The notes beneath the pieces were generated by a model that saw only the letters and a program-made list of their open reading frames with translations, was not told where the DNA came from and searched no databases. A stretch of DNA of 64,000 nucleotides, from assembly GCA_019638775.1 (NCBI GenBank), contig JAHBTD010000003.1:248001-312000 (forward strand). Reading direction: 5' to 3'. A program made the translations under genes and the position numbers. This stretch comes from Fimbriimonadaceae bacterium (lineage in GTDB: Bacteria; Armatimonadota; Fimbriimonadia; Fimbriimonadales; Fimbriimonadaceae). Below, piece after piece: positions 1 to 64,000 of this stretch. Each line of letters begins with the position of its first letter. Position 1 is the stretch's first letter.

Positions 1-2
1 TC

Positions 3-329
3 GAGGAGTTGTCGAAGCACCACTTCTTCTTGTTTCCCACCCTCGGAGAAAACTTTGGTCATGTAATCCCGGAAGCATTGGCGGCAGGCTGCCCAGTCTT
101 AGTAAGCGATCAGACGCCTTGGCAAGACTTGAATCATCATGGCGCCGGTTGGGTTTTGCCGCTTGCACCGAGCAGTGGCTGGCAGGCGGTGGTACAGGAA
201 TGTATCGACATGGACGCAGATACATTTGCGTGTCATCAAGATCGCTGCGCAGTTTATCTGGCTCAGCGATTGAAGGAAAGTGATCCGTCCAAAAGCGCGG
301 GCCTGTTCATACAGGCTTTAGCTCCTTAA
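3..329 (+). CDS. glycosyltransferase family 4, C-terminal fragment
   Basis: This is the 3' end of a gene that enters from the left edge; the reading frame is open to the first base, so the TTG at 9 is not a real start. The visible 100 or so residues carry the donor-binding end of a GT-B retaining transferase: the segment ENFGHVIPEALAAGCPVLVS holds the E-x7-E pattern that binds the nucleotide sugar in family GT4. The next gene starts 62 bases on and belongs to a deoxy-sugar pathway, so this enzyme likely adds a sugar to the same surface polysaccharide. Donor and acceptor cannot be read from the fragment. Confidence 0.85.
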   Translation, partial: EELSKHHFFLFPTLGENFGHVIPEALAAGCPVLVSDQTPWQDLNHHGAGWVLPLAPSSGWQAVVQECIDMDADTFACHQDRCAVYLAQRLKESDPSKSAGLFIQALAP

Positions 330-391
330 ATCGCAATTTTTGGAGTATGATTTACCTGTAAAAAGTACCTGGAAAATCCAATAACTAAAGT

Positions 392-1300
392 ATGGAGCAA
401 GCGCGGCTGGATTCCCGGGTACTTGTCTTAGGCGCGACAGGAATGTTGGGTCATAAGGTTGTACAAACATTAAGCCCCTGCTTCGAGGCTTGGGCGACCT
501 GCCGTAAGCCATATTCAGCTCTTGTCAGCTACGATATCTTCGACCAAGAGAGATTGATCACTGGCCTTGATGCGGCGTCTCTCGACGACGTTGACCGGGT
601 CATAGAAGACGTTCAGCCGCAGTTTGTCATCAATTGCATCGGCATCGTGAAGCAACACCAGCTTGCCAATGACGCAGTAGCCTGCCTGACCGTAAACTCG
701 CTCTTGCCACATCGCGCTGCAAAGGCCTGCGAAAGAGTCGGCGGCAAGTTTATTCACATCAGTACCGACTGCGTTTTTGACGGCAAAGGCGGCAATTACT
801 CCGAATCGGATGTACCAACCGCTGAGGACCTATACGGACGCAGTAAGTGGATGGGTGAGGTCACTGAGGGAACGGCTCTAACTCTACGCACATCGATCAT
901 TGGCCCGGAGTTGGATGGATGCTCCGGCCTGCTAGAGTGGTTTCTTTCTGAACATAAAGAGGTGAAAGGGTACACCAACGCTCTCTTCAGCGGCCTTACG
1001 ACAGTTGAGTTGGCCCGAGTGATAGCCAGATTAATCACTGAGCGCCCAGACCTGAAAGGCTTGTACCAAGTCGCTGGACCCGCGATTAGCAAGTACGACC
1101 TTTTACATTTGATCAAAGAAGCTTTTGGTCTTAAGACCATTATTACTCCCGATTCTCAGGTGCAAATCGACCGCACACTGAACGGGGAGAAGTTTGTTGC
1201 CGGAGCTGGTTATTCAGCTCCGTCTTGGCGTGAGATGATCCAAGAGATCACCGCGCACATGAAGTTGAAAGAGAGAGAACACTATGTACTTGCAGGATAA
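392..1300 (+). CDS. RmlD-like SDR reductase, likely UDP-2-acetamido-2,6-dideoxy-hexulose 4-reductase
   Basis: A 302-residue short-chain dehydrogenase with an N-terminal Rossmann motif GATGMLG (residues 14-20), a STD segment at 124-126 and the catalytic pair Y148/K152 in YGRSK. It resembles RmlD (dTDP-4-dehydrorhamnose reductase). It sits directly before a UDP-GlcNAc 4,6-dehydratase and a C2 epimerase, so its likely substrate is a UDP-linked 4-keto-6-deoxy amino sugar. It has no C-terminal cupin domain, unlike CapF/FnlB of the L-FucNAc pathway, and so is more like WbvR of the L-rhamnosamine/L-quinovosamine pathway. The SDR assignment is firm; the exact sugar is inferred. It overlaps the next gene by 17 bases. 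Confidence 0.85.
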   Translation: MEQARLDSRVLVLGATGMLGHKVVQTLSPCFEAWATCRKPYSALVSYDIFDQERLITGLDAASLDDVDRVIEDVQPQFVINCIGIVKQHQLANDAVACLTVNSLLPHRAAKACERVGGKFIHISTDCVFDGKGGNYSESDVPTAEDLYGRSKWMGEVTEGTALTLRTSIIGPELDGCSGLLEWFLSEHKEVKGYTNALFSGLTTVELARVIARLITERPDLKGLYQVAGPAISKYDLLHLIKEAFGLKTIITPDSQVQIDRTLNGEKFVAGAGYSAPSWREMIQEITAHMKLKEREHYVLAG

Positions 1301-2339
1301 GCACGTCCTTGTTACGGGTGGCACGGGATCACTTGGGCAAACTATCGTACGCCGCATGCTGTCAATGGAAACCGGTGCGCCAGCGAGGGTCACGGTTTTT
1401 TCGCGTGACGAAGCCAAGCAACACTATTTGCGCCTCGAATACGCAAAGCCTAAGCCTGGGTTAAGTGAGCTCGCGGTTGAGCGGAGTCGCAACGTGCTCA
1501 AGTTCTCGATCGGAAACGTTCGCGATTACGACAGCGTTTGCCGAGTTCTGAAGGGTGTCGATATCGTCATCAACGCGGCTGCCTTGAAGCAGGTGCCAAG
1601 CTGTGAGCTTTTCCCGTATCAAGCGGTTCAGACAAACATCATCGGCGCACAGCATTTGATCAGCGCTATCCGTGACACCGCTCCGCAGATTGAGAGCGTG
1701 ATCGGCATCAGCACGGATAAGGCCTGCAAGCCGATCAACGTAATGGGCATGACGAAGGCCTTGATGGAGAGAATGTTCATCGAAGCTAACATTCAGTGCC
1801 CTGGCACACGTTTTTCGCTCGTGCGATACGGCAACGTTATCGCGTCCCGAGGATCGGTCGTGCCTTTGTTTGAGGAGCAGATTCGAAACGGCGGTCCGAT
1901 CACGATCACGACGCCAGATATGACCCGCTTTTTGCTCAGCCTTGAGCAAGCAGTGGACACGGTATTCGCCGCGCTAGTCCATGGAAATGCGGGTGAGACG
2001 TTCATTCCCAAGGTTGCTGCTGCACGAATCGTTGACCTTGCTAGGGTGATGATTGAGGATTCTGGGAAAAAAATCAAAACCCTGAATACCGGCATTCGCC
2101 CAGGCGAAAAGATCCACGAGATTATGGTCTCTGATGAGGAGCGATATCGCACGGTCGAGCGCGGTAACTACTACGTTATCCAGCCGATGATCGAAGGCAT
2201 CCCTCATATCACCCTCGATAAGCCGGTTCTTGAGACGGAGTATTCGTCAGAGTTGGTGAATCTGGATGACGATGGAATTCGAAGGTTGATCGCGCCGATC
2301 ATCGAGCAAAAGCTGTTCAGCGTTCCGGTGGCCGCATGA
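1284..2339 (+). CDS. UDP-GlcNAc 4,6-dehydratase/5-epimerase (CapE/FnlA/WbvB type)
   Basis: A 351-residue SDR enzyme of the polysaccharide-biosynthesis group. The NAD(P)-binding motif GGTGSLG is at residues 12-18. The active site reads T144-D145-K146, then M154-x3-K158, with Met where most SDR enzymes have Tyr; to my knowledge this is usual for the CapE/FnlA group. The predicted reaction turns UDP-GlcNAc into a 4-keto-6-deoxy-L-hexose intermediate. The start overlaps the reductase gene by 17 bases and the stop overlaps the epimerase gene by four (ATGA), so the three genes are translationally linked. Confidence 0.92.
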   Translation: MYLQDKHVLVTGGTGSLGQTIVRRMLSMETGAPARVTVFSRDEAKQHYLRLEYAKPKPGLSELAVERSRNVLKFSIGNVRDYDSVCRVLKGVDIVINAAALKQVPSCELFPYQAVQTNIIGAQHLISAIRDTAPQIESVIGISTDKACKPINVMGMTKALMERMFIEANIQCPGTRFSLVRYGNVIASRGSVVPLFEEQIRNGGPITITTPDMTRFLLSLEQAVDTVFAALVHGNAGETFIPKVAAARIVDLARVMIEDSGKKIKTLNTGIRPGEKIHEIMVSDEERYRTVERGNYYVIQPMIEGIPHITLDKPVLETEYSSELVNLDDDGIRRLIAPIIEQKLFSVPVAA

Positions 2340-3430
2340 AAATCGCGACGATCCTTGGCACCCGGCCCGAAATTATTCGGCTGAGCAAGGTCATCGAGCT
2401 TCTCGATAAGCATTGCAAGCATACGCTTGTTCACACCGGTCAGAACTACGATCCGAACCTGAGCGAGGTCTTTTTTGAAGAGCTCGGCGTTCGAAAGCCG
2501 GATGTTTGGTGGGGCGTTCAAGGTGCTGGATACGGGCAGCAGATTGCCGAAGTAATCAACAATGCAGCCGAATTCTTCACGATTCATCGACCAGACAGGG
2601 TCCTGATCTTGGGCGATACGAACAGTGGACTGGCAGCCCTTGTCGCGGCGCGGCTGGGCATTCCCGTGTATCACATGGAGGCAGGCAACCGCTGCTTCGA
2701 TAACCGTGTGCCGGAAGAGATCAACCGCCGTGTTATCGATCAGTGCAGCACCCTGCTGATGCCCTACACTCATCGAAGCAAGGAGAACCTCCTCGCTGAG
2801 GGATTCCCGCTCAATCGCATTTACGTCACGGGCAACCCAATCTTTGAGGTGCTTGAAGCCTACAAATCTCAGATCGACTCCAGCAACATTCTTAAAACCC
2901 TAGGCATAGAATCGAAACGTTACTGTGCCGTAACGATGCACAGGGCCGAGAATGTTGACGCGCCCGAGCGATTGAAGAGCTTGCTGGAAGGGCTGGATCG
3001 AGTAGCCACCGAGCACAACATGCCTGTGATCGTCAGTCTGCACCCTCGAACTGCCGACAAGGTAAAGAAGAACGATCTTGCTCCCAAGTCGTCGCTCGTG
3101 CGATTTGTGACTCCCATGGGCTTTTTTGACTTCGTGAAGTTGGAGAAGGAGGCGCGGTGCGTCCTGACCGACAGCGGCACGGTTCAGGAAGAGGCCGCAA
3201 TTCTAGGCGTACCGAACGTCGTCATTCGCGACGTGACCGAACGCGCTGAGACGATTGAGGCGGGCTCGGGGATCCTATCGGGCGCGAGACCCGAAGAGAT
3301 CCTAACCGCTGTAAACTTTGCAATCAGCAATCCGCACGGTTGGACGCCTCCTGCCGAGTACCTCCAGCCAAATGTTTCATCTGTTGTTTCAAGTATTGTT
3401 TTGGGTTATCGCTACGCGGCTGCTGCTTAG
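2336..3430 (+). CDS. UDP-N-acetylglucosamine 2-epimerase family (WecB/CapG/WbvD type)
   Basis: A 364-residue non-hydrolysing UDP-HexNAc 2-epimerase. It has the N-terminal GTRPEIIRLSKV, the HTGQNYDPNLS segment and the central HMEAGNRCFDNRVPEEINRR block shared by WecB, CapG and FnlC. Given its partners it probably inverts C2 of the 6-deoxy amino sugar in the last step to UDP-L-FucNAc or UDP-L-QuiNAc, and not UDP-GlcNAc itself. The start lies in an ATGA overlap with the dehydratase gene. The cytoplasmic product would feed the glycosyltransferase that follows 10 bases later. Confidence 0.93.
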   Translation: MKIATILGTRPEIIRLSKVIELLDKHCKHTLVHTGQNYDPNLSEVFFEELGVRKPDVWWGVQGAGYGQQIAEVINNAAEFFTIHRPDRVLILGDTNSGLAALVAARLGIPVYHMEAGNRCFDNRVPEEINRRVIDQCSTLLMPYTHRSKENLLAEGFPLNRIYVTGNPIFEVLEAYKSQIDSSNILKTLGIESKRYCAVTMHRAENVDAPERLKSLLEGLDRVATEHNMPVIVSLHPRTADKVKKNDLAPKSSLVRFVTPMGFFDFVKLEKEARCVLTDSGTVQEEAAILGVPNVVIRDVTERAETIEAGSGILSGARPEEILTAVNFAISNPHGWTPPAEYLQPNVSSVVSSIVLGYRYAAAA

Positions 3431-3440
3431 GGAAGAGTCC

Positions 3441-4712
3441 ATGAAGATCCTGTTTCTTTCTCAGCACTATAAGCCAGAACCGTGCGACACACGCACCTCA
3501 CAACTCGCGCAGCACCTTGCGGCGCGTGGTCACAAAACCTCTGTGATCACCTCCTTCCCGAACTACCCGCTTGGCAAGACGTATGAGGGTTGGCGTCAAC
3601 AAATCGTCAAGAAACAGCAAGTCGACGGCGTAAACGTCATTCGTGTGCCGATGTATCCCAGCCACACCAAGTCACCCAAACGCCGGGCATTGAGCTATCT
3701 GAGTTTCGGGTTGTCGGCTGCAATCCTGGGTGAAATCTTTACCAAGCGACCCAACCTAATCTGGATTCATCATCCTCCACTTACAACCGGCCTTGCGGGG
3801 TACTTCTTGGCCAAAATCAAGGGCGTTCCGTATGTTTACGAGATTCACGATCTCTGGCCCGAAACCCTTGTCAGTACGGGAGTCATCAAGGAAGGTCGCA
3901 TTACGCGAGCCATCCGAAAGGTTTGCGGCTTTCTCTATAAGCGATCCGCAGCGATCGTCGTAACCTCTGCCGGTATGAAGAGCCACCTAGAGCGGCAAAA
4001 CGTCGAGCCGGAAAAGATTCATGTCATTCCTCAGTGGGCCGATGAAGCCATTTATCATCCTGTTCCTCGCGACCTGAAGTTTGGCGATGAGCACGGTTTG
4101 AATGGCAAATTCAATGTTCTCTTCGCCGGAAATCTGGGCTTAGCCCAAGGGCTGGACACGGTTCTTTGTGCAGCGCGAAGGCTGGAAAGATTTGAGAATC
4201 TACAGATTGTCCTGGTCGGGAACGGAGTGGAGGCTGAGCGTCTGAAGCAACGTGTTCAGGACGAGAAGATCACTAATGTTCGGTTTCTGGGACAGCACCC
4301 CGCCGAGTCGATGCCACAGTTTTTTGCGTGGGCGGATGCTCTCTTGATTCACCTAAAGGACGATCCGCTCTTTGCGATCACTGTGCCCTCTAAGACTCAG
4401 GTTTATGTGGCTTGCGGTCGCCCTATCCTATGCGGTGTAGCCGGAGACGGTGCCGATGTCGTGTCGAAAGCAGCTTGTGGTTTGACCTTTGAGCCGGAAG
4501 ACGTCGATGCAATGGCGAACGCGATTGCGATGATGATTGAAGCAAGTGACGAGGTCCGTGATCGGTTTGCCAATAAAGCCCGCGAGAGCTACTTGCGCGA
4601 GTTTGGGCAGGATGCGCTCGTTGATCGGTATGAGGCTCTGTTCCACGGCATCACCAAGATTCCCCGTGCGGTGGTTGGTGGAGTCGAGTCGGAAGAGCGA
4701 ACGGCAGCGTGA
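3441..4712 (+). CDS. glycosyltransferase family 4 (WbuB-like, probable L-FucNAc/L-QuiNAc transferase)
   Basis: A 423-residue GT-B enzyme. The start is ATG 3441, preceded by AGGGAAGAG; longer frames would run far back into the epimerase gene. Visible landmarks are the N-terminal MKILFLSQHYKPEPCDTRTS, the acceptor-side EIHDLWPETLVSTG, the FAGNLGLAQGLDTV donor loop and the VPSKTQVYVACGRPILC segment. This pattern matches WbuB-type transferases that use UDP-L-FucNAc. Its place straight after the deoxy-amino-sugar genes supports that donor. The acceptor is unknown. Confidence 0.9.
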   Translation: MKILFLSQHYKPEPCDTRTSQLAQHLAARGHKTSVITSFPNYPLGKTYEGWRQQIVKKQQVDGVNVIRVPMYPSHTKSPKRRALSYLSFGLSAAILGEIFTKRPNLIWIHHPPLTTGLAGYFLAKIKGVPYVYEIHDLWPETLVSTGVIKEGRITRAIRKVCGFLYKRSAAIVVTSAGMKSHLERQNVEPEKIHVIPQWADEAIYHPVPRDLKFGDEHGLNGKFNVLFAGNLGLAQGLDTVLCAARRLERFENLQIVLVGNGVEAERLKQRVQDEKITNVRFLGQHPAESMPQFFAWADALLIHLKDDPLFAITVPSKTQVYVACGRPILCGVAGDGADVVSKAACGLTFEPEDVDAMANAIAMMIEASDEVRDRFANKARESYLREFGQDALVDRYEALFHGITKIPRAVVGGVESEERTAA

Positions 4713-4724
4713 TGGCATTAGCCC

Positions 4725-5582
4725 TTATTTAGACTCGACAAATCGTGTTCGGCTTAACACAGCAAGCCCAACTCCTCCAAGAGTCAACACCGACGAGATC
4801 GCAAGCCTCATCGTTGCCTCCTCATGCAGCGCAACAACCCCCGCGACCGCGGCGAGCACCGGTACGCAAAGCTGAACGACGGCTGCCCGGGTGGGCGTTA
4901 GGTTTGGCAGCACCGAATACCAAAGGATATAGCCGATTCCCGAAGTCAACGCTCCGGAAATGATCGCAAGGATAATCCCGTTCGTTGAAAGATGGAGTTG
5001 AAAGAAAGCAATACACCAGACAACCGCTATGATTGGGGTTGACCGAATAAAGTTGCCAGCCGTCACCAAGCCCGGCTCCTTCACACCTCGCCCGCGCAGA
5101 GAGTAAGCGCCCCAAGCAATTCCAGCCATGGCCATTAAAGCAGCCCCAACTGGAGATGGCGCCTTGAGGCCAGGCATTACCAGATAGACAATGCCACAAA
5201 GGGCGATGATCAGTCCGACCCACTCAACCAGTTTCGGCTTGTTTCCTTGGACTATCCCCACGCCAATCATCGTGATTTGGACGCTGATAAAGAGAATGAG
5301 CGCTCCTGTGCCTGCGGTAAGGCTGACGTAAGCAAATGAGAAAGCCACGGCGTAGAGAAAGAGCATCGCTCCCGATAGCCAATCCCCTCCGATTTTCATC
5401 GGGCGGACGCCCTTTGGGACGATCACGATTAGCCAAAGAGTAAGAGCGCCAGAAGCCAGCCGAAGCGAAGTAAAGCTCGCCGGGTCGATAGAGCTGCTGG
5501 CAAGCGCGAGCCTACATAAAACTGAATTCGCGGCAAACGCAATCAAGGTGAGTAGCGTGAGAATAGCTGTCTGGCTCCGCAC
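4725..5582 (-). CDS. EamA/DMT-superfamily permease
   Basis: A 285-residue integral membrane protein with about ten hydrophobic segments arranged as two EamA repeats, the usual size for drug/metabolite transporters of the RhaT/YdcZ type. The N terminus begins directly in the first membrane span, which fits the GTG start at 5582 although no good Shine-Dalgarno is visible. The gene converges on the glycosyltransferase with a 12-base gap. The substrate cannot be read from the sequence; amino acids, nucleobases and drugs are all known for this family. Confidence 0.88.
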   Translation of the reverse strand: MRSQTAILTLLTLIAFAANSVLCRLALASSSIDPASFTSLRLASGALTLWLIVIVPKGVRPMKIGGDWLSGAMLFLYAVAFSFAYVSLTAGTGALILFISVQITMIGVGIVQGNKPKLVEWVGLIIALCGIVYLVMPGLKAPSPVGAALMAMAGIAWGAYSLRGRGVKEPGLVTAGNFIRSTPIIAVVWCIAFFQLHLSTNGIILAIISGALTSGIGYILWYSVLPNLTPTRAAVVQLCVPVLAAVAGVVALHEEATMRLAISSVLTLGGVGLAVLSRTRFVESK

Positions 5583-5638
5583 AAGGTAATGACGCTATGC
5601 CGTGCGATAATCGTCAGATTGAGGTGGCCTAAGAGTCA

Positions 5639-6022
5639 CTATCGCCAAAAGCTGACGGTGATGTTGTCTTGCGCTGGGTTCTCCTTGACAGATCGCTCCC
5701 TTAACCGAACGCTGCCGTTCATGGGCCAAAAACCGTCGAACTGCTTTCTGTACTGAAGCCCATCCTCTTCTTGAACGCACGTCCAACCTTCCGATTCGAG
5801 TTCAGCCTGAAGACTTTTGACGGTTTCGTTTGGGCGTGTCAGCGTGTAATAGATCTGGACGCCGCTTCCGGTCCCGCATGAACCAGATTGAGGGATGGTT
5901 TTAAGTGTGTCAATCGTGCGAACGCAGTCAGGAATGCCGCGCCGTGCAAACTCCGGCCGAATGACTTCCCACGACTGCCACAGGAAAGCGGCAGTAATTC
6001 CAATAAGAACGAACCACTTCAC
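5639..6022 (-). CDS. hypothetical protein with one N-terminal membrane anchor
   Basis: A 127-residue protein, not recognised. Residues 3-17 form one hydrophobic helix (KWFVLIGITAAFLWQSW), followed by a soluble domain with three cysteines. The GTG start at 6022 has GGAG four bases upstream and a TATAAAA-like stretch just before, so the gene may have a short leader. It lies 56 bases upstream of the permease gene on the same strand and could share its transcript. I see no motif that points to a function. Confidence 0.6.
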   Translation of the reverse strand: MKWFVLIGITAAFLWQSWEVIRPEFARRGIPDCVRTIDTLKTIPQSGSCGTGSGVQIYYTLTRPNETVKSLQAELESEGWTCVQEEDGLQYRKQFDGFWPMNGSVRLRERSVKENPAQDNITVSFWR

Positions 6023-6227
6023 GCAACTCCATTTTATAACCCAACCGCCCGAACTAGAACCATTTTTTACTAGCTTGCATTGTCATCATTGCACCTTGCA
6101 AGTTTGTGAAGGAGGGCAATGCCGACCAATAAATATGCCGCAATTTTTGATGCAAGTCGGGCTCTAACGCATCAATGGGATGGAAGGGAGCAGAAGGAAT
6201 TTCCTATTGGAACTTGCAATGGCGTGA

Positions 6228-8267
6228 TCAGGCTCCTGGGCCGTGCGCCGGGCTATCTCCCACTTTTAGCTCGCTTAGGATACGGTGAAGTGTTTGCCCC
6301 ATTTCTGTAACTGTGTTCGGCTTCAAAATGAGTTCGCTGATACCCAGGTTTTTGGCCTGCTCCAAGTCTTTAGGCCGGATGTACCCGGTGACCATAATGA
6401 TAGGCACTTCAGGGCGAATTGCTTGCATTTCATGAACAAGTGCAGGTCCATCCATATGGGGCATCGACATGTCGGTTATGACAAGGTCGAACCCGTACGG
6501 ATCTGATCGGAACGCTTCAAGGGCCTCTCCTGGATGCTGGAAGCTAGCCACTTTATAATTCAGCCGTCGAAGCATACGGGTCATCATGTAAGCAAGCGCC
6601 TCATCGTCGTCCACGTACAGAATACGCTCTCCGTTGCCCTCTGCAACCTCGATTGGTTTCGGATCGGTCAGCTTTGCCTCGCCTTCGGCTGCCGGGAAGT
6701 AAATATGAAATACGGTCCCCTTGCCCGGCTCACTATAGACTGTGATGGCACCGTTGTGCCGTTCGACAATGCCATAGACGACAGACAATCCCAGCCCGGT
6801 TCCTTCTCCCTGAGCTTTGGTTGTAAAAAACGGCTCAAAAATGCGCTGAAGTGTTTGGGAGTCCATGCCGCTTCCGGTGTCTCCAAACGACACACGTAGG
6901 TATTTGCCAGGCTTGACACTAAGTAGCGAATTTGCAGTGGCATCGTCTAGAATCACCTGATTCACTTGAATATCAAGCTTTCCGTTCTTGCCGTGCATGG
7001 CGTGATGTGCATTAATGCCTAAGTTCAGAACTATCTGGTGAATGTCTGTGCTGTCGGCAAAGATCGGAGGTAAGTCAGGCTCGAAGTGCGTTTCGATCTC
7101 CATGCTTGCAGGCAGTGTTGCTCTAAGCAGTTTTGTCGCCTCCGAAAGCGTAGAGGACATGTCGATTACCTCAGCCCCTTTCTCTCTGGAACTGCTGAAT
7201 GTGAGAATCTGTCGGACGACATAGGTGGCTCGGTTGACAGCCTTTTCAATTTCAGCAAGACTCTCTTGTGCAGGATGATGCGGCTCCATATCGCCGCGAA
7301 CAAGCATCACATTTCCTGAGATGGCCGCGATGATATTGTTGAAATCGTGCGCGATACCGCCTGCCAGAGTCCCGATTGCTTCCATCTTCTGGGCTTGTCT
7401 TAATCTTTCATTGAGCTTCTTCTGTTCGGTGAGGTCTCTAACGAATCCGATAAAGATGTGCCCGTCCAGCTGTTTGTGGCACACAATACTAAGCTCAACA
7501 GGAAACTCACGACCGTCTTTAGCAAGAGCTGTCAGTTCCAGCCTGCGTCCAAGGATTCTCTCTTCCCCTGTTTCGACAAATCGGCGCAGTCCTTCCGTAT
7601 GGGCATTGCGGTATTGTGGCGGTACGATTGTTTCGACAAGGAGTTTCCCTACGACCTCATCGCTGCTCCAGGCAAACATGGCTTCAGCATTCCGGCTCCA
7701 GAGGGTGATTGTTCCGTCGTCTCGAATTGCTATAATCGCGTCCATCGCCGAATCTACTACCAAGCGCCACATGTCTTCGCTGGACTTGAGCGATGTTTCG
7801 GCTTGATATCGCTGAGTTGCTTCGGTCTCTGCGGCTTCGCGCGCGTCAAACTCGCGAATCGCAGCGTTCCTCAAACGATTCTGCAAAGAGCCAACAATAA
7901 AGGTGAACAGCGGGAGATAGATTATGCCGCCGAGCAAACGTCGCATACCTTGAGCCGTGTATTCAAGAAGCAGGCCGGGAGTCGCATAAAACCATGCGAG
8001 GTAGCAGATCGTGATTGCGGAGCCAATCATTCCAGCGCGCAAACCCGAAAGGTAAGTCACGCACATGATAATGATCAAGATCGTGCCAGCCGGGTGCTGT
8101 ATGTATCCGGTCATCGTGATGTTTGCATGAGCACTTGCGATCGCAAATGCGATTACAAAGATGCCCAGAGCTTGTCTAGTGATGCCAGGATAGGATGGGC
8201 GTACCCTTGGTTTAGTTCTCTGATTTGAGCGGGCACGGGGACGCCACTCCATTTTGCGATAAAACAT
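6228..8267 (-). CDS. membrane hybrid sensor histidine kinase/response regulator with PAS domain
   Basis: About 679 residues. Order (numbered from the upstream ATG at 8273): four to five membrane helices at 33-130 (MASE/DUF4118-like), a PAS domain at 165-285, HisKA with H309 in GGIAHDFNN, an HATPase domain with N-box N417/N421, G1 DTGSGM (465-470) and G2 GEGTGLGLS (489-497), then a REC domain with acidic DDD at 555-557, phospho-acceptor D601 and K651. AGGGAGG is seven bases before the ATG at 8267 but only one base before 8273, so 8267 is the better start. No DNA-binding partner is adjacent, so the output is unknown; phosphate probably passes from H309 to D601 or to a separate phosphotransfer protein. 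Confidence 0.93.
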   Translation of the reverse strand: MFYRKMEWRPRARSNQRTKPRVRPSYPGITRQALGIFVIAFAIASAHANITMTGYIQHPAGTILIIIMCVTYLSGLRAGMIGSAITICYLAWFYATPGLLLEYTAQGMRRLLGGIIYLPLFTFIVGSLQNRLRNAAIREFDAREAAETEATQRYQAETSLKSSEDMWRLVVDSAMDAIIAIRDDGTITLWSRNAEAMFAWSSDEVVGKLLVETIVPPQYRNAHTEGLRRFVETGEERILGRRLELTALAKDGREFPVELSIVCHKQLDGHIFIGFVRDLTEQKKLNERLRQAQKMEAIGTLAGGIAHDFNNIIAAISGNVMLVRGDMEPHHPAQESLAEIEKAVNRATYVVRQILTFSSSREKGAEVIDMSSTLSEATKLLRATLPASMEIETHFEPDLPPIFADSTDIHQIVLNLGINAHHAMHGKNGKLDIQVNQVILDDATANSLLSVKPGKYLRVSFGDTGSGMDSQTLQRIFEPFFTTKAQGEGTGLGLSVVYGIVERHNGAITVYSEPGKGTVFHIYFPAAEGEAKLTDPKPIEVAEGNGERILYVDDDEALAYMMTRMLRRLNYKVASFQHPGEALEAFRSDPYGFDLVITDMSMPHMDGPALVHEMQAIRPEVPIIMVTGYIRPKDLEQAKNLGISELILKPNTVTEMGQTLHRILSELKVGDSPAHGPGA

Positions 8268-8273
8268 CCGCAT

Positions 8274-8935
8274 GCCTCCCTCTCTTGTTCTATCAGCGGC
8301 TTGATGCGAAAACAGAACTCTGCGCAGTATACATCGGTGTTGGACGAAGTTTAGTTCAACAGAGTTCGGTAGTTATTTCAATTAGATTTTTTTAACTTGA
8401 CTTACCCTCGAAACGCGCTGCGAAAGCTGACAGATAGAATGGGCCGCAATCAAAGTCAGGATTCAGAAATATTAGTCTAAGTGATCAAAAATTCGCCATG
8501 TGCTGTTAGGCCAAGTCGTTCGTCTTTCAGCGTAGATGCCTTTGTGAGGTAGGTGCATAACACCGCAATTACAGCGTCATGAGTTGCATCCAGACAGCAA
8601 AGTATATCTGCTAGTATGAGGATAGATGTTTGGACTCTGATGTAGGATGGTCAGAATGCAGGCGAAAGCACTTGACAATTACTTGCTGGTCTGCCTATCG
8701 AAGCATTATCGACAATAGACCTTAATATATGCGACTTTTTGTCAAGAACGCTGGGCTATATTAGTGCATTCGATATTGATCCTAGCCCATGCCAAGAAGC
8801 TTGAAGCATCCTGCGTAATGACGAAGGAGGGCAAGATCATGCATGGTAGGGCCTAGTGCGTTTGGAACGCTCACGAATTCCCCCAAGTCGAACGTGTAAG
8901 GTGCTGCAAATTTTGTGGCTGCCACGGAGGAAAGT
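8274..8935. other. long intergenic region without a recognisable gene
   Basis: About 660 bases between the divergent kinase and YggT-like genes. No frame of convincing length is present. A TTGACA at 8672 with TATCGA 18 bases later could be a forward promoter. A 7-base inverted repeat TGGGCTA/TAGCCCA encloses about 22 bases near 8753-8788. GAAGGAGGGCAA near 8823 looks like a ribosome-binding site but is followed by only a five-codon frame. The stretch may hold a regulatory RNA, but nothing matches a family I know. Confidence 0.4.
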
Positions 8936-9451
8936 ATGAGTAGTTATTCAAACTATGACGATGATCGCCTCATTAACCAACACGAGTCAGCAAAAGCTAC
9001 CGTTGAGCACGACTTGAACGCTGAAATCTCACACCGAGCCGAGGAAGTCGTTCACAAGGACAAAGCCGTTCTTGATGATATGGCGGTGCAGGTTAAGAAC
9101 AAAGCTGTCGCGGATGTGCAGAAAGCAGCGCGGCTGTCGGAGCGCCGGCAAAGGCTTGCTCGGACCGTGCAGGTCATCGACTTCCTTTTCTATGCCCTGT
9201 ACGTATTGCTCGCCGTCCGCCTCATTCTTGGAATGATCGCGGCAAGATCGGACGCAGGGTTTGTGAAGTTCATCACAACCGTCACTGACCCGTTCTATGC
9301 GTTCTTCAAGGGCATCGTTCAAAGTCCTTCCGCTTCGGGCGGATACACGATCGTTCTGCCGATCTTGATCGCAATGGGCGCCTACGCCCTTCTCCACTGG
9401 GGTGTGCGAAGTCTCGCAAAGCTGATTGCTTACCGACAGTCGGAAATATGA
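8936..9451 (+). CDS. YggT-like membrane protein with long N-terminal soluble segment
   Basis: A 171-residue protein. GGAGG ends five bases before the ATG at 8936, which decides the start over the in-frame GTG at 8915. Residues 1-75 are charged and likely helical; two hydrophobic spans follow (about 79-102 and 134-155) with a short loop holding FVKFITTVTDPFYAFFKG, the TDPF-type loop seen in YggT proteins. YggT-family proteins are linked to osmotic tolerance and to cell-division genes in other bacteria. A strong terminator follows directly, so this looks monocistronic. Confidence 0.75.
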   Translation: MSSYSNYDDDRLINQHESAKATVEHDLNAEISHRAEEVVHKDKAVLDDMAVQVKNKAVADVQKAARLSERRQRLARTVQVIDFLFYALYVLLAVRLILGMIAARSDAGFVKFITTVTDPFYAFFKGIVQSPSASGGYTIVLPILIAMGAYALLHWGVRSLAKLIAYRQSEI

Positions 9452-9459
9452 TCCCTATA

Positions 9460-9504
9460 CAGTCAGTCCTCCCAAAGATTGACGGGAGGACTGACTGTGT
9501 TTTT
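9460..9504 (+). terminator. intrinsic terminator after YggT-like gene
   Basis: A perfect 14-base stem (9460-9473 with 9484-9497, core AGTCCTCCC/GGGAGGACT), a 10-base loop and a TGTTTTT tail. Confidence 0.9.
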
Positions 9505-9606
9505 GAACCAAGATTTTTTGTTCAAACAAACCAGTTGCTCACGACATAAAGTGAAGACTTCTTGAGAGTTCTTCAGGCTCTGCGTAAGCTAGAATACTAG
9601 CCGAAG

Positions 9607-10164
9607 ATGTCCAAAGCCGCCACCGAAATTCGCTTTTCAGCAACACTTCACCGACCGGTTACGACCGAATCGGATGTTTCTTGGACCTTTTTGAACCTGC
9701 CCAAAGAAGCCAGCGATAAGCTCTCTTCCCGAGGCATGATGTCGGTTGAAGGAACCTTCAACGGCTCGTCGTTCGTGACCACGCTTTTACCCGACGGTGA
9801 AGGGGGCCACTGGATGAAGGTGGATCAGAAATTGCGCGAAGCGGCTGGAGCAAAGCCAGGCGACGTCATTGAATTGAAGATCGCTCCGGTTGCGAAGGAA
9901 CCGGAGCCCGAAGTGCCGGAGGATGTTCTGGCAGCCCTGGAGGCGGCAGGGTCGGTGGCGATGGAGACTTGGCGGTCGATCACGCCGATCGCACGGCGAG
10001 ACTGGATCTTCTGGATCGTCTCTGGCAAGAAGGCTGAGACAAGGATCAAGCGTATTCAGGTGGCTTGCGACAAGCTGTCGAAAGGGAACCGTCGACCGTG
10101 CTGCTTCGATCGGTCGGGGATGTATGACAAGAGTTTGAGCAGTCCGGTGGCGGAGGAAGTGTAA
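9607..10164 (+). CDS. YdeI/OmpD-associated family protein with DUF1905 domain
   Basis: A 185-residue cytoplasmic protein. Residues 7-95 match the DUF1905 barrel (IRFSATLHRP near the start, LREAAGAKPGDVIELKI at its end). Residues 108-165 match the YdeI helical domain (SITPIARRDWIFWIVSGKKAETRIKRI). Proteins with this architecture are annotated as bacteriocin-protection or OmpD-associated, but their biochemical role is not established. ATG 9607 has no strong Shine-Dalgarno. The gene converges on the M1 peptidase across a repeat-rich spacer. Confidence 0.88.
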   Translation: MSKAATEIRFSATLHRPVTTESDVSWTFLNLPKEASDKLSSRGMMSVEGTFNGSSFVTTLLPDGEGGHWMKVDQKLREAAGAKPGDVIELKIAPVAKEPEPEVPEDVLAALEAAGSVAMETWRSITPIARRDWIFWIVSGKKAETRIKRIQVACDKLSKGNRRPCCFDRSGMYDKSLSSPVAEEV

Positions 10165-10267
10165 GAGTTGTAAGGATTGTAAGGGGTAAGGGTTGTAAGG
10201 AAGAGCATGATGATGATCGCGACCTTTATCCCTTACTCCTTACCCCTTACAATCCTTACTTTCCTTA
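10161..10267. repeat. GTAAGGATT-type repeats forming a large inverted repeat between convergent genes
   Basis: The left half is a run of GTAAGRRTT-like units of 7-9 bases (10161-10200). The right half holds the same units in reverse complement (10223-10267). A 21-base segment at 10170-10190 is perfectly complementary to 10239-10259, with a 48-base spacer. On transcription it would fold into a long stem, and it lies exactly between the stops of two convergent genes, so it could act as a shared terminator or transcript-end stabiliser. Confidence 0.8.
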
Positions 10268-11911
10268 CCCCCTCAGCACCCACCCGTTCGGATCGACCGT
10301 CGGCTCAGCCCCTGAATAGCTCACCGACCCCTTCCTGCCGGTCATCGGAACCCTGACCGTCTTGCCATCCACAAGCACGTCGACGGGCATGGGGAAGAGG
10401 AGGCTCTCCGGCGTCACCCATTCGAGCTGAAGCACCCCGTTTGCGGCTTCCGCTTTGAGCACGGGAAGTTTCGCCTGCCGGACGTACACCTCGAAGAACC
10501 AGCGCAGGTCTTGCCCCGACTCCTTCGAGGCGATGTTCACATAGTCCTCGGTGGTGACCAGGCGCAAGGCTCGCCCGTCGGTCCACTTTTCCGACTCGGG
10601 CGTGGGGTACGCCATGCGGCGAATCGACCGCAGAAATGCCTCGTCGCCGATGAGATAACGCAGGGTGTGGAGCACGAGTGCGCCCTTGTCATAGATGTCG
10701 CCGCCGTAGGCTTCGCTGGAGGTTTCTTCGCGGGGGGCCACCGGGGCTTGGTTGCGAATGTTGCGTCGTCGGCCCTTCATGGCGGCGAAGTAGGCATCCT
10801 TTCCGCGAATCTGCTCGATATAGAAGGTGTCCAGAAAGCTTTGGAAGCCCTCATGAATCCACATGTCGCGCCAGTCGGCGTTTGAAACGAGGTTGGCCCA
10901 CCACTCATGCCCAAACTCGTGCAGAAGGAGCCAGTCGAGCCCGTCGGGCGCGAACCGGTAGCGGTTGCCGTAGGCCACCGCAGTGGAATGCTCCATGCCA
11001 AGGTGAGGGGTCTCCACGAGCCCAAGCTTTACGGTTCGGAACGGGAACGGGCCGCAATACTTCTCCAAAAACGCGAGGTACTTTTTCAGCTCCTCGACCA
11101 GCTTCAGGGCCCTGTCCTTGTTCTCCGGCAGAACGTAGTAGTGGATCGGTATTGTCTCGCCGGCGACCGACTTTGCCGAACCTTTGACCAGATCATACGG
11201 CGCGGCGTTGAAGACCAGCGAATAGTTGTTGATGGGCAGGGGCATGTTCCACACAAAGGTAGAGGTTTTGTCGCTGTTTTTGACGGTCCTTTCCAGCGTG
11301 CCCGGACCCACGGCGATGAGCGGATCGGGGACCGTGAGCCGCATGATGGCTCGGTTTGGGCGGTCGGAGGGGTGGTCTTTACAGGGGAAGATCAGGTCGG
11401 CCCCGGCTCCTTGCAGGGCTACCGAAACCCAGTCGGCCCCGCTTGGCGTCTTCGCCCACACCGTGCCGCCGTCCCACGGCGCATTCTTGGCAGCGTGGGG
11501 CTTTCCTGCATAGGTGGACTCCACCCTAATGGGATCGCCCGGCTGCTTTGAGAGCGGGAAGTAGACCCGGATCATGCCCTTGAGGCGGTCGTAGCGAAGG
11601 GGGCTTTTGCCGTCGGTAACCTTGGAGACGGTGTAGGGATCGTCCAGGTCGATCAGGATGCTGCCGGTGGGGATGACCGCTTTGGCGTCCATGACGGTGG
11701 TGCCGGAAAGGGTCTTGGTCGCCGGATCGACCTTGATGGAGATGTCGTAGGCCAGGACGTCGTAGGCGGCCTGTTCCAGCTTGAGCGCGCCGCCCGAGAT
11801 GTGCTTGGGCGCGGTCTGGGGGTGAGCGGCTGTTGCAAGGAGCAGCGGAAGGACAGCAGTTGCGATCATGCTGCGCTTAGTATAGGCCGGGATATGGGAC
11901 GAGATGAACAC
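10265..11911 (-). CDS. M1-family zinc aminopeptidase, exported
   Basis: A 548-residue gluzincin peptidase. The zinc site is complete: H331-E332-F-G-H335 followed by WIHEG with E354, 19 residues after H335. A GMEH segment at 305-308 replaces the usual GAMEN exopeptidase motif. Residues 15-32 form a signal peptide core; counting from the GTG at 11911 gives it a KR-containing n-region, while the internal ATG at 11869 would leave it without positive charge, so I prefer the longer form. Neither start has a clear Shine-Dalgarno. It likely trims peptides outside the cytoplasm. Confidence 0.92.
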   Translation of the reverse strand: MFISSHIPAYTKRSMIATAVLPLLLATAAHPQTAPKHISGGALKLEQAAYDVLAYDISIKVDPATKTLSGTTVMDAKAVIPTGSILIDLDDPYTVSKVTDGKSPLRYDRLKGMIRVYFPLSKQPGDPIRVESTYAGKPHAAKNAPWDGGTVWAKTPSGADWVSVALQGAGADLIFPCKDHPSDRPNRAIMRLTVPDPLIAVGPGTLERTVKNSDKTSTFVWNMPLPINNYSLVFNAAPYDLVKGSAKSVAGETIPIHYYVLPENKDRALKLVEELKKYLAFLEKYCGPFPFRTVKLGLVETPHLGMEHSTAVAYGNRYRFAPDGLDWLLLHEFGHEWWANLVSNADWRDMWIHEGFQSFLDTFYIEQIRGKDAYFAAMKGRRRNIRNQAPVAPREETSSEAYGGDIYDKGALVLHTLRYLIGDEAFLRSIRRMAYPTPESEKWTDGRALRLVTTEDYVNIASKESGQDLRWFFEVYVRQAKLPVLKAEAANGVLQLEWVTPESLLFPMPVDVLVDGKTVRVPMTGRKGSVSYSGAEPTVDPNGWVLRG

Positions 11912-12038
11912 TTTGAAATGACATATGCGCGGTCGAATGGCGGTCGATCATTCTTCGAAGAATTGGGATAACTGCACGGAGTCATAACCGAAGTATTGAA
12001 AGACCATGACGGGAATCCGGAATGGACAACAAATAAGA

Positions 12039-12113
12039 TGGTGGGCGGTACAGGATTTGAACCTGTGACCCCTACAGTGTCATTGTAGTGCTCTACCACT
12101 GAGCTAACCGCCC
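12039..12113 (-). tRNA. tRNA-Val (GAC)
   Basis: On the minus strand a 7-base acceptor stem (GGGCGGT/ACCGCCC), a D arm starting TAGCTCAG, an anticodon stem CTACA/TGTAG around loop ATGACAC (anticodon GAC, valine) and a T arm with GGTTCAAATCC. The 3' CCA is encoded. Confidence 0.97.
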
Positions 12114-12175
12114 GTAAGGAGGGTTTCATTATGGGCGCGGCGCGCATTTCAAGTCAAGCGAGGGGGTCTTCGGTC

Positions 12176-12315
12176 GTGAGTGGTGAGTGGTGAGTCGTGA
12201 GTCGTGAATCGTGAATCGTGAATCGTGAATCGTAAGTAGAGAGGTGTGAGTCGGCAATCGGCAATCTGCAATCAGCAATCGGCAATCTACAATCTACAAG
12301 CGACAGTCACCGATC
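12176..12315. repeat. heptamer tandem array, about 20 units
   Basis: The whole stretch reads in one 7-base phase. Units drift from GTGAGTG/GTGAGTC (12176-12203) through four GTGAATC (12204-12231), two divergent units, GTGAGTC (12246-12252) and then GGCAATC, TGCAATC, AGCAATC and TACAATC (12253-12294), fading by 12315. Short heptamer repeats of this kind are known as STRR sequences in cyanobacteria; their role is unclear. This one lies in a noncoding region beside tRNA-Val. Confidence 0.9.
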
Positions 12316-12472
12316 CCTACAATTTCCCCTAAAATTTGCTTGAATCTGCCGATTTGGCCAACGCCAGAGCCCAATCTGACGTATTTACGAGTAGAGCCGG
12401 ACCGACGAAGCGCCAAAAACTATCTTGTTGCTGGAGCGATCCGGCGGCTACAGCGAAAGGGAGGATTTCCAT

Positions 12473-12550
12473 ATGACAAAGAATTCGCAGTTCGTGTTAC
12501 CCAGATGGACCGGAAGCCTCTTCGTCGCGGAGAAAAAGAACGGCGATTAG
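12473..12550 (+). CDS. possible 25-residue small protein
   Basis: A short frame starting ATG 12473, nine bases after GGGAGG, and ending TAG at 12550. The product MTKNSQFVLPRWTGSLFVAE plus five more residues is not recognised. An overlapping longer frame in another phase (12340-12564, TTG start, 74 residues, basic C terminus) is an alternative. Support is the Shine-Dalgarno and the forward terminator at 12608 that has no other gene to serve. Low confidence; the transcript could equally be noncoding. Confidence 0.3.
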   Translation: MTKNSQFVLPRWTGSLFVAEKKNGD

Positions 12551-12607
12551 TTTCGCGGCTCTAACCCAAATTAGGGACCGTGTGACGGTCCTCGTATAAA
12601 AGAATCT

Positions 12608-12633
12608 GCCCCCGCTTAGTCGGGGGCTTTTCT
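12608..12633 (+). terminator. intrinsic terminator with no annotated upstream gene
   Basis: A GCCCCCG/CGGGGGC stem, a 6-base loop CTTAGT and TTTTCT on the plus strand. A smaller GACCGT/ACGGTC hairpin lies just upstream. The T tract is only on the forward strand, so it points to a forward transcript from the 12.3-12.6 kb region, not to the end of gpsA. Confidence 0.8.
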
Positions 12634-12650
12634 ATGGGTAATCAATCAGG

Positions 12651-13643
12651 TTAATCTTCCGTAAGTTGGAGCTCTCTTTTCGGCATCTGCTCCATCAGCA
12701 GCCCAACCGCTTCCAAAGGCTTCATCCTGCCGCGCAGAACGGTGTCAATCGCTTCAATCACAGGCAAGCGAACCATCCTTTGGCGGGCGAGGACAAGAAT
12801 GGCCTCAGCAGTAGTCACCCCTTCCGCAACTTGCCCGACCTTTTCCAGAGCGTCATGAAGGTTGTCCCCTTCACCAATCAGGTGCCCGACGCGGTAGTTC
12901 CGGCTGAGGTTGCTTGAGGCGGTGGCAAAAAGGTCACCCACACCCGCAATCCCCATAAAAGTTTCAATCCGCCCGCCCATGGCGAGGCCAATCTTGGCGA
13001 TCTCCCCAAGCCCACGGGCAAGCAGAGCGCCCTTGGTATTGTCGCCAAACCCAAGGCCGTCGGAGATTCCCGCTCCGATGGCAAGTACATTCTTGAGCGA
13101 GCCAGCCAACTCGACACCGGCAACGTCGTCGGTGATGTACACACGGTAGGTGCGGCAGTTGAATGCGCAGGCCACCTTCTCCGCCATCTGAAGGTCCTTC
13201 GCTGCGACGACGGCTCCCGTGGGGATTCCGCGCACAATCTCGATGGCTAGATTCGGCCCGCTGATGACGGAAACCTGCACATCAGGCCGGACCTCGGTGA
13301 CGACGTCGTGCAGAAGCTGCGGTCCGTGGGTGTCCATCCCCTTCGAGGCGATGGTCACGACCGGGTTCTCACCCTGGACCAAGCTCATTGCAGCGCGAAC
13401 CCCGTGGCTTGGCACCGCCATTACCCAAAGGTCGCTGGGCTTTAGGTCGGTTGGATCGGAGGTGATGCGGACGTCGGTTGGGATGGCAAATCCGGGGAGG
13501 TAGCGCAGGTTTTCGCGAACGCTGGACATGACCAGCATCTCCTCGCTTTCGCGTCCAAAAAGCGTGACTTCGTGACCATTGCGGGCGAGCAGGATCGCCA
13601 AAGCGGTGCCCCAACTCCCAGCCCCAAGAACAGTCACAGTCAT
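12651..13643 (-). CDS. gpsA: glycerol-3-phosphate dehydrogenase [NAD(P)+]
   Basis: A 330-residue enzyme, typical length. It makes sn-glycerol 3-phosphate from dihydroxyacetone phosphate for phospholipid synthesis. The N-terminal dinucleotide motif is GAGSWGTA (residues 7-14). The central block VAGVELAGSLKNVLAIGAGI carries the conserved catalytic lysine, and the GDNTKGALLARGL segment follows. The ATG at 13643 starts immediately before the Rossmann strand, so there is no room for a later start. It lies divergent from gap across a 277-base spacer. Confidence 0.97.
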   Translation of the reverse strand: MTVTVLGAGSWGTALAILLARNGHEVTLFGRESEEMLVMSSVRENLRYLPGFAIPTDVRITSDPTDLKPSDLWVMAVPSHGVRAAMSLVQGENPVVTIASKGMDTHGPQLLHDVVTEVRPDVQVSVISGPNLAIEIVRGIPTGAVVAAKDLQMAEKVACAFNCRTYRVYITDDVAGVELAGSLKNVLAIGAGISDGLGFGDNTKGALLARGLGEIAKIGLAMGGRIETFMGIAGVGDLFATASSNLSRNYRVGHLIGEGDNLHDALEKVGQVAEGVTTAEAILVLARQRMVRLPVIEAIDTVLRGRMKPLEAVGLLMEQMPKRELQLTED

Positions 13644-13726
13644 GCGGATGATTATACGGAATTTGGGAGGGCATCACTCCGTTGATGCCGTGCGACTGTG
13701 AGAAAGAAATGAGTGATGCAGGTTGT

Positions 13727-13754
13727 GCGATATCCGTGATCCGTAATCCGATAT
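13727..13754. repeat. short heptamer array (4 units)
   Basis: Units GCGATAT, CCGTGAT, CCGTAAT and CCGATAT follow one another in a 7-base phase, in the gpsA-gap spacer. This is the same kind of repeat as the array at 12176 but with a different unit sequence. Confidence 0.6.
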
Positions 13755-13920
13755 CCAAACGCCGACCATGTAGCGCTCCGTTGTTGCTGTACGAAACGCG
13801 GCAACGACGACGCGTTACTCTCCGAGGGGACGAGACGCCCATACCCAAACATGCCCCACAGGTACACTCAGGTTAGCCTGAGCGATGCCGCACAGGCCAG
13901 TTTTCAAGGAATCTCACGCT

Positions 13921-14931
13921 ATGGCAATCCGCATCGGAATCAACGGTTTTGGCCGCATCGGCCGTCTTTCGCTTCGCACCATGCTCGCTCGATATCCGGG
14001 TGAATTCGATGTCGTTGCCGTCAACGATCTCACGGACACCGCAACGAATGCCTACCTCTTTAAGTACGACACCACGTACGGCCCTTTTGATGGAACGGTT
14101 GAGCAGGACGATTCCTCCCTTACCGTTAATGGCGACAAGATCAAGGTCTTTGCCCAAAAGGACCCGGCACAGATTCCTTGGGGAGATGTCGGCGCGGACA
14201 TCGTTATCGAATCAACAGGCTTCTTCACTGATGCGACCAAAGCAGCAGCCCACCGCGAAGCGGGCGCAAAGAAGGTCATCATCTCGGCACCGGCAAAGAA
14301 CGAAGATGTGACTATCGTTCTCGGCGTGAACGACAACATGTACGATCCGGCGAACCACCACGTCATCTCCAACGCGAGCTGCACGACCAACGGCCTCGCC
14401 CCCGTTGCCAAGGTCATGCACGAGAAGTTTGGGATTGAGAAGGGTCTGCTGACCACGGTCCATGCCTACACAAACTCGCAGAGCACCGTCGATACCGCCA
14501 AGAAGGACCTGCGCGATTCTCGAGCCGCCGCCGAGAACATCGTTCCCAGCAGCACCGGCGCAGCAAGGGCCGTGGGCTTGGTTATCCCTGAGCTGAAGGG
14601 AAAGTTCACAGGCATGGCGTTCCGTGTTCCAACCCGAACAGTTTCAGTAGTGGACTTTACCGCTCTGCTCAGCAGAGACGCCTCGGTGGAAGAGATCAAC
14701 GCCGCCATGAAAGAGTATGCCGACGGTTCGCTCAAAGGGATTCTGCAATACTCGGACGAACCACTCGTGAGCAGCGATTTGATTGGCAACCCCTACAGCT
14801 CGATCTTTTCCGCTGTTGACACGGTTGGCCTTGGAAACTTCGTGAAGGTCGTGGCCTGGTACGACAACGAGTGGGGCTATAGCTGCCGCATCGCCGACCT
14901 GTGCAGCTTCCTGTCGAAAAAGGGTTTCTAA
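13921..14931 (+). CDS. gap: glyceraldehyde-3-phosphate dehydrogenase
   Basis: A 336-residue glycolytic enzyme of normal length. [10 protein letters not shown] (residues 7-16) binds [11 protein letters not shown] (151-158) carries the catalytic C154; the C-terminal [11 protein letters not shown] is complete. ATG 13921 has AAGGA upstream and opens directly on the Rossmann fold, so it is preferred to the in-frame ATG at 13885. A 6-base hairpin CTCAGG/CCTGAG lies just before in the leader. A strong terminator follows, so gap appears to be transcribed alone. Confidence 0.98.
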
Positions 14932-14955
14932 GAGCGCCAGGACTGAACGATGAAA

Positions 14956-14990
14956 CAGGCCCGTAACACTTGGTGTTACGGGCCTGTTTG
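14956..14990 (+). terminator. intrinsic terminator after gap
   Basis: A perfect 14-base stem (CAGGCCCGTAACAC, 14956-14969, with 14973-14986), a 3-base loop and TTT. Confidence 0.9.
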
Positions 14991-15002
14991 GCTTTGACCT
15001 CG

Positions 15003-15545
15003 TTATGGCGTCTTCTTAGGTTGAGGGGGGTCTTCCGTTGTGGCCGCCTTCTTTGTGGTTTGCGGGGTGTTCGTGCTCAATCCAGGAATGCCCCAATACT
15101 TTCCAACATACTGATTGGGATCGGTCACATAGAAGCGGACAATGCCAAAAACCATGTAGGCGGTGAGCAAGCAACCGAGCGCCCAAGTGCCGCTACGTGT
15201 GCCTATATCGAACTTGATGCCGCGAACGTATCCATAAAGGCAAACAAGGGCAGATATCGTAAATGCGAGATATAGGATTGGCCCAAAGGGGTTCGCTTGG
15301 ACAGCATGCGTGAACTGCCCGTGCACCATAGACGTAAAACTCGTGGTCAACCCACATCCTGGGCAGGGTCGCCCAAAGACAAGAACGCTTGGGCACGGGG
15401 GCAGGCCAAGCTGCTGATGCGTACCGTGGCCATTGGGGTTGGGAGTCAAGAACAGAGCTACGCCGGTTACACATACCCAGATCAAAAACCACACCAGGTG
15501 GCTTCCGAGTTGTCTTCGTGTCAGGCCAAGCGTTCGTTGAATCAT
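15003..15545 (-). CDS. DUF2752 membrane protein
   Basis: A 180-residue protein with three or four membrane spans. The DUF2752 signature is clear: FGRPCPGCGLTTSFTSMVHGQ, with the CPGCGLT cysteines that define the family, followed by two long hydrophobic segments. The C-terminal tail is rich in Thr, Lys and Pro. The function of the family is unknown. It lies 53 bases downstream of truB on the same strand. Confidence 0.87.
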   Translation of the reverse strand: MIQRTLGLTRRQLGSHLVWFLIWVCVTGVALFLTPNPNGHGTHQQLGLPPCPSVLVFGRPCPGCGLTTSFTSMVHGQFTHAVQANPFGPILYLAFTISALVCLYGYVRGIKFDIGTRSGTWALGCLLTAYMVFGIVRFYVTDPNQYVGKYWGIPGLSTNTPQTTKKAATTEDPPQPKKTP

Positions 15546-15598
15546 CTCGACACTACTATGCTACGCTATGCGAGCGGGGATAGGATGCGATACCGCGA

Positions 15599-16468
15599 CT
15601 AATTGCCGGTGACAGCTTCTAATGGCAAGACGCACTCGGGCTGGATTTTTCCTTCTTCGATCCGTCCAACCCCAATGACATAGCCGCCAAGGTCCTGTAG
15701 GGCCACCAATGGCTCTCCAAGGGTTTCTGGAGCAGCTAAGCGTTGCCCCTGTCTAAAAGTGATCTCGTCCGATGGGCTGAGCCGCAGCAAGGGCATCGGC
15801 GGCAATGCTTCGGAAAGAGGAATCAGATCGGAAGGTGTCACCGTTTCGAGGGCAACGGCATCTTCGACTCGGAACTTGCCTGCCCGCGTACGCAAAAGGC
15901 TGCTCATATAAGCCCCACACCCCACCGCTTCGCCAAGATCGTGCGCTAACGAGCGCATGTAAGTGCCGCCTGAGCATTCGATCTCGAAAGTCGCCTTGTT
16001 TTCCTCGATTGAGAGCAGTTCGTATCGGCCGATGTGGACGCTCCGAGGCTCGCGATGAACGTCTTGCCCTGCCCTGGCATATTTGTACATTGGCTTGCCC
16101 TGTACTTTGACGGCGCTGTAGATCGGCGGCAGCTGCTCAATCAGCCCCATAAACGTAGGCTTGCAGAGTTCGATACGTTCACATAGGTCAAGCGGGACAT
16201 CAACGCGATCCGACAGGGTGCCTTCACCGTCGTAGGTATCTGAGGTCTGTCCAAAAGTGAACTCACAGACGTAAACTTTGGGTTCGAGCGGCAGATACTG
16301 AAGGAATCGTGTAGCCGGTCCAACCGCGACGACAAGAAGGCCAGTGCCGAGTGGATCGAGTGTGCCAGCGTGTCCGATCCGCTTCGTTTCAAATCGGCGT
16401 CGGAGAATGTTGATGACGTCGTGGGACGTTATCCCTTTTGGCTTGTCGACTAAGAGTATCCCAAGCAC
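15599..16468 (-). CDS. truB: tRNA pseudouridine(55) synthase
   Basis: A 289-residue enzyme that converts U55 of tRNA T loops to pseudouridine. The catalytic motif HAGTLDPLGTG (residues 33-43) holds D38. The start KPKGITSHDV and the later SGGTYMRSLAHDLG are standard TruB landmarks; a PUA-like C-terminal part follows. It overlaps the end of nrnA by 19 bases and is the last gene of the serA-suf-nrnA-truB block. Confidence 0.97.
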   Translation of the reverse strand: MLGILLVDKPKGITSHDVINILRRRFETKRIGHAGTLDPLGTGLLVVAVGPATRFLQYLPLEPKVYVCEFTFGQTSDTYDGEGTLSDRVDVPLDLCERIELCKPTFMGLIEQLPPIYSAVKVQGKPMYKYARAGQDVHREPRSVHIGRYELLSIEENKATFEIECSGGTYMRSLAHDLGEAVGCGAYMSSLLRTRAGKFRVEDAVALETVTPSDLIPLSEALPPMPLLRLSPSDEITFRQGQRLAAPETLGEPLVALQDLGGYVIGVGRIEEGKIQPECVLPLEAVTGN

Positions 16469-17427
16469 GCGCGCAACCTCGGAATCACGGCGTCGATCAC
16501 TTCATCGATCGAGCTCTCAAAGGAGCACCCGGCAGCGTTCTTGTGCCCTCCGCCCCCAAACTCACGGCCAACCTCGGCGACATCGTACTCCGCACGTGAG
16601 CGGAGACTTACGCGAACACGGTTCGGCTTGTGCTCTCGGAAGAGCGCCGCAATCTGCACAGTGCGTATCGAAAGCAGTTCGTTGACAAACCCTTCCGTGT
16701 CTTCATCGCTGGACCCGGCGGACTCAAAGTCTCGCAGAGTCAGCGGGGCCCAAGCTAGCTGCTCGTCGCACTCAAGGACCATCTTTTCCAGCATGTAGCC
16801 TTGGAGACGTGCCGCTGAGAATCGCTTCCGATGGAAAATCTCTTCGCTCACGAGGTTAATATCTGCCCCGCATTCGAGCAAGAACCCCGAAAGATGCAAG
16901 GCCTCGGGGCTTGTGTTTCGGAACCGGAAACTACCGGTATCGGTGACGATTCCCGTCAACAAGCAGGTTGCCATTTCTGGTGTGACGTCCGCGTCCAACT
17001 CTTTGAATAGGCGAGTCAAGATCAGCGCCGTCGCAGCGGCCTCAACGTCGATGATTCGGAAGTCTCCAGGCGCCTCGTGGGGAACGTGATGATCCACGAC
17101 AATAAGCTTGAAGCAATGATCGAAGAACGGCGCAGTAGAGCCCAAACGCTCGGTGGAATCGAGGTCCAAAATTATTCCGAGGTCGTGCTTTTCGTTCTCC
17201 GGTTCCTGTCGAACCCGGCCCACGCCGGGCAAGAACAAAAGGTTTTGCGGTGGTGCATGGTGGCAGACGATCTCATTCTGAACGCCTAGAGCGTCGAGAT
17301 AGTGAGAAACTGCCAAAGCCGAACCCAACGCGTCGCCGTCGGGATTCAGATGAGTGCCGATGAGGACGGAGGATGCTTTTTGGACTTCCGCTTGAAATTT
17401 CTTGGCCAGCGTGATGGTCTGACTCAC
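16450..17427 (-). CDS. nrnA: DHH-family oligoribonuclease/pAp phosphatase
   Basis: A 325-residue DHH-DHHA1 phosphoesterase. Metal ligands are visible at H26, D30 and D32 (GTHLNPDGDALGS), D88/D90 and the DHH triad 112-114 (VVDHHVPHE); the C-terminal DHHA1 motif is GGGGHKNAAG. The GTG at 17427 has AAGGA five bases upstream, giving the family's usual length; the longer frame adds 29 unsupported residues. NrnA degrades nanoRNA and the phosphonucleotide pAp. In many bacteria it precedes truB, as here. Confidence 0.94.
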   Translation of the reverse strand: MSQTITLAKKFQAEVQKASSVLIGTHLNPDGDALGSALAVSHYLDALGVQNEIVCHHAPPQNLLFLPGVGRVRQEPENEKHDLGIILDLDSTERLGSTAPFFDHCFKLIVVDHHVPHEAPGDFRIIDVEAAATALILTRLFKELDADVTPEMATCLLTGIVTDTGSFRFRNTSPEALHLSGFLLECGADINLVSEEIFHRKRFSAARLQGYMLEKMVLECDEQLAWAPLTLRDFESAGSSDEDTEGFVNELLSIRTVQIAALFREHKPNRVRVSLRSRAEYDVAEVGREFGGGGHKNAAGCSFESSIDEVIDAVIPRLRACLGYS

Positions 17428-17529
17428 CTTTATCCTTATCCTGCGCGGACGGAGATCAAAATGACCCCAACAGGAATGAACTCCCGCTTGGGCAGCCTCG
17501 CTGCCCGGGAACATGATACTCGAATCGAC

Positions 17530-17901
17530 TCAGATCCCTTTGGGAGTGAAACTCGTACCACAGCCACAGCTGCGTGCTGCATTGGGGTTCTCAAACTGAA
17601 ACCCACCGCCTATGAGATTGCCCGTGTAATCAAGCGTCGAACCTGCAAGAAATCGGGCTGATTTGCGATCACAAACCACGGTCACCCCATCGACTTCGAG
17701 GGACATATCCCGCTCTGTTAGCGCCGTATCGATCTTCGTCAGGTACTCAAATCCAGAACAGCCGCCACCTTTTACTCCGACGCGCAGGAAAGCTTCCGAA
17801 CGTCCGTCCTTTTCCAAAATCTGCTTTAGGCGGACAATGGCGCTTGGAGTAAGCGTCACGGGGAACTCAACAGTCGCTTCGGTGAGGGACGTTTCCGACA
17901 T
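17530..17901 (-). CDS. IscA/SufA/ErpA-type Fe-S cluster carrier
   Basis: A 123-residue A-type carrier with the three conserved cysteines: C48 in GGGCSGFEY, and C112 and C114 in SCGCG. It would accept and deliver Fe-S clusters. The start at 17901 has AGGAAGAG just upstream. It follows the Rrf2 regulator by 14 bases and sits in the Suf block, so it is the likely partner of SufS-SufU. Confidence 0.95.
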   Translation of the reverse strand: MSETSLTEATVEFPVTLTPSAIVRLKQILEKDGRSEAFLRVGVKGGGCSGFEYLTKIDTALTERDMSLEVDGVTVVCDRKSARFLAGSTLDYTGNLIGGGFQFENPNAARSCGCGTSFTPKGI

Positions 17902-17915
17902 ATCTCTTCCTACGC

Positions 17916-18401
17916 TTAGCGGTTTGCGGCAATACGATCTTTGGGTATAGAGGTCTGAATCTGGATGAGTTGGTTTTGTTCTGCCTGAACCTTATCCAAG
18001 ATCTCTTTCAAGGTGATCTTGCTCACGACGCTGTCAATCGCAGTCTGTATATCGGCCCACAGGCACATGATTGCGCACTCACCTTCGTGGACGCAGGTGC
18101 CGATGGAGCCGCTGTGGCGCCCACAGAACCCTTTGTCGTAGAGTTTGCCTCCAAGCTGTGCAAGGACCTCTCCAATCACAATCTCTTCGGGGGGCTGCGC
18201 CAGGGCATAACCGCCCGAGTGTCCTCGAGTGCTGTTGATATAGCCACCTTTGCGTAGGATCATGAGCAGCTTGGCGACATGAGGCTCGCTCAGCTCCTCA
18301 GCCTTACTGATCGTGGGGATGGTGACGCTGCCTTCCGGATACTCTTTCGCCACGCGAAGCAAGCACCTCAACCCATATTCTTCTTGTGCGCTTAACTTCA
18401 T
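17916..18401 (-). CDS. Rrf2-family regulator, IscR-like
   Basis: A 161-residue regulator. The N-terminal winged helix (LSAQEEYGLRCLLRVAKEYP, then EPHVAKLLMILRKGGYI) is followed by C93, C103, C109 and C113, spaced as for a 2Fe-2S sensor. GAGGAG precedes the ATG. It is likely to sense Fe-S status and control this block. A perfect TATAAT lies 33 bases upstream, so it may also have its own promoter. The C-terminal helix is longer than in IscR. Confidence 0.93.
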   Translation of the reverse strand: MKLSAQEEYGLRCLLRVAKEYPEGSVTIPTISKAEELSEPHVAKLLMILRKGGYINSTRGHSGGYALAQPPEEIVIGEVLAQLGGKLYDKGFCGRHSGSIGTCVHEGECAIMCLWADIQTAIDSVVSKITLKEILDKVQAEQNQLIQIQTSIPKDRIAANR

Positions 18402-18433
18402 AACTCCTCAAAAATCGACAAAGGCCCGTCTCC

Positions 18434-18439
18434 ATTATA
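18434..18439 (-). promoter_or_regulatory. candidate internal -10 box upstream of rrf2
   Basis: A TATAAT on the minus strand in the 63-base gap between the SufT-like gene and rrf2. No good -35 lies at the right distance, as is common for promoters under Rrf2/IscR control. Confidence 0.4.
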
Positions 18440-18464
18440 GGCGACCGTCCTCAAACTCACCAGA

Positions 18465-18833
18465 TCACAGCAAACCCAGCATCAACTTCACTTCGTCCGA
18501 AACCATATCCAAAGTGAACGGAGGGTCCCACGTCAGTTCAACCTTTGCGTCCGTCACACCCGGCACAAATTTCACTTTTTCCTCAACTTCGAGCGGGAGC
18601 GATTCAGCGACTGGGCAGGCCGGAGAAGTGAGCGTCATCAGCACGTTTACAAAGCCATTCTCATCGGCTGAGACGTTATAGATCAGCCCGAGATCGTGAA
18701 TATTGACTGGGATTTCGGGGTCGTAGATTGAGCGCAATGCTTCAATGACCTCACTTTCCAGCATTGAACGTTCGATGGTGTTGAGGGTCTTTGATTGCGA
18801 GTTTGGTGTAGACATATCGATCGGTTTAGGCAT
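18465..18833 (-). CDS. SufT-like MIP18/DUF59 Fe-S assembly protein
   Basis: A 122-residue protein. From about residue 25 it is a DUF59 domain: VIEALRSIYDPEIPVNIHDL, then LTSPACPVAESL with the single conserved cysteine, and VELTWDPPFTLDMVS. SufT proteins help mature Fe-S enzymes when demand is high. ATG 18833 overlaps the stop of the membrane-protein gene by eight bases. The first 24 residues are not part of the domain, so a start at the ATG of residue 24 is possible. Confidence 0.92.
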   Translation of the reverse strand: MPKPIDMSTPNSQSKTLNTIERSMLESEVIEALRSIYDPEIPVNIHDLGLIYNVSADENGFVNVLMTLTSPACPVAESLPLEVEEKVKFVPGVTDAKVELTWDPPFTLDMVSDEVKLMLGLL

Positions 18834-19281
18834 GGCTCTTTTCTAAGCGCTCCCATAGAGAATTTACGTCATTGCGATCTGCCCATCGCATGACATACCA
18901 CGCCGTGAGGCTAAGGGGCAGGAGAATGGGAACGCATACTGTTGCGATTATCCCGTACGCGGCGAGTGCCTCAGCAGCTGAGATGGCACGGGCGGCGGCC
19001 AGAACAAGGCAAAAAAGGGCGATGTTTGTCAGGCTGATGAGATACGCATATCCGCCTGCTCCAGGCCCTGTTATGGAGACGATTTTCTTTCGGAAGAGAA
19101 AGGCAACCGTAAGGCCTGTGACGGCACCAAGCGGGCCGAGCCACAGCCAAATCAAGGGTCCAAGCTTGCCTATATATTCGACCCCCGCCACAAAAAGGCT
19201 GATGATCGACGCGAGCACTACTGTCGCGAAGTAGCCGACAATAGCTGCCATTACGTAGTAGAACCCGACTAATCTCTTCAC
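18826..19281 (-). CDS. four-helix membrane protein inside the suf operon
   Basis: A 151-residue protein with four predicted membrane helices (about 8-33, 42-63, 80-101 and 106-130), not recognised. The start is the GTG at 19281, which overlaps the sufU stop as GTGA; the longer frame would read back through sufU. Its stop overlaps the next gene by eight bases. Such coupling on both sides suggests it works with Fe-S assembly or sulfur/iron supply, but no metal-binding motif is visible. Confidence 0.75.
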   Translation of the reverse strand: MKRLVGFYYVMAAIVGYFATVVLASIISLFVAGVEYIGKLGPLIWLWLGPLGAVTGLTVAFLFRKKIVSITGPGAGGYAYLISLTNIALFCLVLAAARAISAAEALAAYGIIATVCVPILLPLSLTAWYVMRWADRNDVNSLWERLEKSHA

Positions 19282-19730
19282 TCTGTCGTCACCGCCTGGC
19301 CGGAATCTTTCAAAGCTGCTTCCATCGCATGCCAGGCAAGCGTGGCGCATTTGATCCTTACGGGAAACTCGCGCACACCGGCCAAGGCAGCGAGCTGGCC
19401 CATCTCTTCTACGTCGGCCTCCCCCACGCCTGTTGCCATCTCCCGGAACCTGCGAAAGAGGTCTTGAGCCTCCTCAACGGTCTTTCCGGTGACTTCTTCG
19501 GTCAACATCGAAGCCGATGCAGTCGAGATTGCACACCCCGCGCCATCGAAATGGGCGGATATGACCGTGCTGTGGTCAACGGTGAGATAGATCGAAACCT
19601 GATCGCCACATAGGGGGTTAAAGCCTTCGGCGCAGCAGCTATATTCAGCGGGCACGCCAAAGTTTCGGGGCCGCTTGCTGTGGTCCAAAATGACCTCTTG
19701 GTAGAGTTCACGAAGGTCGATGCTGGACAT
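19278..19730 (-). CDS. sufU: SufU-type Fe-S assembly protein/sulfur transferase
   Basis: A 150-residue protein matching SufU length. Conserved ligands are C41 and D43 in NPLCGDQ, C66 in DGAGCAIS and C128 in RIKCATLAW; the SufU insertion after the second cysteine (about 85-110) separates it from IscU. It takes sulfur from SufS. The ATG at 19730 is preferred; the longer frame depends on a TTG and has no family similarity in its first 34 residues. Confidence 0.95.
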   Translation of the reverse strand: MSSIDLRELYQEVILDHSKRPRNFGVPAEYSCCAEGFNPLCGDQVSIYLTVDHSTVISAHFDGAGCAISTASASMLTEEVTGKTVEEAQDLFRRFREMATGVGEADVEEMGQLAALAGVREFPVRIKCATLAWHAMEAALKDSGQAVTTE

Positions 19731-19848
19731 TTCTACTTCTATTGTGAAGCATTCCTTGATTGGCCTCTTGGGATGCTCCTTTAAATAGTCTGCAGCCACG
19801 GGTCTGTTTGATTTCGGGCTAAGCACCGACAACGAGCAGACTTACGAA

Positions 19849-21087
19849 TCAGCCCAGAATCTCTTTCGCTTTTCGCACAGCTCTCTGCAAAGCATCCAAG
19901 TCCGACTTCATCGTATACATACCAAGGCTCGCCCGTGCCGTTGCCGGAACTCCCATTCGCTTCATGAGTGGCATTGTGCAATGATGTCCGGCGCGTATGG
20001 CGATCCCTTCGGCGTCCAGAACGGTGCCGAGATCGTGCGGGTGAACGCCTTCAAGCGTGAAGGCCAGAATCCCCGCCTTTTCACGTGCCTGGCCTCGGAT
20101 CGTGAGCCCAGGAATATCGCTGAGGAGCTGGGTTCCATAGGCGAGTAGCTCGTGCTCGTAGCTTGCAATGGCTTCTTTTCCAATCGACTGCACGTAATCG
20201 ATCGCCGCGCCAAGTCCAATAAAGCCTGCAATATTGGGCGTCCCTGGCTCGAATTTGGCAGGGATCTCGGCGTAAGTGGTCTTCTCAAAGCTGACGGTGC
20301 GGATCATGCTCCCGCCGCTTTGATAAGGGGGCATCTTTTCGAGCAAAGTTCGCTTGCCATAGAGAATTCCGGTTCCTGTTGGTCCGTAAATCTTATGGCA
20401 GCTCAGTGTGTAGAAGTCGGCGTCGATGTCTTGAACATTGATTTGGAGGTGAGGCCCGCCCTGGGCACCGTCAACAAGACAGATCGCGCCGTGCTTCTTG
20501 GCCATGGCGATCATCTGCTTCGCAGGATTGATGGTGCCGATGGAGTTGCTGATGTGAACGAGAGCAACGATCTTTGTTTTTTCAGACAGGAGTTGCTCGT
20601 ACTCCTCAAGAATGACCTCTCCGTCGTCGTTGATGGGAGCGACTCTGAGCACGGTTCCTATCTGCTCGCACAAGATTTGCCAAGGCACGATGTTTGAGTG
20701 GTGCTCCATCGTGGTGATGACGATCTCGTCCCCTGCCTTCAGAAATGTGCGCGCGTAGCTTTGCGCGACGAGATTGATCGCTTCTGTACAACCCTTGGTG
20801 AAGATGATCTCGGCCTCTTCACGAGCGTTGACGAAGGCGCGAACTTTCTCTCTCGTTGATTCAAATGCGTCGGTCGCCAACTGACTGAGCGTGTGCACTC
20901 CTCGGTGGACGTTTGCGCTGTTTTCGGCGTAATAGGCCCGCGTGGCTTCAATGACTGGTTTGGGTTTCAGGGCCGTTGCCGCGCTGTCCAAATAGATGAG
21001 CGGCTTGCCGTGAATCGTCCGGCTAAGCGCCGGGAAGTCGTCCCGCACTTTCTCCCCAATATTCATGATCGTGGGCGAATGGGCCAT
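19849..21087 (-). CDS. sufS: cysteine desulfurase SufS
   Basis: A 412-residue PLP enzyme that removes sulfur from cysteine. PLP contacts include HH at 129-130, D206 in VDGAQG, and the Schiff-base K232 in SCHKIYGPTG. The active cysteine is C370 in RAGHHCTMPLM, in the short loop typical of group II (SufS) enzymes. sufU follows after 118 bases. serA lies 12 bases upstream, so serine made there could feed cysteine for this step. Confidence 0.97.
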   Translation of the reverse strand: MAHSPTIMNIGEKVRDDFPALSRTIHGKPLIYLDSAATALKPKPVIEATRAYYAENSANVHRGVHTLSQLATDAFESTREKVRAFVNAREEAEIIFTKGCTEAINLVAQSYARTFLKAGDEIVITTMEHHSNIVPWQILCEQIGTVLRVAPINDDGEVILEEYEQLLSEKTKIVALVHISNSIGTINPAKQMIAMAKKHGAICLVDGAQGGPHLQINVQDIDADFYTLSCHKIYGPTGTGILYGKRTLLEKMPPYQSGGSMIRTVSFEKTTYAEIPAKFEPGTPNIAGFIGLGAAIDYVQSIGKEAIASYEHELLAYGTQLLSDIPGLTIRGQAREKAGILAFTLEGVHPHDLGTVLDAEGIAIRAGHHCTMPLMKRMGVPATARASLGMYTMKSDLDALQRAVRKAKEILG

Positions 21088-21099
21088 GGCATTTAATCG

Positions 21100-22308
21100 C
21101 TACGGCTGGTTCATCGAGAACACATTTGCGTCGAAGACGTATTCGTACTCTTTGATTTTTCGCAGCGCCGATTCAGACGGGCCTTTGTCCATCGAGATCT
21201 GAGCGATTGCCGACTTTGCTCCTCCGAGAACGATGTTCTCCATTTCTTGAACACTGATGCCTTCATCTTTCAGTACGCCTAGAATATGGGAGAGCACACC
21301 CACTCGGTCAACATGCCTGGCGACCATTACATGAGAGGCGATCTCCGCTTTCTTCACATTGACCACATTCGGGACACTGCCCGTTGCCTTGTACTCTCGC
21401 ACGATCCGCACAGTCTCCATGGCGACCGCTTCCTGAGCTTGATCGGTGCTTGCGCCGATGTGGTGAGTGCAATAGACTCTTGGGTTGTCCTTCAAAGGAC
21501 CTTCGTACGCGGCTTCTGCTGTATCCGGCTCGCCGTTGAAGACATCAAGTCCGGCAAAGAGCTTCTTCGCCTCCAGCGCTTCGAGCAATGCATCTTGGTC
21601 AATAACCTCGGCTCGGCTCGTGTTGATGATGTAAGCGCCATCGCGCATGGCATCAAAGAATTTTTTGCTAAGCATTCCCCGCGTATCGTTGGTCAGGCTG
21701 ACGTGGATGCTCACAACGTCGGCTTGACGGGCAAGCTCTTCCAGGGATTCGGCGCGTCCAATTCCAAGAGCAGCCGCAACATCAGCGGTCATCCAGCGGC
21801 TGTAAGCGATGACGTGCATGCCGAACGCTCTTGCGCGCACGATCATCTCTTGCCCGATCCTGCCCATGCCTACAAGGCCAAGAGTGCGTCCGTAAAGTCC
21901 CTTTGCCTTGCTGTACTGCTTCTTGTTCCATTTGCCGTCGCGCAGATCGATCACATTGTCGGGAATGTGCCTATCGATAGCCAGCATCAATCCAAAGGCG
22001 AGTTCGGCGACCGCCTGGCTGTTTTTGCCCGGGCAGTTCGTCACGTAAATGCCGTTTTCACTTGCGGCGGCCACGTCGATTGTGTTGTAGCCTGCTCCAG
22101 CTCGGATAATCACGGCGAGCTTGGAGCCTGTGACCATAGGGGCAGTCACCTTCGTCGAGCGCACGACCAAGACTTCACAGCCCGTCTCCTTGATCGCTGC
22201 TTCCAGCGCAGCATCCTTTAAATCGGGTTGAAAATCAACGATGACGCCCAAGGACTCCAGGCCTTCAAGGCCGATCTTTTCGAACTTATCCGCAACGAGC
22301 ACCTTCAT
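21100..22308 (-). CDS. serA: D-3-phosphoglycerate dehydrogenase-like protein with ACT domain
   Basis: A 402-residue 2-hydroxyacid dehydrogenase. Residues 150-157 hold the NAD motif (GMGRIGQE); INTSRAEVID and CTHHIGAST carry catalytic-region residues including the active histidine. Residues 325-402 form an ACT domain, which in SerA binds serine as feedback inhibitor. It makes phosphohydroxypyruvate for serine synthesis. It lacks the long intervening domain of some SerA proteins. As first gene of the Suf block it ties serine/cysteine supply to sulfur use. Confidence 0.9.
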   Translation of the reverse strand: MKVLVADKFEKIGLEGLESLGVIVDFQPDLKDAALEAAIKETGCEVLVVRSTKVTAPMVTGSKLAVIIRAGAGYNTIDVAAASENGIYVTNCPGKNSQAVAELAFGLMLAIDRHIPDNVIDLRDGKWNKKQYSKAKGLYGRTLGLVGMGRIGQEMIVRARAFGMHVIAYSRWMTADVAAALGIGRAESLEELARQADVVSIHVSLTNDTRGMLSKKFFDAMRDGAYIINTSRAEVIDQDALLEALEAKKLFAGLDVFNGEPDTAEAAYEGPLKDNPRVYCTHHIGASTDQAQEAVAMETVRIVREYKATGSVPNVVNVKKAEIASHVMVARHVDRVGVLSHILGVLKDEGISVQEMENIVLGGAKSAIAQISMDKGPSESALRKIKEYEYVFDANVFSMNQP

Positions 22309-22395
22309 AGAATGAAGTTTACCGATAAGGAGCGTCCTAAATGGACCGAATCGGCGACTGGCCCGTCAGGTAAGATTTCATCCCTCTCGCCCCGT

Positions 22396-22482
22396 GCCGG
22401 GGTGGCGGAATGGTAGACGCGGCGGTCTCAAAAACCGCTGGCTCAAAAGGTCGTGCGGGTTCGAGTCCCGCTCCCGGCACCA
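22396..22482 (+). tRNA. tRNA-Leu (CAA)
   Basis: A GCCGGGG acceptor strand, a D arm GGCGGAATGGTAGACGC, an anticodon stem GCGGT/ACCGC around CTCAAAA (anticodon CAA), a long variable arm and a T arm GGTTCGAGTCC. The 3' CCA is encoded. A run of six T follows. Confidence 0.97.
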
Positions 22483-22598
22483 AACTCCTTTTTTCAGCCT
22501 ATGGGCCCAGGAGCGTCAGCCCACCAGTAAATCGTTGGCGTTTTGGCGTGAGCTGCTTCGTGCGCCAACTATTCATTTAGATACGAAAGGGGAGAAAT

Positions 22599-22648
22599 AA
22601 AAAGAAACGCGCTCGAATCGCTGGACCGAAGTCCGTTGCTCGAGCGCG
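22599..22648 (-). terminator. strong intrinsic terminator on minus strand
   Basis: The outer stem CGCGCTCGA/TCGAGCGCG (22640-22648 with 22609-22617) encloses an inner GGAC-TTCG-GTCC hairpin and is followed on the minus strand by TTTCTTTTTATTT. Confidence 0.9.
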
Positions 22649-22650
22649 CT

Positions 22651-22815
22651 CTATGCGCTAACTGTCAAATGCTTCCGAAGAAGCTTCATCCTTTTAGCGC
22701 TGTAGACTTCTTGCAAAGCTTTGTAACCGAAGTTACGCAACTGGTCCGCAAGCATTCTACGGTTCGCCAGTGGAACGGTCTTAGTCGAGTCCACTCCGCT
22801 CCGAAGAGCGTTCAC
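22651..22815 (-). CDS. predicted 54-residue basic protein
   Basis: A GTG at 22815 with AGGAG four bases upstream opens a frame of 54 codons ending TAG at 22651. The product (MNALRSGVDSTKTVPLANRR, then a helix-prone part with YKALQEVYSAKRMKLLRKHL) is basic and not recognised. The strong terminator at 22599-22648 lies just after the stop and a plausible promoter (22921-22949) lies upstream, so a minus-strand transcript of about 310 bases is likely. It could encode this protein or be a structured RNA. The frame stays open well upstream of the GTG but has no ATG. Confidence 0.5.
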   Translation of the reverse strand: MNALRSGVDSTKTVPLANRRMLADQLRNFGYKALQEVYSAKRMKLLRKHLTVSA

Positions 22816-22823
22816 CGATCTCC

Positions 22824-22916
22824 TCAGTGAAGACTTTGCTGCCGCTTCTCTCTGGCCGCGGAATCCGATCGGCGCACCTCTCGTTTTCCGTGCTCGGCCT
22901 TGATCGCCGGCTGCAT
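22824..22916 (-). CDS. possible leaderless 30-residue upstream ORF
   Basis: The ATG at 22916 falls almost exactly where transcription would start from the promoter at 22921-22949, so it could be read as a leaderless message. The frame ends TGA at 22824, and that stop overlaps the Shine-Dalgarno of the 54-codon gene that follows. The product is short and highly charged (KAEHGKREVRRSDSAAREKR). Real translation is unproven; it may instead be leader. Confidence 0.25.
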   Translation of the reverse strand: MQPAIKAEHGKREVRRSDSAAREKRQQSLH

Positions 22917-22920
22917 GAAT

Positions 22921-22949
22921 AATGTATCACGTCCAGAAGCCGAATGCAA
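22921..22949 (-). promoter_or_regulatory. candidate sigma70-type promoter for the small gene
   Basis: On the minus strand TTGCAT (22949-22944), a 17-base spacer and TACATT (22926-22921). Confidence 0.5.
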
Positions 22950-22963
22950 CAAGAATTTCATTT

Positions 22964-22990
22964 TGTTTTCCACAGGAAAAGTGGAAAACA
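22964..22990. promoter_or_regulatory. 10-base palindrome, possible operator
   Basis: TGTTTTCCAC and GTGGAAAACA are separated by AGGAAAA. It lies 15 bases upstream of the -35 of the minus-strand small gene and about 215 bases before the kinase gene. No T run follows on either strand, so it is more like a protein-binding site than a terminator. One arm contains TTTTCCACA, a relaxed DnaA-box match. Confidence 0.45.
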
Positions 22991-23204
22991 TAGGGGATAA
23001 TGGCAACAGGCCTGGTATCGAAAAGCATTGAGCCAGAAGGTTGTAGAGTTATCTTTGTACAAGACGATCTAATGCTTACAAAAGCGTCGAATTAGAACGG
23101 ATCATCCACACTCTGCGTATGAGTAAATCGTCCAATCGTGTAGATTGAGCCTGTGTGAACCTGAACAAGCTCGACGTTCGTACCGTTCTATACAGTAGGC
23201 CCTC

Positions 23205-25031
23205 ATGAGCGACCATTCCGTCGGCACCCTCGGCAAGTATCAGATCATCCGCGAAATTGCGCGGTCGAATGATATCGTCTACGAGGCCTATGATCCCGTG
23301 ATGAACCGCAGGGTTGCTCTAAAGGAGCTCGCCATGCCGGGTGGCGCATCCCAACAAGCACGGGAAGAACGCACAAAGCGCTTCCTGCGCGAGGCAAAAG
23401 CTGCTGGGAGCATGGCGGACCCCAACATCGTCACGATCTACGAGTACGGTGAAGAGAACGGACGCCATTACATTGCGATGGAGTACCTGGACGGGCACAC
23501 TCTGCGCAATGAAATCGACACTCAGGGTTTTCTTGAGTTGGGTGAGAGCTTCAGAATCGCACGCGAAGTTCTCAAAGCGCTCGAATATGCTCACAACAAA
23601 GGCGTCATTCATCGCGACATCAAACCGGACAACATCCAACTCCTCCCCGACGACCGCGTCAAAATCACTGACTTCGGAATTGCGCGACTTACTTTTGAAC
23701 CGAACATCACGATGGACGGGCAGGTGTTCGGAACTCCGAGCTACATGTCCCCCGAGCAAGTTGTAGGAAAAGAGATTGACGTCCGCAGTGACCTTTTCAG
23801 CGTCGGCGTCATTCTCTACGAGATGATCGGCGGGCAGAAACCGTTCCCTGGCGACAGCGTGGTCGCCATCACCCACGCGATCATGAACCGCGAGCCTGAC
23901 CAACCGAGGCAAGCAAACCACGTCGTGTGGCAATTCTTGATGCGGGCGATGGACAAGAGTCCACAGCTGCGTTTCCCTTCGGCAACGGCGATGATCGCCG
24001 CACTCAACCAAGCCGAGGCATCGACAAAGTCGGTAGTTGCCGACCCCGGACCGACTATGGGCGGCCCGCCGCTCGCCTCAAACAACTACGGCCAGCCGAA
24101 CCCCTATGCTCAGCCTAATCCTTACGGACAGCAACAGCCAATTGCTGCACCGCCGATTAACAACCCTTACGCATATCCGCAGCCACCCGGTCAACCCGCG
24201 CCTCCGCCGACCTATCCCTACAATCCATACAGCCAGAACCAACTTCCTCAGCAGATGGTGCCAGGCTCGTACGTGCCGCAGCAACCGGGCAACGTTTATC
24301 CGCCAGTTCCGGTGTACTATCCGCCTCCGCCTCGACAACCTCTTTTCAAGCCGGAGACGAAGCAGTTTCTCGGGAAACTATTCCTAACGATCTTGATTCT
24401 GGGGACCCTGTTTGCGCTCGTGTTTGTGGCGCTCACCTCGCTTAACTCAGCGATCCAACAAGCAAACCGACAAGAGCAAGACCAGAGAATTGTGGCTCAG
24501 CTCAATGCGCAGGACTCTAGCAAGCCCATCGAAGATCGGATTGAAGAGCGCCAAGCGATGATTCGTCAACTGCGTGACACAGTTACGATCAACACCGAGA
24601 ATAAGAACCTGGCGGTTCTCTATGAACAACTCGGCAAGCAAAAACTTGCAATGCAGGATTTCATTGCCGCCGAGCTCGCCTTTCGACAAGCGCTGTCGTT
24701 AGATTCCAAAAACCCGGCGTATGCCAGCGATTTGGGTGACCTCATCTATCGCTTTTCGAGGAATGCAGCCACCTCGAACGAACGAGCGAAGCTTCTTGCC
24801 CAAGCAGCCGAGTTTTGGCGTCAAGCATTCGTCAACGAGACCGACCCGAAAGTTAAGGCAAAGTACGGCACTGGCGCAGCCGTGGCTCTCTACGATTTAG
24901 CCCGTGAGCAGCTCCAAATGAATATCTCGGACTTGGCAAAGGAGAATCTGTACAGCGCACGGGAATACGAAGACCCAAACTCTGAATTGGGTCGACGAAT
25001 CCAGCAACTTCTTGACCAGCTTACGCGGTGA
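23205..25031 (+). CDS. transmembrane Ser/Thr protein kinase with TPR-like sensor domain
   Basis: A 608-residue protein. The Hanks-type kinase domain spans about 12-270 with K40 (VALK), E63, the catalytic HRD loop ending D138 (IHRDIKPDN) and DFG at 156-158. The Gly-rich loop is missing: the equivalent residues 16-28 read REIARSNDIVYEA. Residues 285-380 are a Pro/Gln/Tyr/Asn-rich linker, 388-411 a membrane helix, and 430-608 helical repeats like TPRs, probably outside the membrane. It likely passes an envelope signal to cytoplasmic substrates. Ortholog function is unknown. Confidence 0.93.
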   Translation: MSDHSVGTLGKYQIIREIARSNDIVYEAYDPVMNRRVALKELAMPGGASQQAREERTKRFLREAKAAGSMADPNIVTIYEYGEENGRHYIAMEYLDGHTLRNEIDTQGFLELGESFRIAREVLKALEYAHNKGVIHRDIKPDNIQLLPDDRVKITDFGIARLTFEPNITMDGQVFGTPSYMSPEQVVGKEIDVRSDLFSVGVILYEMIGGQKPFPGDSVVAITHAIMNREPDQPRQANHVVWQFLMRAMDKSPQLRFPSATAMIAALNQAEASTKSVVADPGPTMGGPPLASNNYGQPNPYAQPNPYGQQQPIAAPPINNPYAYPQPPGQPAPPPTYPYNPYSQNQLPQQMVPGSYVPQQPGNVYPPVPVYYPPPPRQPLFKPETKQFLGKLFLTILILGTLFALVFVALTSLNSAIQQANRQEQDQRIVAQLNAQDSSKPIEDRIEERQAMIRQLRDTVTINTENKNLAVLYEQLGKQKLAMQDFIAAELAFRQALSLDSKNPAYASDLGDLIYRFSRNAATSNERAKLLAQAAEFWRQAFVNETDPKVKAKYGTGAAVALYDLAREQLQMNISDLAKENLYSAREYEDPNSELGRRIQQLLDQLTR

Positions 25032-25034
25032 GGG

Positions 25035-25949
25035 CTAACCGCGCTTAGGAGCGGCGGCTACATAAACATAGTCACCGATCCCCCTGCTGACTTCTTCTGA
25101 ATCGGTCCCCTCGATCATTGTCATCGTGATCCCAGTCTCCCCGGTTCGCTTCTGAATCTGATAGTTGATCCCCTGTCCGTACATCACATGCCCTGCGCCC
25201 GCAACCACCACGAACACCGTATTTGAAATGGTGGGAGACTTGGCAAGGTATTTCAGAGCTGTGTCCGCCATTCCGGCATCCCACAACACTTGAGCCGAGT
25301 AAACAAACTCTGCCCGCTCGCCTGTCATAGGGTGACCCCCCATCAGAGCTGTAAAAACGGCGCGGTGGTTTTGATTTGTGAGATCGGGCTCAGGCACTTG
25401 AGCACGTATTTCGGATGAAAGAGACTTGAAGCCCTCACGGCCCGTTTGCCGGACCCATTCTCTTGGCACATTCATGGCAACCATCGGGAGTCGATACTTC
25501 TTCGTCGCTTCAAAGATCGGCCGATAAAGCGCAAAGTCAAACCCCCACTGCTTCTTCCAATCACTCTTCTCGATGAACTCTTCTTCACTCCACCACCCCA
25601 GCGTCCAGCCGTTGAGATTGTCTTGAACGGGTCGTGTGAACATCTCAAAACCAACGATCACGTTTCGTCCGCGCTTAGCTAACGCTTCAATGACCGTCGC
25701 TTGCATCTTGTGGTGGTCGGGATTGTCGTGAAGCTCGCCCAGAAAAACAAAACGGTGTCCATCGGCAGCAGCTGCAACGTCGTCCGGAGAAGCAAGCTTT
25801 CCACTCTGTGTAGAGCGAATCTTCCCCAACTCGACACGTAATGTTCCTGGCCTGCCGATTGAAAGTCTGTTCGGGTCGGAGGCAGTAGCCGGTTGCCCCT
25901 GAAAGAGAACGTGGGTCGAGGCAATGAGGATCGATGCAAGTGCGCTCAT
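25035..25949 (-). CDS. ChaN-family (DUF399) exported protein
   Basis: A 304-residue protein with a hydrophobic N terminus (SALASILIASTHVLF) that could be a signal peptide. The family core is clear: FVFLGELHDNPDHHKMQATV, then VGFEMFTRPVQ, a YRPIFEATKK segment and a final VVVAGAGHVMYGQG. ChaN proteins bind haem in some bacteria and the fold is shared with TraB/EreA-like hydrolases. It ends three bases from the convergent kinase gene. Confidence 0.87.
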   Translation of the reverse strand: MSALASILIASTHVLFQGQPATASDPNRLSIGRPGTLRVELGKIRSTQSGKLASPDDVAAAADGHRFVFLGELHDNPDHHKMQATVIEALAKRGRNVIVGFEMFTRPVQDNLNGWTLGWWSEEEFIEKSDWKKQWGFDFALYRPIFEATKKYRLPMVAMNVPREWVRQTGREGFKSLSSEIRAQVPEPDLTNQNHRAVFTALMGGHPMTGERAEFVYSAQVLWDAGMADTALKYLAKSPTISNTVFVVVAGAGHVMYGQGINYQIQKRTGETGITMTMIEGTDSEEVSRGIGDYVYVAAAPKRG

Positions 25950-26037
25950 AACCGATATTCTACGTCCGACACCGTTGTGGATGCCTGCTTCTTGTCTGCC
26001 GCCACTGTCCAGCTAGAGGTAAAACCCCTCTATCGCC

Positions 26038-28509
26038 ATGATTTCCGTTCTTATTGCCACGCTCACGCTTGCCCAAGCGCCCGCCGCTGATTTTGCTCAA
26101 GGTCTTGCTGTTTCAGGAGTTGCGCGTTCAGCGCGGTTTGCCTTCCAAACAGATGCTGTTCAGCCGATTATCGCCTCGGGCACGTGGACCGAACCCAAGC
26201 TTGATGCAGAGGTTGCAATGCCAGCGGGGAGTCCCCGAAAATGGACAGAGTTGAAGGCTAAAGAGAACGGGGCTTTTGATCAGCGACCGTTTAGTGGGGG
26301 CTACGCGTATTTCTCTGTTCACAGAGACGTCGACTCGGTAGAGATTCTTGAGGCGGCAGGGCATGGAATGGTCTATGTCAATGGCGAGCCGCGCATGGGC
26401 GATGTATACGGAACGGGATACGTAAAACTCCCGGTGGCGCTGCACAAGGGTGAGAACAGCTTTATGTTCTCGTCTGGGCGGGGCGAATTACGAGCAAAAC
26501 TGACGAAGCCCTCCTCTGCCGCCGTCTTCAATCTTGCCGATGCAACGGTGCCGGACTTGGTCACAGCACCCCTTCCACCCAAATCGGATGGTCCCATATT
26601 TTCAAACGGCGGAGCGGCTCTACCCAATAGGAAAGTTGGTGTCATCGTCGTTAATGCCTCCAACGAACCGCTTGCCGGCCTCAAAGTCCGTCTTGCATTC
26701 CCTGGTAAAGCATTTATTGAGACCGAATTGCCGAACCTTCCTCCATGCTCAACGAATAAGATTCCGGTTGAGTTTGAGAATCCAAGGATAGAAACAGCGG
26801 GGAGCGTTGAAGCCACGCTGACGTTGATCGGTCCGGCTGGGATGCTCGACTTCCAAAAGCTCACTTTTCGTGTTCGGGAGCCTAATCAGACGCGCAAGGT
26901 TACTTTTCTGAGTCTCATCGATGTTTCAGTGCAGTACTTCGCACTTAACCCAGCTCAGACCCCAGGCAAGGACAAGGCCCTTGTATTGACTCTTCACGGC
27001 GCAGGCGTTGAGGCGATCGGGCAGGCCGATGCTTACAAAGGCAAGGATTGGGCAAACATTGTAGCTCCGACCAACCGCCGACCCTTCGGTTTTGATTGGG
27101 AAGATTGGGGTCGGAAGGACATGGCCGAGGTGCTGGGGCTGGCAACAACTATGTTGTCTGCGGACCCTCAGCAGATCTATCTCACCGGACACTCGATGGG
27201 TGGGCACGGAACTTGGCAAAACGGAGTCACGTATCCTGGCGAATTCGCGGCGATTGCCCCCAGTGCGGGTTGGAGTAGCTTCTTCAGCTATACGGGTGCA
27301 CCGCGCCAAAGCCCCGACGATCCAGTCGATGAGATGTTTGCGCGAGCCCAGAACCCGAGCGACACGGTGGCTCTCAAAGAGAACTTCCGCAATCTCGATC
27401 TCTTCATCCTCCACGGCGACGCTGACGACAACGTGCCTGTTCGCGAAGCCCGGAACATGAAGGCCGAGCTTGAAAAGATGAACAAGACGTTCGAGTATCA
27501 CGAGCAGCCGGGGGCGGGGCACTGGTGGGGGAATGAGTGCGTGGATTGGCCTCCCATCTTTGAGATGTTCCAGAAAACTCGAAGGCCCAAACCCTCTGAA
27601 CTTATGAAGGTTGATTTCTCTACCTTCAACCCGTCCATTTCGAGTAAGTATTACTGGGTCACGATCGAGCGGCAAGAGTCATCGATGAATCTAAGTTCCG
27701 TGAAGCTCGAACGACAGGCTTCAAAGATGGTCGGAACGACGGCAAACGTCGCCATGCTTACAATAGACCCCGTCGCCATCGACAAGTCGTTGAATCCCTA
27801 CATCATCGAAATCGACGGCAGTACAGTCTCCCTCCCAACCCCGGGGCTGGGCAATGACCCTATCGCGCTGGAGCGAGTAGATAAGCAGTGGAGACTCGCC
27901 CGCACGTCTACTGAGCTGAGCAAGTCATCGATGAGGTCTGGCCCGTTCAAAGAGGCGTTCAACCACGGAATGATCTTTGTCTACGGCACGAAGGGCGACG
28001 ATGCCGAGAACGCATGGTCCTTTGCCAAGGCACGATTCGACGCTGAACAGTGGTGGTACCGGGGCAATGGCTATGTACCTCTCATGTCGGACGATGAGTT
28101 CAACCGATCTGATATACGGCATTTCGAGAATCGAAGCGTGATTGTCTTCGGCAACGCCGATACAAACAGCGTGTGGAATCGGTTCTTGAGCGACAGCCCG
28201 ATCCAGGTTCGGCGCAATCGACTGACGGTCGGCAAGAAGCAGCTTAAAGGGTCAGGATATGCCACGCTCTTTGCGCGTCCTCGTTCAGGTTCAACAGTGG
28301 CAATGATCGGCGCGGTTGGTGGAACTGGAGTTGAGGGAATGCGCAGCACGGACAGATTGCCCTACTTCGTTTCCGGTACGGGCTACCCAGATTGGTGCGT
28401 TTTTACCAAAGATGTCTGGTCGAAAGGGCTGGCTGGGGTGCTCGGCAGTGGTTACTTCGATAACGACTGGCGTCTGACGATGAGGCAAACAGCATGGCGA
28501 GCCGAATGA
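26038..28509 (+). CDS. exported prolyl-oligopeptidase-like alpha/beta hydrolase
   Basis: An 823-residue protein with a short signal peptide ending near AQAPA. The first 290 residues are beta-rich; the hydrolase domain at about 290-520 has S386 in GHSMGGHG, D463 in HGDADDNVP and H495 in GAGHWWG, a full triad. The remaining 300 residues form another domain of unknown role. It is probably an extracellular peptidase or esterase. The surrounding genes include two S9 peptidases, so peptide scavenging is a reasonable inference. Confidence 0.85.
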   Translation: MISVLIATLTLAQAPAADFAQGLAVSGVARSARFAFQTDAVQPIIASGTWTEPKLDAEVAMPAGSPRKWTELKAKENGAFDQRPFSGGYAYFSVHRDVDSVEILEAAGHGMVYVNGEPRMGDVYGTGYVKLPVALHKGENSFMFSSGRGELRAKLTKPSSAAVFNLADATVPDLVTAPLPPKSDGPIFSNGGAALPNRKVGVIVVNASNEPLAGLKVRLAFPGKAFIETELPNLPPCSTNKIPVEFENPRIETAGSVEATLTLIGPAGMLDFQKLTFRVREPNQTRKVTFLSLIDVSVQYFALNPAQTPGKDKALVLTLHGAGVEAIGQADAYKGKDWANIVAPTNRRPFGFDWEDWGRKDMAEVLGLATTMLSADPQQIYLTGHSMGGHGTWQNGVTYPGEFAAIAPSAGWSSFFSYTGAPRQSPDDPVDEMFARAQNPSDTVALKENFRNLDLFILHGDADDNVPVREARNMKAELEKMNKTFEYHEQPGAGHWWGNECVDWPPIFEMFQKTRRPKPSELMKVDFSTFNPSISSKYYWVTIERQESSMNLSSVKLERQASKMVGTTANVAMLTIDPVAIDKSLNPYIIEIDGSTVSLPTPGLGNDPIALERVDKQWRLARTSTELSKSSMRSGPFKEAFNHGMIFVYGTKGDDAENAWSFAKARFDAEQWWYRGNGYVPLMSDDEFNRSDIRHFENRSVIVFGNADTNSVWNRFLSDSPIQVRRNRLTVGKKQLKGSGYATLFARPRSGSTVAMIGAVGGTGVEGMRSTDRLPYFVSGTGYPDWCVFTKDVWSKGLAGVLGSGYFDNDWRLTMRQTAWRAE

Positions 28510-28560
28510 GTAGGCCTCCCAGAATCCCTCATGTAAATCAGTCCAGAATCTAGGGTGCTT

Positions 28561-29328
28561 ATGTCTGACACACGGCAACCGATCACTTCCTGGCGAGACT
28601 TCTTTAACCTACACGCCCCTCATTACGACAAGAATTCGTTCACGGCGTGGACAAGCACGGAGGTGAGCTTCCTTGAGGATCTCTTCATGCTTGCGAAGGG
28701 GGCGAGAATCCTTGATATAGGTTGCGGAACCGGACGGCATAGTATTGAACTCGCCAAACGAGGCTACGTCGTCACGGGTATCGATATCTCGAATGGGATG
28801 CTCGCACAAGCTCAGGCCAAGGCAAGAGGGGCTGGGGTCGAAGTCGAGTTCATCGAAGCGGATGCGACTCAGATTCAATTCGATGCAGTCTTCGATGCGG
28901 CGATCTGCCTGTGTGAAGGGGCATTTGGATTAACCGATCCCGACAAAGAACCGGTCGGTCATGACTTTGCCATCCTGAAGAACGTTTTTGCCGCGCTCAA
29001 GCCGGGCGCTCCCTTCGTTCTGAATGCGCTCAACGGCTACGCTACGATTCGTCGAGTGACGGATGAGATGGTTCAGATGGGGGCGTTCAACCCCGCAACC
29101 ATGCACTTTGCCTACCAGGACGAGTTTGGGCCGGACGATGACAAGCACCTGGTTAACGTGCGCGAACGGATGTTCATCCCTCCCGAACTGGTCTCGATGC
29201 TGCGATTTGTTGGCTTCGAGGTTGAGCATGTATGGGGCGGAACCGCTGGGGAGTGGGGTGACCGTCCTTTGAAGCTCGATGAGATCGAAGCGATGTACGT
29301 TTGCCGCAAGCCGTCGACAAAAAAATAA
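28561..29328 (+). CDS. class I SAM-dependent methyltransferase
   Basis: A 255-residue cytoplasmic protein. Motif I is ILDIGCGTGRHSIELA (about 50-65), followed by the acidic GIDISNGML and EADATQIQF segments that hold the cofactor. The start at ATG 28561 has AGGGTG upstream. Substrate cannot be told; small-molecule methyltransferases of this type vary widely. A hairpin beginning at the stop codon could end the message. Confidence 0.88.
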   Translation: MSDTRQPITSWRDFFNLHAPHYDKNSFTAWTSTEVSFLEDLFMLAKGARILDIGCGTGRHSIELAKRGYVVTGIDISNGMLAQAQAKARGAGVEVEFIEADATQIQFDAVFDAAICLCEGAFGLTDPDKEPVGHDFAILKNVFAALKPGAPFVLNALNGYATIRRVTDEMVQMGAFNPATMHFAYQDEFGPDDDKHLVNVRERMFIPPELVSMLRFVGFEVEHVWGGTAGEWGDRPLKLDEIEAMYVCRKPSTKK

Positions 29329-29348
29329 CCCCTCCTTTTCAGGAGGGG
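29319..29348 (-). terminator. terminator hairpin, best on minus strand
   Basis: An eight-base stem CCCCTCCT/AGGAGGGG with a 4-base loop. The minus-strand tail reads TTATTTTTTTG, so it should stop transcription coming from the S9 peptidase gene, 235 bases past that gene's stop. Confidence 0.75.
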
Positions 29349-29583
29349 TCTCCCCAATCGAGTGAATAATTGCTGGGGTGAAGTTCAGTTGAACGTCCCT
29401 ACCAATAAGATACGGCATTGAAGAGCTGTATGTGAACCCTTGTCAGCCCTCTTAAACCATTTCCGTCAGATAAGTAGAACGATTCTTGCGAAGCTGGACA
29501 AATCAAGAAGAAAGTGACCGCCTTGATCGAAAAAAGCAGACACAACGATCCCTCAATACTTGGGACAGGCCACAGAAAACGGA

Positions 29584-31599
29584 TTACTTTAGGTGTCTAT
29601 CCCACCACTGAGTAATCTCGTTTAAGCGATGCGCTCGAAGGTCGGGTGGTCCACTTCGGCTCATGCCGTGTGAGGTGGTCGATGGGTACCGAATGAATCG
29701 GCTATCGACACCTTCCTGCTGAAGGGCAGTGAAAACCTGTTCACTTTGCTCAATGTTGCAACGCAAATCCCCTTCGGAGTGGATGATAAGCATCGGCGTT
29801 TTTACATTTTTGAAGAAAGCGATAGGTGATTGATTCCAAAGCTCCTTAATATCTTCATGGTCACCCCAGGCAATGCCTTTGAAGTAACCGTTCTTGTTGA
29901 AAGGAAAATCGCTGTTGCCTGCCATTGAAACCATATTCGATACACAGCGGTCAGTGATGGCAGCCTTGAACTTGTCGCTATGCCCAACCGCCCAATTGGT
30001 CATGTAGCCACCATAGCTACCCCCCATAATTCCCATCTTTCCAGGGTGAACAAACGATTGATGCTCGATCCAGTGCGTAAAAGTTTCGACGTCCGCCCAA
30101 TCGCGATTGCCCCAGTCTCCGCTTATGACGGCACAGTGGTCCTCTCCGTACCCTTTCGACCCTCGCGGGTTGCAGTAGACAACGACGTACCCTGCTGCCG
30201 CCAAAACTTGGAATTCATGAAAGAAAGCCCATCCGTACTGTGTATGAGGCCCGCCGTGAACCTCAAGCACCGCTGGGTACCTTTTGGGTGCGAGGTAGTC
30301 GATTGGTTTCATCACCCATCCATGAACCTTATGACCATCCTCTGATTCCAACCATAACTCTTCCGGCTCGCTAAGTTTGATCTCCTCGTGAAAGGTCTTG
30401 TTGAGATGTGTGAGCAGGCTTGGCTCATCGCCAGATTTGTCCAGGTCGATGACCCCGATCTCAGGCAATTTGATAGCCGTGCCATAAGCGCAAGCTATCT
30501 TGGAGCCATCTTTGCTCACATTGCCAAGTCCGAGGCTGTGGTTCCCCTGAGTCAGGAACTCGATCCCACCCTTGTCTGGATCGCACATGGCCAGTTGCTC
30601 TGACCCATGATGTCCGAGAGCGAGGTAGATCGCCTTACTGTCTGGCGCCCAAAGGATCGTCGAGCCGTGTGCAGAGTCCTTGGTGTCGCTGATAGTGGAA
30701 GTCGTCAAGCAGTAATCGTCGTTTTCTGTCAGGCACTTGGCGTCGCCGCCATCTGCCGGGCAAACCCACAGCCGCGTGTTTCTCGCGCCCCAAGGATCTT
30801 CGGGCGTGTGCCTTCCTGTGTAGGCTAAGCGCTTTCCGTCAGGAGACCATCGGACTGAGCTTTTGGGCCCGTCAGGCAACCCTTCTAACTTCCAGGCTTG
30901 CCCTTCAAGGTTCACGCGGAAAATCTGATCGTTGTCCTCTTGGGCCATCGGTCGCTTGTTGACCGTGTGAATGACGGCAAGTTCATCCGAATTTGGCGAC
31001 CAATCGTAGTCATACATTCCAAGTGGACACGCTTCGTAGAGCAGATTGTGCTCGCCCGACTCAACATCGACAATATAGAGGCGAAAGCGCTGACCGCCGA
31101 AGTATCCGTCACCATCAAGCCGGTACCAAACGTCATCCAACTCCCACGGTGGAGTGCTCAGCCCCTTCTCTTCGCGCTCCTTCTTCGCCTTCTCGGTCCA
31201 GTTCGGATGCGTCTCTCGGAAGGTGAAGGCGATCTTCTTGCCATCGGTCGACCATTTGAAGCCCCCGATCATCCCTTCCGGCAGCGAGGTCAGCTTGCGC
31301 GCCTCTCCGCCGTGCACTGGCATGACGTATATCTGAGGGGAGGGCTTTTCTCGCCCGCTGATAAAGGCGAACGATTCTCCGTCCGAAGACCATCTGCCGT
31401 GGCTATTGCCGCCCTCTGCCTGCGTCCATTGCTGGACTTTGCCATCCATATCGACCGTGCAGAGCTGTGTGATGTATTTGTTCTTGTCGTTGATATGCTT
31501 TCTTGTGAAAAGAATGCGGCCTCCGTCAGGGCTGATCTGGGGGTCGCCGACGAAGGTTATCTTGAGAAGGTCGTCAATGCGGATGGGTCTCTTCGGCAT
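29584..31599 (-). CDS. S9-family acylaminoacyl/dipeptidyl peptidase
   Basis: A 671-residue serine peptidase without signal peptide. The N-terminal 390 residues form a beta-propeller with repeated WSSDGESFAF-like blades. The catalytic domain has the serine in GGSYGGYM, the acid in HSEGDLRCNIEQ and the histidine in SHGMSRSG. Such enzymes release acylated or dipeptide units from peptides. The 240 bases after it contain no gene, only the terminator at 29319. Confidence 0.94.
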   Translation of the reverse strand: MPKRPIRIDDLLKITFVGDPQISPDGGRILFTRKHINDKNKYITQLCTVDMDGKVQQWTQAEGGNSHGRWSSDGESFAFISGREKPSPQIYVMPVHGGEARKLTSLPEGMIGGFKWSTDGKKIAFTFRETHPNWTEKAKKEREEKGLSTPPWELDDVWYRLDGDGYFGGQRFRLYIVDVESGEHNLLYEACPLGMYDYDWSPNSDELAVIHTVNKRPMAQEDNDQIFRVNLEGQAWKLEGLPDGPKSSVRWSPDGKRLAYTGRHTPEDPWGARNTRLWVCPADGGDAKCLTENDDYCLTTSTISDTKDSAHGSTILWAPDSKAIYLALGHHGSEQLAMCDPDKGGIEFLTQGNHSLGLGNVSKDGSKIACAYGTAIKLPEIGVIDLDKSGDEPSLLTHLNKTFHEEIKLSEPEELWLESEDGHKVHGWVMKPIDYLAPKRYPAVLEVHGGPHTQYGWAFFHEFQVLAAAGYVVVYCNPRGSKGYGEDHCAVISGDWGNRDWADVETFTHWIEHQSFVHPGKMGIMGGSYGGYMTNWAVGHSDKFKAAITDRCVSNMVSMAGNSDFPFNKNGYFKGIAWGDHEDIKELWNQSPIAFFKNVKTPMLIIHSEGDLRCNIEQSEQVFTALQQEGVDSRFIRYPSTTSHGMSRSGPPDLRAHRLNEITQWWDRHLK

Positions 31600-31641
31600 G
31601 GCGAGAGGTTACCCTTGACGACGCCGAATTAGGCGGGCCGC

Positions 31642-32571
31642 TCAGTGAGTGTGAGACTTGAAGAAATCCCAAATTCGGGACGTTGCATCGTAAGTTTTCA
31701 CGTTCGGCCCGATCGTATCTTCGCGGAGTCCAGCGTACTGCCCGCCCGGCCATCCATGCCCCTGCCCCAGAATCTTGACGACGGTAAAGCCCGCCTTATC
31801 CTTGCCCGGGCCGTACTCCCACGTCTCCAGGCCGCCCTTGTTCGTGTGCGAGGCGGGCTTCGTCGGACATCCCATCCCCTTCGCCCATCGCTCCACGCTG
31901 TCCATTACGGGAGGAACCGTACTCTTCCCCCAAGGCAGCGTCCTTTCGCCACCATCCCACAGACAAAGCGGGTCCTTCTCACCAAAGATCGCCAGGGTTG
32001 GAATCCCCCTCTTCGGCGTCGCGCTCACCGCATACTGCCCCATCACCGGAGCGATAGCTGCGAACACATCCGGGCGCTCCGCGCCCAGCCGAAACGTCAT
32101 GCCCGCCCCGTTGGAGTGCCCCGTGCAGTACACCCTCGCCGAGTTGATCTTGTAATCCTTCTTGATCTGGGCAAGCAGCGCGTCGAAAAATTCCAGATCG
32201 TCGATGCGCCCTCGTGGAGACCTGGGTTGAAGCTGACCGCTGTTCCAAAGGTTGGGATTCGTCAGAAAATCGGATTTCTGCAGCGGCCGTGCGGCAAGCC
32301 CCGTCGGCGCGCAGGCGATAAACCCGCCCTTGGCCGACATCGCCGACCAGCCGTTTCGGTCCAGATAGAGCTCGCCGTTTCCGCCCGCCCCATGAAACAC
32401 GAACACCAGCGGCACCACCGTCTTTCCCGTGTAGCTTGCAGGGACGTTGAGATGGTAGGTCCACTCATACCCCGCCGCCTTGATCGTCTTGGCAACCGGC
32501 TTGGGGGCTGGAGAAAACTCCCCCGCCGGTGTGGCGAGAATGGCGGCAGCGAAAAGCACGAGCGGAGTCAT
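31642..32571 (-). CDS. exported PHB-depolymerase-like esterase (LpqC type)
   Basis: A 309-residue alpha/beta hydrolase. The start at ATG 32571 opens directly on a signal peptide (MTPLVLFAAAILATPAGEFS); the longer frame would cross into the divergent rimO gene. Landmarks are VPLVFVFHGAGGNG (oxyanion hole), the nucleophile in TGHSNGAGM, IFGEKDPLCLW and GQGHGWPGG near the catalytic histidine. This is the pattern of LpqC/feruloyl-esterase-like and PHB-depolymerase family proteins. The polymer or ester attacked is unknown. Confidence 0.9.
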   Translation of the reverse strand: MTPLVLFAAAILATPAGEFSPAPKPVAKTIKAAGYEWTYHLNVPASYTGKTVVPLVFVFHGAGGNGELYLDRNGWSAMSAKGGFIACAPTGLAARPLQKSDFLTNPNLWNSGQLQPRSPRGRIDDLEFFDALLAQIKKDYKINSARVYCTGHSNGAGMTFRLGAERPDVFAAIAPVMGQYAVSATPKRGIPTLAIFGEKDPLCLWDGGERTLPWGKSTVPPVMDSVERWAKGMGCPTKPASHTNKGGLETWEYGPGKDKAGFTVVKILGQGHGWPGGQYAGLREDTIGPNVKTYDATSRIWDFFKSHTH

Positions 32572-32647
32572 GCTGGCCCAGACGAGGCGAAGCAAGGCGG
32601 GTTCACCGTTCTGGGACCCGGTATCCCGGCTCTGCCATAATCCATCT

Positions 32648-34072
32648 ATGCCCAAGACGCCCAAACAGCCTCCAAGCGACGGTCCATTGAGCGTCAAGAT
32701 CGTGACCCTCGGCTGCGCCAAGAACGACGTGGATAGCGAAGAGATCGCGGGCGTCCTGCACGAGGCCGGTCACAAGATCGACGGCATGGCGAAGAAATCG
32801 GATGTCGTCATAATCAACACCTGCGGGTTCTTGGAAGCCAGCAAGAAGGAGTCAATTGAGGCCATCAAACAGGCCGTCGCCGACAAGAAGGCGGGCAAGA
32901 TTTCGAAGGTGATCGTCGCCGGATGCCTCAGCCAGCGCATGGGCGCCGAGCTTGCCCGGCTCGCCCCCGGAGCCGACACCTACGTCGGCGTCGGGCAGAT
33001 GGGACGCTTCCAAGAGATCGTCAAGGAGACCATGGTCGCGCGGGAGAAGTTGATGGACGTGTCGCCGCCGCACCACCGCTGGGCCGACGTCCCGACCCGC
33101 GCCCGCACCGGAAAACCGTGGTCGGCCTATTTGAAGGTCAGTGAAGGCTGCGACCACAAATGCACCTTCTGCACCATCCCCAGCTTCCGAGGAGGGCACG
33201 TCAGCAAGCCGCTGGAGCGCATCGTCGCCGAGGCCAATCACCTTGCTCGCACAGGCACAAAAGAGATCAATCTGATCGCCCAAGACGTGACCCAGTACGG
33301 CAACGACCTTTACAAGAAGCAGATGCTCCCCACCCTTCTGCGCGAGTTGAACGCCGTCGAAGGCATCGAGTGGATACGTATCCTGTATTTCTATCCTAAC
33401 CGCCTCACCGACGAAGTCATCGAGGCGATGGCGACGCTGCCCAAAGTCGCCCACTACATCGACATTCCACTCCAGCACGCCCACCCCGAAACGCTCAAGC
33501 GCATGAAGCGACCGTGGGATGGCGACCGCTACCTAAAGCTTTTTGAGAAAGTTCGGAAGGCCATGCCCGACGTGGCGATCCGCACCACATTCATCGTCGG
33601 CTTTCCCGGAGAAACCGACGAGGAGTTTGAGTACCTGCTGGACTTTGTCGACGCCGCCCGCCTCGACCGAGTGGGCGCTTTCGTCTACAGCCGCGAGCCG
33701 GGAACTCCCAGCCACGACTATGACGGTCAGGTTCCGTTCAAGGTCAAGCGCAAGCGCTACGACGAGATCATGACGCTCCAGCAGGGGATCTCATTGGCGG
33801 TCAACGAGGATTGGATCGGTAAAGAGCTGACGGTGCTGCCTGAAGAGCACCAGCAGGGTTGGACGATCTGCCGGTCGCACCGCGACGCCCCGGACATCGA
33901 CGGCCTTGTCTTCGTCCCCGGCGAATTGGTGCTCGGCGAGTTCGCGCGCGTAAAGGCGACTGGAGCCGAACCCTACGATCTGTACGCCGAAGCGACGAAC
34001 CACAAGATGATTGGCGGAAAGGCAAAGAAGCTGACCTCACTTCGCCAGGCAGAACCGATCGCTCCGCAATAG
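32648..34072 (+). CDS. rimO: ribosomal protein S12 methylthiotransferase
   Basis: A 474-residue radical-SAM enzyme that adds a methylthio group to an aspartate of ribosomal protein S12. The N-terminal cluster cysteines are C23, C59 and C93; the radical-SAM motif is C168-x3-C172-x2-C175 (EGCDHKCTFCTIP); a TRAM domain closes the protein. ATG 32648 is chosen because the longer frame lies in the divergent esterase gene and adds nothing conserved. Both metal centres are complete. Confidence 0.95.
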   Translation: MPKTPKQPPSDGPLSVKIVTLGCAKNDVDSEEIAGVLHEAGHKIDGMAKKSDVVIINTCGFLEASKKESIEAIKQAVADKKAGKISKVIVAGCLSQRMGAELARLAPGADTYVGVGQMGRFQEIVKETMVAREKLMDVSPPHHRWADVPTRARTGKPWSAYLKVSEGCDHKCTFCTIPSFRGGHVSKPLERIVAEANHLARTGTKEINLIAQDVTQYGNDLYKKQMLPTLLRELNAVEGIEWIRILYFYPNRLTDEVIEAMATLPKVAHYIDIPLQHAHPETLKRMKRPWDGDRYLKLFEKVRKAMPDVAIRTTFIVGFPGETDEEFEYLLDFVDAARLDRVGAFVYSREPGTPSHDYDGQVPFKVKRKRYDEIMTLQQGISLAVNEDWIGKELTVLPEEHQQGWTICRSHRDAPDIDGLVFVPGELVLGEFARVKATGAEPYDLYAEATNHKMIGGKAKKLTSLRQAEPIAPQ

Positions 34073-34091
34073 TCGGTTCCGATTTGCGAGT

Positions 34092-34132
34092 GCGCGAATT
34101 TATTCGCGCTTTAAGTGAGGCGATTTATCGCC
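34092..34132 (+). terminator. two adjacent short hairpins after rimO
   Basis: GCGCGAAT-TT-ATTCGCGC (34092-34109) followed by TTTAAG, then GGCGAT-TT-ATCGCC (34119-34132). The first may terminate rimO; the second reaches the end of the convergent NlpC/P60 gene. Confidence 0.5.
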
Positions 34133-34847
34133 GCGCCGCGACCAAAATCTTCAGCCACTTTGCATCGCCAAGGTAATCCGTCGCGACTCCCTTGTTCGAG
34201 CTCGACGAATGCACGAAATAGCCGTTTCCAAGATAGATACCGGTATGCCCGACCTTGTTTCGTTTATGATCCCAGAAGTAGAGCCTGTCGCCTTCCTTCA
34301 GGTCCTCAAGTTTAGTGATCGGCGTTCCCACCTTCACTTGCTCTGCGGCGGTTCGGGGAAGATCGACGCCGATCTGTCCGAAAAGATATTTTACGAACCC
34401 CGAGCAGTCAATGCCTCTAGTGGGGTCGTTTCCGCCCCATTTGTAAGGGGTGCCTTGATAGTTCAATCCGTTGCGCGCAGCGCTTGCTCGTGATCGGGAA
34501 GAGAGGTTTTGATAGTCTCGATTCCCCTTAGGTACGTCGAGGGTGACGACGTACGCGAACGTTGCAACGGCTTCCGATTTGATATAGCCGTAGGCGCCGT
34601 TCTCCATAAGAACTTGCAGCCAGCCGTCTTTCGAGCTGTTTTGGATGACGAGATACTGATACTCTTTGGTCTTGTAGTAAGTCTTCGACTTGGTGCTCGG
34701 CTTCGAGAAAATCGTCGCCGCTTTGAGCGCTTGTCCAAGCTTGCCGAGTTCAATCTTCTCGGTCTCTTGAGGCTTGGCCTGAGCGATCACCAGGGTTGCT
34801 GAGATCGCGAGGATTGCGGCCAATATCAGTCGTCTTAAAATCGTCAT
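34125..34847 (-). CDS. exported NlpC/P60 (C40) peptidoglycan hydrolase with SH3-like domain
   Basis: A 240-residue protein. The signal peptide is MTILRRLILAAILAISATLV with cleavage near AQA; the start is ATG 34847, since the longer frame only delays the signal. Residues 33-105 form a bacterial SH3-like domain. Residues 122-240 are the C40 domain with the triad C148 (DCSGFV), H201 (GHTGIYL) and H213. It likely cuts D-Glu-mesoDAP links in cell-wall peptides. Confidence 0.93.
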   Translation of the reverse strand: MTILRRLILAAILAISATLVIAQAKPQETEKIELGKLGQALKAATIFSKPSTKSKTYYKTKEYQYLVIQNSSKDGWLQVLMENGAYGYIKSEAVATFAYVVTLDVPKGNRDYQNLSSRSRASAARNGLNYQGTPYKWGGNDPTRGIDCSGFVKYLFGQIGVDLPRTAAEQVKVGTPITKLEDLKEGDRLYFWDHKRNKVGHTGIYLGNGYFVHSSSSNKGVATDYLGDAKWLKILVAARR

Positions 34848-34954
34848 CGCTCTTTGGGTGTGTGTAAGAAAGGAACTTTCCTCATCGTACAAGAACGGAA
34901 TTCCATAATGATCCGTTCAGTCCCTATACAAATCTTCGGCGAATTCCCAGATTC

Positions 34955-35644
34955 CTACACCCCAGCCTTGACGACGGAAAGTGCGTTTAAGATCAGTTTT
35001 CCGTCTTCAGAGCCAAGAATTCCTTTCGTCGCTCTCTCGGGGTGGGGCATCATGCCCAGCACATTTCCCGATCTGTTTAAGATACCCGCGATATTCCACG
35101 CCGATCCATTGGGGTTCGACTCGGGTGCGATATCACCCGCTGCCGAGCAATACTGAAAAGCGATTCTGTTCTCGTCTCGGAGCATCTTCCACGTCTCGTT
35201 ATCGCAGACATAACGACCTTCGCCGTGAGCTACCGGAATCCGTAAAACACGGTCAACCCCAGCAGTCCACATCGAGGTTGTGTTGATCGCCTTCAGATAG
35301 ACGTCTTCGCACACAAATTTCTGACTGTCATTCAACAGAAGCGCTCCAGGCAAAAGCCCAGCCTCGCAAAGAACTTGAAAGCCATTGCAAACCCCAATGA
35401 CTGGCCCTCCATCATTTGCAAACCGGACGGTCTCTTCCATGATCGCCGCACGGCTGGCAATGGCGCCGCAGCGCAAGTAGTCGCCGTAGGTAAATCCGCC
35501 CGGGACAAAAACAGCATCGAACCCATTGAGTGAGTGGTCTTCGTGCCAGACGTACTCGGCTTGCACGCCGATATCTTCTCGAAGCGCCCACAAGGCATCT
35601 TGATCGCAGTTTGCCCCCGGGAACCGGAGAACAGCGACTCTCAC
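34955..35644 (-). CDS. purQ: phosphoribosylformylglycinamidine synthase, glutaminase subunit
   Basis: A 229-residue class I glutamine amidotransferase. The nucleophile is C86 in GVCNGFQVLCEAGLLPG; the histidine-glutamate pair is in MMPHPERA. It gives ammonia to PurL in purine synthesis. The GTG at 35644 overlaps the purS stop as GTGA; the longer frame runs back through purS. No purL is in the window, so the complex is completed from elsewhere. Confidence 0.96.
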   Translation of the reverse strand: MRVAVLRFPGANCDQDALWALREDIGVQAEYVWHEDHSLNGFDAVFVPGGFTYGDYLRCGAIASRAAIMEETVRFANDGGPVIGVCNGFQVLCEAGLLPGALLLNDSQKFVCEDVYLKAINTTSMWTAGVDRVLRIPVAHGEGRYVCDNETWKMLRDENRIAFQYCSAAGDIAPESNPNGSAWNIAGILNRSGNVLGMMPHPERATKGILGSEDGKLILNALSVVKAGV

Positions 35645-35874
35645 TGAACGACCTCGAAGCGGTAGTCCTCGATCACGGGGTTCGCGAGCAACTTGTCGCA
35701 CATCTCCTTGACCCTTTGTTCCGAGTAGTCATTGACTTGAAGCTCGATGAGTTTGCCTATTCGGGCGTTATCGATCTCATCAAACCCGAGCTTTTGAAGG
35801 GATCCGGCAACTGTCCGACCAGCAGAATCGAGAAGTGAGGGCTTGAGTGTGACGTAGACGCGCACCGTGACCAT
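35641..35874 (-). CDS. purS: phosphoribosylformylglycinamidine synthase subunit PurS
   Basis: A 77-residue small subunit that bridges PurQ and PurL. The sequence opens VRVYVTLKPSLLDSAGRTVA and has the GFDEIDNARIGKLIEL segment typical of PurS. It leads a two-gene operon and is coupled to purQ by a four-base overlap. Confidence 0.96.
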   Translation of the reverse strand: MVTVRVYVTLKPSLLDSAGRTVAGSLQKLGFDEIDNARIGKLIELQVNDYSEQRVKEMCDKLLANPVIEDYRFEVVQ

Positions 35875-35910
35875 GCGGTCATTTTGACACCAACAACCCC
35901 AGACTCCATC

Positions 35911-37611
35911 CTAGGCTGCGACTTCAATAGGCCATTTCAGGCTCAAATCGGTCGAAGTCTTGCCGTCTAATCGCAAATCGATGGTCCACAATCGCGTTCC
36001 AAATCGCTCCATCGGAATGAGAAAAGCCTCCTTCCGATGCATGCTGATCTCAGGTCTTTGACCGATAAACATCAACACGAGCCCATCGATATCCGCATCT
36101 GGAATGATCTGGATGCTTGCGTGCTCCTCATGGAAGTGGGGCCACAGCCGCAAGTTTCGGCGCGTTCTTTCGAAAGCATAAAGCTCGTCTGGTCTGTAGA
36201 AGACCATTTTTGCCTGTTTAGCGATAGCCAGCATACGCCTCAAAGATGCGTTGACAGTCTCATTGTCCACCGAATCTGAGCGAATCACGGCATGGAAACA
36301 GCCATGAACCGCGCTTGCTTCCTCAATGATTGCGTCGATGCTTTGATCGCAGGTGACTTCTCCAGGAAGATAGGCATGATAGGGCAACTCAGCGCAGACG
36401 TTGGGAGTCCCGTCTTTTCGAATCGGTGAGAAAGGATGGCAAGTTCCAAAGGCAAATCCAGAAGTCCCTGGTTGGCGACCACCTTTGCTCAGCGACATCT
36501 TTACGCCAGCGGTGTCGCACATCTCATAAAAATGTCGCCAGTTTCTCCACTGTCCATCTGCAGGACGGGATGAGCTAAAGCTTGAAGTTCCCGCCGCACG
36601 GCCCAACGCCAAGTGCTGAATCTTTAGGCGCTCTTCGTGCCAGTAGCCCCCCTCTTCGCCAGTAAATAGAAGACCGATTTCATGTCCCCAAGAGCGCATG
36701 GTTCGGTAGACATCGAGCGTATAGCCGGGAGTGGCAACCACCCAGGCAGGCTGGCAACCGAACATTGTAAGCAGGGTGTGCGCTCGGTGAACGTGATCGT
36801 AGTCGTACTCTTCGCTATCGATCGTGAGCGCAGCGACAGAATCGGCATTCTTAGGCCAGTACCAGGTCATCACGCTACATGCGCCGCTTGCCTCGATGGC
36901 CTCAATAACGGCACGTACCCAGATTTCGCGGACCAAATCAGCATGCGGCTTGGCAAAGTGGGGGTGTGATGCGCCCTCCGCAGTGATTCGGTCGGACTCA
37001 AAACTCAGTGCGATGCCGTCTTCGGCGCGCAAAATCTGATCATCAAGGTGAGCAGAGTCGTCGTCAGGACCGATTCCATCCGTTTCGACGCTAACGCCCA
37101 TCTGCATCTGGCACATCGTTTGGCCAATATGAGGGCCTATGAAGAGCATGATGCCCTTCTCGGTCTGAATGCGGTTTACGGCGGAGAGCTTCCTGAATGG
37201 GACGACATTTTGTCCCCTCACCGACGCCATCAATTCGCCGCCAAAGAACCGAATGCTGTCTGCATGTTCAGGCCACAGCCGGTCAGTTTTAGGACGGGTA
37301 AGCGTACCGTTCGAGATTCGTTGGGGGGTTCCGTCTAAACCAAACAGGGGGTCTAAACCCCAGCTTGATCCGCTTGCTACGAGCGAGCCGCCGGTTTGTA
37401 GCCACTGTCCGATAGCGTTTCGCTGAATGTTCGAGACAGAGCCATAGCCGCAAAGCAGGATGACGTCAAACTCGCCGACCTCGTCGGTCGTGAGAGTGTC
37501 CAACGGTGTGAACGGAATGCCCACATGCTCAAGCGCTTCACGATAATATGCGGCGTAGGAGTCCCCTTTCGCCAAATACAGCCCAATTTTTGCCCACTTC
37601 ATAGGTTGCAT
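35911..37611 (-). CDS. two-domain protein: GATase-like N terminus and NodB-like deacetylase fold
   Basis: About 566 residues, not matched to a named family. Residues 1-90 look like a flavodoxin/class I amidotransferase-like fold (IGLYLAKGDSYAAYYREALE, then DVILLCGYGSVS). From about 265 a NodB-like barrel is suggested by ALTIDSEEYDYDHVHRAH and SWGHEIGLLFTGEEGG, which align with the TFDDG and H-x3-H blocks of polysaccharide deacetylases, but the second metal histidine pair is not evident. There is no signal peptide. AGGTG before the ATG at 37611 supports that start. Confidence 0.65.
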   Translation of the reverse strand: MQPMKWAKIGLYLAKGDSYAAYYREALEHVGIPFTPLDTLTTDEVGEFDVILLCGYGSVSNIQRNAIGQWLQTGGSLVASGSSWGLDPLFGLDGTPQRISNGTLTRPKTDRLWPEHADSIRFFGGELMASVRGQNVVPFRKLSAVNRIQTEKGIMLFIGPHIGQTMCQMQMGVSVETDGIGPDDDSAHLDDQILRAEDGIALSFESDRITAEGASHPHFAKPHADLVREIWVRAVIEAIEASGACSVMTWYWPKNADSVAALTIDSEEYDYDHVHRAHTLLTMFGCQPAWVVATPGYTLDVYRTMRSWGHEIGLLFTGEEGGYWHEERLKIQHLALGRAAGTSSFSSSRPADGQWRNWRHFYEMCDTAGVKMSLSKGGRQPGTSGFAFGTCHPFSPIRKDGTPNVCAELPYHAYLPGEVTCDQSIDAIIEEASAVHGCFHAVIRSDSVDNETVNASLRRMLAIAKQAKMVFYRPDELYAFERTRRNLRLWPHFHEEHASIQIIPDADIDGLVLMFIGQRPEISMHRKEAFLIPMERFGTRLWTIDLRLDGKTSTDLSLKWPIEVAA

Positions 37612-37699
37612 GGATGCACCTGCCACCCCTCCGATTGATTATCGGCAAAATTGCGAGCAGTTCTTAACCAAAGTTAGAGCCGATATCTGCAGCACGGGC

Positions 37700-37734
37700 A
37701 AGACAAAAGGGCCGGGATAAAAACCCCGGCCCTT
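37700..37734 (-). terminator. intrinsic terminator after exported S9 peptidase
   Basis: A ten-base stem AAGGGCCGGG/CCCGGCCCTT with an 8-base loop, followed on the minus strand by TTGTCTTG. Confidence 0.8.
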
Positions 37735-37755
37735 CCATGCTCCACTAAAGGCAGA

Positions 37756-40299
37756 TCAGTTAGTACCGCCGTCACCTGCTTCTTTCGGCTTCTCCTTGCC
37801 CGCATTCTTGACATACCGATCAAGCCACTCAACCCACCGTGCCCAAATGTCGTTAAGCGTCTCGCTTGCGATTGGACCGTGATCTTCATAGGGATACATG
37901 TACAGCGAGGCTGTCTTGCCAAGGACTTCTAAGGCGTTGAACATCCGCTCGGAGTTAATAGGGTGGGTGCCAACGTTCATGTCGTCCATGCCGTGATACA
38001 TCAACAGTGCGCCGTTGAGGTTCTCTGCATACAGCATGGGTGACATGTTGATGTAGAGCTCTCGGCTTTCCCAGATTAAGCGCTGCTCGCTTTGGAAGGC
38101 GAACGGTGTGAGCGTTCGGTTGTAGTTGCCATCTCCGGCGATGCCAGCCTTAAAGTAAGGTGTTTGAATCATCGCATGCGCGGTGCTGAATGCCCCGTAG
38201 CTATGCCCACCGATTCCAAGGCGATCACGGTCGATCAGGCCTCTCTTGTCCAGTTCGTCTATCGTTGCTGAAAGGTTGTTTCTCAGGTCAGAAAGATAGA
38301 AGTCGTTGATCCGATTCTGAGGGCCGACAATCGGGCAATCCGGTTCGACAATCACATAGCCAAGCGTTGTGAGATACTCAACTGACAGGTTGCCAAATGT
38401 CGGGAATTGGTTCTTATTGTAGGTTCGCTGACGGTCGTTGTATGCTTGCTGTGTTGCAAACTCACTTGGGTAGAACCAGAACATCGCGGGAGCCTTCTGA
38501 CCCGCAACGAAGAATTTTGGAGTTGTGACAGTGACCCAGAATTTGAAGCCATCGACACGTGTGACCTGAATCCTTTGGGTTGGACAGCGGGACACTTCTG
38601 CCTGGTAATCCACATTCTGAGTGAGTTTCTTGGCATCTTTGGTTTGCGTTGAATACAACCAGTTGTCTGGCAAGACGTCGCGAGACTGTCGGTTCAAAAC
38701 AAGTGTCGAACCTTCACTGTCCAAGATCTCGTTCAAGGTCTCATACATAGTGTCGGAGCTATGCCACACACGCTCCTTTTTGCCATCGCTGATCGATACA
38801 GCATCCAGGAACGGCCTTGGCGCCTCTTTTTCGGGGTCCTTGGAGTACTGCGTCCCACTCAAGAAGACGCGGCCCGTGCTTGAAACACGAACGACATCGA
38901 CCCCTTTTGCCCCTGGAGCGGTCATTAGCCTGCCGGGATTGGCATAAAAGTCGTCGGTGGCATAAGAATAAAGCGTGGTCTTCTTTTCGGGCTGATCAAT
39001 GTTTACGGTGTAGAGCACGCTGTTCGATCCGGCTGTGCCGGTAAGGAAGAGTGTCTTCATGTCCGCGGCATAGGAGACCGAGCCGATGCGTTCGTTCGTT
39101 TTGTAGATCGGTTTTGCGTCGTCTTTACCGAATGGGGCAACCCACTGAATGACCTGGTCTTGGCGCGTGGCTTGTCCTTGTTGCTGGGGCTCAAGCTGGA
39201 GATAGCTCAGGCCCTCGCCATCGGGTCGCCATGAGAGATTACGTCGGCCATTATTGGTTGCTCCGGCCTGACCTCCCCCTCCACGTCCTCCGCGACCTTG
39301 TTCGTCGTCTTCGTCAAAAAAGTCAGGATCGGGCGCGCCACCCCCTGTTCTTAACGGAGTTTTGCGGATTTCGACAACGGCTTTTCCAGACTCATCCCAA
39401 ATCTCTTCAACGGTTCCAAATGAACTCATCGGTACGAGATAGGAAAACGGTTTGAGCATCGTGCGAACGATAAAGTGCTTTCCATCTGGCGACGGATTGA
39501 CCGAGAGAATCATCTTCGGTTCGCCAATACGCTTGACTTGCCCAGACTTGGCGTCGATTCTCACCAATTGCCCGACCGAGTAATACTCCAGCAAATCTTG
39601 GTCGTATTGCGTCTCCAGCAGCCCTCGATAGGTTCGCAGACTGTCTCGACCAGAGTTTGTGACCATGACACGAGGCTGTGATGCGATTCGCGGGCGCTTT
39701 GGCGTGGGTGTGCGGTTGTCTGGCACGACGACCGACACGATCTCCTTATCGCCATTGACCCACTGTAGGTTGGTCACATGCACCGGAAGAACGGATATTC
39801 CGCTCAATCGCCGAGTTTTGCCCGAAGCCGCCTCCGCGATCCAGATCTCCGATCTCAATTCAAAGTGAGCAAAGAAGGCAACTTGTTTCCCGTCGTTCGA
39901 CCAAGCTGCACCCGTAACTTTTGAGCCGGGTGGTATCTGAATCGAGTATCTCTTGCTGGTATTCCACTCAAAAAGGTCATAGCCTACGGCTCCTCGCGTG
40001 GTCATGCTCCGTGCACGGTTGGCGTTCGCATCGACCTGAAGTCCACCCAAAGTGAAGTAAACCTTGCCTACAGATTGAAGATCGCTCATCCCACCGGAAT
40101 TGGCGATCAAGAACCGTGACCCATCTGGGCTGAGATTGGTCAAGTTGACGTTCAGGTGTCTTGGAGCGTTCAATAGATCGGCCACGGGCTTAGGCGGGGC
40201 GATATAGGCTTCCTTGTCGATAACCTGGGCATACGAGCCAACGGCGATACCAACGAGCAGACTTGCGGTCCACCCACGCAAGAAGTTTCTCGAATTCAT
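37756..40299 (-). CDS. exported S9-family prolyl oligopeptidase-like protein
   Basis: An 847-residue protein with a signal peptide (residues 1-24, ending SYAQ). A beta-propeller fills about 45-590, interrupted by an Asp/Gly/Arg-rich insert (FFDEDDEQGRGGRGGGGQAG). The catalytic serine is in GIGGHSYGAFS, the acid in YHGMDDMNVG and the histidine in YEDHGP. Homologues include glutamyl endopeptidase-like and WD40-like propeller peptidases. A 148-base leader region lies upstream. Confidence 0.92.
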   Translation of the reverse strand: MNSRNFLRGWTASLLVGIAVGSYAQVIDKEAYIAPPKPVADLLNAPRHLNVNLTNLSPDGSRFLIANSGGMSDLQSVGKVYFTLGGLQVDANANRARSMTTRGAVGYDLFEWNTSKRYSIQIPPGSKVTGAAWSNDGKQVAFFAHFELRSEIWIAEAASGKTRRLSGISVLPVHVTNLQWVNGDKEIVSVVVPDNRTPTPKRPRIASQPRVMVTNSGRDSLRTYRGLLETQYDQDLLEYYSVGQLVRIDAKSGQVKRIGEPKMILSVNPSPDGKHFIVRTMLKPFSYLVPMSSFGTVEEIWDESGKAVVEIRKTPLRTGGGAPDPDFFDEDDEQGRGGRGGGGQAGATNNGRRNLSWRPDGEGLSYLQLEPQQQGQATRQDQVIQWVAPFGKDDAKPIYKTNERIGSVSYAADMKTLFLTGTAGSNSVLYTVNIDQPEKKTTLYSYATDDFYANPGRLMTAPGAKGVDVVRVSSTGRVFLSGTQYSKDPEKEAPRPFLDAVSISDGKKERVWHSSDTMYETLNEILDSEGSTLVLNRQSRDVLPDNWLYSTQTKDAKKLTQNVDYQAEVSRCPTQRIQVTRVDGFKFWVTVTTPKFFVAGQKAPAMFWFYPSEFATQQAYNDRQRTYNKNQFPTFGNLSVEYLTTLGYVIVEPDCPIVGPQNRINDFYLSDLRNNLSATIDELDKRGLIDRDRLGIGGHSYGAFSTAHAMIQTPYFKAGIAGDGNYNRTLTPFAFQSEQRLIWESRELYINMSPMLYAENLNGALLMYHGMDDMNVGTHPINSERMFNALEVLGKTASLYMYPYEDHGPIASETLNDIWARWVEWLDRYVKNAGKEKPKEAGDGGTN

Positions 40300-40447
40300 C
40301 GGATTAACCTTACCGCGCAGAGCAGGGAAACGCTACTTTTCCGAACAATCTCGCTATAAGACAATCCCTAAGAGTTTCGGACCCAAATCCTAAAGGGCGG
40401 CGGCAACCCAGACCCGATTTCAACGTCTGGTTTATCGAGAGTGCTCC

Positions 40448-40891
40448 ATGCCCGAGAACAAACTGAGCCACTATGGTCTATTCGTGATGCGCGTAATTCT
40501 GGGGGCTGTCTTCTTCTATTACGGATCAAGGCATCTGTTGATGCTGTTTGGTGGGCAAGGGTTCAACTCAACGCTCGATTGGATGGAAAGGCGCTATCAC
40601 ATCCCTCCAGCATTTGCCGCACTGGCGATTTTTGCTGAATTTTTTGGCGGGCTGGGTGTTCTCGTCGGTCTACTGACACGGTTAGCAGCGTTTGGGATTG
40701 CCGCGACGATGGCAGTGGCAACATATGTCAACTTTGCCCAGCTTGACCTTTACGATGAGACGACAGTTCAGCAGTTTGGGCTTCCTCTCGTGCTTTTTGG
40801 AATGAGCGTCCTCCTCATCACCACAGGAGGGGGAAAGATTTCTCTTGACTGGAAGCTGAGCCATCGCAAGAAGAAGGGCGAGGCGGCTTGA
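40448..40891 (+). CDS. DoxX-family membrane protein
   Basis: A 147-residue protein with four hydrophobic spans. The first span carries VMRVILGAVFFYYGSRHLL, the DoxX pattern; the middle span reads AEFFGGLGVLVGLLTRLAAFG. DoxX proteins act in redox or thiosulfate oxidation in some organisms but their role is usually undefined. It ends four bases before coaE. A hairpin CCAGAC/GTCTGG (about 40407-40429) sits in its leader. Confidence 0.9.
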   Translation: MPENKLSHYGLFVMRVILGAVFFYYGSRHLLMLFGGQGFNSTLDWMERRYHIPPAFAALAIFAEFFGGLGVLVGLLTRLAAFGIAATMAVATYVNFAQLDLYDETTVQQFGLPLVLFGMSVLLITTGGGKISLDWKLSHRKKKGEAA

Positions 40892-40895
40892 AATC

Positions 40896-41441
40896 TTGAA
40901 GCGGATCGCCCTCACTGGAGGAATCGCCGAAGGGAAATCGACCGTTCTCGGCTATCTTCGCGACCTCGGCATCGCCGTAGAGTCGAGTGATCATATCGTT
41001 TCGCAACTCTATGAAAACGATTCTGTATTGTCGGAATTGAGAGCGGAATTGGCCATTGAGGGCCCCGTCACACGTGAAATAGTCCGTAATTTGTTACAAA
41101 AACGGCCTGAGATTTTCCAAACACTGAATCGCATCTTTCACCAAAGAACTCTTGATCGCATCCTCAAATCTTCGGCCCAGGTTGTTGAGGTGCCATTGCT
41201 CTTCGAAACGTGTATTCAGGCTCAATTTGACCGAGTTTGGGTGGTGACATGCGGTGTTGAAGAGCAGCGAAGAAGGCTTTTATCCCGCTATGAAAACGAG
41301 TCGGTCGCGGAGCAAATGCTTGAACGCCAGTTGCCTTCACGGGTGAAATGCGCCTTTGCCGATGTGATTGTCCGAACCAATCGCTCGGAAGCGTCCGTCC
41401 TTGCCTTTGTAGCCAGGTGGGTAAAAGAAGAATTCGTTTAG
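40896..41441 (+). CDS. coaE: dephospho-CoA kinase
   Basis: A 181-residue P-loop kinase for the last step of coenzyme A synthesis. The Walker A is GGIAEGKST (residues 8-16). The LxxEVPLLFET segment, the AQFDRVWVV strand and the RLLSRYENESV lid region match CoaE. It is slightly short and the usual D-x-D after the first strand reads ESSD. The start is a TTG, five bases after the doxX stop. Confidence 0.9.
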   Translation: MKRIALTGGIAEGKSTVLGYLRDLGIAVESSDHIVSQLYENDSVLSELRAELAIEGPVTREIVRNLLQKRPEIFQTLNRIFHQRTLDRILKSSAQVVEVPLLFETCIQAQFDRVWVVTCGVEEQRRRLLSRYENESVAEQMLERQLPSRVKCAFADVIVRTNRSEASVLAFVARWVKEEFV

Positions 41442-41445
41442 CTTG

Positions 41446-41474
41446 TTGCGATCTTGATTTCGACATGCTATACT
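41446..41474 (+). promoter_or_regulatory. strong sigma70-type promoter
   Basis: TTGCGA (41446-41451), 17-base spacer, TATACT (41469-41474). It sits just after coaE and about 220 bases before the CsgG-like gene, giving a long leader. Confidence 0.7.
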
Positions 41475-41567
41475 TCACCCGGCTTCGAGGCTGAATCATC
41501 GAAAGCGTACGAAGTTGCACATATTGGGAATCGGCAATAATCGGTTCCAACGTGCGAACAAGCGGAA

Positions 41568-41594
41568 GACAAGCCGCGAGCTTGTCGTTTTTTG
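41568..41594 (+). terminator. early intrinsic terminator in the leader of the CsgG-like gene
   Basis: GACAAGC/GCTTGTC stem with a 5-base loop, then GTTTTTTG. It lies about 100 bases after the predicted transcription start and before any gene, so it would act as an attenuator or the end of a small RNA. Confidence 0.75.
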
Positions 41595-41614
41595 CGTTTG
41601 CCGTGAGGGAGGAT

Positions 41615-41692
41615 ATGTGTGGTCTTAAGGTGGATGTTATGCTTCTAAGCAAAACCAAGTTTCAGAGGACTGACAAGGAGGACACGTCATAG
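41615..41692 (+). CDS. 25-residue leader ORF coupled to the CsgG-like gene
   Basis: The ATG at 41615 is preceded by GAGGGAGG. The frame of 25 codons ends TAG at 41690-41692, and the last base of that stop is the first base of the GTG start of the next gene (TAGTG). The peptide (MCGLKVDVMLLSKTKFQRTD plus five) has no known motif. Arrangement and spacing suggest it sets or regulates translation of the downstream gene. Confidence 0.55.
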   Translation: MCGLKVDVMLLSKTKFQRTDKEDTS

Positions 41693-43686
41693 TGAGGCGG
41701 TTCATCAATTCGTTCCTAGGTAGGGCTGTGAGCCAAATCATCGTGATGGCGCTCATCCTGCCTTTCACAGTTTTACTGTCAAGCAGTAAAGCCGTTGCCC
41801 AAGTACAGCAAGCTCAAAGCTGGGCTGTTCTTGAGTTCATCAACCCCGGCGCAGGTGGAAGGGAAGTAGGCGCTGCAGCGTCAGAAGCCGTTTCAGGCGA
41901 ACTGGCAAAGCTAAACCGTTACGATGTTATTCCCAGCGAGACCGTGAATAGAGCGGTCGAGTCACTCAACCTTCAAGCCCCCGTCACAGACAAAATCAGC
42001 TTGATGCGGCTCGCCAATGAGCTGCGTGCGACAACACTCGTCACAGGCGAGATTATCGGTTGGCGCACCGTTTCCGAAGGCGGTGGACGCAGAGCTGAAG
42101 TCATCATGCGCGTCGTAGTTATCGACGTTGCATCGGGCCTGGGCGTCAACGGAGCCGGCTTGCGAGCGCATTCAAGCGTTCGTGCAGGCAATGTCGACGA
42201 TCAAACGCTTCTTAATGAAGCGTTCCAACAAGGTGCCGCAGCCGCAGTGGCTGAGATTCAAGCAAAGACTCTGCCCACAGGCACAATTTTAAATACATCA
42301 GAGAATACGGCTCTCATCAACCAGGGCACACGAACTGGTTTTGCCAAGGGTCAAGAAGTCATCATTCTTCGCGGCCGTGAGCAGGTTGCTTCGGCAATCG
42401 TTGAGGAAGTTGAGCCCGATAGCGCGGTCGTTAAGGTGACCCGCCCCATCAAGGGTATCCAGCCAGGCGACAAAGTTCGCGTGGTCTTCGATCCGCCTCG
42501 TCCGAAGCTCGATTGGCGAGCAGACAACGGCGTGAGCTACGAGAAATCCAAGCGTGGAGGCAGCAGCAGCGGCTTCACCACGGTTGTTCTGGTACTCGGT
42601 CTCGTTGGCCTCCTCCTTAGCGGTGGACGTTCGGGCAACCAAAAGGCTGCTGACGATGTCGTCGCTGAAGCCGGTATGTTCCCCGAAGGTAGCGATGTCT
42701 TTGGCGTACGCGTCAAGTGGCGTCTCGATCTATTCGCTCGCGGTAACTCGCAGCGTGTGGAATGGCAGGTTTATCGAAACGACGTCCCAGGTTCGCCTGT
42801 GATGGTCGCGAACGGCCTCGACACGTCTGTTGTTGACGACAACCTCGCTGGTCGTAACGTTACTTACGGCGATTACGGCGGAGTTATCGGTGGCAGCACC
42901 TGTAACAACCAGAGCAATCCGACAACCAGCGCGACCGTTGATGGCGTCGTTGCCGGGCGGCCGTACAACTACTCCGTGGCATTGGTTTATCGACTCGCGT
43001 TGATCGACCTCCCCGGTGGTGGTAGCAGCGGCTCTGGCGGTGGCACTGGCGGTCTCACGACTGGCGGCACCGGTGGGCTTTCCACGGGCGGTACAGGAGG
43101 CACCGGCGGTACGACTGGAGCTACGACGGGTGGTTTGACCACTGGTGGTACTACAGGCGCAACCACAACAACGGGCGCTACGACAACCGCAACCGGCGGC
43201 ACCACAGGTGGTGGTGGTACCGGTGGCGCAGACACCTACTGCTTCTTCATTTCACAGCGATCCTCGGCTCGCGGTATCGCAACACCTCTGGCACGGCTGA
43301 CGCTCGTCTCGCCTGCGCCGAATACGGTTGTTGCAAGCGATATCCCGTTCACATACAACTCGGCAGTTACGGCGTTCCCGATCACTTGTCAGTACGCACT
43401 GCAAGTTTCGACGGACCCCAACTTCCCGAAGAACAAGTCGAGAATCTACGCAACCCTGACACGCTCTGATCTGGGTGTGCTTAGCACTGGCGCGATCACT
43501 AACCTGGTCAACCGGCTGCGAAGCGACTTCGGCAGTGCGCAACAGGAGTTCTGGTGGAGAGTTGGCGCAAGGAATGTAGCCGACAAGCCAGGTCCCATTG
43601 CAGACGCGAGTGGAGAGCGCTATATCTTTAGCGCAGCACGACGGTTTACAATTCCGTCGCCGCCTCCGCCCCCGCCTGTACAATAG
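41692..43686 (+). CDS. exported CsgG-like protein with Gly/Thr-rich tract
   Basis: A 664-residue protein. A signal peptide covers about 1-37. Residues 42-200 resemble CsgG/TolB N-terminal domains (WAVLEFINPGAGGREVG, then LTAANELRATTLVTGEII-like segment and a VVIDVASG strand). A predicted membrane span lies near 297-312. Residues 443-513 are almost only Gly and Thr, and the C-terminal 150 residues are beta-rich with a PPPPPPPV end. It probably works at the envelope surface. The GTG start lies ten bases after AAGGAGG. Confidence 0.75.
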   Translation: MRRFINSFLGRAVSQIIVMALILPFTVLLSSSKAVAQVQQAQSWAVLEFINPGAGGREVGAAASEAVSGELAKLNRYDVIPSETVNRAVESLNLQAPVTDKISLMRLANELRATTLVTGEIIGWRTVSEGGGRRAEVIMRVVVIDVASGLGVNGAGLRAHSSVRAGNVDDQTLLNEAFQQGAAAAVAEIQAKTLPTGTILNTSENTALINQGTRTGFAKGQEVIILRGREQVASAIVEEVEPDSAVVKVTRPIKGIQPGDKVRVVFDPPRPKLDWRADNGVSYEKSKRGGSSSGFTTVVLVLGLVGLLLSGGRSGNQKAADDVVAEAGMFPEGSDVFGVRVKWRLDLFARGNSQRVEWQVYRNDVPGSPVMVANGLDTSVVDDNLAGRNVTYGDYGGVIGGSTCNNQSNPTTSATVDGVVAGRPYNYSVALVYRLALIDLPGGGSSGSGGGTGGLTTGGTGGLSTGGTGGTGGTTGATTGGLTTGGTTGATTTTGATTTATGGTTGGGGTGGADTYCFFISQRSSARGIATPLARLTLVSPAPNTVVASDIPFTYNSAVTAFPITCQYALQVSTDPNFPKNKSRIYATLTRSDLGVLSTGAITNLVNRLRSDFGSAQQEFWWRVGARNVADKPGPIADASGERYIFSAARRFTIPSPPPPPPVQ

Positions 43687-43704
43687 CTGAAACTTGGAAA
43701 ATCA

Positions 43705-43732
43705 GGGACTCCCAAGTGAACTTGGGAGTCCC
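43705..43732 (+). terminator. perfect 12-base hairpin after CsgG-like gene
   Basis: GGGACTCCCAAG/CTTGGGAGTCCC with loop TGAA and no T tract on this strand. It may stabilise the message end or only partly terminate, leaving read-through to the next gene. Confidence 0.6.
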
Positions 43733-43785
43733 ACCAGACGACATAGCATTACGCTTACATCCTGGTTTGCGAAAAGGGATGAATT

Positions 43786-46644
43786 ATGAATACGTCATAT
43801 AAGAAGGCATTATCAATAGCGGCGCTTGCTGCAGTAGGAGTTTCCACAGCGGCAGCACAAGCTGACTGGGGGTTCCAGTGTATCGACCCCGGTAACACGA
43901 CAGCCCGCTCACCAGACCACGCGGTCGCTATGATCGGGAACAACGTTTTTAGATGTCACGTTGGGCAGTCCGGAACAATCACATACGGTGACGTGGATGG
44001 CAATGCCCCCGCTCCGTGTTATCCCGCAGCAACAACCGGAAACCTAGCAGGACGAATCGGTTTTATGATGGGTACGCAGGGCTCGGTACAAGACCAAAAC
44101 CCCGCAGACCCTGCAAATGCCAACTTTACAGACGACCTGATGGTGCTCACTGTTGGTATGCCATTCGATCCGAGCGGCACTTACAGCTACGCGACGACCA
44201 CAAAGAACGGCGTCAGAACACTGTTTGGCGCAAACGGTCTTGGTACGTCGTTTGTTGGGGCTTCACACCGGTACATGATTCACGATTCCACGAATGATGG
44301 AATCTATGTTCAGCTTCGTGTCGACCTTATCGCAGATACCGCACGACTACAGTGGACGCTTGTCAATCTTGAGAATCAGATTAACACCGTCGGCCTGTGG
44401 ATTGGAGCGGACATCGGTATGATCACGAACGGGTCGGACCTCAACGGTGCGAATCAATCCGGTACCGGACTTGCGGGACTTACGTCGAATCCCAAGCCCG
44501 CATATGCGGTTCTGCCCGGTCGTCGACCGCCCGTTACTGAGAAAAGGCTTAACCGTACGATTGATCCGGGCACATACCCAGATCACCTTGACTTTTACTT
44601 CGGTCAAACGGCTGCAGCTGGCTTGAGAATTGATACGGGTCCAACTCCTGGTACGACCGATGAAAGCGGAAACAGCGATGCAACCCAATCGGAAGAGGTC
44701 GTCCTTGGAAACAAGGGTTTCATTACCGGTCCCGCTGGTGGCGACAACACGTTTACCGACTCTATCATCGGCGATGTGCTGTGGTTAGGCAATGCTTCCT
44801 ACCTCGTCAAGTATCCGGAAACCCCGCTTGCTGCAAATCCTAACCCGATTGCGAGCGCTGATCCGGGTGCAAACCCTGTCGGGACAAGAAAGCAGATTAT
44901 TAGCTACGTGCGAACGCCTTGGGGCGTTGGCAGTTACTCATTGCCGTACGCAGCGGTCGCAGATGCACCTGTCCTGGTAGCAGAAAATCCGAACGGACAA
45001 GACGGCTTAAGCCCGAATCCGATGACGATTCGTGTCTATGTAGACAATATCTTTGCTTACTCAGACGTTGAGATCGGTACGCCGTTGAACGACGTGAAGA
45101 TCACACTCAACTTGCCGAACGGTCTTTCCCTCGCCCCTGGCGAACTCGGAACCAAGACCATTCAAGTGCTTGGTCCACGGCAGATGGGTTCTGTCGATTT
45201 CCAAGTAGAAGCCAACGGTGTTGAGTTTGGCGACCTTCCCTATACTATCGTTGTAGACCCCGCCGGTGTGCCGAAGGATAAGACGTTGCATGGCATTGTC
45301 CGTGTGGCAGCGACACCGAGAGTTACAATTCGTCAAGACTCGAACATGATCTCGATTCCGTGGAACTTCCCGGACACGGCTTTCAACACAATCTTTGCTC
45401 CGTTGCAGATGCCGGTTGATTTCCAGGCCTACACCTGGGACCCTGTGCAGAACGGTTACATCCCTGCAACTAGCGCACAGCGTGGAAAGTCATTCTGGAT
45501 CGTTTCGAACACGGATGAAGGTTCGGTTCCCTACACAGGAGCTACAACCCCGACGGATACGTCAACGGGCTTCCCGCTGATCAACCTCACACCGGGTTGG
45601 AATATGATCGGTAATCCATACAACTATGCGATTCCCGTTTCCCAGCTCGTTGGCCGAACAACTTCAACGACCCTGACCTGGGCGCAAATGCTGACGCAAA
45701 ATGTAGTCAGCGGCTCCTTGGTTTGGTACGACTCTTCAATCGGCGACTACCAGTATCTGCAAGGACTTGATGCGTTCATCGAGCCTAACAAAGGCTACTG
45801 GGTCTACGTTTTTGAAGAGTTCGACCTTGACTTCTCATCGGTCACGCTCCCCGGTCTGCCGGGCTCGAACCGAAGCTCAAACAATGCGATTCCGTGGCAG
45901 CAGACAGACAAGCAATGGCGACTGAAGCTCTCCGCTCGAACGAACAATTCGATCGACGCAGAGAACTACATCGGAGTTGCGAAGTCTCAGGCTGAAGCAC
46001 GAAACCTTACAGTGTTTGAAGCTCCGATGTCGCCGACACAAAAGGTCGCTCTCTCCACTGAGCAGATGGTCAATGGTCAGCCGACTCGGATGGCGCAAGC
46101 GTTGATTGATAACAAGGCTAAGCGAGAGTGGAAGGTCTTTGTGACCGCTCAGGAAGCTGGCGAAGTCGTCTTGACTTGGCCGAACGTTTCGACCCTGCCG
46201 AAGAACGTAAGGTTCCGCCTTACCGATGTCGCAACAGGTTCGACACGCGACCTGAAGGGTTCCTCAGGCTATACCTTCAACATGGCAGCAGCGGGCAGCC
46301 GCGAGTTCAAGTTGGAGGCGCTTGCGGCCGGAGCCGTGAATGCAGTCATCGGAAACGTGGTTGCAACACGACCTGGACGAGGCCCTGGCGATCCTCTCAA
46401 CATTACGTACACGCTATCCAGCGATGCGAACACGACCGTCCGAATCCTTTCGGGCAGCGGACGTGAGATCTTCACCGTGACGCGCGGACGTTCTGACCGG
46501 GCTGGCGAGAACACCGCCGTCTGGACACTTCGGGACAACGCGAACCGATTGGTCGCCCCAGGCGCCTACCGGGTCGAGATCCTCGCAGAGACTGAAGGTG
46601 GCGAGCGAGTGAGAAAGGTCGTTCCGATCAATATCATTCGCTAA
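43786..46644 (+). CDS. large exported protein with C-terminal FlgD-type Ig domain
   Basis: A 952-residue protein. The signal peptide is residues 1-24 (YKKALSIAALAAVGVSTAAA). The bulk is beta-rich, with two similar segments near 525-570 and 595-640 containing SIPWNF and GWNMIGNPYNY. The last 105 residues resemble a FlgD_ig domain (ITYTLSSDANTTVRILSGSG, then LVAPGAYRVEI). Such domains often close secreted surface proteins. No enzyme motif is visible. It lies between the CsgG-like and LptD-like genes and is followed by a terminator. Confidence 0.7.
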   Translation: MNTSYKKALSIAALAAVGVSTAAAQADWGFQCIDPGNTTARSPDHAVAMIGNNVFRCHVGQSGTITYGDVDGNAPAPCYPAATTGNLAGRIGFMMGTQGSVQDQNPADPANANFTDDLMVLTVGMPFDPSGTYSYATTTKNGVRTLFGANGLGTSFVGASHRYMIHDSTNDGIYVQLRVDLIADTARLQWTLVNLENQINTVGLWIGADIGMITNGSDLNGANQSGTGLAGLTSNPKPAYAVLPGRRPPVTEKRLNRTIDPGTYPDHLDFYFGQTAAAGLRIDTGPTPGTTDESGNSDATQSEEVVLGNKGFITGPAGGDNTFTDSIIGDVLWLGNASYLVKYPETPLAANPNPIASADPGANPVGTRKQIISYVRTPWGVGSYSLPYAAVADAPVLVAENPNGQDGLSPNPMTIRVYVDNIFAYSDVEIGTPLNDVKITLNLPNGLSLAPGELGTKTIQVLGPRQMGSVDFQVEANGVEFGDLPYTIVVDPAGVPKDKTLHGIVRVAATPRVTIRQDSNMISIPWNFPDTAFNTIFAPLQMPVDFQAYTWDPVQNGYIPATSAQRGKSFWIVSNTDEGSVPYTGATTPTDTSTGFPLINLTPGWNMIGNPYNYAIPVSQLVGRTTSTTLTWAQMLTQNVVSGSLVWYDSSIGDYQYLQGLDAFIEPNKGYWVYVFEEFDLDFSSVTLPGLPGSNRSSNNAIPWQQTDKQWRLKLSARTNNSIDAENYIGVAKSQAEARNLTVFEAPMSPTQKVALSTEQMVNGQPTRMAQALIDNKAKREWKVFVTAQEAGEVVLTWPNVSTLPKNVRFRLTDVATGSTRDLKGSSGYTFNMAAAGSREFKLEALAAGAVNAVIGNVVATRPGRGPGDPLNITYTLSSDANTTVRILSGSGREIFTVTRGRSDRAGENTAVWTLRDNANRLVAPGAYRVEILAETEGGERVRKVVPINIIR

Positions 46645-46661
46645 GTTAGAACAACAAAACG

Positions 46662-46697
46662 GAGCCCTTGGATGATTCTCCAAGGGCTCTTTGTCTT
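46662..46697 (+). terminator. intrinsic terminator after the 952-residue protein gene
   Basis: GAGCCCTTGGA/TCCAAGGGCTC stem with a 6-base loop, then TTTGTCTTT. Confidence 0.85.
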
Positions 46698-46799
46698 TAA
46701 ACCAGACACGATTCAGGAATCAAACCAATCGGTACCGTTCTACCGTCTTCCTATCAGAGTGCACGGTTCCGGTACTATCGGGAAGACGAGAGCTTGATT

Positions 46800-48803
46800 A
46801 TGCGAGTGAATATCTGGAAACAGTTGCTCACGGCCATGACGCTAACCTTGGCCGTCTGTCTGGCACACGCCGACAACGCCTCGTTGCGAATCACTTGTTT
46901 CCCGACGGTAAGTGTTGCAGACGGTCGAAGCACCGTCACTGTCACCGCAGAAGTCCGAGACAACAGCGGAAGAGCCGTGCCAGACGGAAGCCAAGTCGTC
47001 TTCACGACGACACTTGGAACGTTCCGGAATGCCGTTGTGACTACAACGAACGGTCTTGCCCAAGCGATCCTCGTCGCGGGCTCCATTCCTGGACACGCCA
47101 AGATCACCGCAACCGCTCTCGCTTTTAATACGGTTTCAACCTACACGTTTGAGTTCGTTGGCGATAGGTCCATGCTCTCGACAGCCAAAGAGTACATCGA
47201 AGTGACCGCACCTGATTATCTGATGTACAGCATGGATCAGCGCGTTATCGGCGCTGCAGGCCCAAACAAGGGAGTCAATCTTCGCTACCGAGACATTGAG
47301 ATCGAATCTGACGACCTTCAAGTTAATGTCACGTCATACGAAGTTCGTGCCCGAAAAGCTGTTCTTCGAATGGGCAAGTTCGAGAAAGAGTTCGACGAGC
47401 TCTACTTCGTTCTTAATCAACGGCGAGGGTTCGGAACGACAACTTACGAGGGTGAGGTCGTAGACTTTGTTGGCGGTCATCCTTTCATGGTCCCCGTTGC
47501 CACCAAGAGACTGCGCTACGGCATTCTCGAGATCACCGGCACAAAAGTTCACGAACCAACAAGCCAATATTCAACCGAGCTATTTGTGTTCGATGACCTC
47601 ATTGAAGCCACGAGCGGCGTTGCGGCAAAGAAAGCAACTATTTTTCCGCGAAGGAATATCCAATTCCAAAAGGCCGATATCTACATCGGCACAACCAAGA
47701 TCGCCAGCGTTCCGCTCTATCAGCTGCCCGTTTATGCACAATCGCCTCTAGTCACCGACCAAATCGTCAATATCAACGACAGTGAGGTTTCGGTCAACTA
47801 CCCGCACTATCTGACCCTAAAGCCAGGCGTCACCAGTCTTCTCCGATTTCGAACGGGAGAAAAGTATGGGCGTACGGCAGGGGTAAGTCACGGTGCATTC
47901 CTTGATTACGAACTGAGTTGGAATAAGGGTGACGATATGGAGGGCGGCTTGGTCGTCTCCGGTCTTGCTCGCGACGACTGGAGCGTGGGAATGCGTCAAT
48001 ACCTGCGTTTGGACGACCGGAGTAGTATTAACGCCATGCTGGAATTCCCGGCACACCGCGCCATGTACGGTTCGGCTAGCTACTCCAGGCATTTCAACGG
48101 CTTCCAAATGAGCATGAGCGGTTCTCACAGCCGTTCACTGCAGGGCACAAAGTTTGAAAATCAGAGCTACTCGCTCGTTCTTGAGAAGGACGCTACGAAG
48201 GTTGGCAAGCTGCCATTCCGAATGTTCTATGGTGTCACGGCAACTTCATTCTCGACGGACTCGCCATCAGGAAACCTCAATCAGAGTGCGGTGGGTATGC
48301 GGCTCCGAATGCAAATGTTGCCGCAGATTCTGGACTCGCACACCATGCTGAACGCTTCGTTCGCGGCGACGAAGCAGCAGGGCCGAAACACACTCAGCGG
48401 CTTGGGATACTCGGCGGACCTTTCCCTGAGCAGAAGGCTGGGCCCGAACTCTAGCGCTCTCCTAGGCTATTCATTCATCGATGATGGGTTTACAAGCTCC
48501 ATCGTCGGCAAGCAGAATCTCAGCTTCCAAGGCTATATGGAGAAAGGTCGCACATACATCAGCCTTTTCGGTTCGCGCGGACTTGATGTTGATCGCTTAA
48601 GCATCTTTGCGGACGCATCCTACCGCGTCTCTGGGCTGTGGCGAATGACATATAGCCACACCTTCAATCGTTACATCGGTGATTCTTATCTTGATAACAT
48701 CGTTGGGCTCAACTATCGTCTCGGCTTCCGCGAAATTGGCCTCACGTGGTCTTCTCGAACGAATCGACTGGGGTTCCAGGTCTTTGGTGCTTCGATTTAT
48801 TAG
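46800..48803 (+). CDS. LptD/OstA-like outer-membrane protein with N-terminal Ig domain
   Basis: A 667-residue protein with signal peptide (cleavage near AHA). Residues 27-110 look like an invasin-type Ig domain (SVADGRSTVTVTAEVRDNSG). Residues 145-305 resemble an OstA/LptA domain (VNVTSYEVRARKAVLRMGKF, then QKADIYIGTTKIASVPLYQL). From about 320 to the C terminus amphipathic strands alternate, as in a beta-barrel. ATG 46800 is taken in place of the TTG at 46794. The Ig-OstA-barrel order is not one I know from classical LptD. It indicates an outer membrane. Confidence 0.7.
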   Translation: MRVNIWKQLLTAMTLTLAVCLAHADNASLRITCFPTVSVADGRSTVTVTAEVRDNSGRAVPDGSQVVFTTTLGTFRNAVVTTTNGLAQAILVAGSIPGHAKITATALAFNTVSTYTFEFVGDRSMLSTAKEYIEVTAPDYLMYSMDQRVIGAAGPNKGVNLRYRDIEIESDDLQVNVTSYEVRARKAVLRMGKFEKEFDELYFVLNQRRGFGTTTYEGEVVDFVGGHPFMVPVATKRLRYGILEITGTKVHEPTSQYSTELFVFDDLIEATSGVAAKKATIFPRRNIQFQKADIYIGTTKIASVPLYQLPVYAQSPLVTDQIVNINDSEVSVNYPHYLTLKPGVTSLLRFRTGEKYGRTAGVSHGAFLDYELSWNKGDDMEGGLVVSGLARDDWSVGMRQYLRLDDRSSINAMLEFPAHRAMYGSASYSRHFNGFQMSMSGSHSRSLQGTKFENQSYSLVLEKDATKVGKLPFRMFYGVTATSFSTDSPSGNLNQSAVGMRLRMQMLPQILDSHTMLNASFAATKQQGRNTLSGLGYSADLSLSRRLGPNSSALLGYSFIDDGFTSSIVGKQNLSFQGYMEKGRTYISLFGSRGLDVDRLSIFADASYRVSGLWRMTYSHTFNRYIGDSYLDNIVGLNYRLGFREIGLTWSSRTNRLGFQVFGASIY

Positions 48804-50595
48804 TGCGGTCACGGCAGTTCTGCTCGCCGCGATCACGTCCTCACAGGCGTTTGGGAGGTTCGGCTACACACCGAATGTCCGAGTGCCCGGCTTTATTGTC
48901 ACCACAGAAGGGTTCAACGTAGACAACCCCAAAGCCGACGTGTTTAAGTTCGAAGCGCCCTCAAAGATGTGGCGTCCCGTACTCACGTCGGACACATCCC
49001 AAACAGTCTTGCTCTCTGGTGTAGGAAGGATGCCGGCAAAGCTCCGTACCGACCTTTGGGGGATGGGTTTTTCGCTGTACTTCCAGTACGGTTTCGGGCT
49101 GCATCTCTCCACGATCTCAAAGCCATATGTCAGTTGGGCAGAGGGCAGCGCAGGACCCGACATTCCCACACCACCTGCAAAGTGGGTGCTGATCTCGTTT
49201 AGAGAGGGGCAACCGCCAGTTCTGTTGTCGTTCTATGGCAAAGCTTTGTCGGTCAAGCTCTCGGGCCGAGCAGGAGATTGGGTGCTTCGCTCAGAGGAAC
49301 CTTATGATGGTTGGGTGCGGGTTGTTGCCCCGTTCGGCTTCGAAAGCCGCTCTGCAAGCTCGGCAGCGTCCCTGGGGGAGCTTGTGGCAACGGTCAAGAA
49401 GCACGAAGCTGTTATGACAGGCCCCATCCCCAAAGTGACCGGGGTCACGACAGACGATTCACTCACAAGTGTAACGGTGAACTGGGAGTTTGATGGTCCG
49501 GGCGCAGTCGTTCCAAGCCCAGCGATCTTGGCTCCGTTAGGAGGCTATCCCGTCACGATTCATAGCCGAACGACAAGACTGCCAGGAATGGACGAGAACG
49601 GTCCAATAACCATCTCAGACGACCCTCGAATCCGAATGACCTTCCCTGTAAGGCGAATCCCCACAGGGAGAGGGCTCAGCATCGGTAAGTCGGGTGAAGA
49701 GCTGATTGCGACAGCCTCACCCATAGATATTCCTTCCGTTTTTGAATTAGCCTTGGCAAATCTGGTTGGACAAAGGGAGAAGGTCATCCGGCAAGGTGCA
49801 GGCGAATCGCTGAATGCCTATCTTGGTGGAGCGCGCTACGAGATCGAGCCGTTTACCAACCAGCGATTGCCTTACAGCCCTGATGGAACGGGGATCGATC
49901 TTGCGGCAGCCCAAGCGCTCCTGATGCAATCGACAATGACCCCGGTTCAAGCGACGTCCGAACCGAATTCGCTCCTCACGTCTGTTCTCTTTCGCCGAGA
50001 CTGGGCGACATGGACTATCTGGACACCCAACCCCCAGATTTCACGTCGAGCCACCGCCCTTGCCGCTCTTGCTGCGGCGATCTGTCCTGAGCCTGAAAGG
50101 AGGCTCCAGGCCGGACTTCTCCAAGCCGGACTCGCCAGCCAACGAGGCCTCCAAGTTTGGCGTCGTCGGCAGAGCTTAGACGACGGCGACCCTGCACAGC
50201 TTCTTGAAGTCGCGCTTGGACTGCGCAACAGCATCTTCTCGGGAACTGCGCGTGAACCGCGTGAGGATGGATTCCTCAAGGTCCTCCAAAGCGAGATTAG
50301 AATTTACGGGGACATCGGTTTGGTCACCGAACTCAAAAACAGAGAGTTGGTGGCAAAATGGGATTCTCCCGATGGTCAGCCAACGACGCTCGTCTTTGCC
50401 TCTGCTTATCCAATCGAAATCAACGACGGCACGAATACCTCCATCAGTAGGTCCGAGGAGGCGCTTGGGTTTACCGTTGTGCGCTGCGCTCCGGTGAAGG
50501 CAGGCCCATGTGAGCTCATCATTACGACCCCGTCGTGGGCAAAATCACTCCCCGCTAATGTGGCGCCCCCTCGGTATACCGAAGTCATGCAGTAG
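48787..50595 (+). CDS. exported protein of unknown function
   Basis: A 602-residue protein, not recognised. The GTG at 48787, after an AGG, opens on a signal peptide (LRFISAVTAVLLAAITSSQA); longer starts lie inside the preceding gene. It overlaps the LptD-like gene by 17 bases, so the two are translationally linked and likely act together. Mixed beta structure in the first half and a helical, Ala-rich middle (about 440-480) are all that can be said. It converges with nadB, overlapping by 11 bases. Confidence 0.65.
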   Translation: MLRFISAVTAVLLAAITSSQAFGRFGYTPNVRVPGFIVTTEGFNVDNPKADVFKFEAPSKMWRPVLTSDTSQTVLLSGVGRMPAKLRTDLWGMGFSLYFQYGFGLHLSTISKPYVSWAEGSAGPDIPTPPAKWVLISFREGQPPVLLSFYGKALSVKLSGRAGDWVLRSEEPYDGWVRVVAPFGFESRSASSAASLGELVATVKKHEAVMTGPIPKVTGVTTDDSLTSVTVNWEFDGPGAVVPSPAILAPLGGYPVTIHSRTTRLPGMDENGPITISDDPRIRMTFPVRRIPTGRGLSIGKSGEELIATASPIDIPSVFELALANLVGQREKVIRQGAGESLNAYLGGARYEIEPFTNQRLPYSPDGTGIDLAAAQALLMQSTMTPVQATSEPNSLLTSVLFRRDWATWTIWTPNPQISRRATALAALAAAICPEPERRLQAGLLQAGLASQRGLQVWRRRQSLDDGDPAQLLEVALGLRNSIFSGTAREPREDGFLKVLQSEIRIYGDIGLVTELKNRELVAKWDSPDGQPTTLVFASAYPIEINDGTNTSISRSEEALGFTVVRCAPVKAGPCELIITTPSWAKSLPANVAPPRYTEVMQ

Positions 50596-52093
50596 GGATG
50601 AGATCGGTGTTGTAGTGTAGCCCGACATTCTCTCGCCTTGAGATCGCGCCACGAATGACATGCCCAGCCGCAAGGAGAAGGTTTCTTGTCTCTAGTGCGT
50701 ACATGCCATACGGCGCGTCAGCCTTGGCATCGTACTCAGCCATAAGTTCGGCAAGGCGCGTTTCAGCCGCGTCCAAGCCTGCGTTTGTACGTACGATTCC
50801 CACGTTATCGGTCATTAAACGCTGTAGGGCCCGTCGGATCTGAACGGCTTCTGTGTCTGGCGTTGAAAGTGGCTCGTGGACAACGGGGGGATTCTCAAGT
50901 GTAAAAGAGGGTTCCTCGAATGAAGCCTGTGCGGCAGCCCTACCAAAGACCATCGCTTCGAGAAGGCTATTACTGGCTAATCGATTCGCGCCGTGTACCC
51001 CCGTCGAAGCAACCTCCCCAGCCGCGTAAAGGCCTGGCACGGAGGTCTTTCCGCTCAGGTCAGTAATAACGCCTCCGCAGGAGTAGTGCTGGGCAGGCAC
51101 TACAGGCGCCCAGTCCTTGTCGAACTCCACTCCGACTGTGCTAAGCGTGGCGTGGATCGTCGGAAACTCTTCTTTCACTGTTCCAGGCTTAAAGTGAGTG
51201 AGGTCCAGGTAGACGCACCACGTCCCAAGTCGTTTGATCTCACTGTCTATTGCTCTGGCCACGATGTCGCGGGGTGCAAGCTCCAGCCGTTCGTCGTAGT
51301 CGTACATGAAGCGCCTCCCAAGGTGGTTGCGCAGGGTGCCGCCAGCGCCTCTGCACGCTTCCGTGAGAAGGTAGCCCCTCAACTGCTCATGATAGAGCGT
51401 TGTCGGGTGGAATTGCATAAACTCCATCCCCGCAATCTCTGCCCCGACTTCACTTGCCAATGCTACACCGTCCGCCGTGGCGACACGTGGGTTGGTTGTG
51501 TGCCGATACATTGTTCCGCAGCCGCCTGTTGCAATAAGCGTCGACTTCGAAAGGAAGGAGACCTCGCCAAGCCCCTCGATCATCGCTCGCACACCTACAC
51601 ACCGACCCTCGTGCATCAGCAGATTTGTGACAAAGGCATGTTCGATAACCGTGATGTTTGGGCTGGCTTTCACTGCAGCGACAACGGCGCGCTCAATCTC
51701 ATAGCCTGTTCGGTCCTCGAAGTGGATAATACGGTGGCGGCTGTGTCCGCCCTCTAGCCCAAGCCGCAGTTCGCCGTTGTCCTGAACGTCAAACTTTGCC
51801 CCAATGTCTTGTAGCCATTGAATCGCATCCGGAGCTTGTTGCACCAGAAACCGAACCGCATCGGCGTTGCAAAGACCCGCGCCCGCGATGAGCGTGTCAC
51901 GCTCGTGAAGCTCCCAAGAGTCCGCCTCGCCTATGGCAGCGGCGATGCCGCCTTGCGCATAACTTGTGTTGGCGTCCGTAACGGCGGCTTTTGTGAGCAC
52001 ACAGACCGATCCGAACTTTGAGGCGGACAAAGCATAAGTAAGCCCCGCTAGGCCACTTCCAACCGCCACAAAGTCGTACCGCTCAACGCTCAT
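50585..52093 (-). CDS. nadB: L-aspartate oxidase
   Basis: A 502-residue FAD enzyme that oxidises aspartate to iminoaspartate for NAD synthesis. The FAD motif is GSGLAG (residues 12-17); TSYAQGGIAAA, RTGYEIERAVV, EFMQFHPTTLY and GEVASTGVHGANRLASNSLL are standard NadB blocks. ATG 52093 starts directly before the FAD strand. No nadA or nadC lies next to it, so the pathway is split in this genome. Confidence 0.95.
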   Translation of the reverse strand: MSVERYDFVAVGSGLAGLTYALSASKFGSVCVLTKAAVTDANTSYAQGGIAAAIGEADSWELHERDTLIAGAGLCNADAVRFLVQQAPDAIQWLQDIGAKFDVQDNGELRLGLEGGHSRHRIIHFEDRTGYEIERAVVAAVKASPNITVIEHAFVTNLLMHEGRCVGVRAMIEGLGEVSFLSKSTLIATGGCGTMYRHTTNPRVATADGVALASEVGAEIAGMEFMQFHPTTLYHEQLRGYLLTEACRGAGGTLRNHLGRRFMYDYDERLELAPRDIVARAIDSEIKRLGTWCVYLDLTHFKPGTVKEEFPTIHATLSTVGVEFDKDWAPVVPAQHYSCGGVITDLSGKTSVPGLYAAGEVASTGVHGANRLASNSLLEAMVFGRAAAQASFEEPSFTLENPPVVHEPLSTPDTEAVQIRRALQRLMTDNVGIVRTNAGLDAAETRLAELMAEYDAKADAPYGMYALETRNLLLAAGHVIRGAISRRENVGLHYNTDLIPTA

Positions 52094-52173
52094 AGGAAGA
52101 TTGTTGCATGTCTTCCTGACTGGCATATGGGCGTGTGCAAGTCACAGGTTCCAAAATGTCATAATCAACGGAA

Positions 52174-52707
52174 ATGCAGGTTGTCGTCCCCGAGGAGTTT
52201 AAGTATCTATACGTTACGGATGCGTCGCGTCCGATCGTGAAGGTGCCCGTAAAGGTGTTGCGGCAAAAGTGTGAGCCGGTCAAGAAAGTTGACAAGAAAA
52301 CCAACGAACTCATTGATCGTATGCTCAAAGCGATGAAGGACGCCAATGGCATTGGACTTGCCGCCCCCCAACTTGGGATCCCGTTGAGGGTCATTGTGGT
52401 TGCTGTTGGCAAGATGAAGCCTTTGGCGCTTATCAACCCTGTCATCACAAGCGCCGCAGGCGAAGAGATTGGTGAAGAGGGGTGCTTGAGCATTCCGGGC
52501 TTGTATGGAGAGGTGAAGCGAGCCGCCACTGTCGAGGTTGAGGGCTACGACAGAAAGGGACGAAGAGTCGGCTTTGAGATGAACGAACTTGCTGCGAGGG
52601 TCGTGCAACACGAGGTCGATCACCTTGATGGGGTCCTCTTCATCGACAAAGTTGATGAAGCAACCCTGCACTGGATGCACCCAAAGTCCGGCGACGAGGC
52701 TGAATGA
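52174..52707 (+). CDS. def: peptide deformylase
   Basis: A 177-residue metalloenzyme that removes formyl groups from new proteins. The three motifs are complete: GIGLAAPQ (59-66), EEGCLSIPG with metal ligand C104, and QHEVDHLDG with H146, E147 and H150. It is longer than the minimal form at the N terminus (about 20 extra residues). The stop overlaps the start of fmt by four bases; def-fmt is a common pair. Confidence 0.97.
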   Translation: MQVVVPEEFKYLYVTDASRPIVKVPVKVLRQKCEPVKKVDKKTNELIDRMLKAMKDANGIGLAAPQLGIPLRVIVVAVGKMKPLALINPVITSAAGEEIGEEGCLSIPGLYGEVKRAATVEVEGYDRKGRRVGFEMNELAARVVQHEVDHLDGVLFIDKVDEATLHWMHPKSGDEAE

Positions 52708-53621
52708 AGCTCGTTTACTTCGGGACGGGTATCTTCGCTGTCGAAACTCTTCGTGTTCTGAGAGAGCATGTTTCCTTGGTCGTCACTCAGCCAGACCGCC
52801 CCTCGGGCCGCGGGATGAAGCTCCAATCGAGCCCCGTCAAACGGATGGCACAAGAGCTTGGACTGCCGGTCGAATCCCCTGAGAAGTGTCGCGCGCCTGA
52901 GTTTGTTGAGCGCCTGCGGAGTGAATCAGCAGATGCTTTGGTCGTCGCATCTTACGGACAGATTTTAAGCCAAGCCGTTTTGGATTCGGCAACGAGAGGC
53001 GGAATCAACCTTCATGGCTCCATTTTGCCCGCCTATCGCGGGGCTGCTCCTATCCAAAGATGCTTGCTGAATGGTGACCTCGAAACCGGTGTGACCCTCA
53101 TGCAAATGGACAAGGGGATGGATACGGGAGATATGATCGCCATTGGGAGAACCCCCCTCCATCCAGACGAGACGTACAGCGAACTGGAAATCAGACTATC
53201 TGACCTCGCAGCACAGATGGCCCTGCAGTGGATGCCACGCATTGTAGATGCGGACTATCCTCGAACTCCGCAAAACCATGAGCAGGCGACGATGGCCCCT
53301 AAGGTGACAAAAGCCGAGGCGGAACTTCGTGTTACGAAGAATGTGTTGCAGGAATACAACCGCTATCGAGCATTTACCGGCGCCCCAGGAGCGTTCATTG
53401 CCACGCGCTTCGGCTTGCTGAAACTGACTCAAGTTCGGCGAGAAGAAACGACAGGCAAGCCAGGAACAGTCGTTTCGATGAATCCGGACCTGGAAATTGC
53501 CTTTGAGGGCGGAAGTTTGCGGCTGATCGAAGTCCAGCCGGAGGGTAAAAAGAGAATGTCGGGACGCGACTTCGCAAACGGAGCACGACTAAAAATTGGA
53601 GACCGATTAACGGATGAGTAA
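52704..53621 (+). CDS. fmt: methionyl-tRNA formyltransferase
   Basis: A 305-residue enzyme that formylates initiator Met-tRNA. The formyl-binding core is GINLHGSILPAYRGAAPIQ, with the catalytic histidine and the LP-x-YRG pattern; GVTLMQMDKGMDTGDM follows. The C-terminal tRNA-binding domain is present. It overlaps def by four bases and the next gene by eight. Confidence 0.97.
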   Translation: MKLVYFGTGIFAVETLRVLREHVSLVVTQPDRPSGRGMKLQSSPVKRMAQELGLPVESPEKCRAPEFVERLRSESADALVVASYGQILSQAVLDSATRGGINLHGSILPAYRGAAPIQRCLLNGDLETGVTLMQMDKGMDTGDMIAIGRTPLHPDETYSELEIRLSDLAAQMALQWMPRIVDADYPRTPQNHEQATMAPKVTKAEAELRVTKNVLQEYNRYRAFTGAPGAFIATRFGLLKLTQVRREETTGKPGTVVSMNPDLEIAFEGGSLRLIEVQPEGKKRMSGRDFANGARLKIGDRLTDE

Positions 53622-55011
53622 CAAGCCAGACGACAAAAAGAGTCAGGAAGAGCAGTCTTCCGAGGGTCAGCGATCACCGAGCTATTCCTCGACGGGCCGC
53701 TTGCTCAAGCCGGGCATGGGGCTTGAGGGCGACGCCGTCCAGCCTAAGACGGTCAAGAAACTCATCACACGTTTTGCCATTCTGATGGCGATCCTTGCTG
53801 TTTTCTTCTTTGGCCTGCAGTGGGTTCTCAATCAGGGCAAGGACCTTGGCAGCCTTGGAAGTGTCAATAGTGCTGGCTGGATCTCTGCAGTCGAGTATTA
53901 CGATCGCGGCTCACAAGCAATCTATCTCGATGCAAACGGTGTCATTCACAAGAGCAGCGGTTACGAGGACGAAGTCACAGACAACGAGCCGGTTTGGTCG
54001 CCCGATGGTAACTTCCTCTACTTCGTCAGCAACCGGGAGATTAAAGGGATTAAGCAAGGCGCAAACAACATCTATCGTTGGAATCTTGACAAGGGGCTTG
54101 TCGAGGCGAGAACTTACGATACGCGCAGCAAAGGCACCCCCATTTTTGATAACGTCAACACGCCTGAGAGCAACAACTACGCCATCGTCATGAGCGGCAT
54201 GACGGTCGATAGTTTCACGCCCAGTGAGAAAAGCATGAGCCGTCTGCTGCCTCCGATCACTCGCGAATTGGGTTCTGCGGGTCAAGGGGAAGAAGGCGGG
54301 GCAAATCCATTCGTCGCCGTCTACGGAAGGTTCGGAGACAGCTTCAAACAAGTGCTCCGATCGAATGACAAGCGATACATGGTCGCGGTCATGCGTGCTG
54401 CTGATGGTGATGTGCTCATCGTGCAATTGATGGACGGCGAAGCCCCACCAAGGTTCGTCATCGCGGGCCGAAGAATCGACATCGAAAAGAATCCTGCAAA
54501 CGGCGACTTTTACGTCATCATGCACGAACCCTATGTGCCGGAATTCCAGCAGAACCAGATCGTCAAGGATGCTATCGAGAAGGGCGAAAAGCCGACACTT
54601 CCTCAATGGCAAGAGCATCATTGGGTTTATCGGCTTGCCGTCGGTGAAGCAGACGTCCAGATGGCGCCGTTGATCCCCCCACTCAAGGACGACACGAATG
54701 TTTGGAACGACTTCAAGCCCTCTCCCGATGGACAGTACTTCCTGGTCACGGTTGGCGACTATAAAGGCAATGGAATCGTGGACGTAAAGTCTGTATGGGT
54801 CGGCAACGACACTGGCTTTTCAGTGCTCATCAATTCACCCGCTTATGATCTATCATGGAGCCCCGACTCAAACAAGATCCTTTACACGAAACTTGTAGGG
54901 GATAAGCGCGATATCTTCGTCATCAATCGAGACGGCTCTAACGAAACCAATCTGACGAAGGGGAAAGGCGACTTCGGAAAGCCGAGGTTTAGCCCTCAGC
55001 TACCCAAGTAG
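53614..55011 (+). CDS. membrane-anchored beta-propeller (TolB-like) protein
   Basis: A 465-residue protein with one membrane helix near 50-68 (FAILMAILAVFFFGLQWVL). The outer part has propeller blades such as EPVWSPDGNFLYFVSNRE and YDLSWSPDSNKILYTKLVGD, the TolB/DPP-IV pattern. It has no catalytic motif. It is third in the def-fmt operon, overlapping fmt by eight bases, yet its role there is not obvious. It ends five bases from convergent uvrC. Confidence 0.75.
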   Translation: MSNKPDDKKSQEEQSSEGQRSPSYSSTGRLLKPGMGLEGDAVQPKTVKKLITRFAILMAILAVFFFGLQWVLNQGKDLGSLGSVNSAGWISAVEYYDRGSQAIYLDANGVIHKSSGYEDEVTDNEPVWSPDGNFLYFVSNREIKGIKQGANNIYRWNLDKGLVEARTYDTRSKGTPIFDNVNTPESNNYAIVMSGMTVDSFTPSEKSMSRLLPPITRELGSAGQGEEGGANPFVAVYGRFGDSFKQVLRSNDKRYMVAVMRAADGDVLIVQLMDGEAPPRFVIAGRRIDIEKNPANGDFYVIMHEPYVPEFQQNQIVKDAIEKGEKPTLPQWQEHHWVYRLAVGEADVQMAPLIPPLKDDTNVWNDFKPSPDGQYFLVTVGDYKGNGIVDVKSVWVGNDTGFSVLINSPAYDLSWSPDSNKILYTKLVGDKRDIFVINRDGSNETNLTKGKGDFGKPRFSPQLPK

Positions 55012-55016
55012 AGACG

Positions 55017-56960
55017 CTATACGTCGGTGAGATACTCCTTGACCTGTTCAGCGAGTCGCTGAGTCATCGTGGGGACGGCCGCGATCTCCTCTGTCTTGGC
55101 TTTGCGGATGCCCTCCAATGAGCCAAACGTTCGTAATAGGAGTCTCTTTCGGCGCGGACCGATGCCCGGAATCTCCTCAATCGCTGAACCTTGCATCCTT
55201 TTGTCGCGAATCTTCCGGTGGAAGCTGAGGGCAAATCGGTGGGCTTCGTCGCGTAGCCTTCGCAAAAGTGTGAGCCCGTGCGATTGCAGCGGCAACTCAA
55301 TCTCCTGGTAGGCATAAGCGTGCTTCGAGCCCTTCTCATAGTGGTACACCCACTCACGCGCTTCTTGCTCCTCTCGGTCTCCACTTCGCGGCAAGCTTTC
55401 GGGGTGGGCGGCTGAGCCTTCGATAGGCTTGTAGATCAGTTCCATTTTCTTGGCAAGCCCAACCATTGGAACGCTCAGTCCAACGTCGTCCCGTGCCTTC
55501 AACGCGGCAGAGAGTTGTCCTTTGCCGCCGTCGATCATGATGAGGTCAGGCAGTTTTGCAAACTTGGGGTCGCCATCAACATACGCTCGTAGCCTACGGG
55601 TGATGACTTCGTGCATCATCGCAAAGTCGTTTGGGCTCTCGGGGTGGAATCGTATTCTGAACCGACGATACTCGCTCTTTGCTGCGCGCCCATTCTCAAA
55701 AACGACCATTGAGCCGACGGGTGCCGTCCCTGATATGTTCGAGATATCGTAACCTTCGATACGCATCGGCGGTGTGGGATTCTCGACGGCTTCTTGGAGT
55801 TGGGACATCGCCTCCTCTGCCCACTCTTCCTGTTCCGCAAGTTCCTTGCTGAGAGCGTGCAGCGCCTGCTCAGCATTGGTCGCTGCCATCTCAACAAGTT
55901 TGCGCTTCTCGCCGCGCTGCGGCACATCCAGAGTTACTGCCGAGCCTCTTCTTGATTTCAGCCATTGCTGGACAATCTGCTTTTCGGCGATCTCAACCGG
56001 TAGGAGAATCTCACGAGGCACCTCGGGTGCATCCGAGTAGTACTGTTTGACAAACTCCTGAACGGCTTCTCCTGGGGCGCTGTCGCTGGACCCGTCAAGC
56101 ATAAACTGCCGCTGCCCAATAAGCTTTCCAGAGCGAATGTAGAGCATTTGGATGGCGGCTCCACGTTCATCCTTGACCACGGCGATGACGTCCTGATCGA
56201 CAGGATCGGCGGTCAGCACTTTTTGCCGCTGCAGCACTGACTCAAGGGCCTGAATCTTATCTCGAATCTTTGCTGCTTTCTCAAAGTCGAGGTCATCAGC
56301 GGCTTGTTGCATCTGCTTCTCAAACTCTCCAACGAGGTCATCCCCCTTACCGGAAAGGAACCGCTGAACCTCCTGAATGACCTCCTTATATTCATCGTTG
56401 TTCGCCAACCCTGCACAAGGGGCGAGGCATTGTCCTAAATGGAAATACAGGCAAGGGCGCTGCTCAGCCCGCCCCGACCAGCTCTTTCCGCATGGAATCA
56501 GCGGGAAGGTTTTGTGCAGGAGTTGGAGAGTCTCTCGGACAGAGTAGGCAGAGATGTAAGGCCCGAAGTATTTGGAGCCGTCCTTCTTCACGCGCCGTGT
56601 GAACATGAGCCGCGGAAACTTCTCGTTTGTAATGGTGATATAGGGGTAGCTCTTGTCGTCACGAAGCAGAACGTTATACGGCGGGCGGTACTTCTTGATA
56701 AGGTTGCACTCAAGGATCAACGCCTCAATTTCGCTGTCTACGACGATCCATTCAATCTCGCAGATCTTCGAGACCATCCGGGCAATGCGGATCTGGTGGT
56801 TGGTGGAAGCTTGAAAGTAGCTCCGAACCCGATTTCTTAGATTGATGGCCTTGCCCACATAGAGAACATCGCCTCCAGCATCTCGGTAGATGTAGCATCC
56901 GGGACTTGCAGGAAGTTGTTTGAGCTTCTTTTGAACCTGTTCAGGCCATTCTTTCTTCAT
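55017..56960 (-). CDS. uvrC: excinuclease ABC subunit C
   Basis: A 647-residue DNA-repair nuclease that makes both incisions in nucleotide excision repair. Order: GIY-YIG domain at about 13-95 (GCYIYRDAGGDVLYVGKA), UvrB-binding UVR motif near 200-235 (ADDLDFEKAAKIRDKIQALE), RNase H-like nuclease with IEGYDISNISG and LIMIDGGKGQL, and a C-terminal helix-hairpin-helix (IPGIGPRRKRLLLRTFGS). The length is normal and all catalytic regions are present. Confidence 0.97.
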   Translation of the reverse strand: MKKEWPEQVQKKLKQLPASPGCYIYRDAGGDVLYVGKAINLRNRVRSYFQASTNHQIRIARMVSKICEIEWIVVDSEIEALILECNLIKKYRPPYNVLLRDDKSYPYITITNEKFPRLMFTRRVKKDGSKYFGPYISAYSVRETLQLLHKTFPLIPCGKSWSGRAEQRPCLYFHLGQCLAPCAGLANNDEYKEVIQEVQRFLSGKGDDLVGEFEKQMQQAADDLDFEKAAKIRDKIQALESVLQRQKVLTADPVDQDVIAVVKDERGAAIQMLYIRSGKLIGQRQFMLDGSSDSAPGEAVQEFVKQYYSDAPEVPREILLPVEIAEKQIVQQWLKSRRGSAVTLDVPQRGEKRKLVEMAATNAEQALHALSKELAEQEEWAEEAMSQLQEAVENPTPPMRIEGYDISNISGTAPVGSMVVFENGRAAKSEYRRFRIRFHPESPNDFAMMHEVITRRLRAYVDGDPKFAKLPDLIMIDGGKGQLSAALKARDDVGLSVPMVGLAKKMELIYKPIEGSAAHPESLPRSGDREEQEAREWVYHYEKGSKHAYAYQEIELPLQSHGLTLLRRLRDEAHRFALSFHRKIRDKRMQGSAIEEIPGIGPRRKRLLLRTFGSLEGIRKAKTEEIAAVPTMTQRLAEQVKEYLTDV

Positions 56961-57092
56961 CGAAGGGTTGGGAATATCTTACTCTGGCAAGCGCGCGGAC
57001 CTTGTGATGAGCAGGACAAGCCTCGCAAAAAGTGAATTCAAAGTCGGGACAGGCTGCAGTTCTGCCCCATCCTGGCGTATTATCAAGTTGTG

Positions 57093-57671
57093 ATGGGAAC
57101 ATCCAAAAAGAGAGCGTTCAACCTCCGTATGCTTGGTTTCGGCCTTGCTGTGGGAGTTGCCGCGCTCGGTATCGCAGTGGGATCAAGCCAGCAGACCCCT
57201 GTTAAGTCCGGACAAAAAGCTCCGGATTTTAGCGCAACGGGAACTGACGGCAAGACTCACACTCTTTCGTCAACGACGAAGAAGAGCGCGACCGTGCTGT
57301 ACTTCATTAAAGAAGGATGCCCGGTCAATCACCGCGCCGCACCGTTCCTTTCCAAAATAGCGGAAAAGTACGGAGCGGATGCCAATATCGTCGGTGTTTA
57401 TAACGGCAGTGTCGACCGAGCAAAAGCTTGGGCAAAGACATACAAAGCCACCTATACAATCCTCGCCGATCCCGACTACAAGATCATCGAATCCTATAAG
57501 GCACCTTATAGCCCATTCATGATTGTCGTAGGTAAGGATGGCAAGATTGCGGAAGTCTATACAGGCGCAGGCCCGAAAGACTTGCCGAAGATCAACGAGC
57601 TCTGCTCGAAAAACGCCGACAAGAAAATGGTCGCCATGGACTTCACAGGAGCTCCAGATGGCGGCGGATGA
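57093..57671 (+). CDS. exported redoxin-type thioredoxin-fold protein
   Basis: A 192-residue protein with a hydrophobic anchor or signal (about 14-31). The AhpC/TSA-redoxin fold begins GQKAPDFSATGTDGKTHTLS; the active site is a single cysteine in KEGCPVNHR, with Asn in place of the second Cys of CxxC. That gives a one-Cys or peroxiredoxin-like chemistry. C-terminal strand ends FMIVVGKDGKI, with the cis-Pro just before. Redox partner unknown. Confidence 0.83.
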   Translation: MGTSKKRAFNLRMLGFGLAVGVAALGIAVGSSQQTPVKSGQKAPDFSATGTDGKTHTLSSTTKKSATVLYFIKEGCPVNHRAAPFLSKIAEKYGADANIVGVYNGSVDRAKAWAKTYKATYTILADPDYKIIESYKAPYSPFMIVVGKDGKIAEVYTGAGPKDLPKINELCSKNADKKMVAMDFTGAPDGGG

Positions 57672-57712
57672 GCGTTCTAACTTCACGTTTCCCGTTGGGA
57701 AACGACTGACTT

Positions 57713-57755
57713 AGAAGGACCGGTTCCGTGCGAACAAGGTCCTTCTTTCTTTTAT
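57713..57755 (+). terminator. intrinsic terminator after redoxin gene
   Basis: AGAAGGACC/GGTCCTTCT stem with an inner GTTC/GAAC hairpin, then TTCTTTTAT. An additional CGTTTCCC/GGGAAACG hairpin lies just upstream. Confidence 0.85.
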
Positions 57756-57765
57756 CCGGTCCAAA

Positions 57766-58386
57766 CTATTCGCCATCCCACCTTACAAATCTCTCTAGTG
57801 GATGCCGGTGATGGGTGAATCCGTCCTCAGCGGCGTAGCCAGCAGCAACGATCGCTGAGATCTCAGCGTTCTCACGCAGCCCAAGCGCTTTCTTCATCCC
57901 ATCTTGATCAAAGCCCAGCATTGGCGAACTGCTGTAGCCGAAAGCATCCAACGTTAGCACCAAGTATCCGAGAAAGATGTAGTTGATTTGCCTGCCAAAG
58001 TTCTCTCGCTCTTTGGCATCCATCTCTGTGAACTCCTTTCGCGTGTTTGCAATCGTGCGCAAGCGACGATCCTCTGGAATTCCGGGATGAACTGTATCTT
58101 CAACGTTATCGATGACGTCCAGCATATCGCTGTACAACACAAACAGAGCTGCCGCTGCGCCGACCTGTTTTTGGTTATTAGCAATCGGCTGAAGCTCGGC
58201 AAGACGTTCTCGCCCCCGCACAACCACCACCCGCCAAGGTTGAAGATTGCCCGGAGATGGGGCAAGTCCGCAGAGAGTAAGGATTTCCCGAATATCTTCC
58301 TCAGGGATCGGGTCGTCGGTGTACCTGCGGATAGCCCGACGATGGAGGCAAGCTTCTTTAACGCTCTTAATATTTCTATGGGACAT
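57766..58386 (-). CDS. nitroreductase-family oxidoreductase
   Basis: A 206-residue FMN protein. RRAIRRYTDDPIPEEDI and GLAPSPGNLQPWRVVVV are the family's flavin-binding opening; the C-terminal AGYAAEDGFTHHRHPLERFV is typical. It reduces nitro compounds or quinones using NAD(P)H. ATG 58386 is preferred, with AAAGAG upstream. It lies 74 bases behind a marR gene on the same strand, so its expression is probably controlled by that regulator. Confidence 0.93.
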   Translation of the reverse strand: MSHRNIKSVKEACLHRRAIRRYTDDPIPEEDIREILTLCGLAPSPGNLQPWRVVVVRGRERLAELQPIANNQKQVGAAAALFVLYSDMLDVIDNVEDTVHPGIPEDRRLRTIANTRKEFTEMDAKERENFGRQINYIFLGYLVLTLDAFGYSSSPMLGFDQDGMKKALGLRENAEISAIVAAGYAAEDGFTHHRHPLERFVRWDGE

Positions 58387-58460
58387 AACGGCTCTTTGTT
58401 GCGAATACAACTATATGACGTCAAATTACAAGATGCCATTCGCTCTCTTGAAGATACCGA

Positions 58461-58955
58461 CTATTCGATCGGTTCCAAGAGCTTGAGCAGAAGATTGACG
58501 AGCTGTCTCTTTTCCGCGTCAGTAAGCCCACGAAACTGCTCTGCCTCATTGTTGCGGTGTTCCGCTTGGACCTTTTGAAAGAACTGCTCGCCTTGCGGAG
58601 TCATGGTTACGTGCCAAGACCGTCGGTCGTTGGGACAGGCCACCCTCTCGACGTAGCCCTTCTGAGCTAGGTTATCGACACGGTTCGTCATCGAGGCGGG
58701 CGTCACCGCCATTTGCGTCGATAACTCATGCAGAGGCACACCCTGAGGTCGGTTTAGCCGAAACAAAGTCGCCAGCACGTCATATTGCGAGATATGCAAG
58801 TCAAAGCTCTTTTCAAGCGCTTCAGTGAGATTGCGGCTTACGGCAACGCTCGATCTGGCAAGCATAACCGCAGCTATCGACGGCAACATATCCTCTTGGG
58901 GGTAACGGGAGCGCCAATCAGATTCAAAACAATTCAAATAATTTCGAGATTTCAT
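58461..58955 (-). CDS. MarR-family transcriptional regulator
   Basis: A 164-residue regulator. The winged helix is at about 55-125: ISQYDVLATLFRLNRPQGVP, then MAVTPASMTNRVDNLAQKGY (recognition helix) and the wing ACPNDRRSWHVTMT with the conserved DRR. GAGGG precedes the ATG. MarR proteins usually repress themselves and a neighbouring detoxification gene, here the nitroreductase. An AT-rich stretch overlaps the start and could be its operator. Confidence 0.94.
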   Translation of the reverse strand: MKSRNYLNCFESDWRSRYPQEDMLPSIAAVMLARSSVAVSRNLTEALEKSFDLHISQYDVLATLFRLNRPQGVPLHELSTQMAVTPASMTNRVDNLAQKGYVERVACPNDRRSWHVTMTPQGEQFFQKVQAEHRNNEAEQFRGLTDAEKRQLVNLLLKLLEPIE

Positions 58956-59005
58956 GATCCCTCAGATATTTAAACGCGAATAAGTTGACTGAGGAAACAC
59001 CCACG

Positions 59006-61306
59006 CTAAAGGTCTCGGCACATCAGGCTCAACAAATGTGCGCCCGATGGATTGTGCGAAAGCCCAAGAGGTTGATTCCCAAGGCCACCAAACGGGCGAA
59101 GTGTCGTGAGGATCACTTGCCTTTCTCCCAAGCTGATCTCGACTGCAATGGGGTGCTCGGCATAGGTGCGCACATCGACGCGATTGATGAGAACCTTGAC
59201 CGTGGCACCTTTTGGCAAGCTGTTTTGAATGGTGGCGAGGTCAAGGGCGCGGTCGGGGGCGATGGGTAGGAATGTCTCCCAAAAACCGTCTGCGAGGGAT
59301 TGGTACCAGGGTCGGACGTAAGGGAATTCATAGGCGCATTCACGCCATGCTGGCATAGGGATCGTGCCTTCGCCCATCGCGAAGGCAATCATTGAGGAAG
59401 TGGTTGCGCTCAGGTCGCTCAGTCGGAAATCGGTAGTGATGAGTTTTGGGTTCTTCAGTCCGGCTCCATCTGGGAAGTGCTCGATCAGCCCATAAGGGTC
59501 ACGCTTGCCCCAGCCTTCCAATGTCTCAAAGTTCGGCTTCTCGTAGACGTGGAATCGCCATGCGTTCATCAGTCCGTCGGACTTCACCCGTAGCCAGTAA
59601 CTCCCCGGTTGGTCCATTTGCACACAGATTTCGGCGATCTGTTGGGAATCAGATGGGTGTACGTTGAAATCTTCAGAGCCGCTTTCGACGAATTCGGCGT
59701 CACTGGCGTTGTCGATCCGCCACTCCAGCGTTCCTTTGCGTCCATGCTCTGAACCCAGGCCAATCTTCCACAAAATGGTGCCTATACTGTGGTTGTAATC
59801 GTCTTTCCAGCCAGGCCGGTTGCCTCCATTAACCCACGGCGGACGTCGGGATGGAATGAGGAAGAAGGCATCGGAGGCGTTCCATTCCCAAGGATCAAGG
59901 GCTTCTTTGACTTCGCCCCAGTCATCCAGGTACCCAGCGGTGGAGATGGGGGTGTCCTGCCATCCGGTCACCACATATCCCGCGATTTCCGACCGCGATC
60001 GCACCGCCTCCTGCACATATTTACGGATGAACTTGGCTTTCTCGATTGAGCGGAGTTGAAGAAGCCGGTGCCGGCGAGTGTCTTCGGTGTTGGCGAGAGG
60101 ATGGGTTGGGATGACGCCGGGAAGATTGAGTTGCCACCGGACGCCTTTGTCGTTCAGCGCCGGGTCTGCCGACGCCCAATAAGGGGCTTCTCCTTTGATT
60201 CTTGGGAGGTCGCGGTGGACGTCGATGTCGTTGAACTCTCCGAGCAGGATCGGCTGGTTAGGGCGCGGTCCGGGTAGGAGGCTATCCAGGACTTGGGGAT
60301 AGAAATGGGTGTCGCAATAGGGGTGATAGTCGTAAAAGTCGCCGAATTCGCGGGGGTCTCCACCGTACATCTCGGCGCCGCCGGAGTTGTCTTTGACGAG
60401 GGGCAATCCTGTCAGGTCTTTGACCATTTGAACCAGCGATTGACGGTATTCGGGGGGCGTTGCATCGCTCAATTCGCAGCCACAAGTCCAGACAATGATG
60501 TTGTCGTGATGCCGGTATTGCTCCACGATTCGATGCATCTCTGCCGCCATCATTCCTTGACGAACGGGGTCGGAGGAGGGGTCCCAGAGTGGAAGCTCAA
60601 GCCACGCGAACATCCCTTCTTCTTTGAGAATCTCAAGGTAGCGGTGCGGAGGAATCCAGAGGCAAAACTTGATGAGGTTGAACCCGAGTTTTTTGGCGGC
60701 CTGGACCTCTTTGCTGATCAGCTCTTCAGGCGGGTTAGTATGTCCAAGCTCGGCGTACCACCCCCAAGTGAGCGCCCCACGTAGGTACACAGGTTTGCCG
60801 TCGATGAGAATCTTGTGTCCCTTCACCGTGACGCGGGATTTTGGTGCGGGGGTGGGCTTCGATAGCGGGTCTTCATTTCCCGCAACTAGCTCAACTGGCT
60901 GATAGATCCCTCCGAAGGTGTGATAAACGTAAGGGAGAAAGCCACTGGCTACATCTTTCACGGGGAATGTTTCCCCGCCGTTCTTTATGACTTCAACCTT
61001 AAGCTCGGCCTTCTGCCCAGCCCAGCGGGTCACGTCGATGCTGAAGGCATCCCAAAGCCCCTCATGCTCCCCAGCAAGCGTATCGTTGACATACACCTTT
61101 GCCTGATAGCTCACTCCGTGGAAGATCAGCCATGCTTTGGTGTTTGCGGGGATTCGGATGGGTCGTTCATAAATCGCAGGCCCTTCCCATCGAACGTCTA
61201 CGTCCTGTCGCCAGGCATGGGGAACAACGATCTGCTTTGGGTCTGTTGGACCATCGGGCAGAAGATAAGTGACCGTCCAGTCATCAAGCAGCGTTCGGAA
61301 CCCCAT
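59006..61306 (-). CDS. glycoside hydrolase family 2 protein
   Basis: A 766-residue protein. A jelly-roll sugar-binding domain (about 20-145, with WLIFHGVSYQAKVYVNDTLA) is followed by the TIM barrel (about 160-480). The acid/base is E278 in WTCGCELSD and the nucleophile E357 in LLGEFND. In GH2 the residue before the acid/base is normally Asn; here it is C277. About 290 further residues form beta domains. No signal peptide is visible. The substrate could be a beta-galactoside, mannoside or glucuronide. The start among the ATGs at 61306 and 61324 is uncertain. Confidence 0.88.
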   Translation of the reverse strand: MGFRTLLDDWTVTYLLPDGPTDPKQIVVPHAWRQDVDVRWEGPAIYERPIRIPANTKAWLIFHGVSYQAKVYVNDTLAGEHEGLWDAFSIDVTRWAGQKAELKVEVIKNGGETFPVKDVASGFLPYVYHTFGGIYQPVELVAGNEDPLSKPTPAPKSRVTVKGHKILIDGKPVYLRGALTWGWYAELGHTNPPEELISKEVQAAKKLGFNLIKFCLWIPPHRYLEILKEEGMFAWLELPLWDPSSDPVRQGMMAAEMHRIVEQYRHHDNIIVWTCGCELSDATPPEYRQSLVQMVKDLTGLPLVKDNSGGAEMYGGDPREFGDFYDYHPYCDTHFYPQVLDSLLPGPRPNQPILLGEFNDIDVHRDLPRIKGEAPYWASADPALNDKGVRWQLNLPGVIPTHPLANTEDTRRHRLLQLRSIEKAKFIRKYVQEAVRSRSEIAGYVVTGWQDTPISTAGYLDDWGEVKEALDPWEWNASDAFFLIPSRRPPWVNGGNRPGWKDDYNHSIGTILWKIGLGSEHGRKGTLEWRIDNASDAEFVESGSEDFNVHPSDSQQIAEICVQMDQPGSYWLRVKSDGLMNAWRFHVYEKPNFETLEGWGKRDPYGLIEHFPDGAGLKNPKLITTDFRLSDLSATTSSMIAFAMGEGTIPMPAWRECAYEFPYVRPWYQSLADGFWETFLPIAPDRALDLATIQNSLPKGATVKVLINRVDVRTYAEHPIAVEISLGERQVILTTLRPFGGLGNQPLGLSHNPSGAHLLSLMCRDL

Positions 61307-61368
61307 GAATACCAATATTGGCATGGGAAAGCGGCGAATATTGGCACAAAGTTCCAAAGTAGGAATAC

Positions 61369-62412
61369 ATGGAGCCCCCTCTATTCGTTATAAAGTGCGT
61401 AATGTTTCTTGCTGCGCTTTCACTTACACTCATATCCTCATCGCAAAATTTGGCAGCTTCGGACGCTGCGTCAGAGACCGCCGCTTTGGTCGTGAAGCCG
61501 ATACGCACTTCGCATGGGATCAAGTTAATGTCCGTTGCTCCTGGTCCGACCGGATCGAAGGTCGTGATTGGGGCCGAAGACAAAACCGTACGAATCGTTG
61601 ACGCAAGTACTGGAGGGACGGTCATGACGTTTACCGGTCATCCCCAACCCTGTTACGCAGTTGCTTGGAGCCCGAACGGAAAACTGATCGCTTCGGGAGA
61701 TGAGTCGGCAAGGATTTTCATTTGGGACACAGCGACTGGTAAGAAGCTGCGCGAACTGCGTACACATACACGAGGCATTCAGGCTCTTAGTTTCAGCCCA
61801 AACAGCCAGACCCTGATGAGCACAGGCAAGGACGACATGATGCGTGTCTATGACCTGTCCAATGGTAAAGAGATCAAAACCATTGCTGGTAAGGGCACGA
61901 ACCTTTATGGAGCGCAATATTTAGACAACGGCGGTACCATCGTCGCTTCTCTCGGCGCAGGTGTTAAGCTCACGATCGGCTCAAAGGTGACAACCTTTAA
62001 CTATCCCGGAAATCAGGGGTACTGGGATGCAGCTTATCTCCCCCAATCGAGCCGAGTTCTTACCGCTGCCCGAGACGGGCGCATCGGGCTATGGGATGCA
62101 AAAACGGGCAACCGGATTCAATTCCTCAATGGCCATCAGGATTGGGCTGTCCATGTCGTCGCTACCCCGAACGGCAAGTACGGCATCAGCAGTTCGGCAG
62201 ACCGAACAGTTCGCGTCTGGGATCTGAAGACTCTTGCGAACGTCGCTACTCTTGAAGATCAGTCTCTTGTTGGCGCCCCGATCACCGTAACCGCCGACGG
62301 CAAATATCTGATCTCTTGCAGCTCTTCGGAGTCGCTTCAAGTGAGCGCGTTGAATCCCCCGCAACCGCCAACTCCTGTGAAGGCAACGAAGGCCAAGAAG
62401 CGCGGCGGCTAA
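61369..62412 (+). CDS. exported WD40-repeat protein
   Basis: A 347-residue protein with a signal peptide (about 1-30). Five or more WD40 blades can be read, for example GHPQPCYAVAWSPNGKLIAS ending IWD, HTRGIQALSFSPNSQTLMS ending VYD and the last blade ending VWD. A basic tail KATKAKKRGG closes it. It has no enzyme domain and probably acts as a scaffold in the envelope. It precedes ftsZ by about 200 bases with a hairpin between. Confidence 0.9.
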   Translation: MEPPLFVIKCVMFLAALSLTLISSSQNLAASDAASETAALVVKPIRTSHGIKLMSVAPGPTGSKVVIGAEDKTVRIVDASTGGTVMTFTGHPQPCYAVAWSPNGKLIASGDESARIFIWDTATGKKLRELRTHTRGIQALSFSPNSQTLMSTGKDDMMRVYDLSNGKEIKTIAGKGTNLYGAQYLDNGGTIVASLGAGVKLTIGSKVTTFNYPGNQGYWDAAYLPQSSRVLTAARDGRIGLWDAKTGNRIQFLNGHQDWAVHVVATPNGKYGISSSADRTVRVWDLKTLANVATLEDQSLVGAPITVTADGKYLISCSSSESLQVSALNPPQPPTPVKATKAKKRGG

Positions 62413-62436
62413 CCCTTCACAAACCAATCCAAATTC

Positions 62437-62469
62437 AATCCCTCCTTGGCGATGCGCCAAGGAGGGATT
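62437..62469 (+). terminator. perfect 15-base hairpin after WD40 gene
   Basis: AATCCCTCCTTGGCG and its complement around ATG. The 3' side (CGTTGCTT) is poor in T, so termination may be partial. Confidence 0.7.
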
Positions 62470-62619
62470 CGTTGCTTACAAGCTTTGAAAATGACCGGAT
62501 AGAGCGTTCCTTGCCAATTTCGGCAATTGTGGATAAATCGAACGTCCCGACGAGAGGCTTTTCGAATCGGCAGGGCGTCCCTTCATGCGAGCTTTGGAGA
62601 GAAACCAGAGTGTGATTTT

Positions 62620-63765
62620 GTGAGTGAAGTGATGCGACCAGAAAACCTTTTTGAAAGCCAAGCAACGATCAAAGTCCTTGGAATTGGCGGTGCCGGATGC
62701 AACGCAGTCAACCGTATGATCTCGGAAGGGGTCTTGGGTGTCCAGTTCGTTGCACTCAACACCGACGGGCAGGCTCTGCAACTCTCGCGAGCTTCGAAGA
62801 AGCTGCAGATTGGCGAAACGCTCACGCGTGGCCTCGGCGCGGGTGGTGATCCTGTGGTCGGCGAAAAAGCCGCCCACGAAAGCGAAAAGCTGATTGAAGC
62901 CGAGCTCGAGGGCGCCGATATGATCTTTATCACGGCGGGCATGGGTGGTGGCACCGGAACCGGTGCAGCTCCGGTTGTCGCCGAGATCGCACGTCGCAAG
63001 GGGATCTTGACCGTTGGCGTTGTCACCAAGCCGTTCCTTTTCGAGGGCCCGCGAAGGCGCAAACTTGCCGAAGATGGCGCGGCAAGGCTTAAGGATTCGG
63101 TCGACACGCTGATCACAGTCCCCAACGACCGGTTGCTCAGCGTGGTGGAAAAGAAGACTACGATGCAGCAGGCGTTTGCCGAAGCCGACGACGTTCTCCG
63201 ACAAGGAGTGCAAGGCATCAGCGACATCATCCTGCTTCCCGGTGTGATCAACGTGGACTTTGCCGACGTCAGAAGCGTCATGCGCGGCGCTGGAGTCGCC
63301 CTGATGGGACTTGGCAAGGGTGTTGGCGATCAGAGAGCGCGTATGGCTGCTCAGCACGCCGCAAACTCGCCTTTGCTGGAAACCAGCATCCAAGGCGCGA
63401 AGCGGTTGCTGGTTAATATCACAGCCGGACCGGACTTCAGCATCGGGGAAGCCCACGAGGCGATGGAGTACATCCTGCAGTTTGCGGACTCTGAAGATGC
63501 CGATATCATCATGGGTCACGTCCTGCGCGACAACAGCGAAGGCGAAGTGAGTGTGACTCTGCTCGCCGCAGGCATGACAGGAACTGTTCCACTCCAACAC
63601 CGAGATCAGGAAGTTTTCGTCACGGACTCGACAGGCACTGTGAATGTTCCTCGACGAGACGTTTCCTCGACGCAACCCAATGCATCAACGCCGCCACCGA
63701 TAGGGCTTGACGAGATTGACCTCGATATTCCGACGTTCCTTCGACGCCAGCGCAGCGGCAATTAA
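62620..63765 (+). CDS. ftsZ: cell division protein FtsZ
   Basis: A 381-residue tubulin-like GTPase that forms the division ring. GTP contacts are [10 protein letters not shown] (21-30) and the tubulin signature GGGTGTGA (109-116); the T7 loop segment is [11 protein letters not shown]. The C-terminal peptide [12 protein letters not shown] (near 365-377) binds FtsA/SepF-type partners. The variable linker is short (about 40 residues). GTG 62620 or ATG 62632 are the likely starts; the longer frame adds an unrelated N terminus. It is not in a dcw cluster here. Confidence 0.97.
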
Positions 63766-63771
63766 CAATGT

Positions 63772-63902
63772 GGTTGAGGAGCGAAACGGACTTCGCTCTT
63801 CAACCCTCGAATTCATGACCGCTAGGCACTCCGGCGCTACAAGACCGGAGGCAACTGGTCCATAGCTAGCCCCGTCCTCAGTGGCGGGGCATTTTTCTTT
63901 TC
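63772..63902 (+). ncRNA. structured region with terminator downstream of ftsZ
   Basis: Three hairpins in 130 bases: 63772-63805 (GGTTGAGGAGCGAA with one mismatch to its partner), a CTCCGG/CCGGAG hairpin near 63827-63850 inside an outer GCTAG/CTAGC pair, and a terminator GCCCCG/CGGGGC with ATTTTTCTTTT (63869-63901). The layout resembles a leader with attenuator for a gene beyond the window or the 3' end of the ftsZ message. No riboswitch family is recognised. Confidence 0.4.
63869..63902 (+). terminator. intrinsic terminator near right edge
   Basis: GCCCCG (63869-63874) pairs with CGGGGC (63885-63890), followed by ATTTTTCTTTT. Confidence 0.85.
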
Positions 63903-64000
63903 CGCCTATCTCCCTCCCCTTGCGAAGCGAGGTGAATCAGACCGACGTGCCTGTCCAAGCTTATCGGGGAGAATGTTTTGTCGCAACACAGTTCCTCCCT

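Follow-up and report, generated by a model that had tools for sequence, protein, structure and literature searches.

Between sufU and sufT, the suf operon of a Fimbriimonadaceae bacterium carries a gene, here called X, and we tentatively favour reading its product as a lineage-restricted, optional four-helix inner-membrane protein with cytosolic ends, which would be made from the suf transcript and act as an adaptor whose tail binds SufU, SufT or SufS. X is a genuine gene, because a homologue in the same slot of another genome keeps the same start and the codon-position identity pattern given below.

Results

X overlaps sufU and sufT in a suf operon

The window, a stretch of 64,000 nucleotides, contains X as a minus-strand open reading frame (18826-19281) that stays open throughout from a GTG at 19281 to a TAA stop and encodes 151 amino acids. 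The gene order on the minus strand is sufS, sufU, X, sufT, rrf2 and an erpA/iscA-type gene, with the following features:

19849..21087, minus, sufS cysteine desulfurase; TIGR01979 above cut-off (570 bits; cut-off 475.1)
19278..19730, minus, sufU; TIGR01994 above cut-off (149.8 bits; cut-off 92.5)
19278..19281, minus, GTGA shared by the sufU stop and the X start; also at 5995-5998 of locus L037, and in L046 with an unrelated gene
18826..19281, minus, X, predicted four-helix membrane protein, GTG start, TAA stop; a homologue (L003/L037) occupies the equivalent slot
18826..18833, minus, overlap of X stop and sufT start, 8 bases (17 in L037)
18465..18833, minus, sufT-like DUF59 gene; PF01883, and TIGR02945 at 135.4 bits against a cut-off of 143.4
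17916..18401, minus, Rrf2-family regulator; PF02082, TIGR00738
17530..17901, minus, ErpA/IscA-type protein; PF01521, TIGR00049

The original prediction had described an unknown four-helix membrane protein inside a suf operon. Four helices were indeed predicted without any curated match, the SufS, SufU, SufT-like, Rrf2 and ErpA/IscA-type neighbours were identified by family models, and the coordinates, the GTGA overlap with sufU and the 8-base overlap with the SufT-like gene are all correct on the sequence. The start codon of sufT is the ATG at 18833 and the sufU stop ends at 19278, whereas the start of sufU is most likely the ATG at 19730 and not the TTG at 19832, because the SufU of relatives begins at the same residues. 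As sufS and sufU are separated by ~120 bases in the window, strict co-transcription of the X operon with sufS is only likely, and a promoter and terminator scan gave signals at chance level only. Translational coupling of X to sufU and sufT appears plausible. SufU in the window's family often ends in -Thr-Glu-stop, and the GAG TGA of this ending contains GTGA also in relatives that carry no gene there. The 4-base overlap therefore amounts to a pre-existing start codon open to any inserted frame, and it is poor evidence for a common function of X and suf.

The host operon belongs to the SufU-type SUF systems of Fe-S assembly, with both SufS and SufU scoring above the curated cut-offs. SufB, SufC and SufD are also present in the genome: PF01458 was matched at two places, a SufC-like ATPase adjoins SufD on contig C3 and SufB lies on C1 (SufC and the B/D assignment by sequence reading). 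The sufS-sufU-sufT order is that of the SUF operon of M. tuberculosis (Rv1460-Rv1466) in which, unlike in the window, no membrane-protein gene intervenes and sufT (Rv1466) comes immediately after sufU (Rv1465), as judged from the gene numbers (PMC9045647). SufT has itself joined suf operons as an auxiliary factor (PMC4982691; PMC8593673), which is a precedent for accessory genes entering a suf operon. SUF assembly has been described as soluble, and one review uses the word membrane in its text only where it deals with the Rnf complex of nitrogen fixation (PMC8593673).

X has four predicted helices and a conserved tail

X matched no curated family in Pfam, NCBIfam gave nothing usable, and no transporter family was matched. 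The best Pfam match, DUF1129 (PF06570), is like X a multi-helix membrane protein, but X scored far under its cut-off (E 0.99; 9.4 bits against a gathering cut-off of 29.1) and membership was rejected. A single 14-residue match (E 0.027) was obtained in PHROGs, none was obtained in PDB sequences or plasmid records, and a fold search with the weak model of X returned no match below E 0.4. A CPGCGLT motif is carried by another small membrane protein of the window (15003-15545, minus), which presumably resembles DUF2752. The AlphaFold2 model of X (mean pLDDT 67.1) is of low to moderate confidence because its alignment had two sequences only, and it predicts four helices:

19189..19278, minus, X helix 1, residues 2-31 (AlphaFold2)
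19081..19173, minus, X helix 2, residues 37-67, basic RKK at its end (AlphaFold2)
18994..19062, minus, X helix 3, residues 74-96 (AlphaFold2)
18832..18978, minus, X helix 4 and tail, residues 102-150 (AlphaFold2)
18856..18891, minus, X tail motif MRWADRNDVNSL, residues 131-142, predicted cytosolic; the homologue has the same residue in 11 of 12 columns

X has basic residues in its initial MKR, in the RKK of the middle loop and in the MRWADRND of the tail. With this distribution, the positive-inside rule would put both termini in the cytosol together with the middle loop, giving a putative N-in/C-in topology. X and its homologue have Y-x-MRWADRND-x-NSL in common in their tails, and in this one comparison of two sequences the best conserved parts were the initial VGFY-x-V and the tail, the latter being the most conserved stretch. 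Inside the helices the residues common to the two sequences were mostly small, aliphatic/hydrophobic or aromatic, and no Cys, His, Asp or Glu was common to both.

The one homologue detected lies between sufU and sufT in Armatimonadetes bacterium 55-13

A two-row profile of X and its homologue was run against 85 family, 113 order and 291 phylum genomes. Convincing matches were confined to two of the 291, the window's genome and that of 55-13, and no convincing copy was seen elsewhere in either carrier or in any of the others. Two weak profile matches, one in G013 (E 0.006) and one in G147 (E 0.003), were set aside as chance, their frames being of 472 and 1199 amino acids and the tail motif absent. 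Contig scans by short-peptide patterns, which can miss distant relatives, gave no match with X alone and the 55-13 locus only with the two-row alignment. The suf linkage that the original prediction wanted looked for among homologues was borne out in that the sole detected homologue also lies between sufU and sufT; scattering away from suf was not found.

The homologue (MKRX01000026.1; L037, 5995-6423) has 142 amino acids and is 32-35% identical to X, and 55-13 is assigned to the family of the window's genome. The GTG start of the homologue lies in the GTGA of sufU and its end overlaps sufT by 17 bases, and it resembles X in size, predicted helices, slot, GTGA start, sufT overlap, N-terminal VGFY and the tail MRWADRND-x-NSL. 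The locus differs from the window in the TTG start of sufT, in the 17-base overlap and in having sufD in the same cluster, upstream. Between sufD and sufS of this locus (L037 3859-4251) there is also a frame in which a single hydrophobic segment is accompanied by a long tail rich in Ser and Asp.

The similarity of X to the homologue exceeded that of all 1000 shuffles keeping the hydropathy pattern (z 11.0 with the tail and 5.7 without it), and the identity at codon positions 1/2/3 was 0.43/0.58/0.35, a coding signature. Between the two carriers SufU and SufT are 55-58% identical and X has diverged to ~33%, which suggests that X has been linked to suf over a long time. On a tree of SufS, SufT and SufU, the window's genome groups with G095 and 55-13 with G068 (support 93 and 85, single-test values), and both of these neighbours are without X. 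As the carriers are therefore not sisters, X would have been present in the ancestor and then lost many times, or it would have been transferred into the same slot.

Most relatives have no gene between sufU and sufT

In 57 genomes of the family, independent SufU and SufT searches placed the two genes near each other. Two assemblies of the 55-13 genus, G035 and G061, are incomplete and have no sufU, and they were left out. The slot was empty in 52/57, with the sufU and sufT matches lying from 10 bases overlapping to 73 bases apart, and it was filled in five: by X in two, by a 77-amino-acid two-helix protein in two and by a protein of about eight helices in one. Other clusters of the family keep the window's order, sufS-sufU-sufT-rrf2-erpA, and differ from it in the empty slot of those 52. 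A core component would be expected wherever sufU and sufT occur, and X accompanies 2 of the 57 linked pairs. The idea of X as a general part of SufU-type assembly thus finds no support, because most relatives with the same operon are without X, 52 of the pairs being empty and three others holding unrelated membrane proteins; on these sequences X is best read as a rare, optional and lineage-restricted accessory and not a core assembly factor. Several good assemblies of genus g19 (G018, G063, G066, G067, G072, G074 and others) have sufT, with rrf2 and erpA where examined, and sufU was not detected in them, so the sulfur carrier may be replaced there.

The 77-amino-acid protein of G064 and G071, with two predicted helices, lies at L044 2577-2807 and L045 2529-2759 (minus), is 79% identical between the two genomes, and has no family match above cut-off and no second copy in the window's family. 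The protein in G062 has 291 amino acids and starts on GTGA like X; its halves are weakly alike (11 of 1000 pattern-keeping shuffles were as good), and one weak partial match was found elsewhere in the family, in G020. X had no similarity above shuffles to either slot protein and no profile similarity to the eight-helix one. The sufU of G062, a single-contig genome, seems frameshifted (L046 2098-2546), with a first frame of 109 amino acids and the conserved C-terminal half in another frame, and this may reflect either a genuine break or an error in the sequencing.

Membrane-protein inserts were commoner at sufU-sufT (5/57) than at the other junctions, namely sufS-sufU, sufT-rrf2 and rrf2-erpA, taken together (1/141; Fisher p 0.008). 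When independent events were counted the p value was 0.02 to 0.07, in a comparison chosen after seeing the data, and the enrichment at this junction may be regarded as suggestive only. The one insert at another junction, at sufS-sufU in G013 (L024, about 800-1020), is a short frame with two hydrophobic segments and an ambiguous start codon.

Discussion

As the adaptor that we tentatively prefer, X would be inserted in the inner membrane with both ends in the cytosol and translated from the suf transcript. Its tail, Y-x-MRWADRND-x-NSL, would bind the product of a co-translated neighbour, namely SufU, SufT or SufS, and this docking would bring sulfur transfer or the delivery of clusters close to Fe-S clients bound to the membrane. 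The original prediction had named anchoring of the complex among several roles, and X as an anchor of the SUF complex is possible. SufT of M. tuberculosis physically binds SufS and SufU (PMC9045647), so a complex to tether exists in at least one organism. The adaptor reading is favoured by the sole detected homologue, which is in the same slot, starts on GTGA and runs into sufT, by its similarity to X beyond the shuffles, by the tail being the most conserved stretch, and by the linkage of X to suf in two non-sister carriers with no convincing copy elsewhere among the 291 genomes. Against it, 52 of 57 relatives with sufU-sufT do without the gene, and the unrelated membrane proteins in the slot of other genomes also fit a merely permissive insertion point; the tail conservation is one comparison of two sequences and the structure model is weak.

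Almost as likely, and ranked slightly behind the adaptor, X could be a fast-evolving orphan membrane gene that sits at a tolerated sufU-sufT insertion point and uses suf expression without any role in Fe-S assembly. The -Glu-stop of SufU (GAGTGA) would offer it a ready GTG start, and sufT would be reached again by reinitiation. The absence of X from most relatives, the two unrelated kinds of membrane protein that fill the slot in other genomes, the GTGA present at the end of sufU by default and a codon fit of X that is in frame but the weakest among its neighbours all agree with such a passenger. It explains less well why two lineages that are not sisters kept X for long in one and the same slot, and the excess of membrane-protein inserts at sufU-sufT (5/57 against 1/141) hints at some selection for having a membrane protein at this junction.

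We regard a transporter or channel importing iron or cysteine, or exporting sulfide, as quite improbable. Its genomic position is what speaks for it, and four-helix proteins can transport as oligomers; however, the helices contain no Cys, His, Asp or Glu common to both proteins, the residues that are common are mostly small, hydrophobic or aromatic apart from those of the soluble tail, and neither a transporter family nor a fold was matched. Conserved polar or metal-binding helix residues together with a family match, by which a metal or sulfide transporter would be recognised, were not seen in X (two sequences), and the iron supply or sulfide export proposed for it is disfavoured because the helices hold no common residues of this kind. 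We give an equally small chance to one ancient and very fast-evolving slot family, of which X, the two-helix and the eight-helix proteins would be diverged members with repeated losses. All of them share the slot and the eight-helix protein shares the GTGA start and has weakly alike halves, but X was unlike either protein by the shuffle test and unlike the eight-helix one by profile. Hardly more probable is that small membrane proteins which tether Fe-S sulfur transfer to the membrane have repeatedly come to lie at the sufU-sufT junction in the window's family, the same job being done by unrelated proteins in different lineages.

Either of the two leading readings of X has modest general weight, because X is rare. 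If only a passenger, X would be an example of an orphan membrane gene settling in an important operon without breaking it. If the membrane adaptor is true, X would be a new kind of SUF accessory, and one would have to ask how membrane enzymes receive their clusters.
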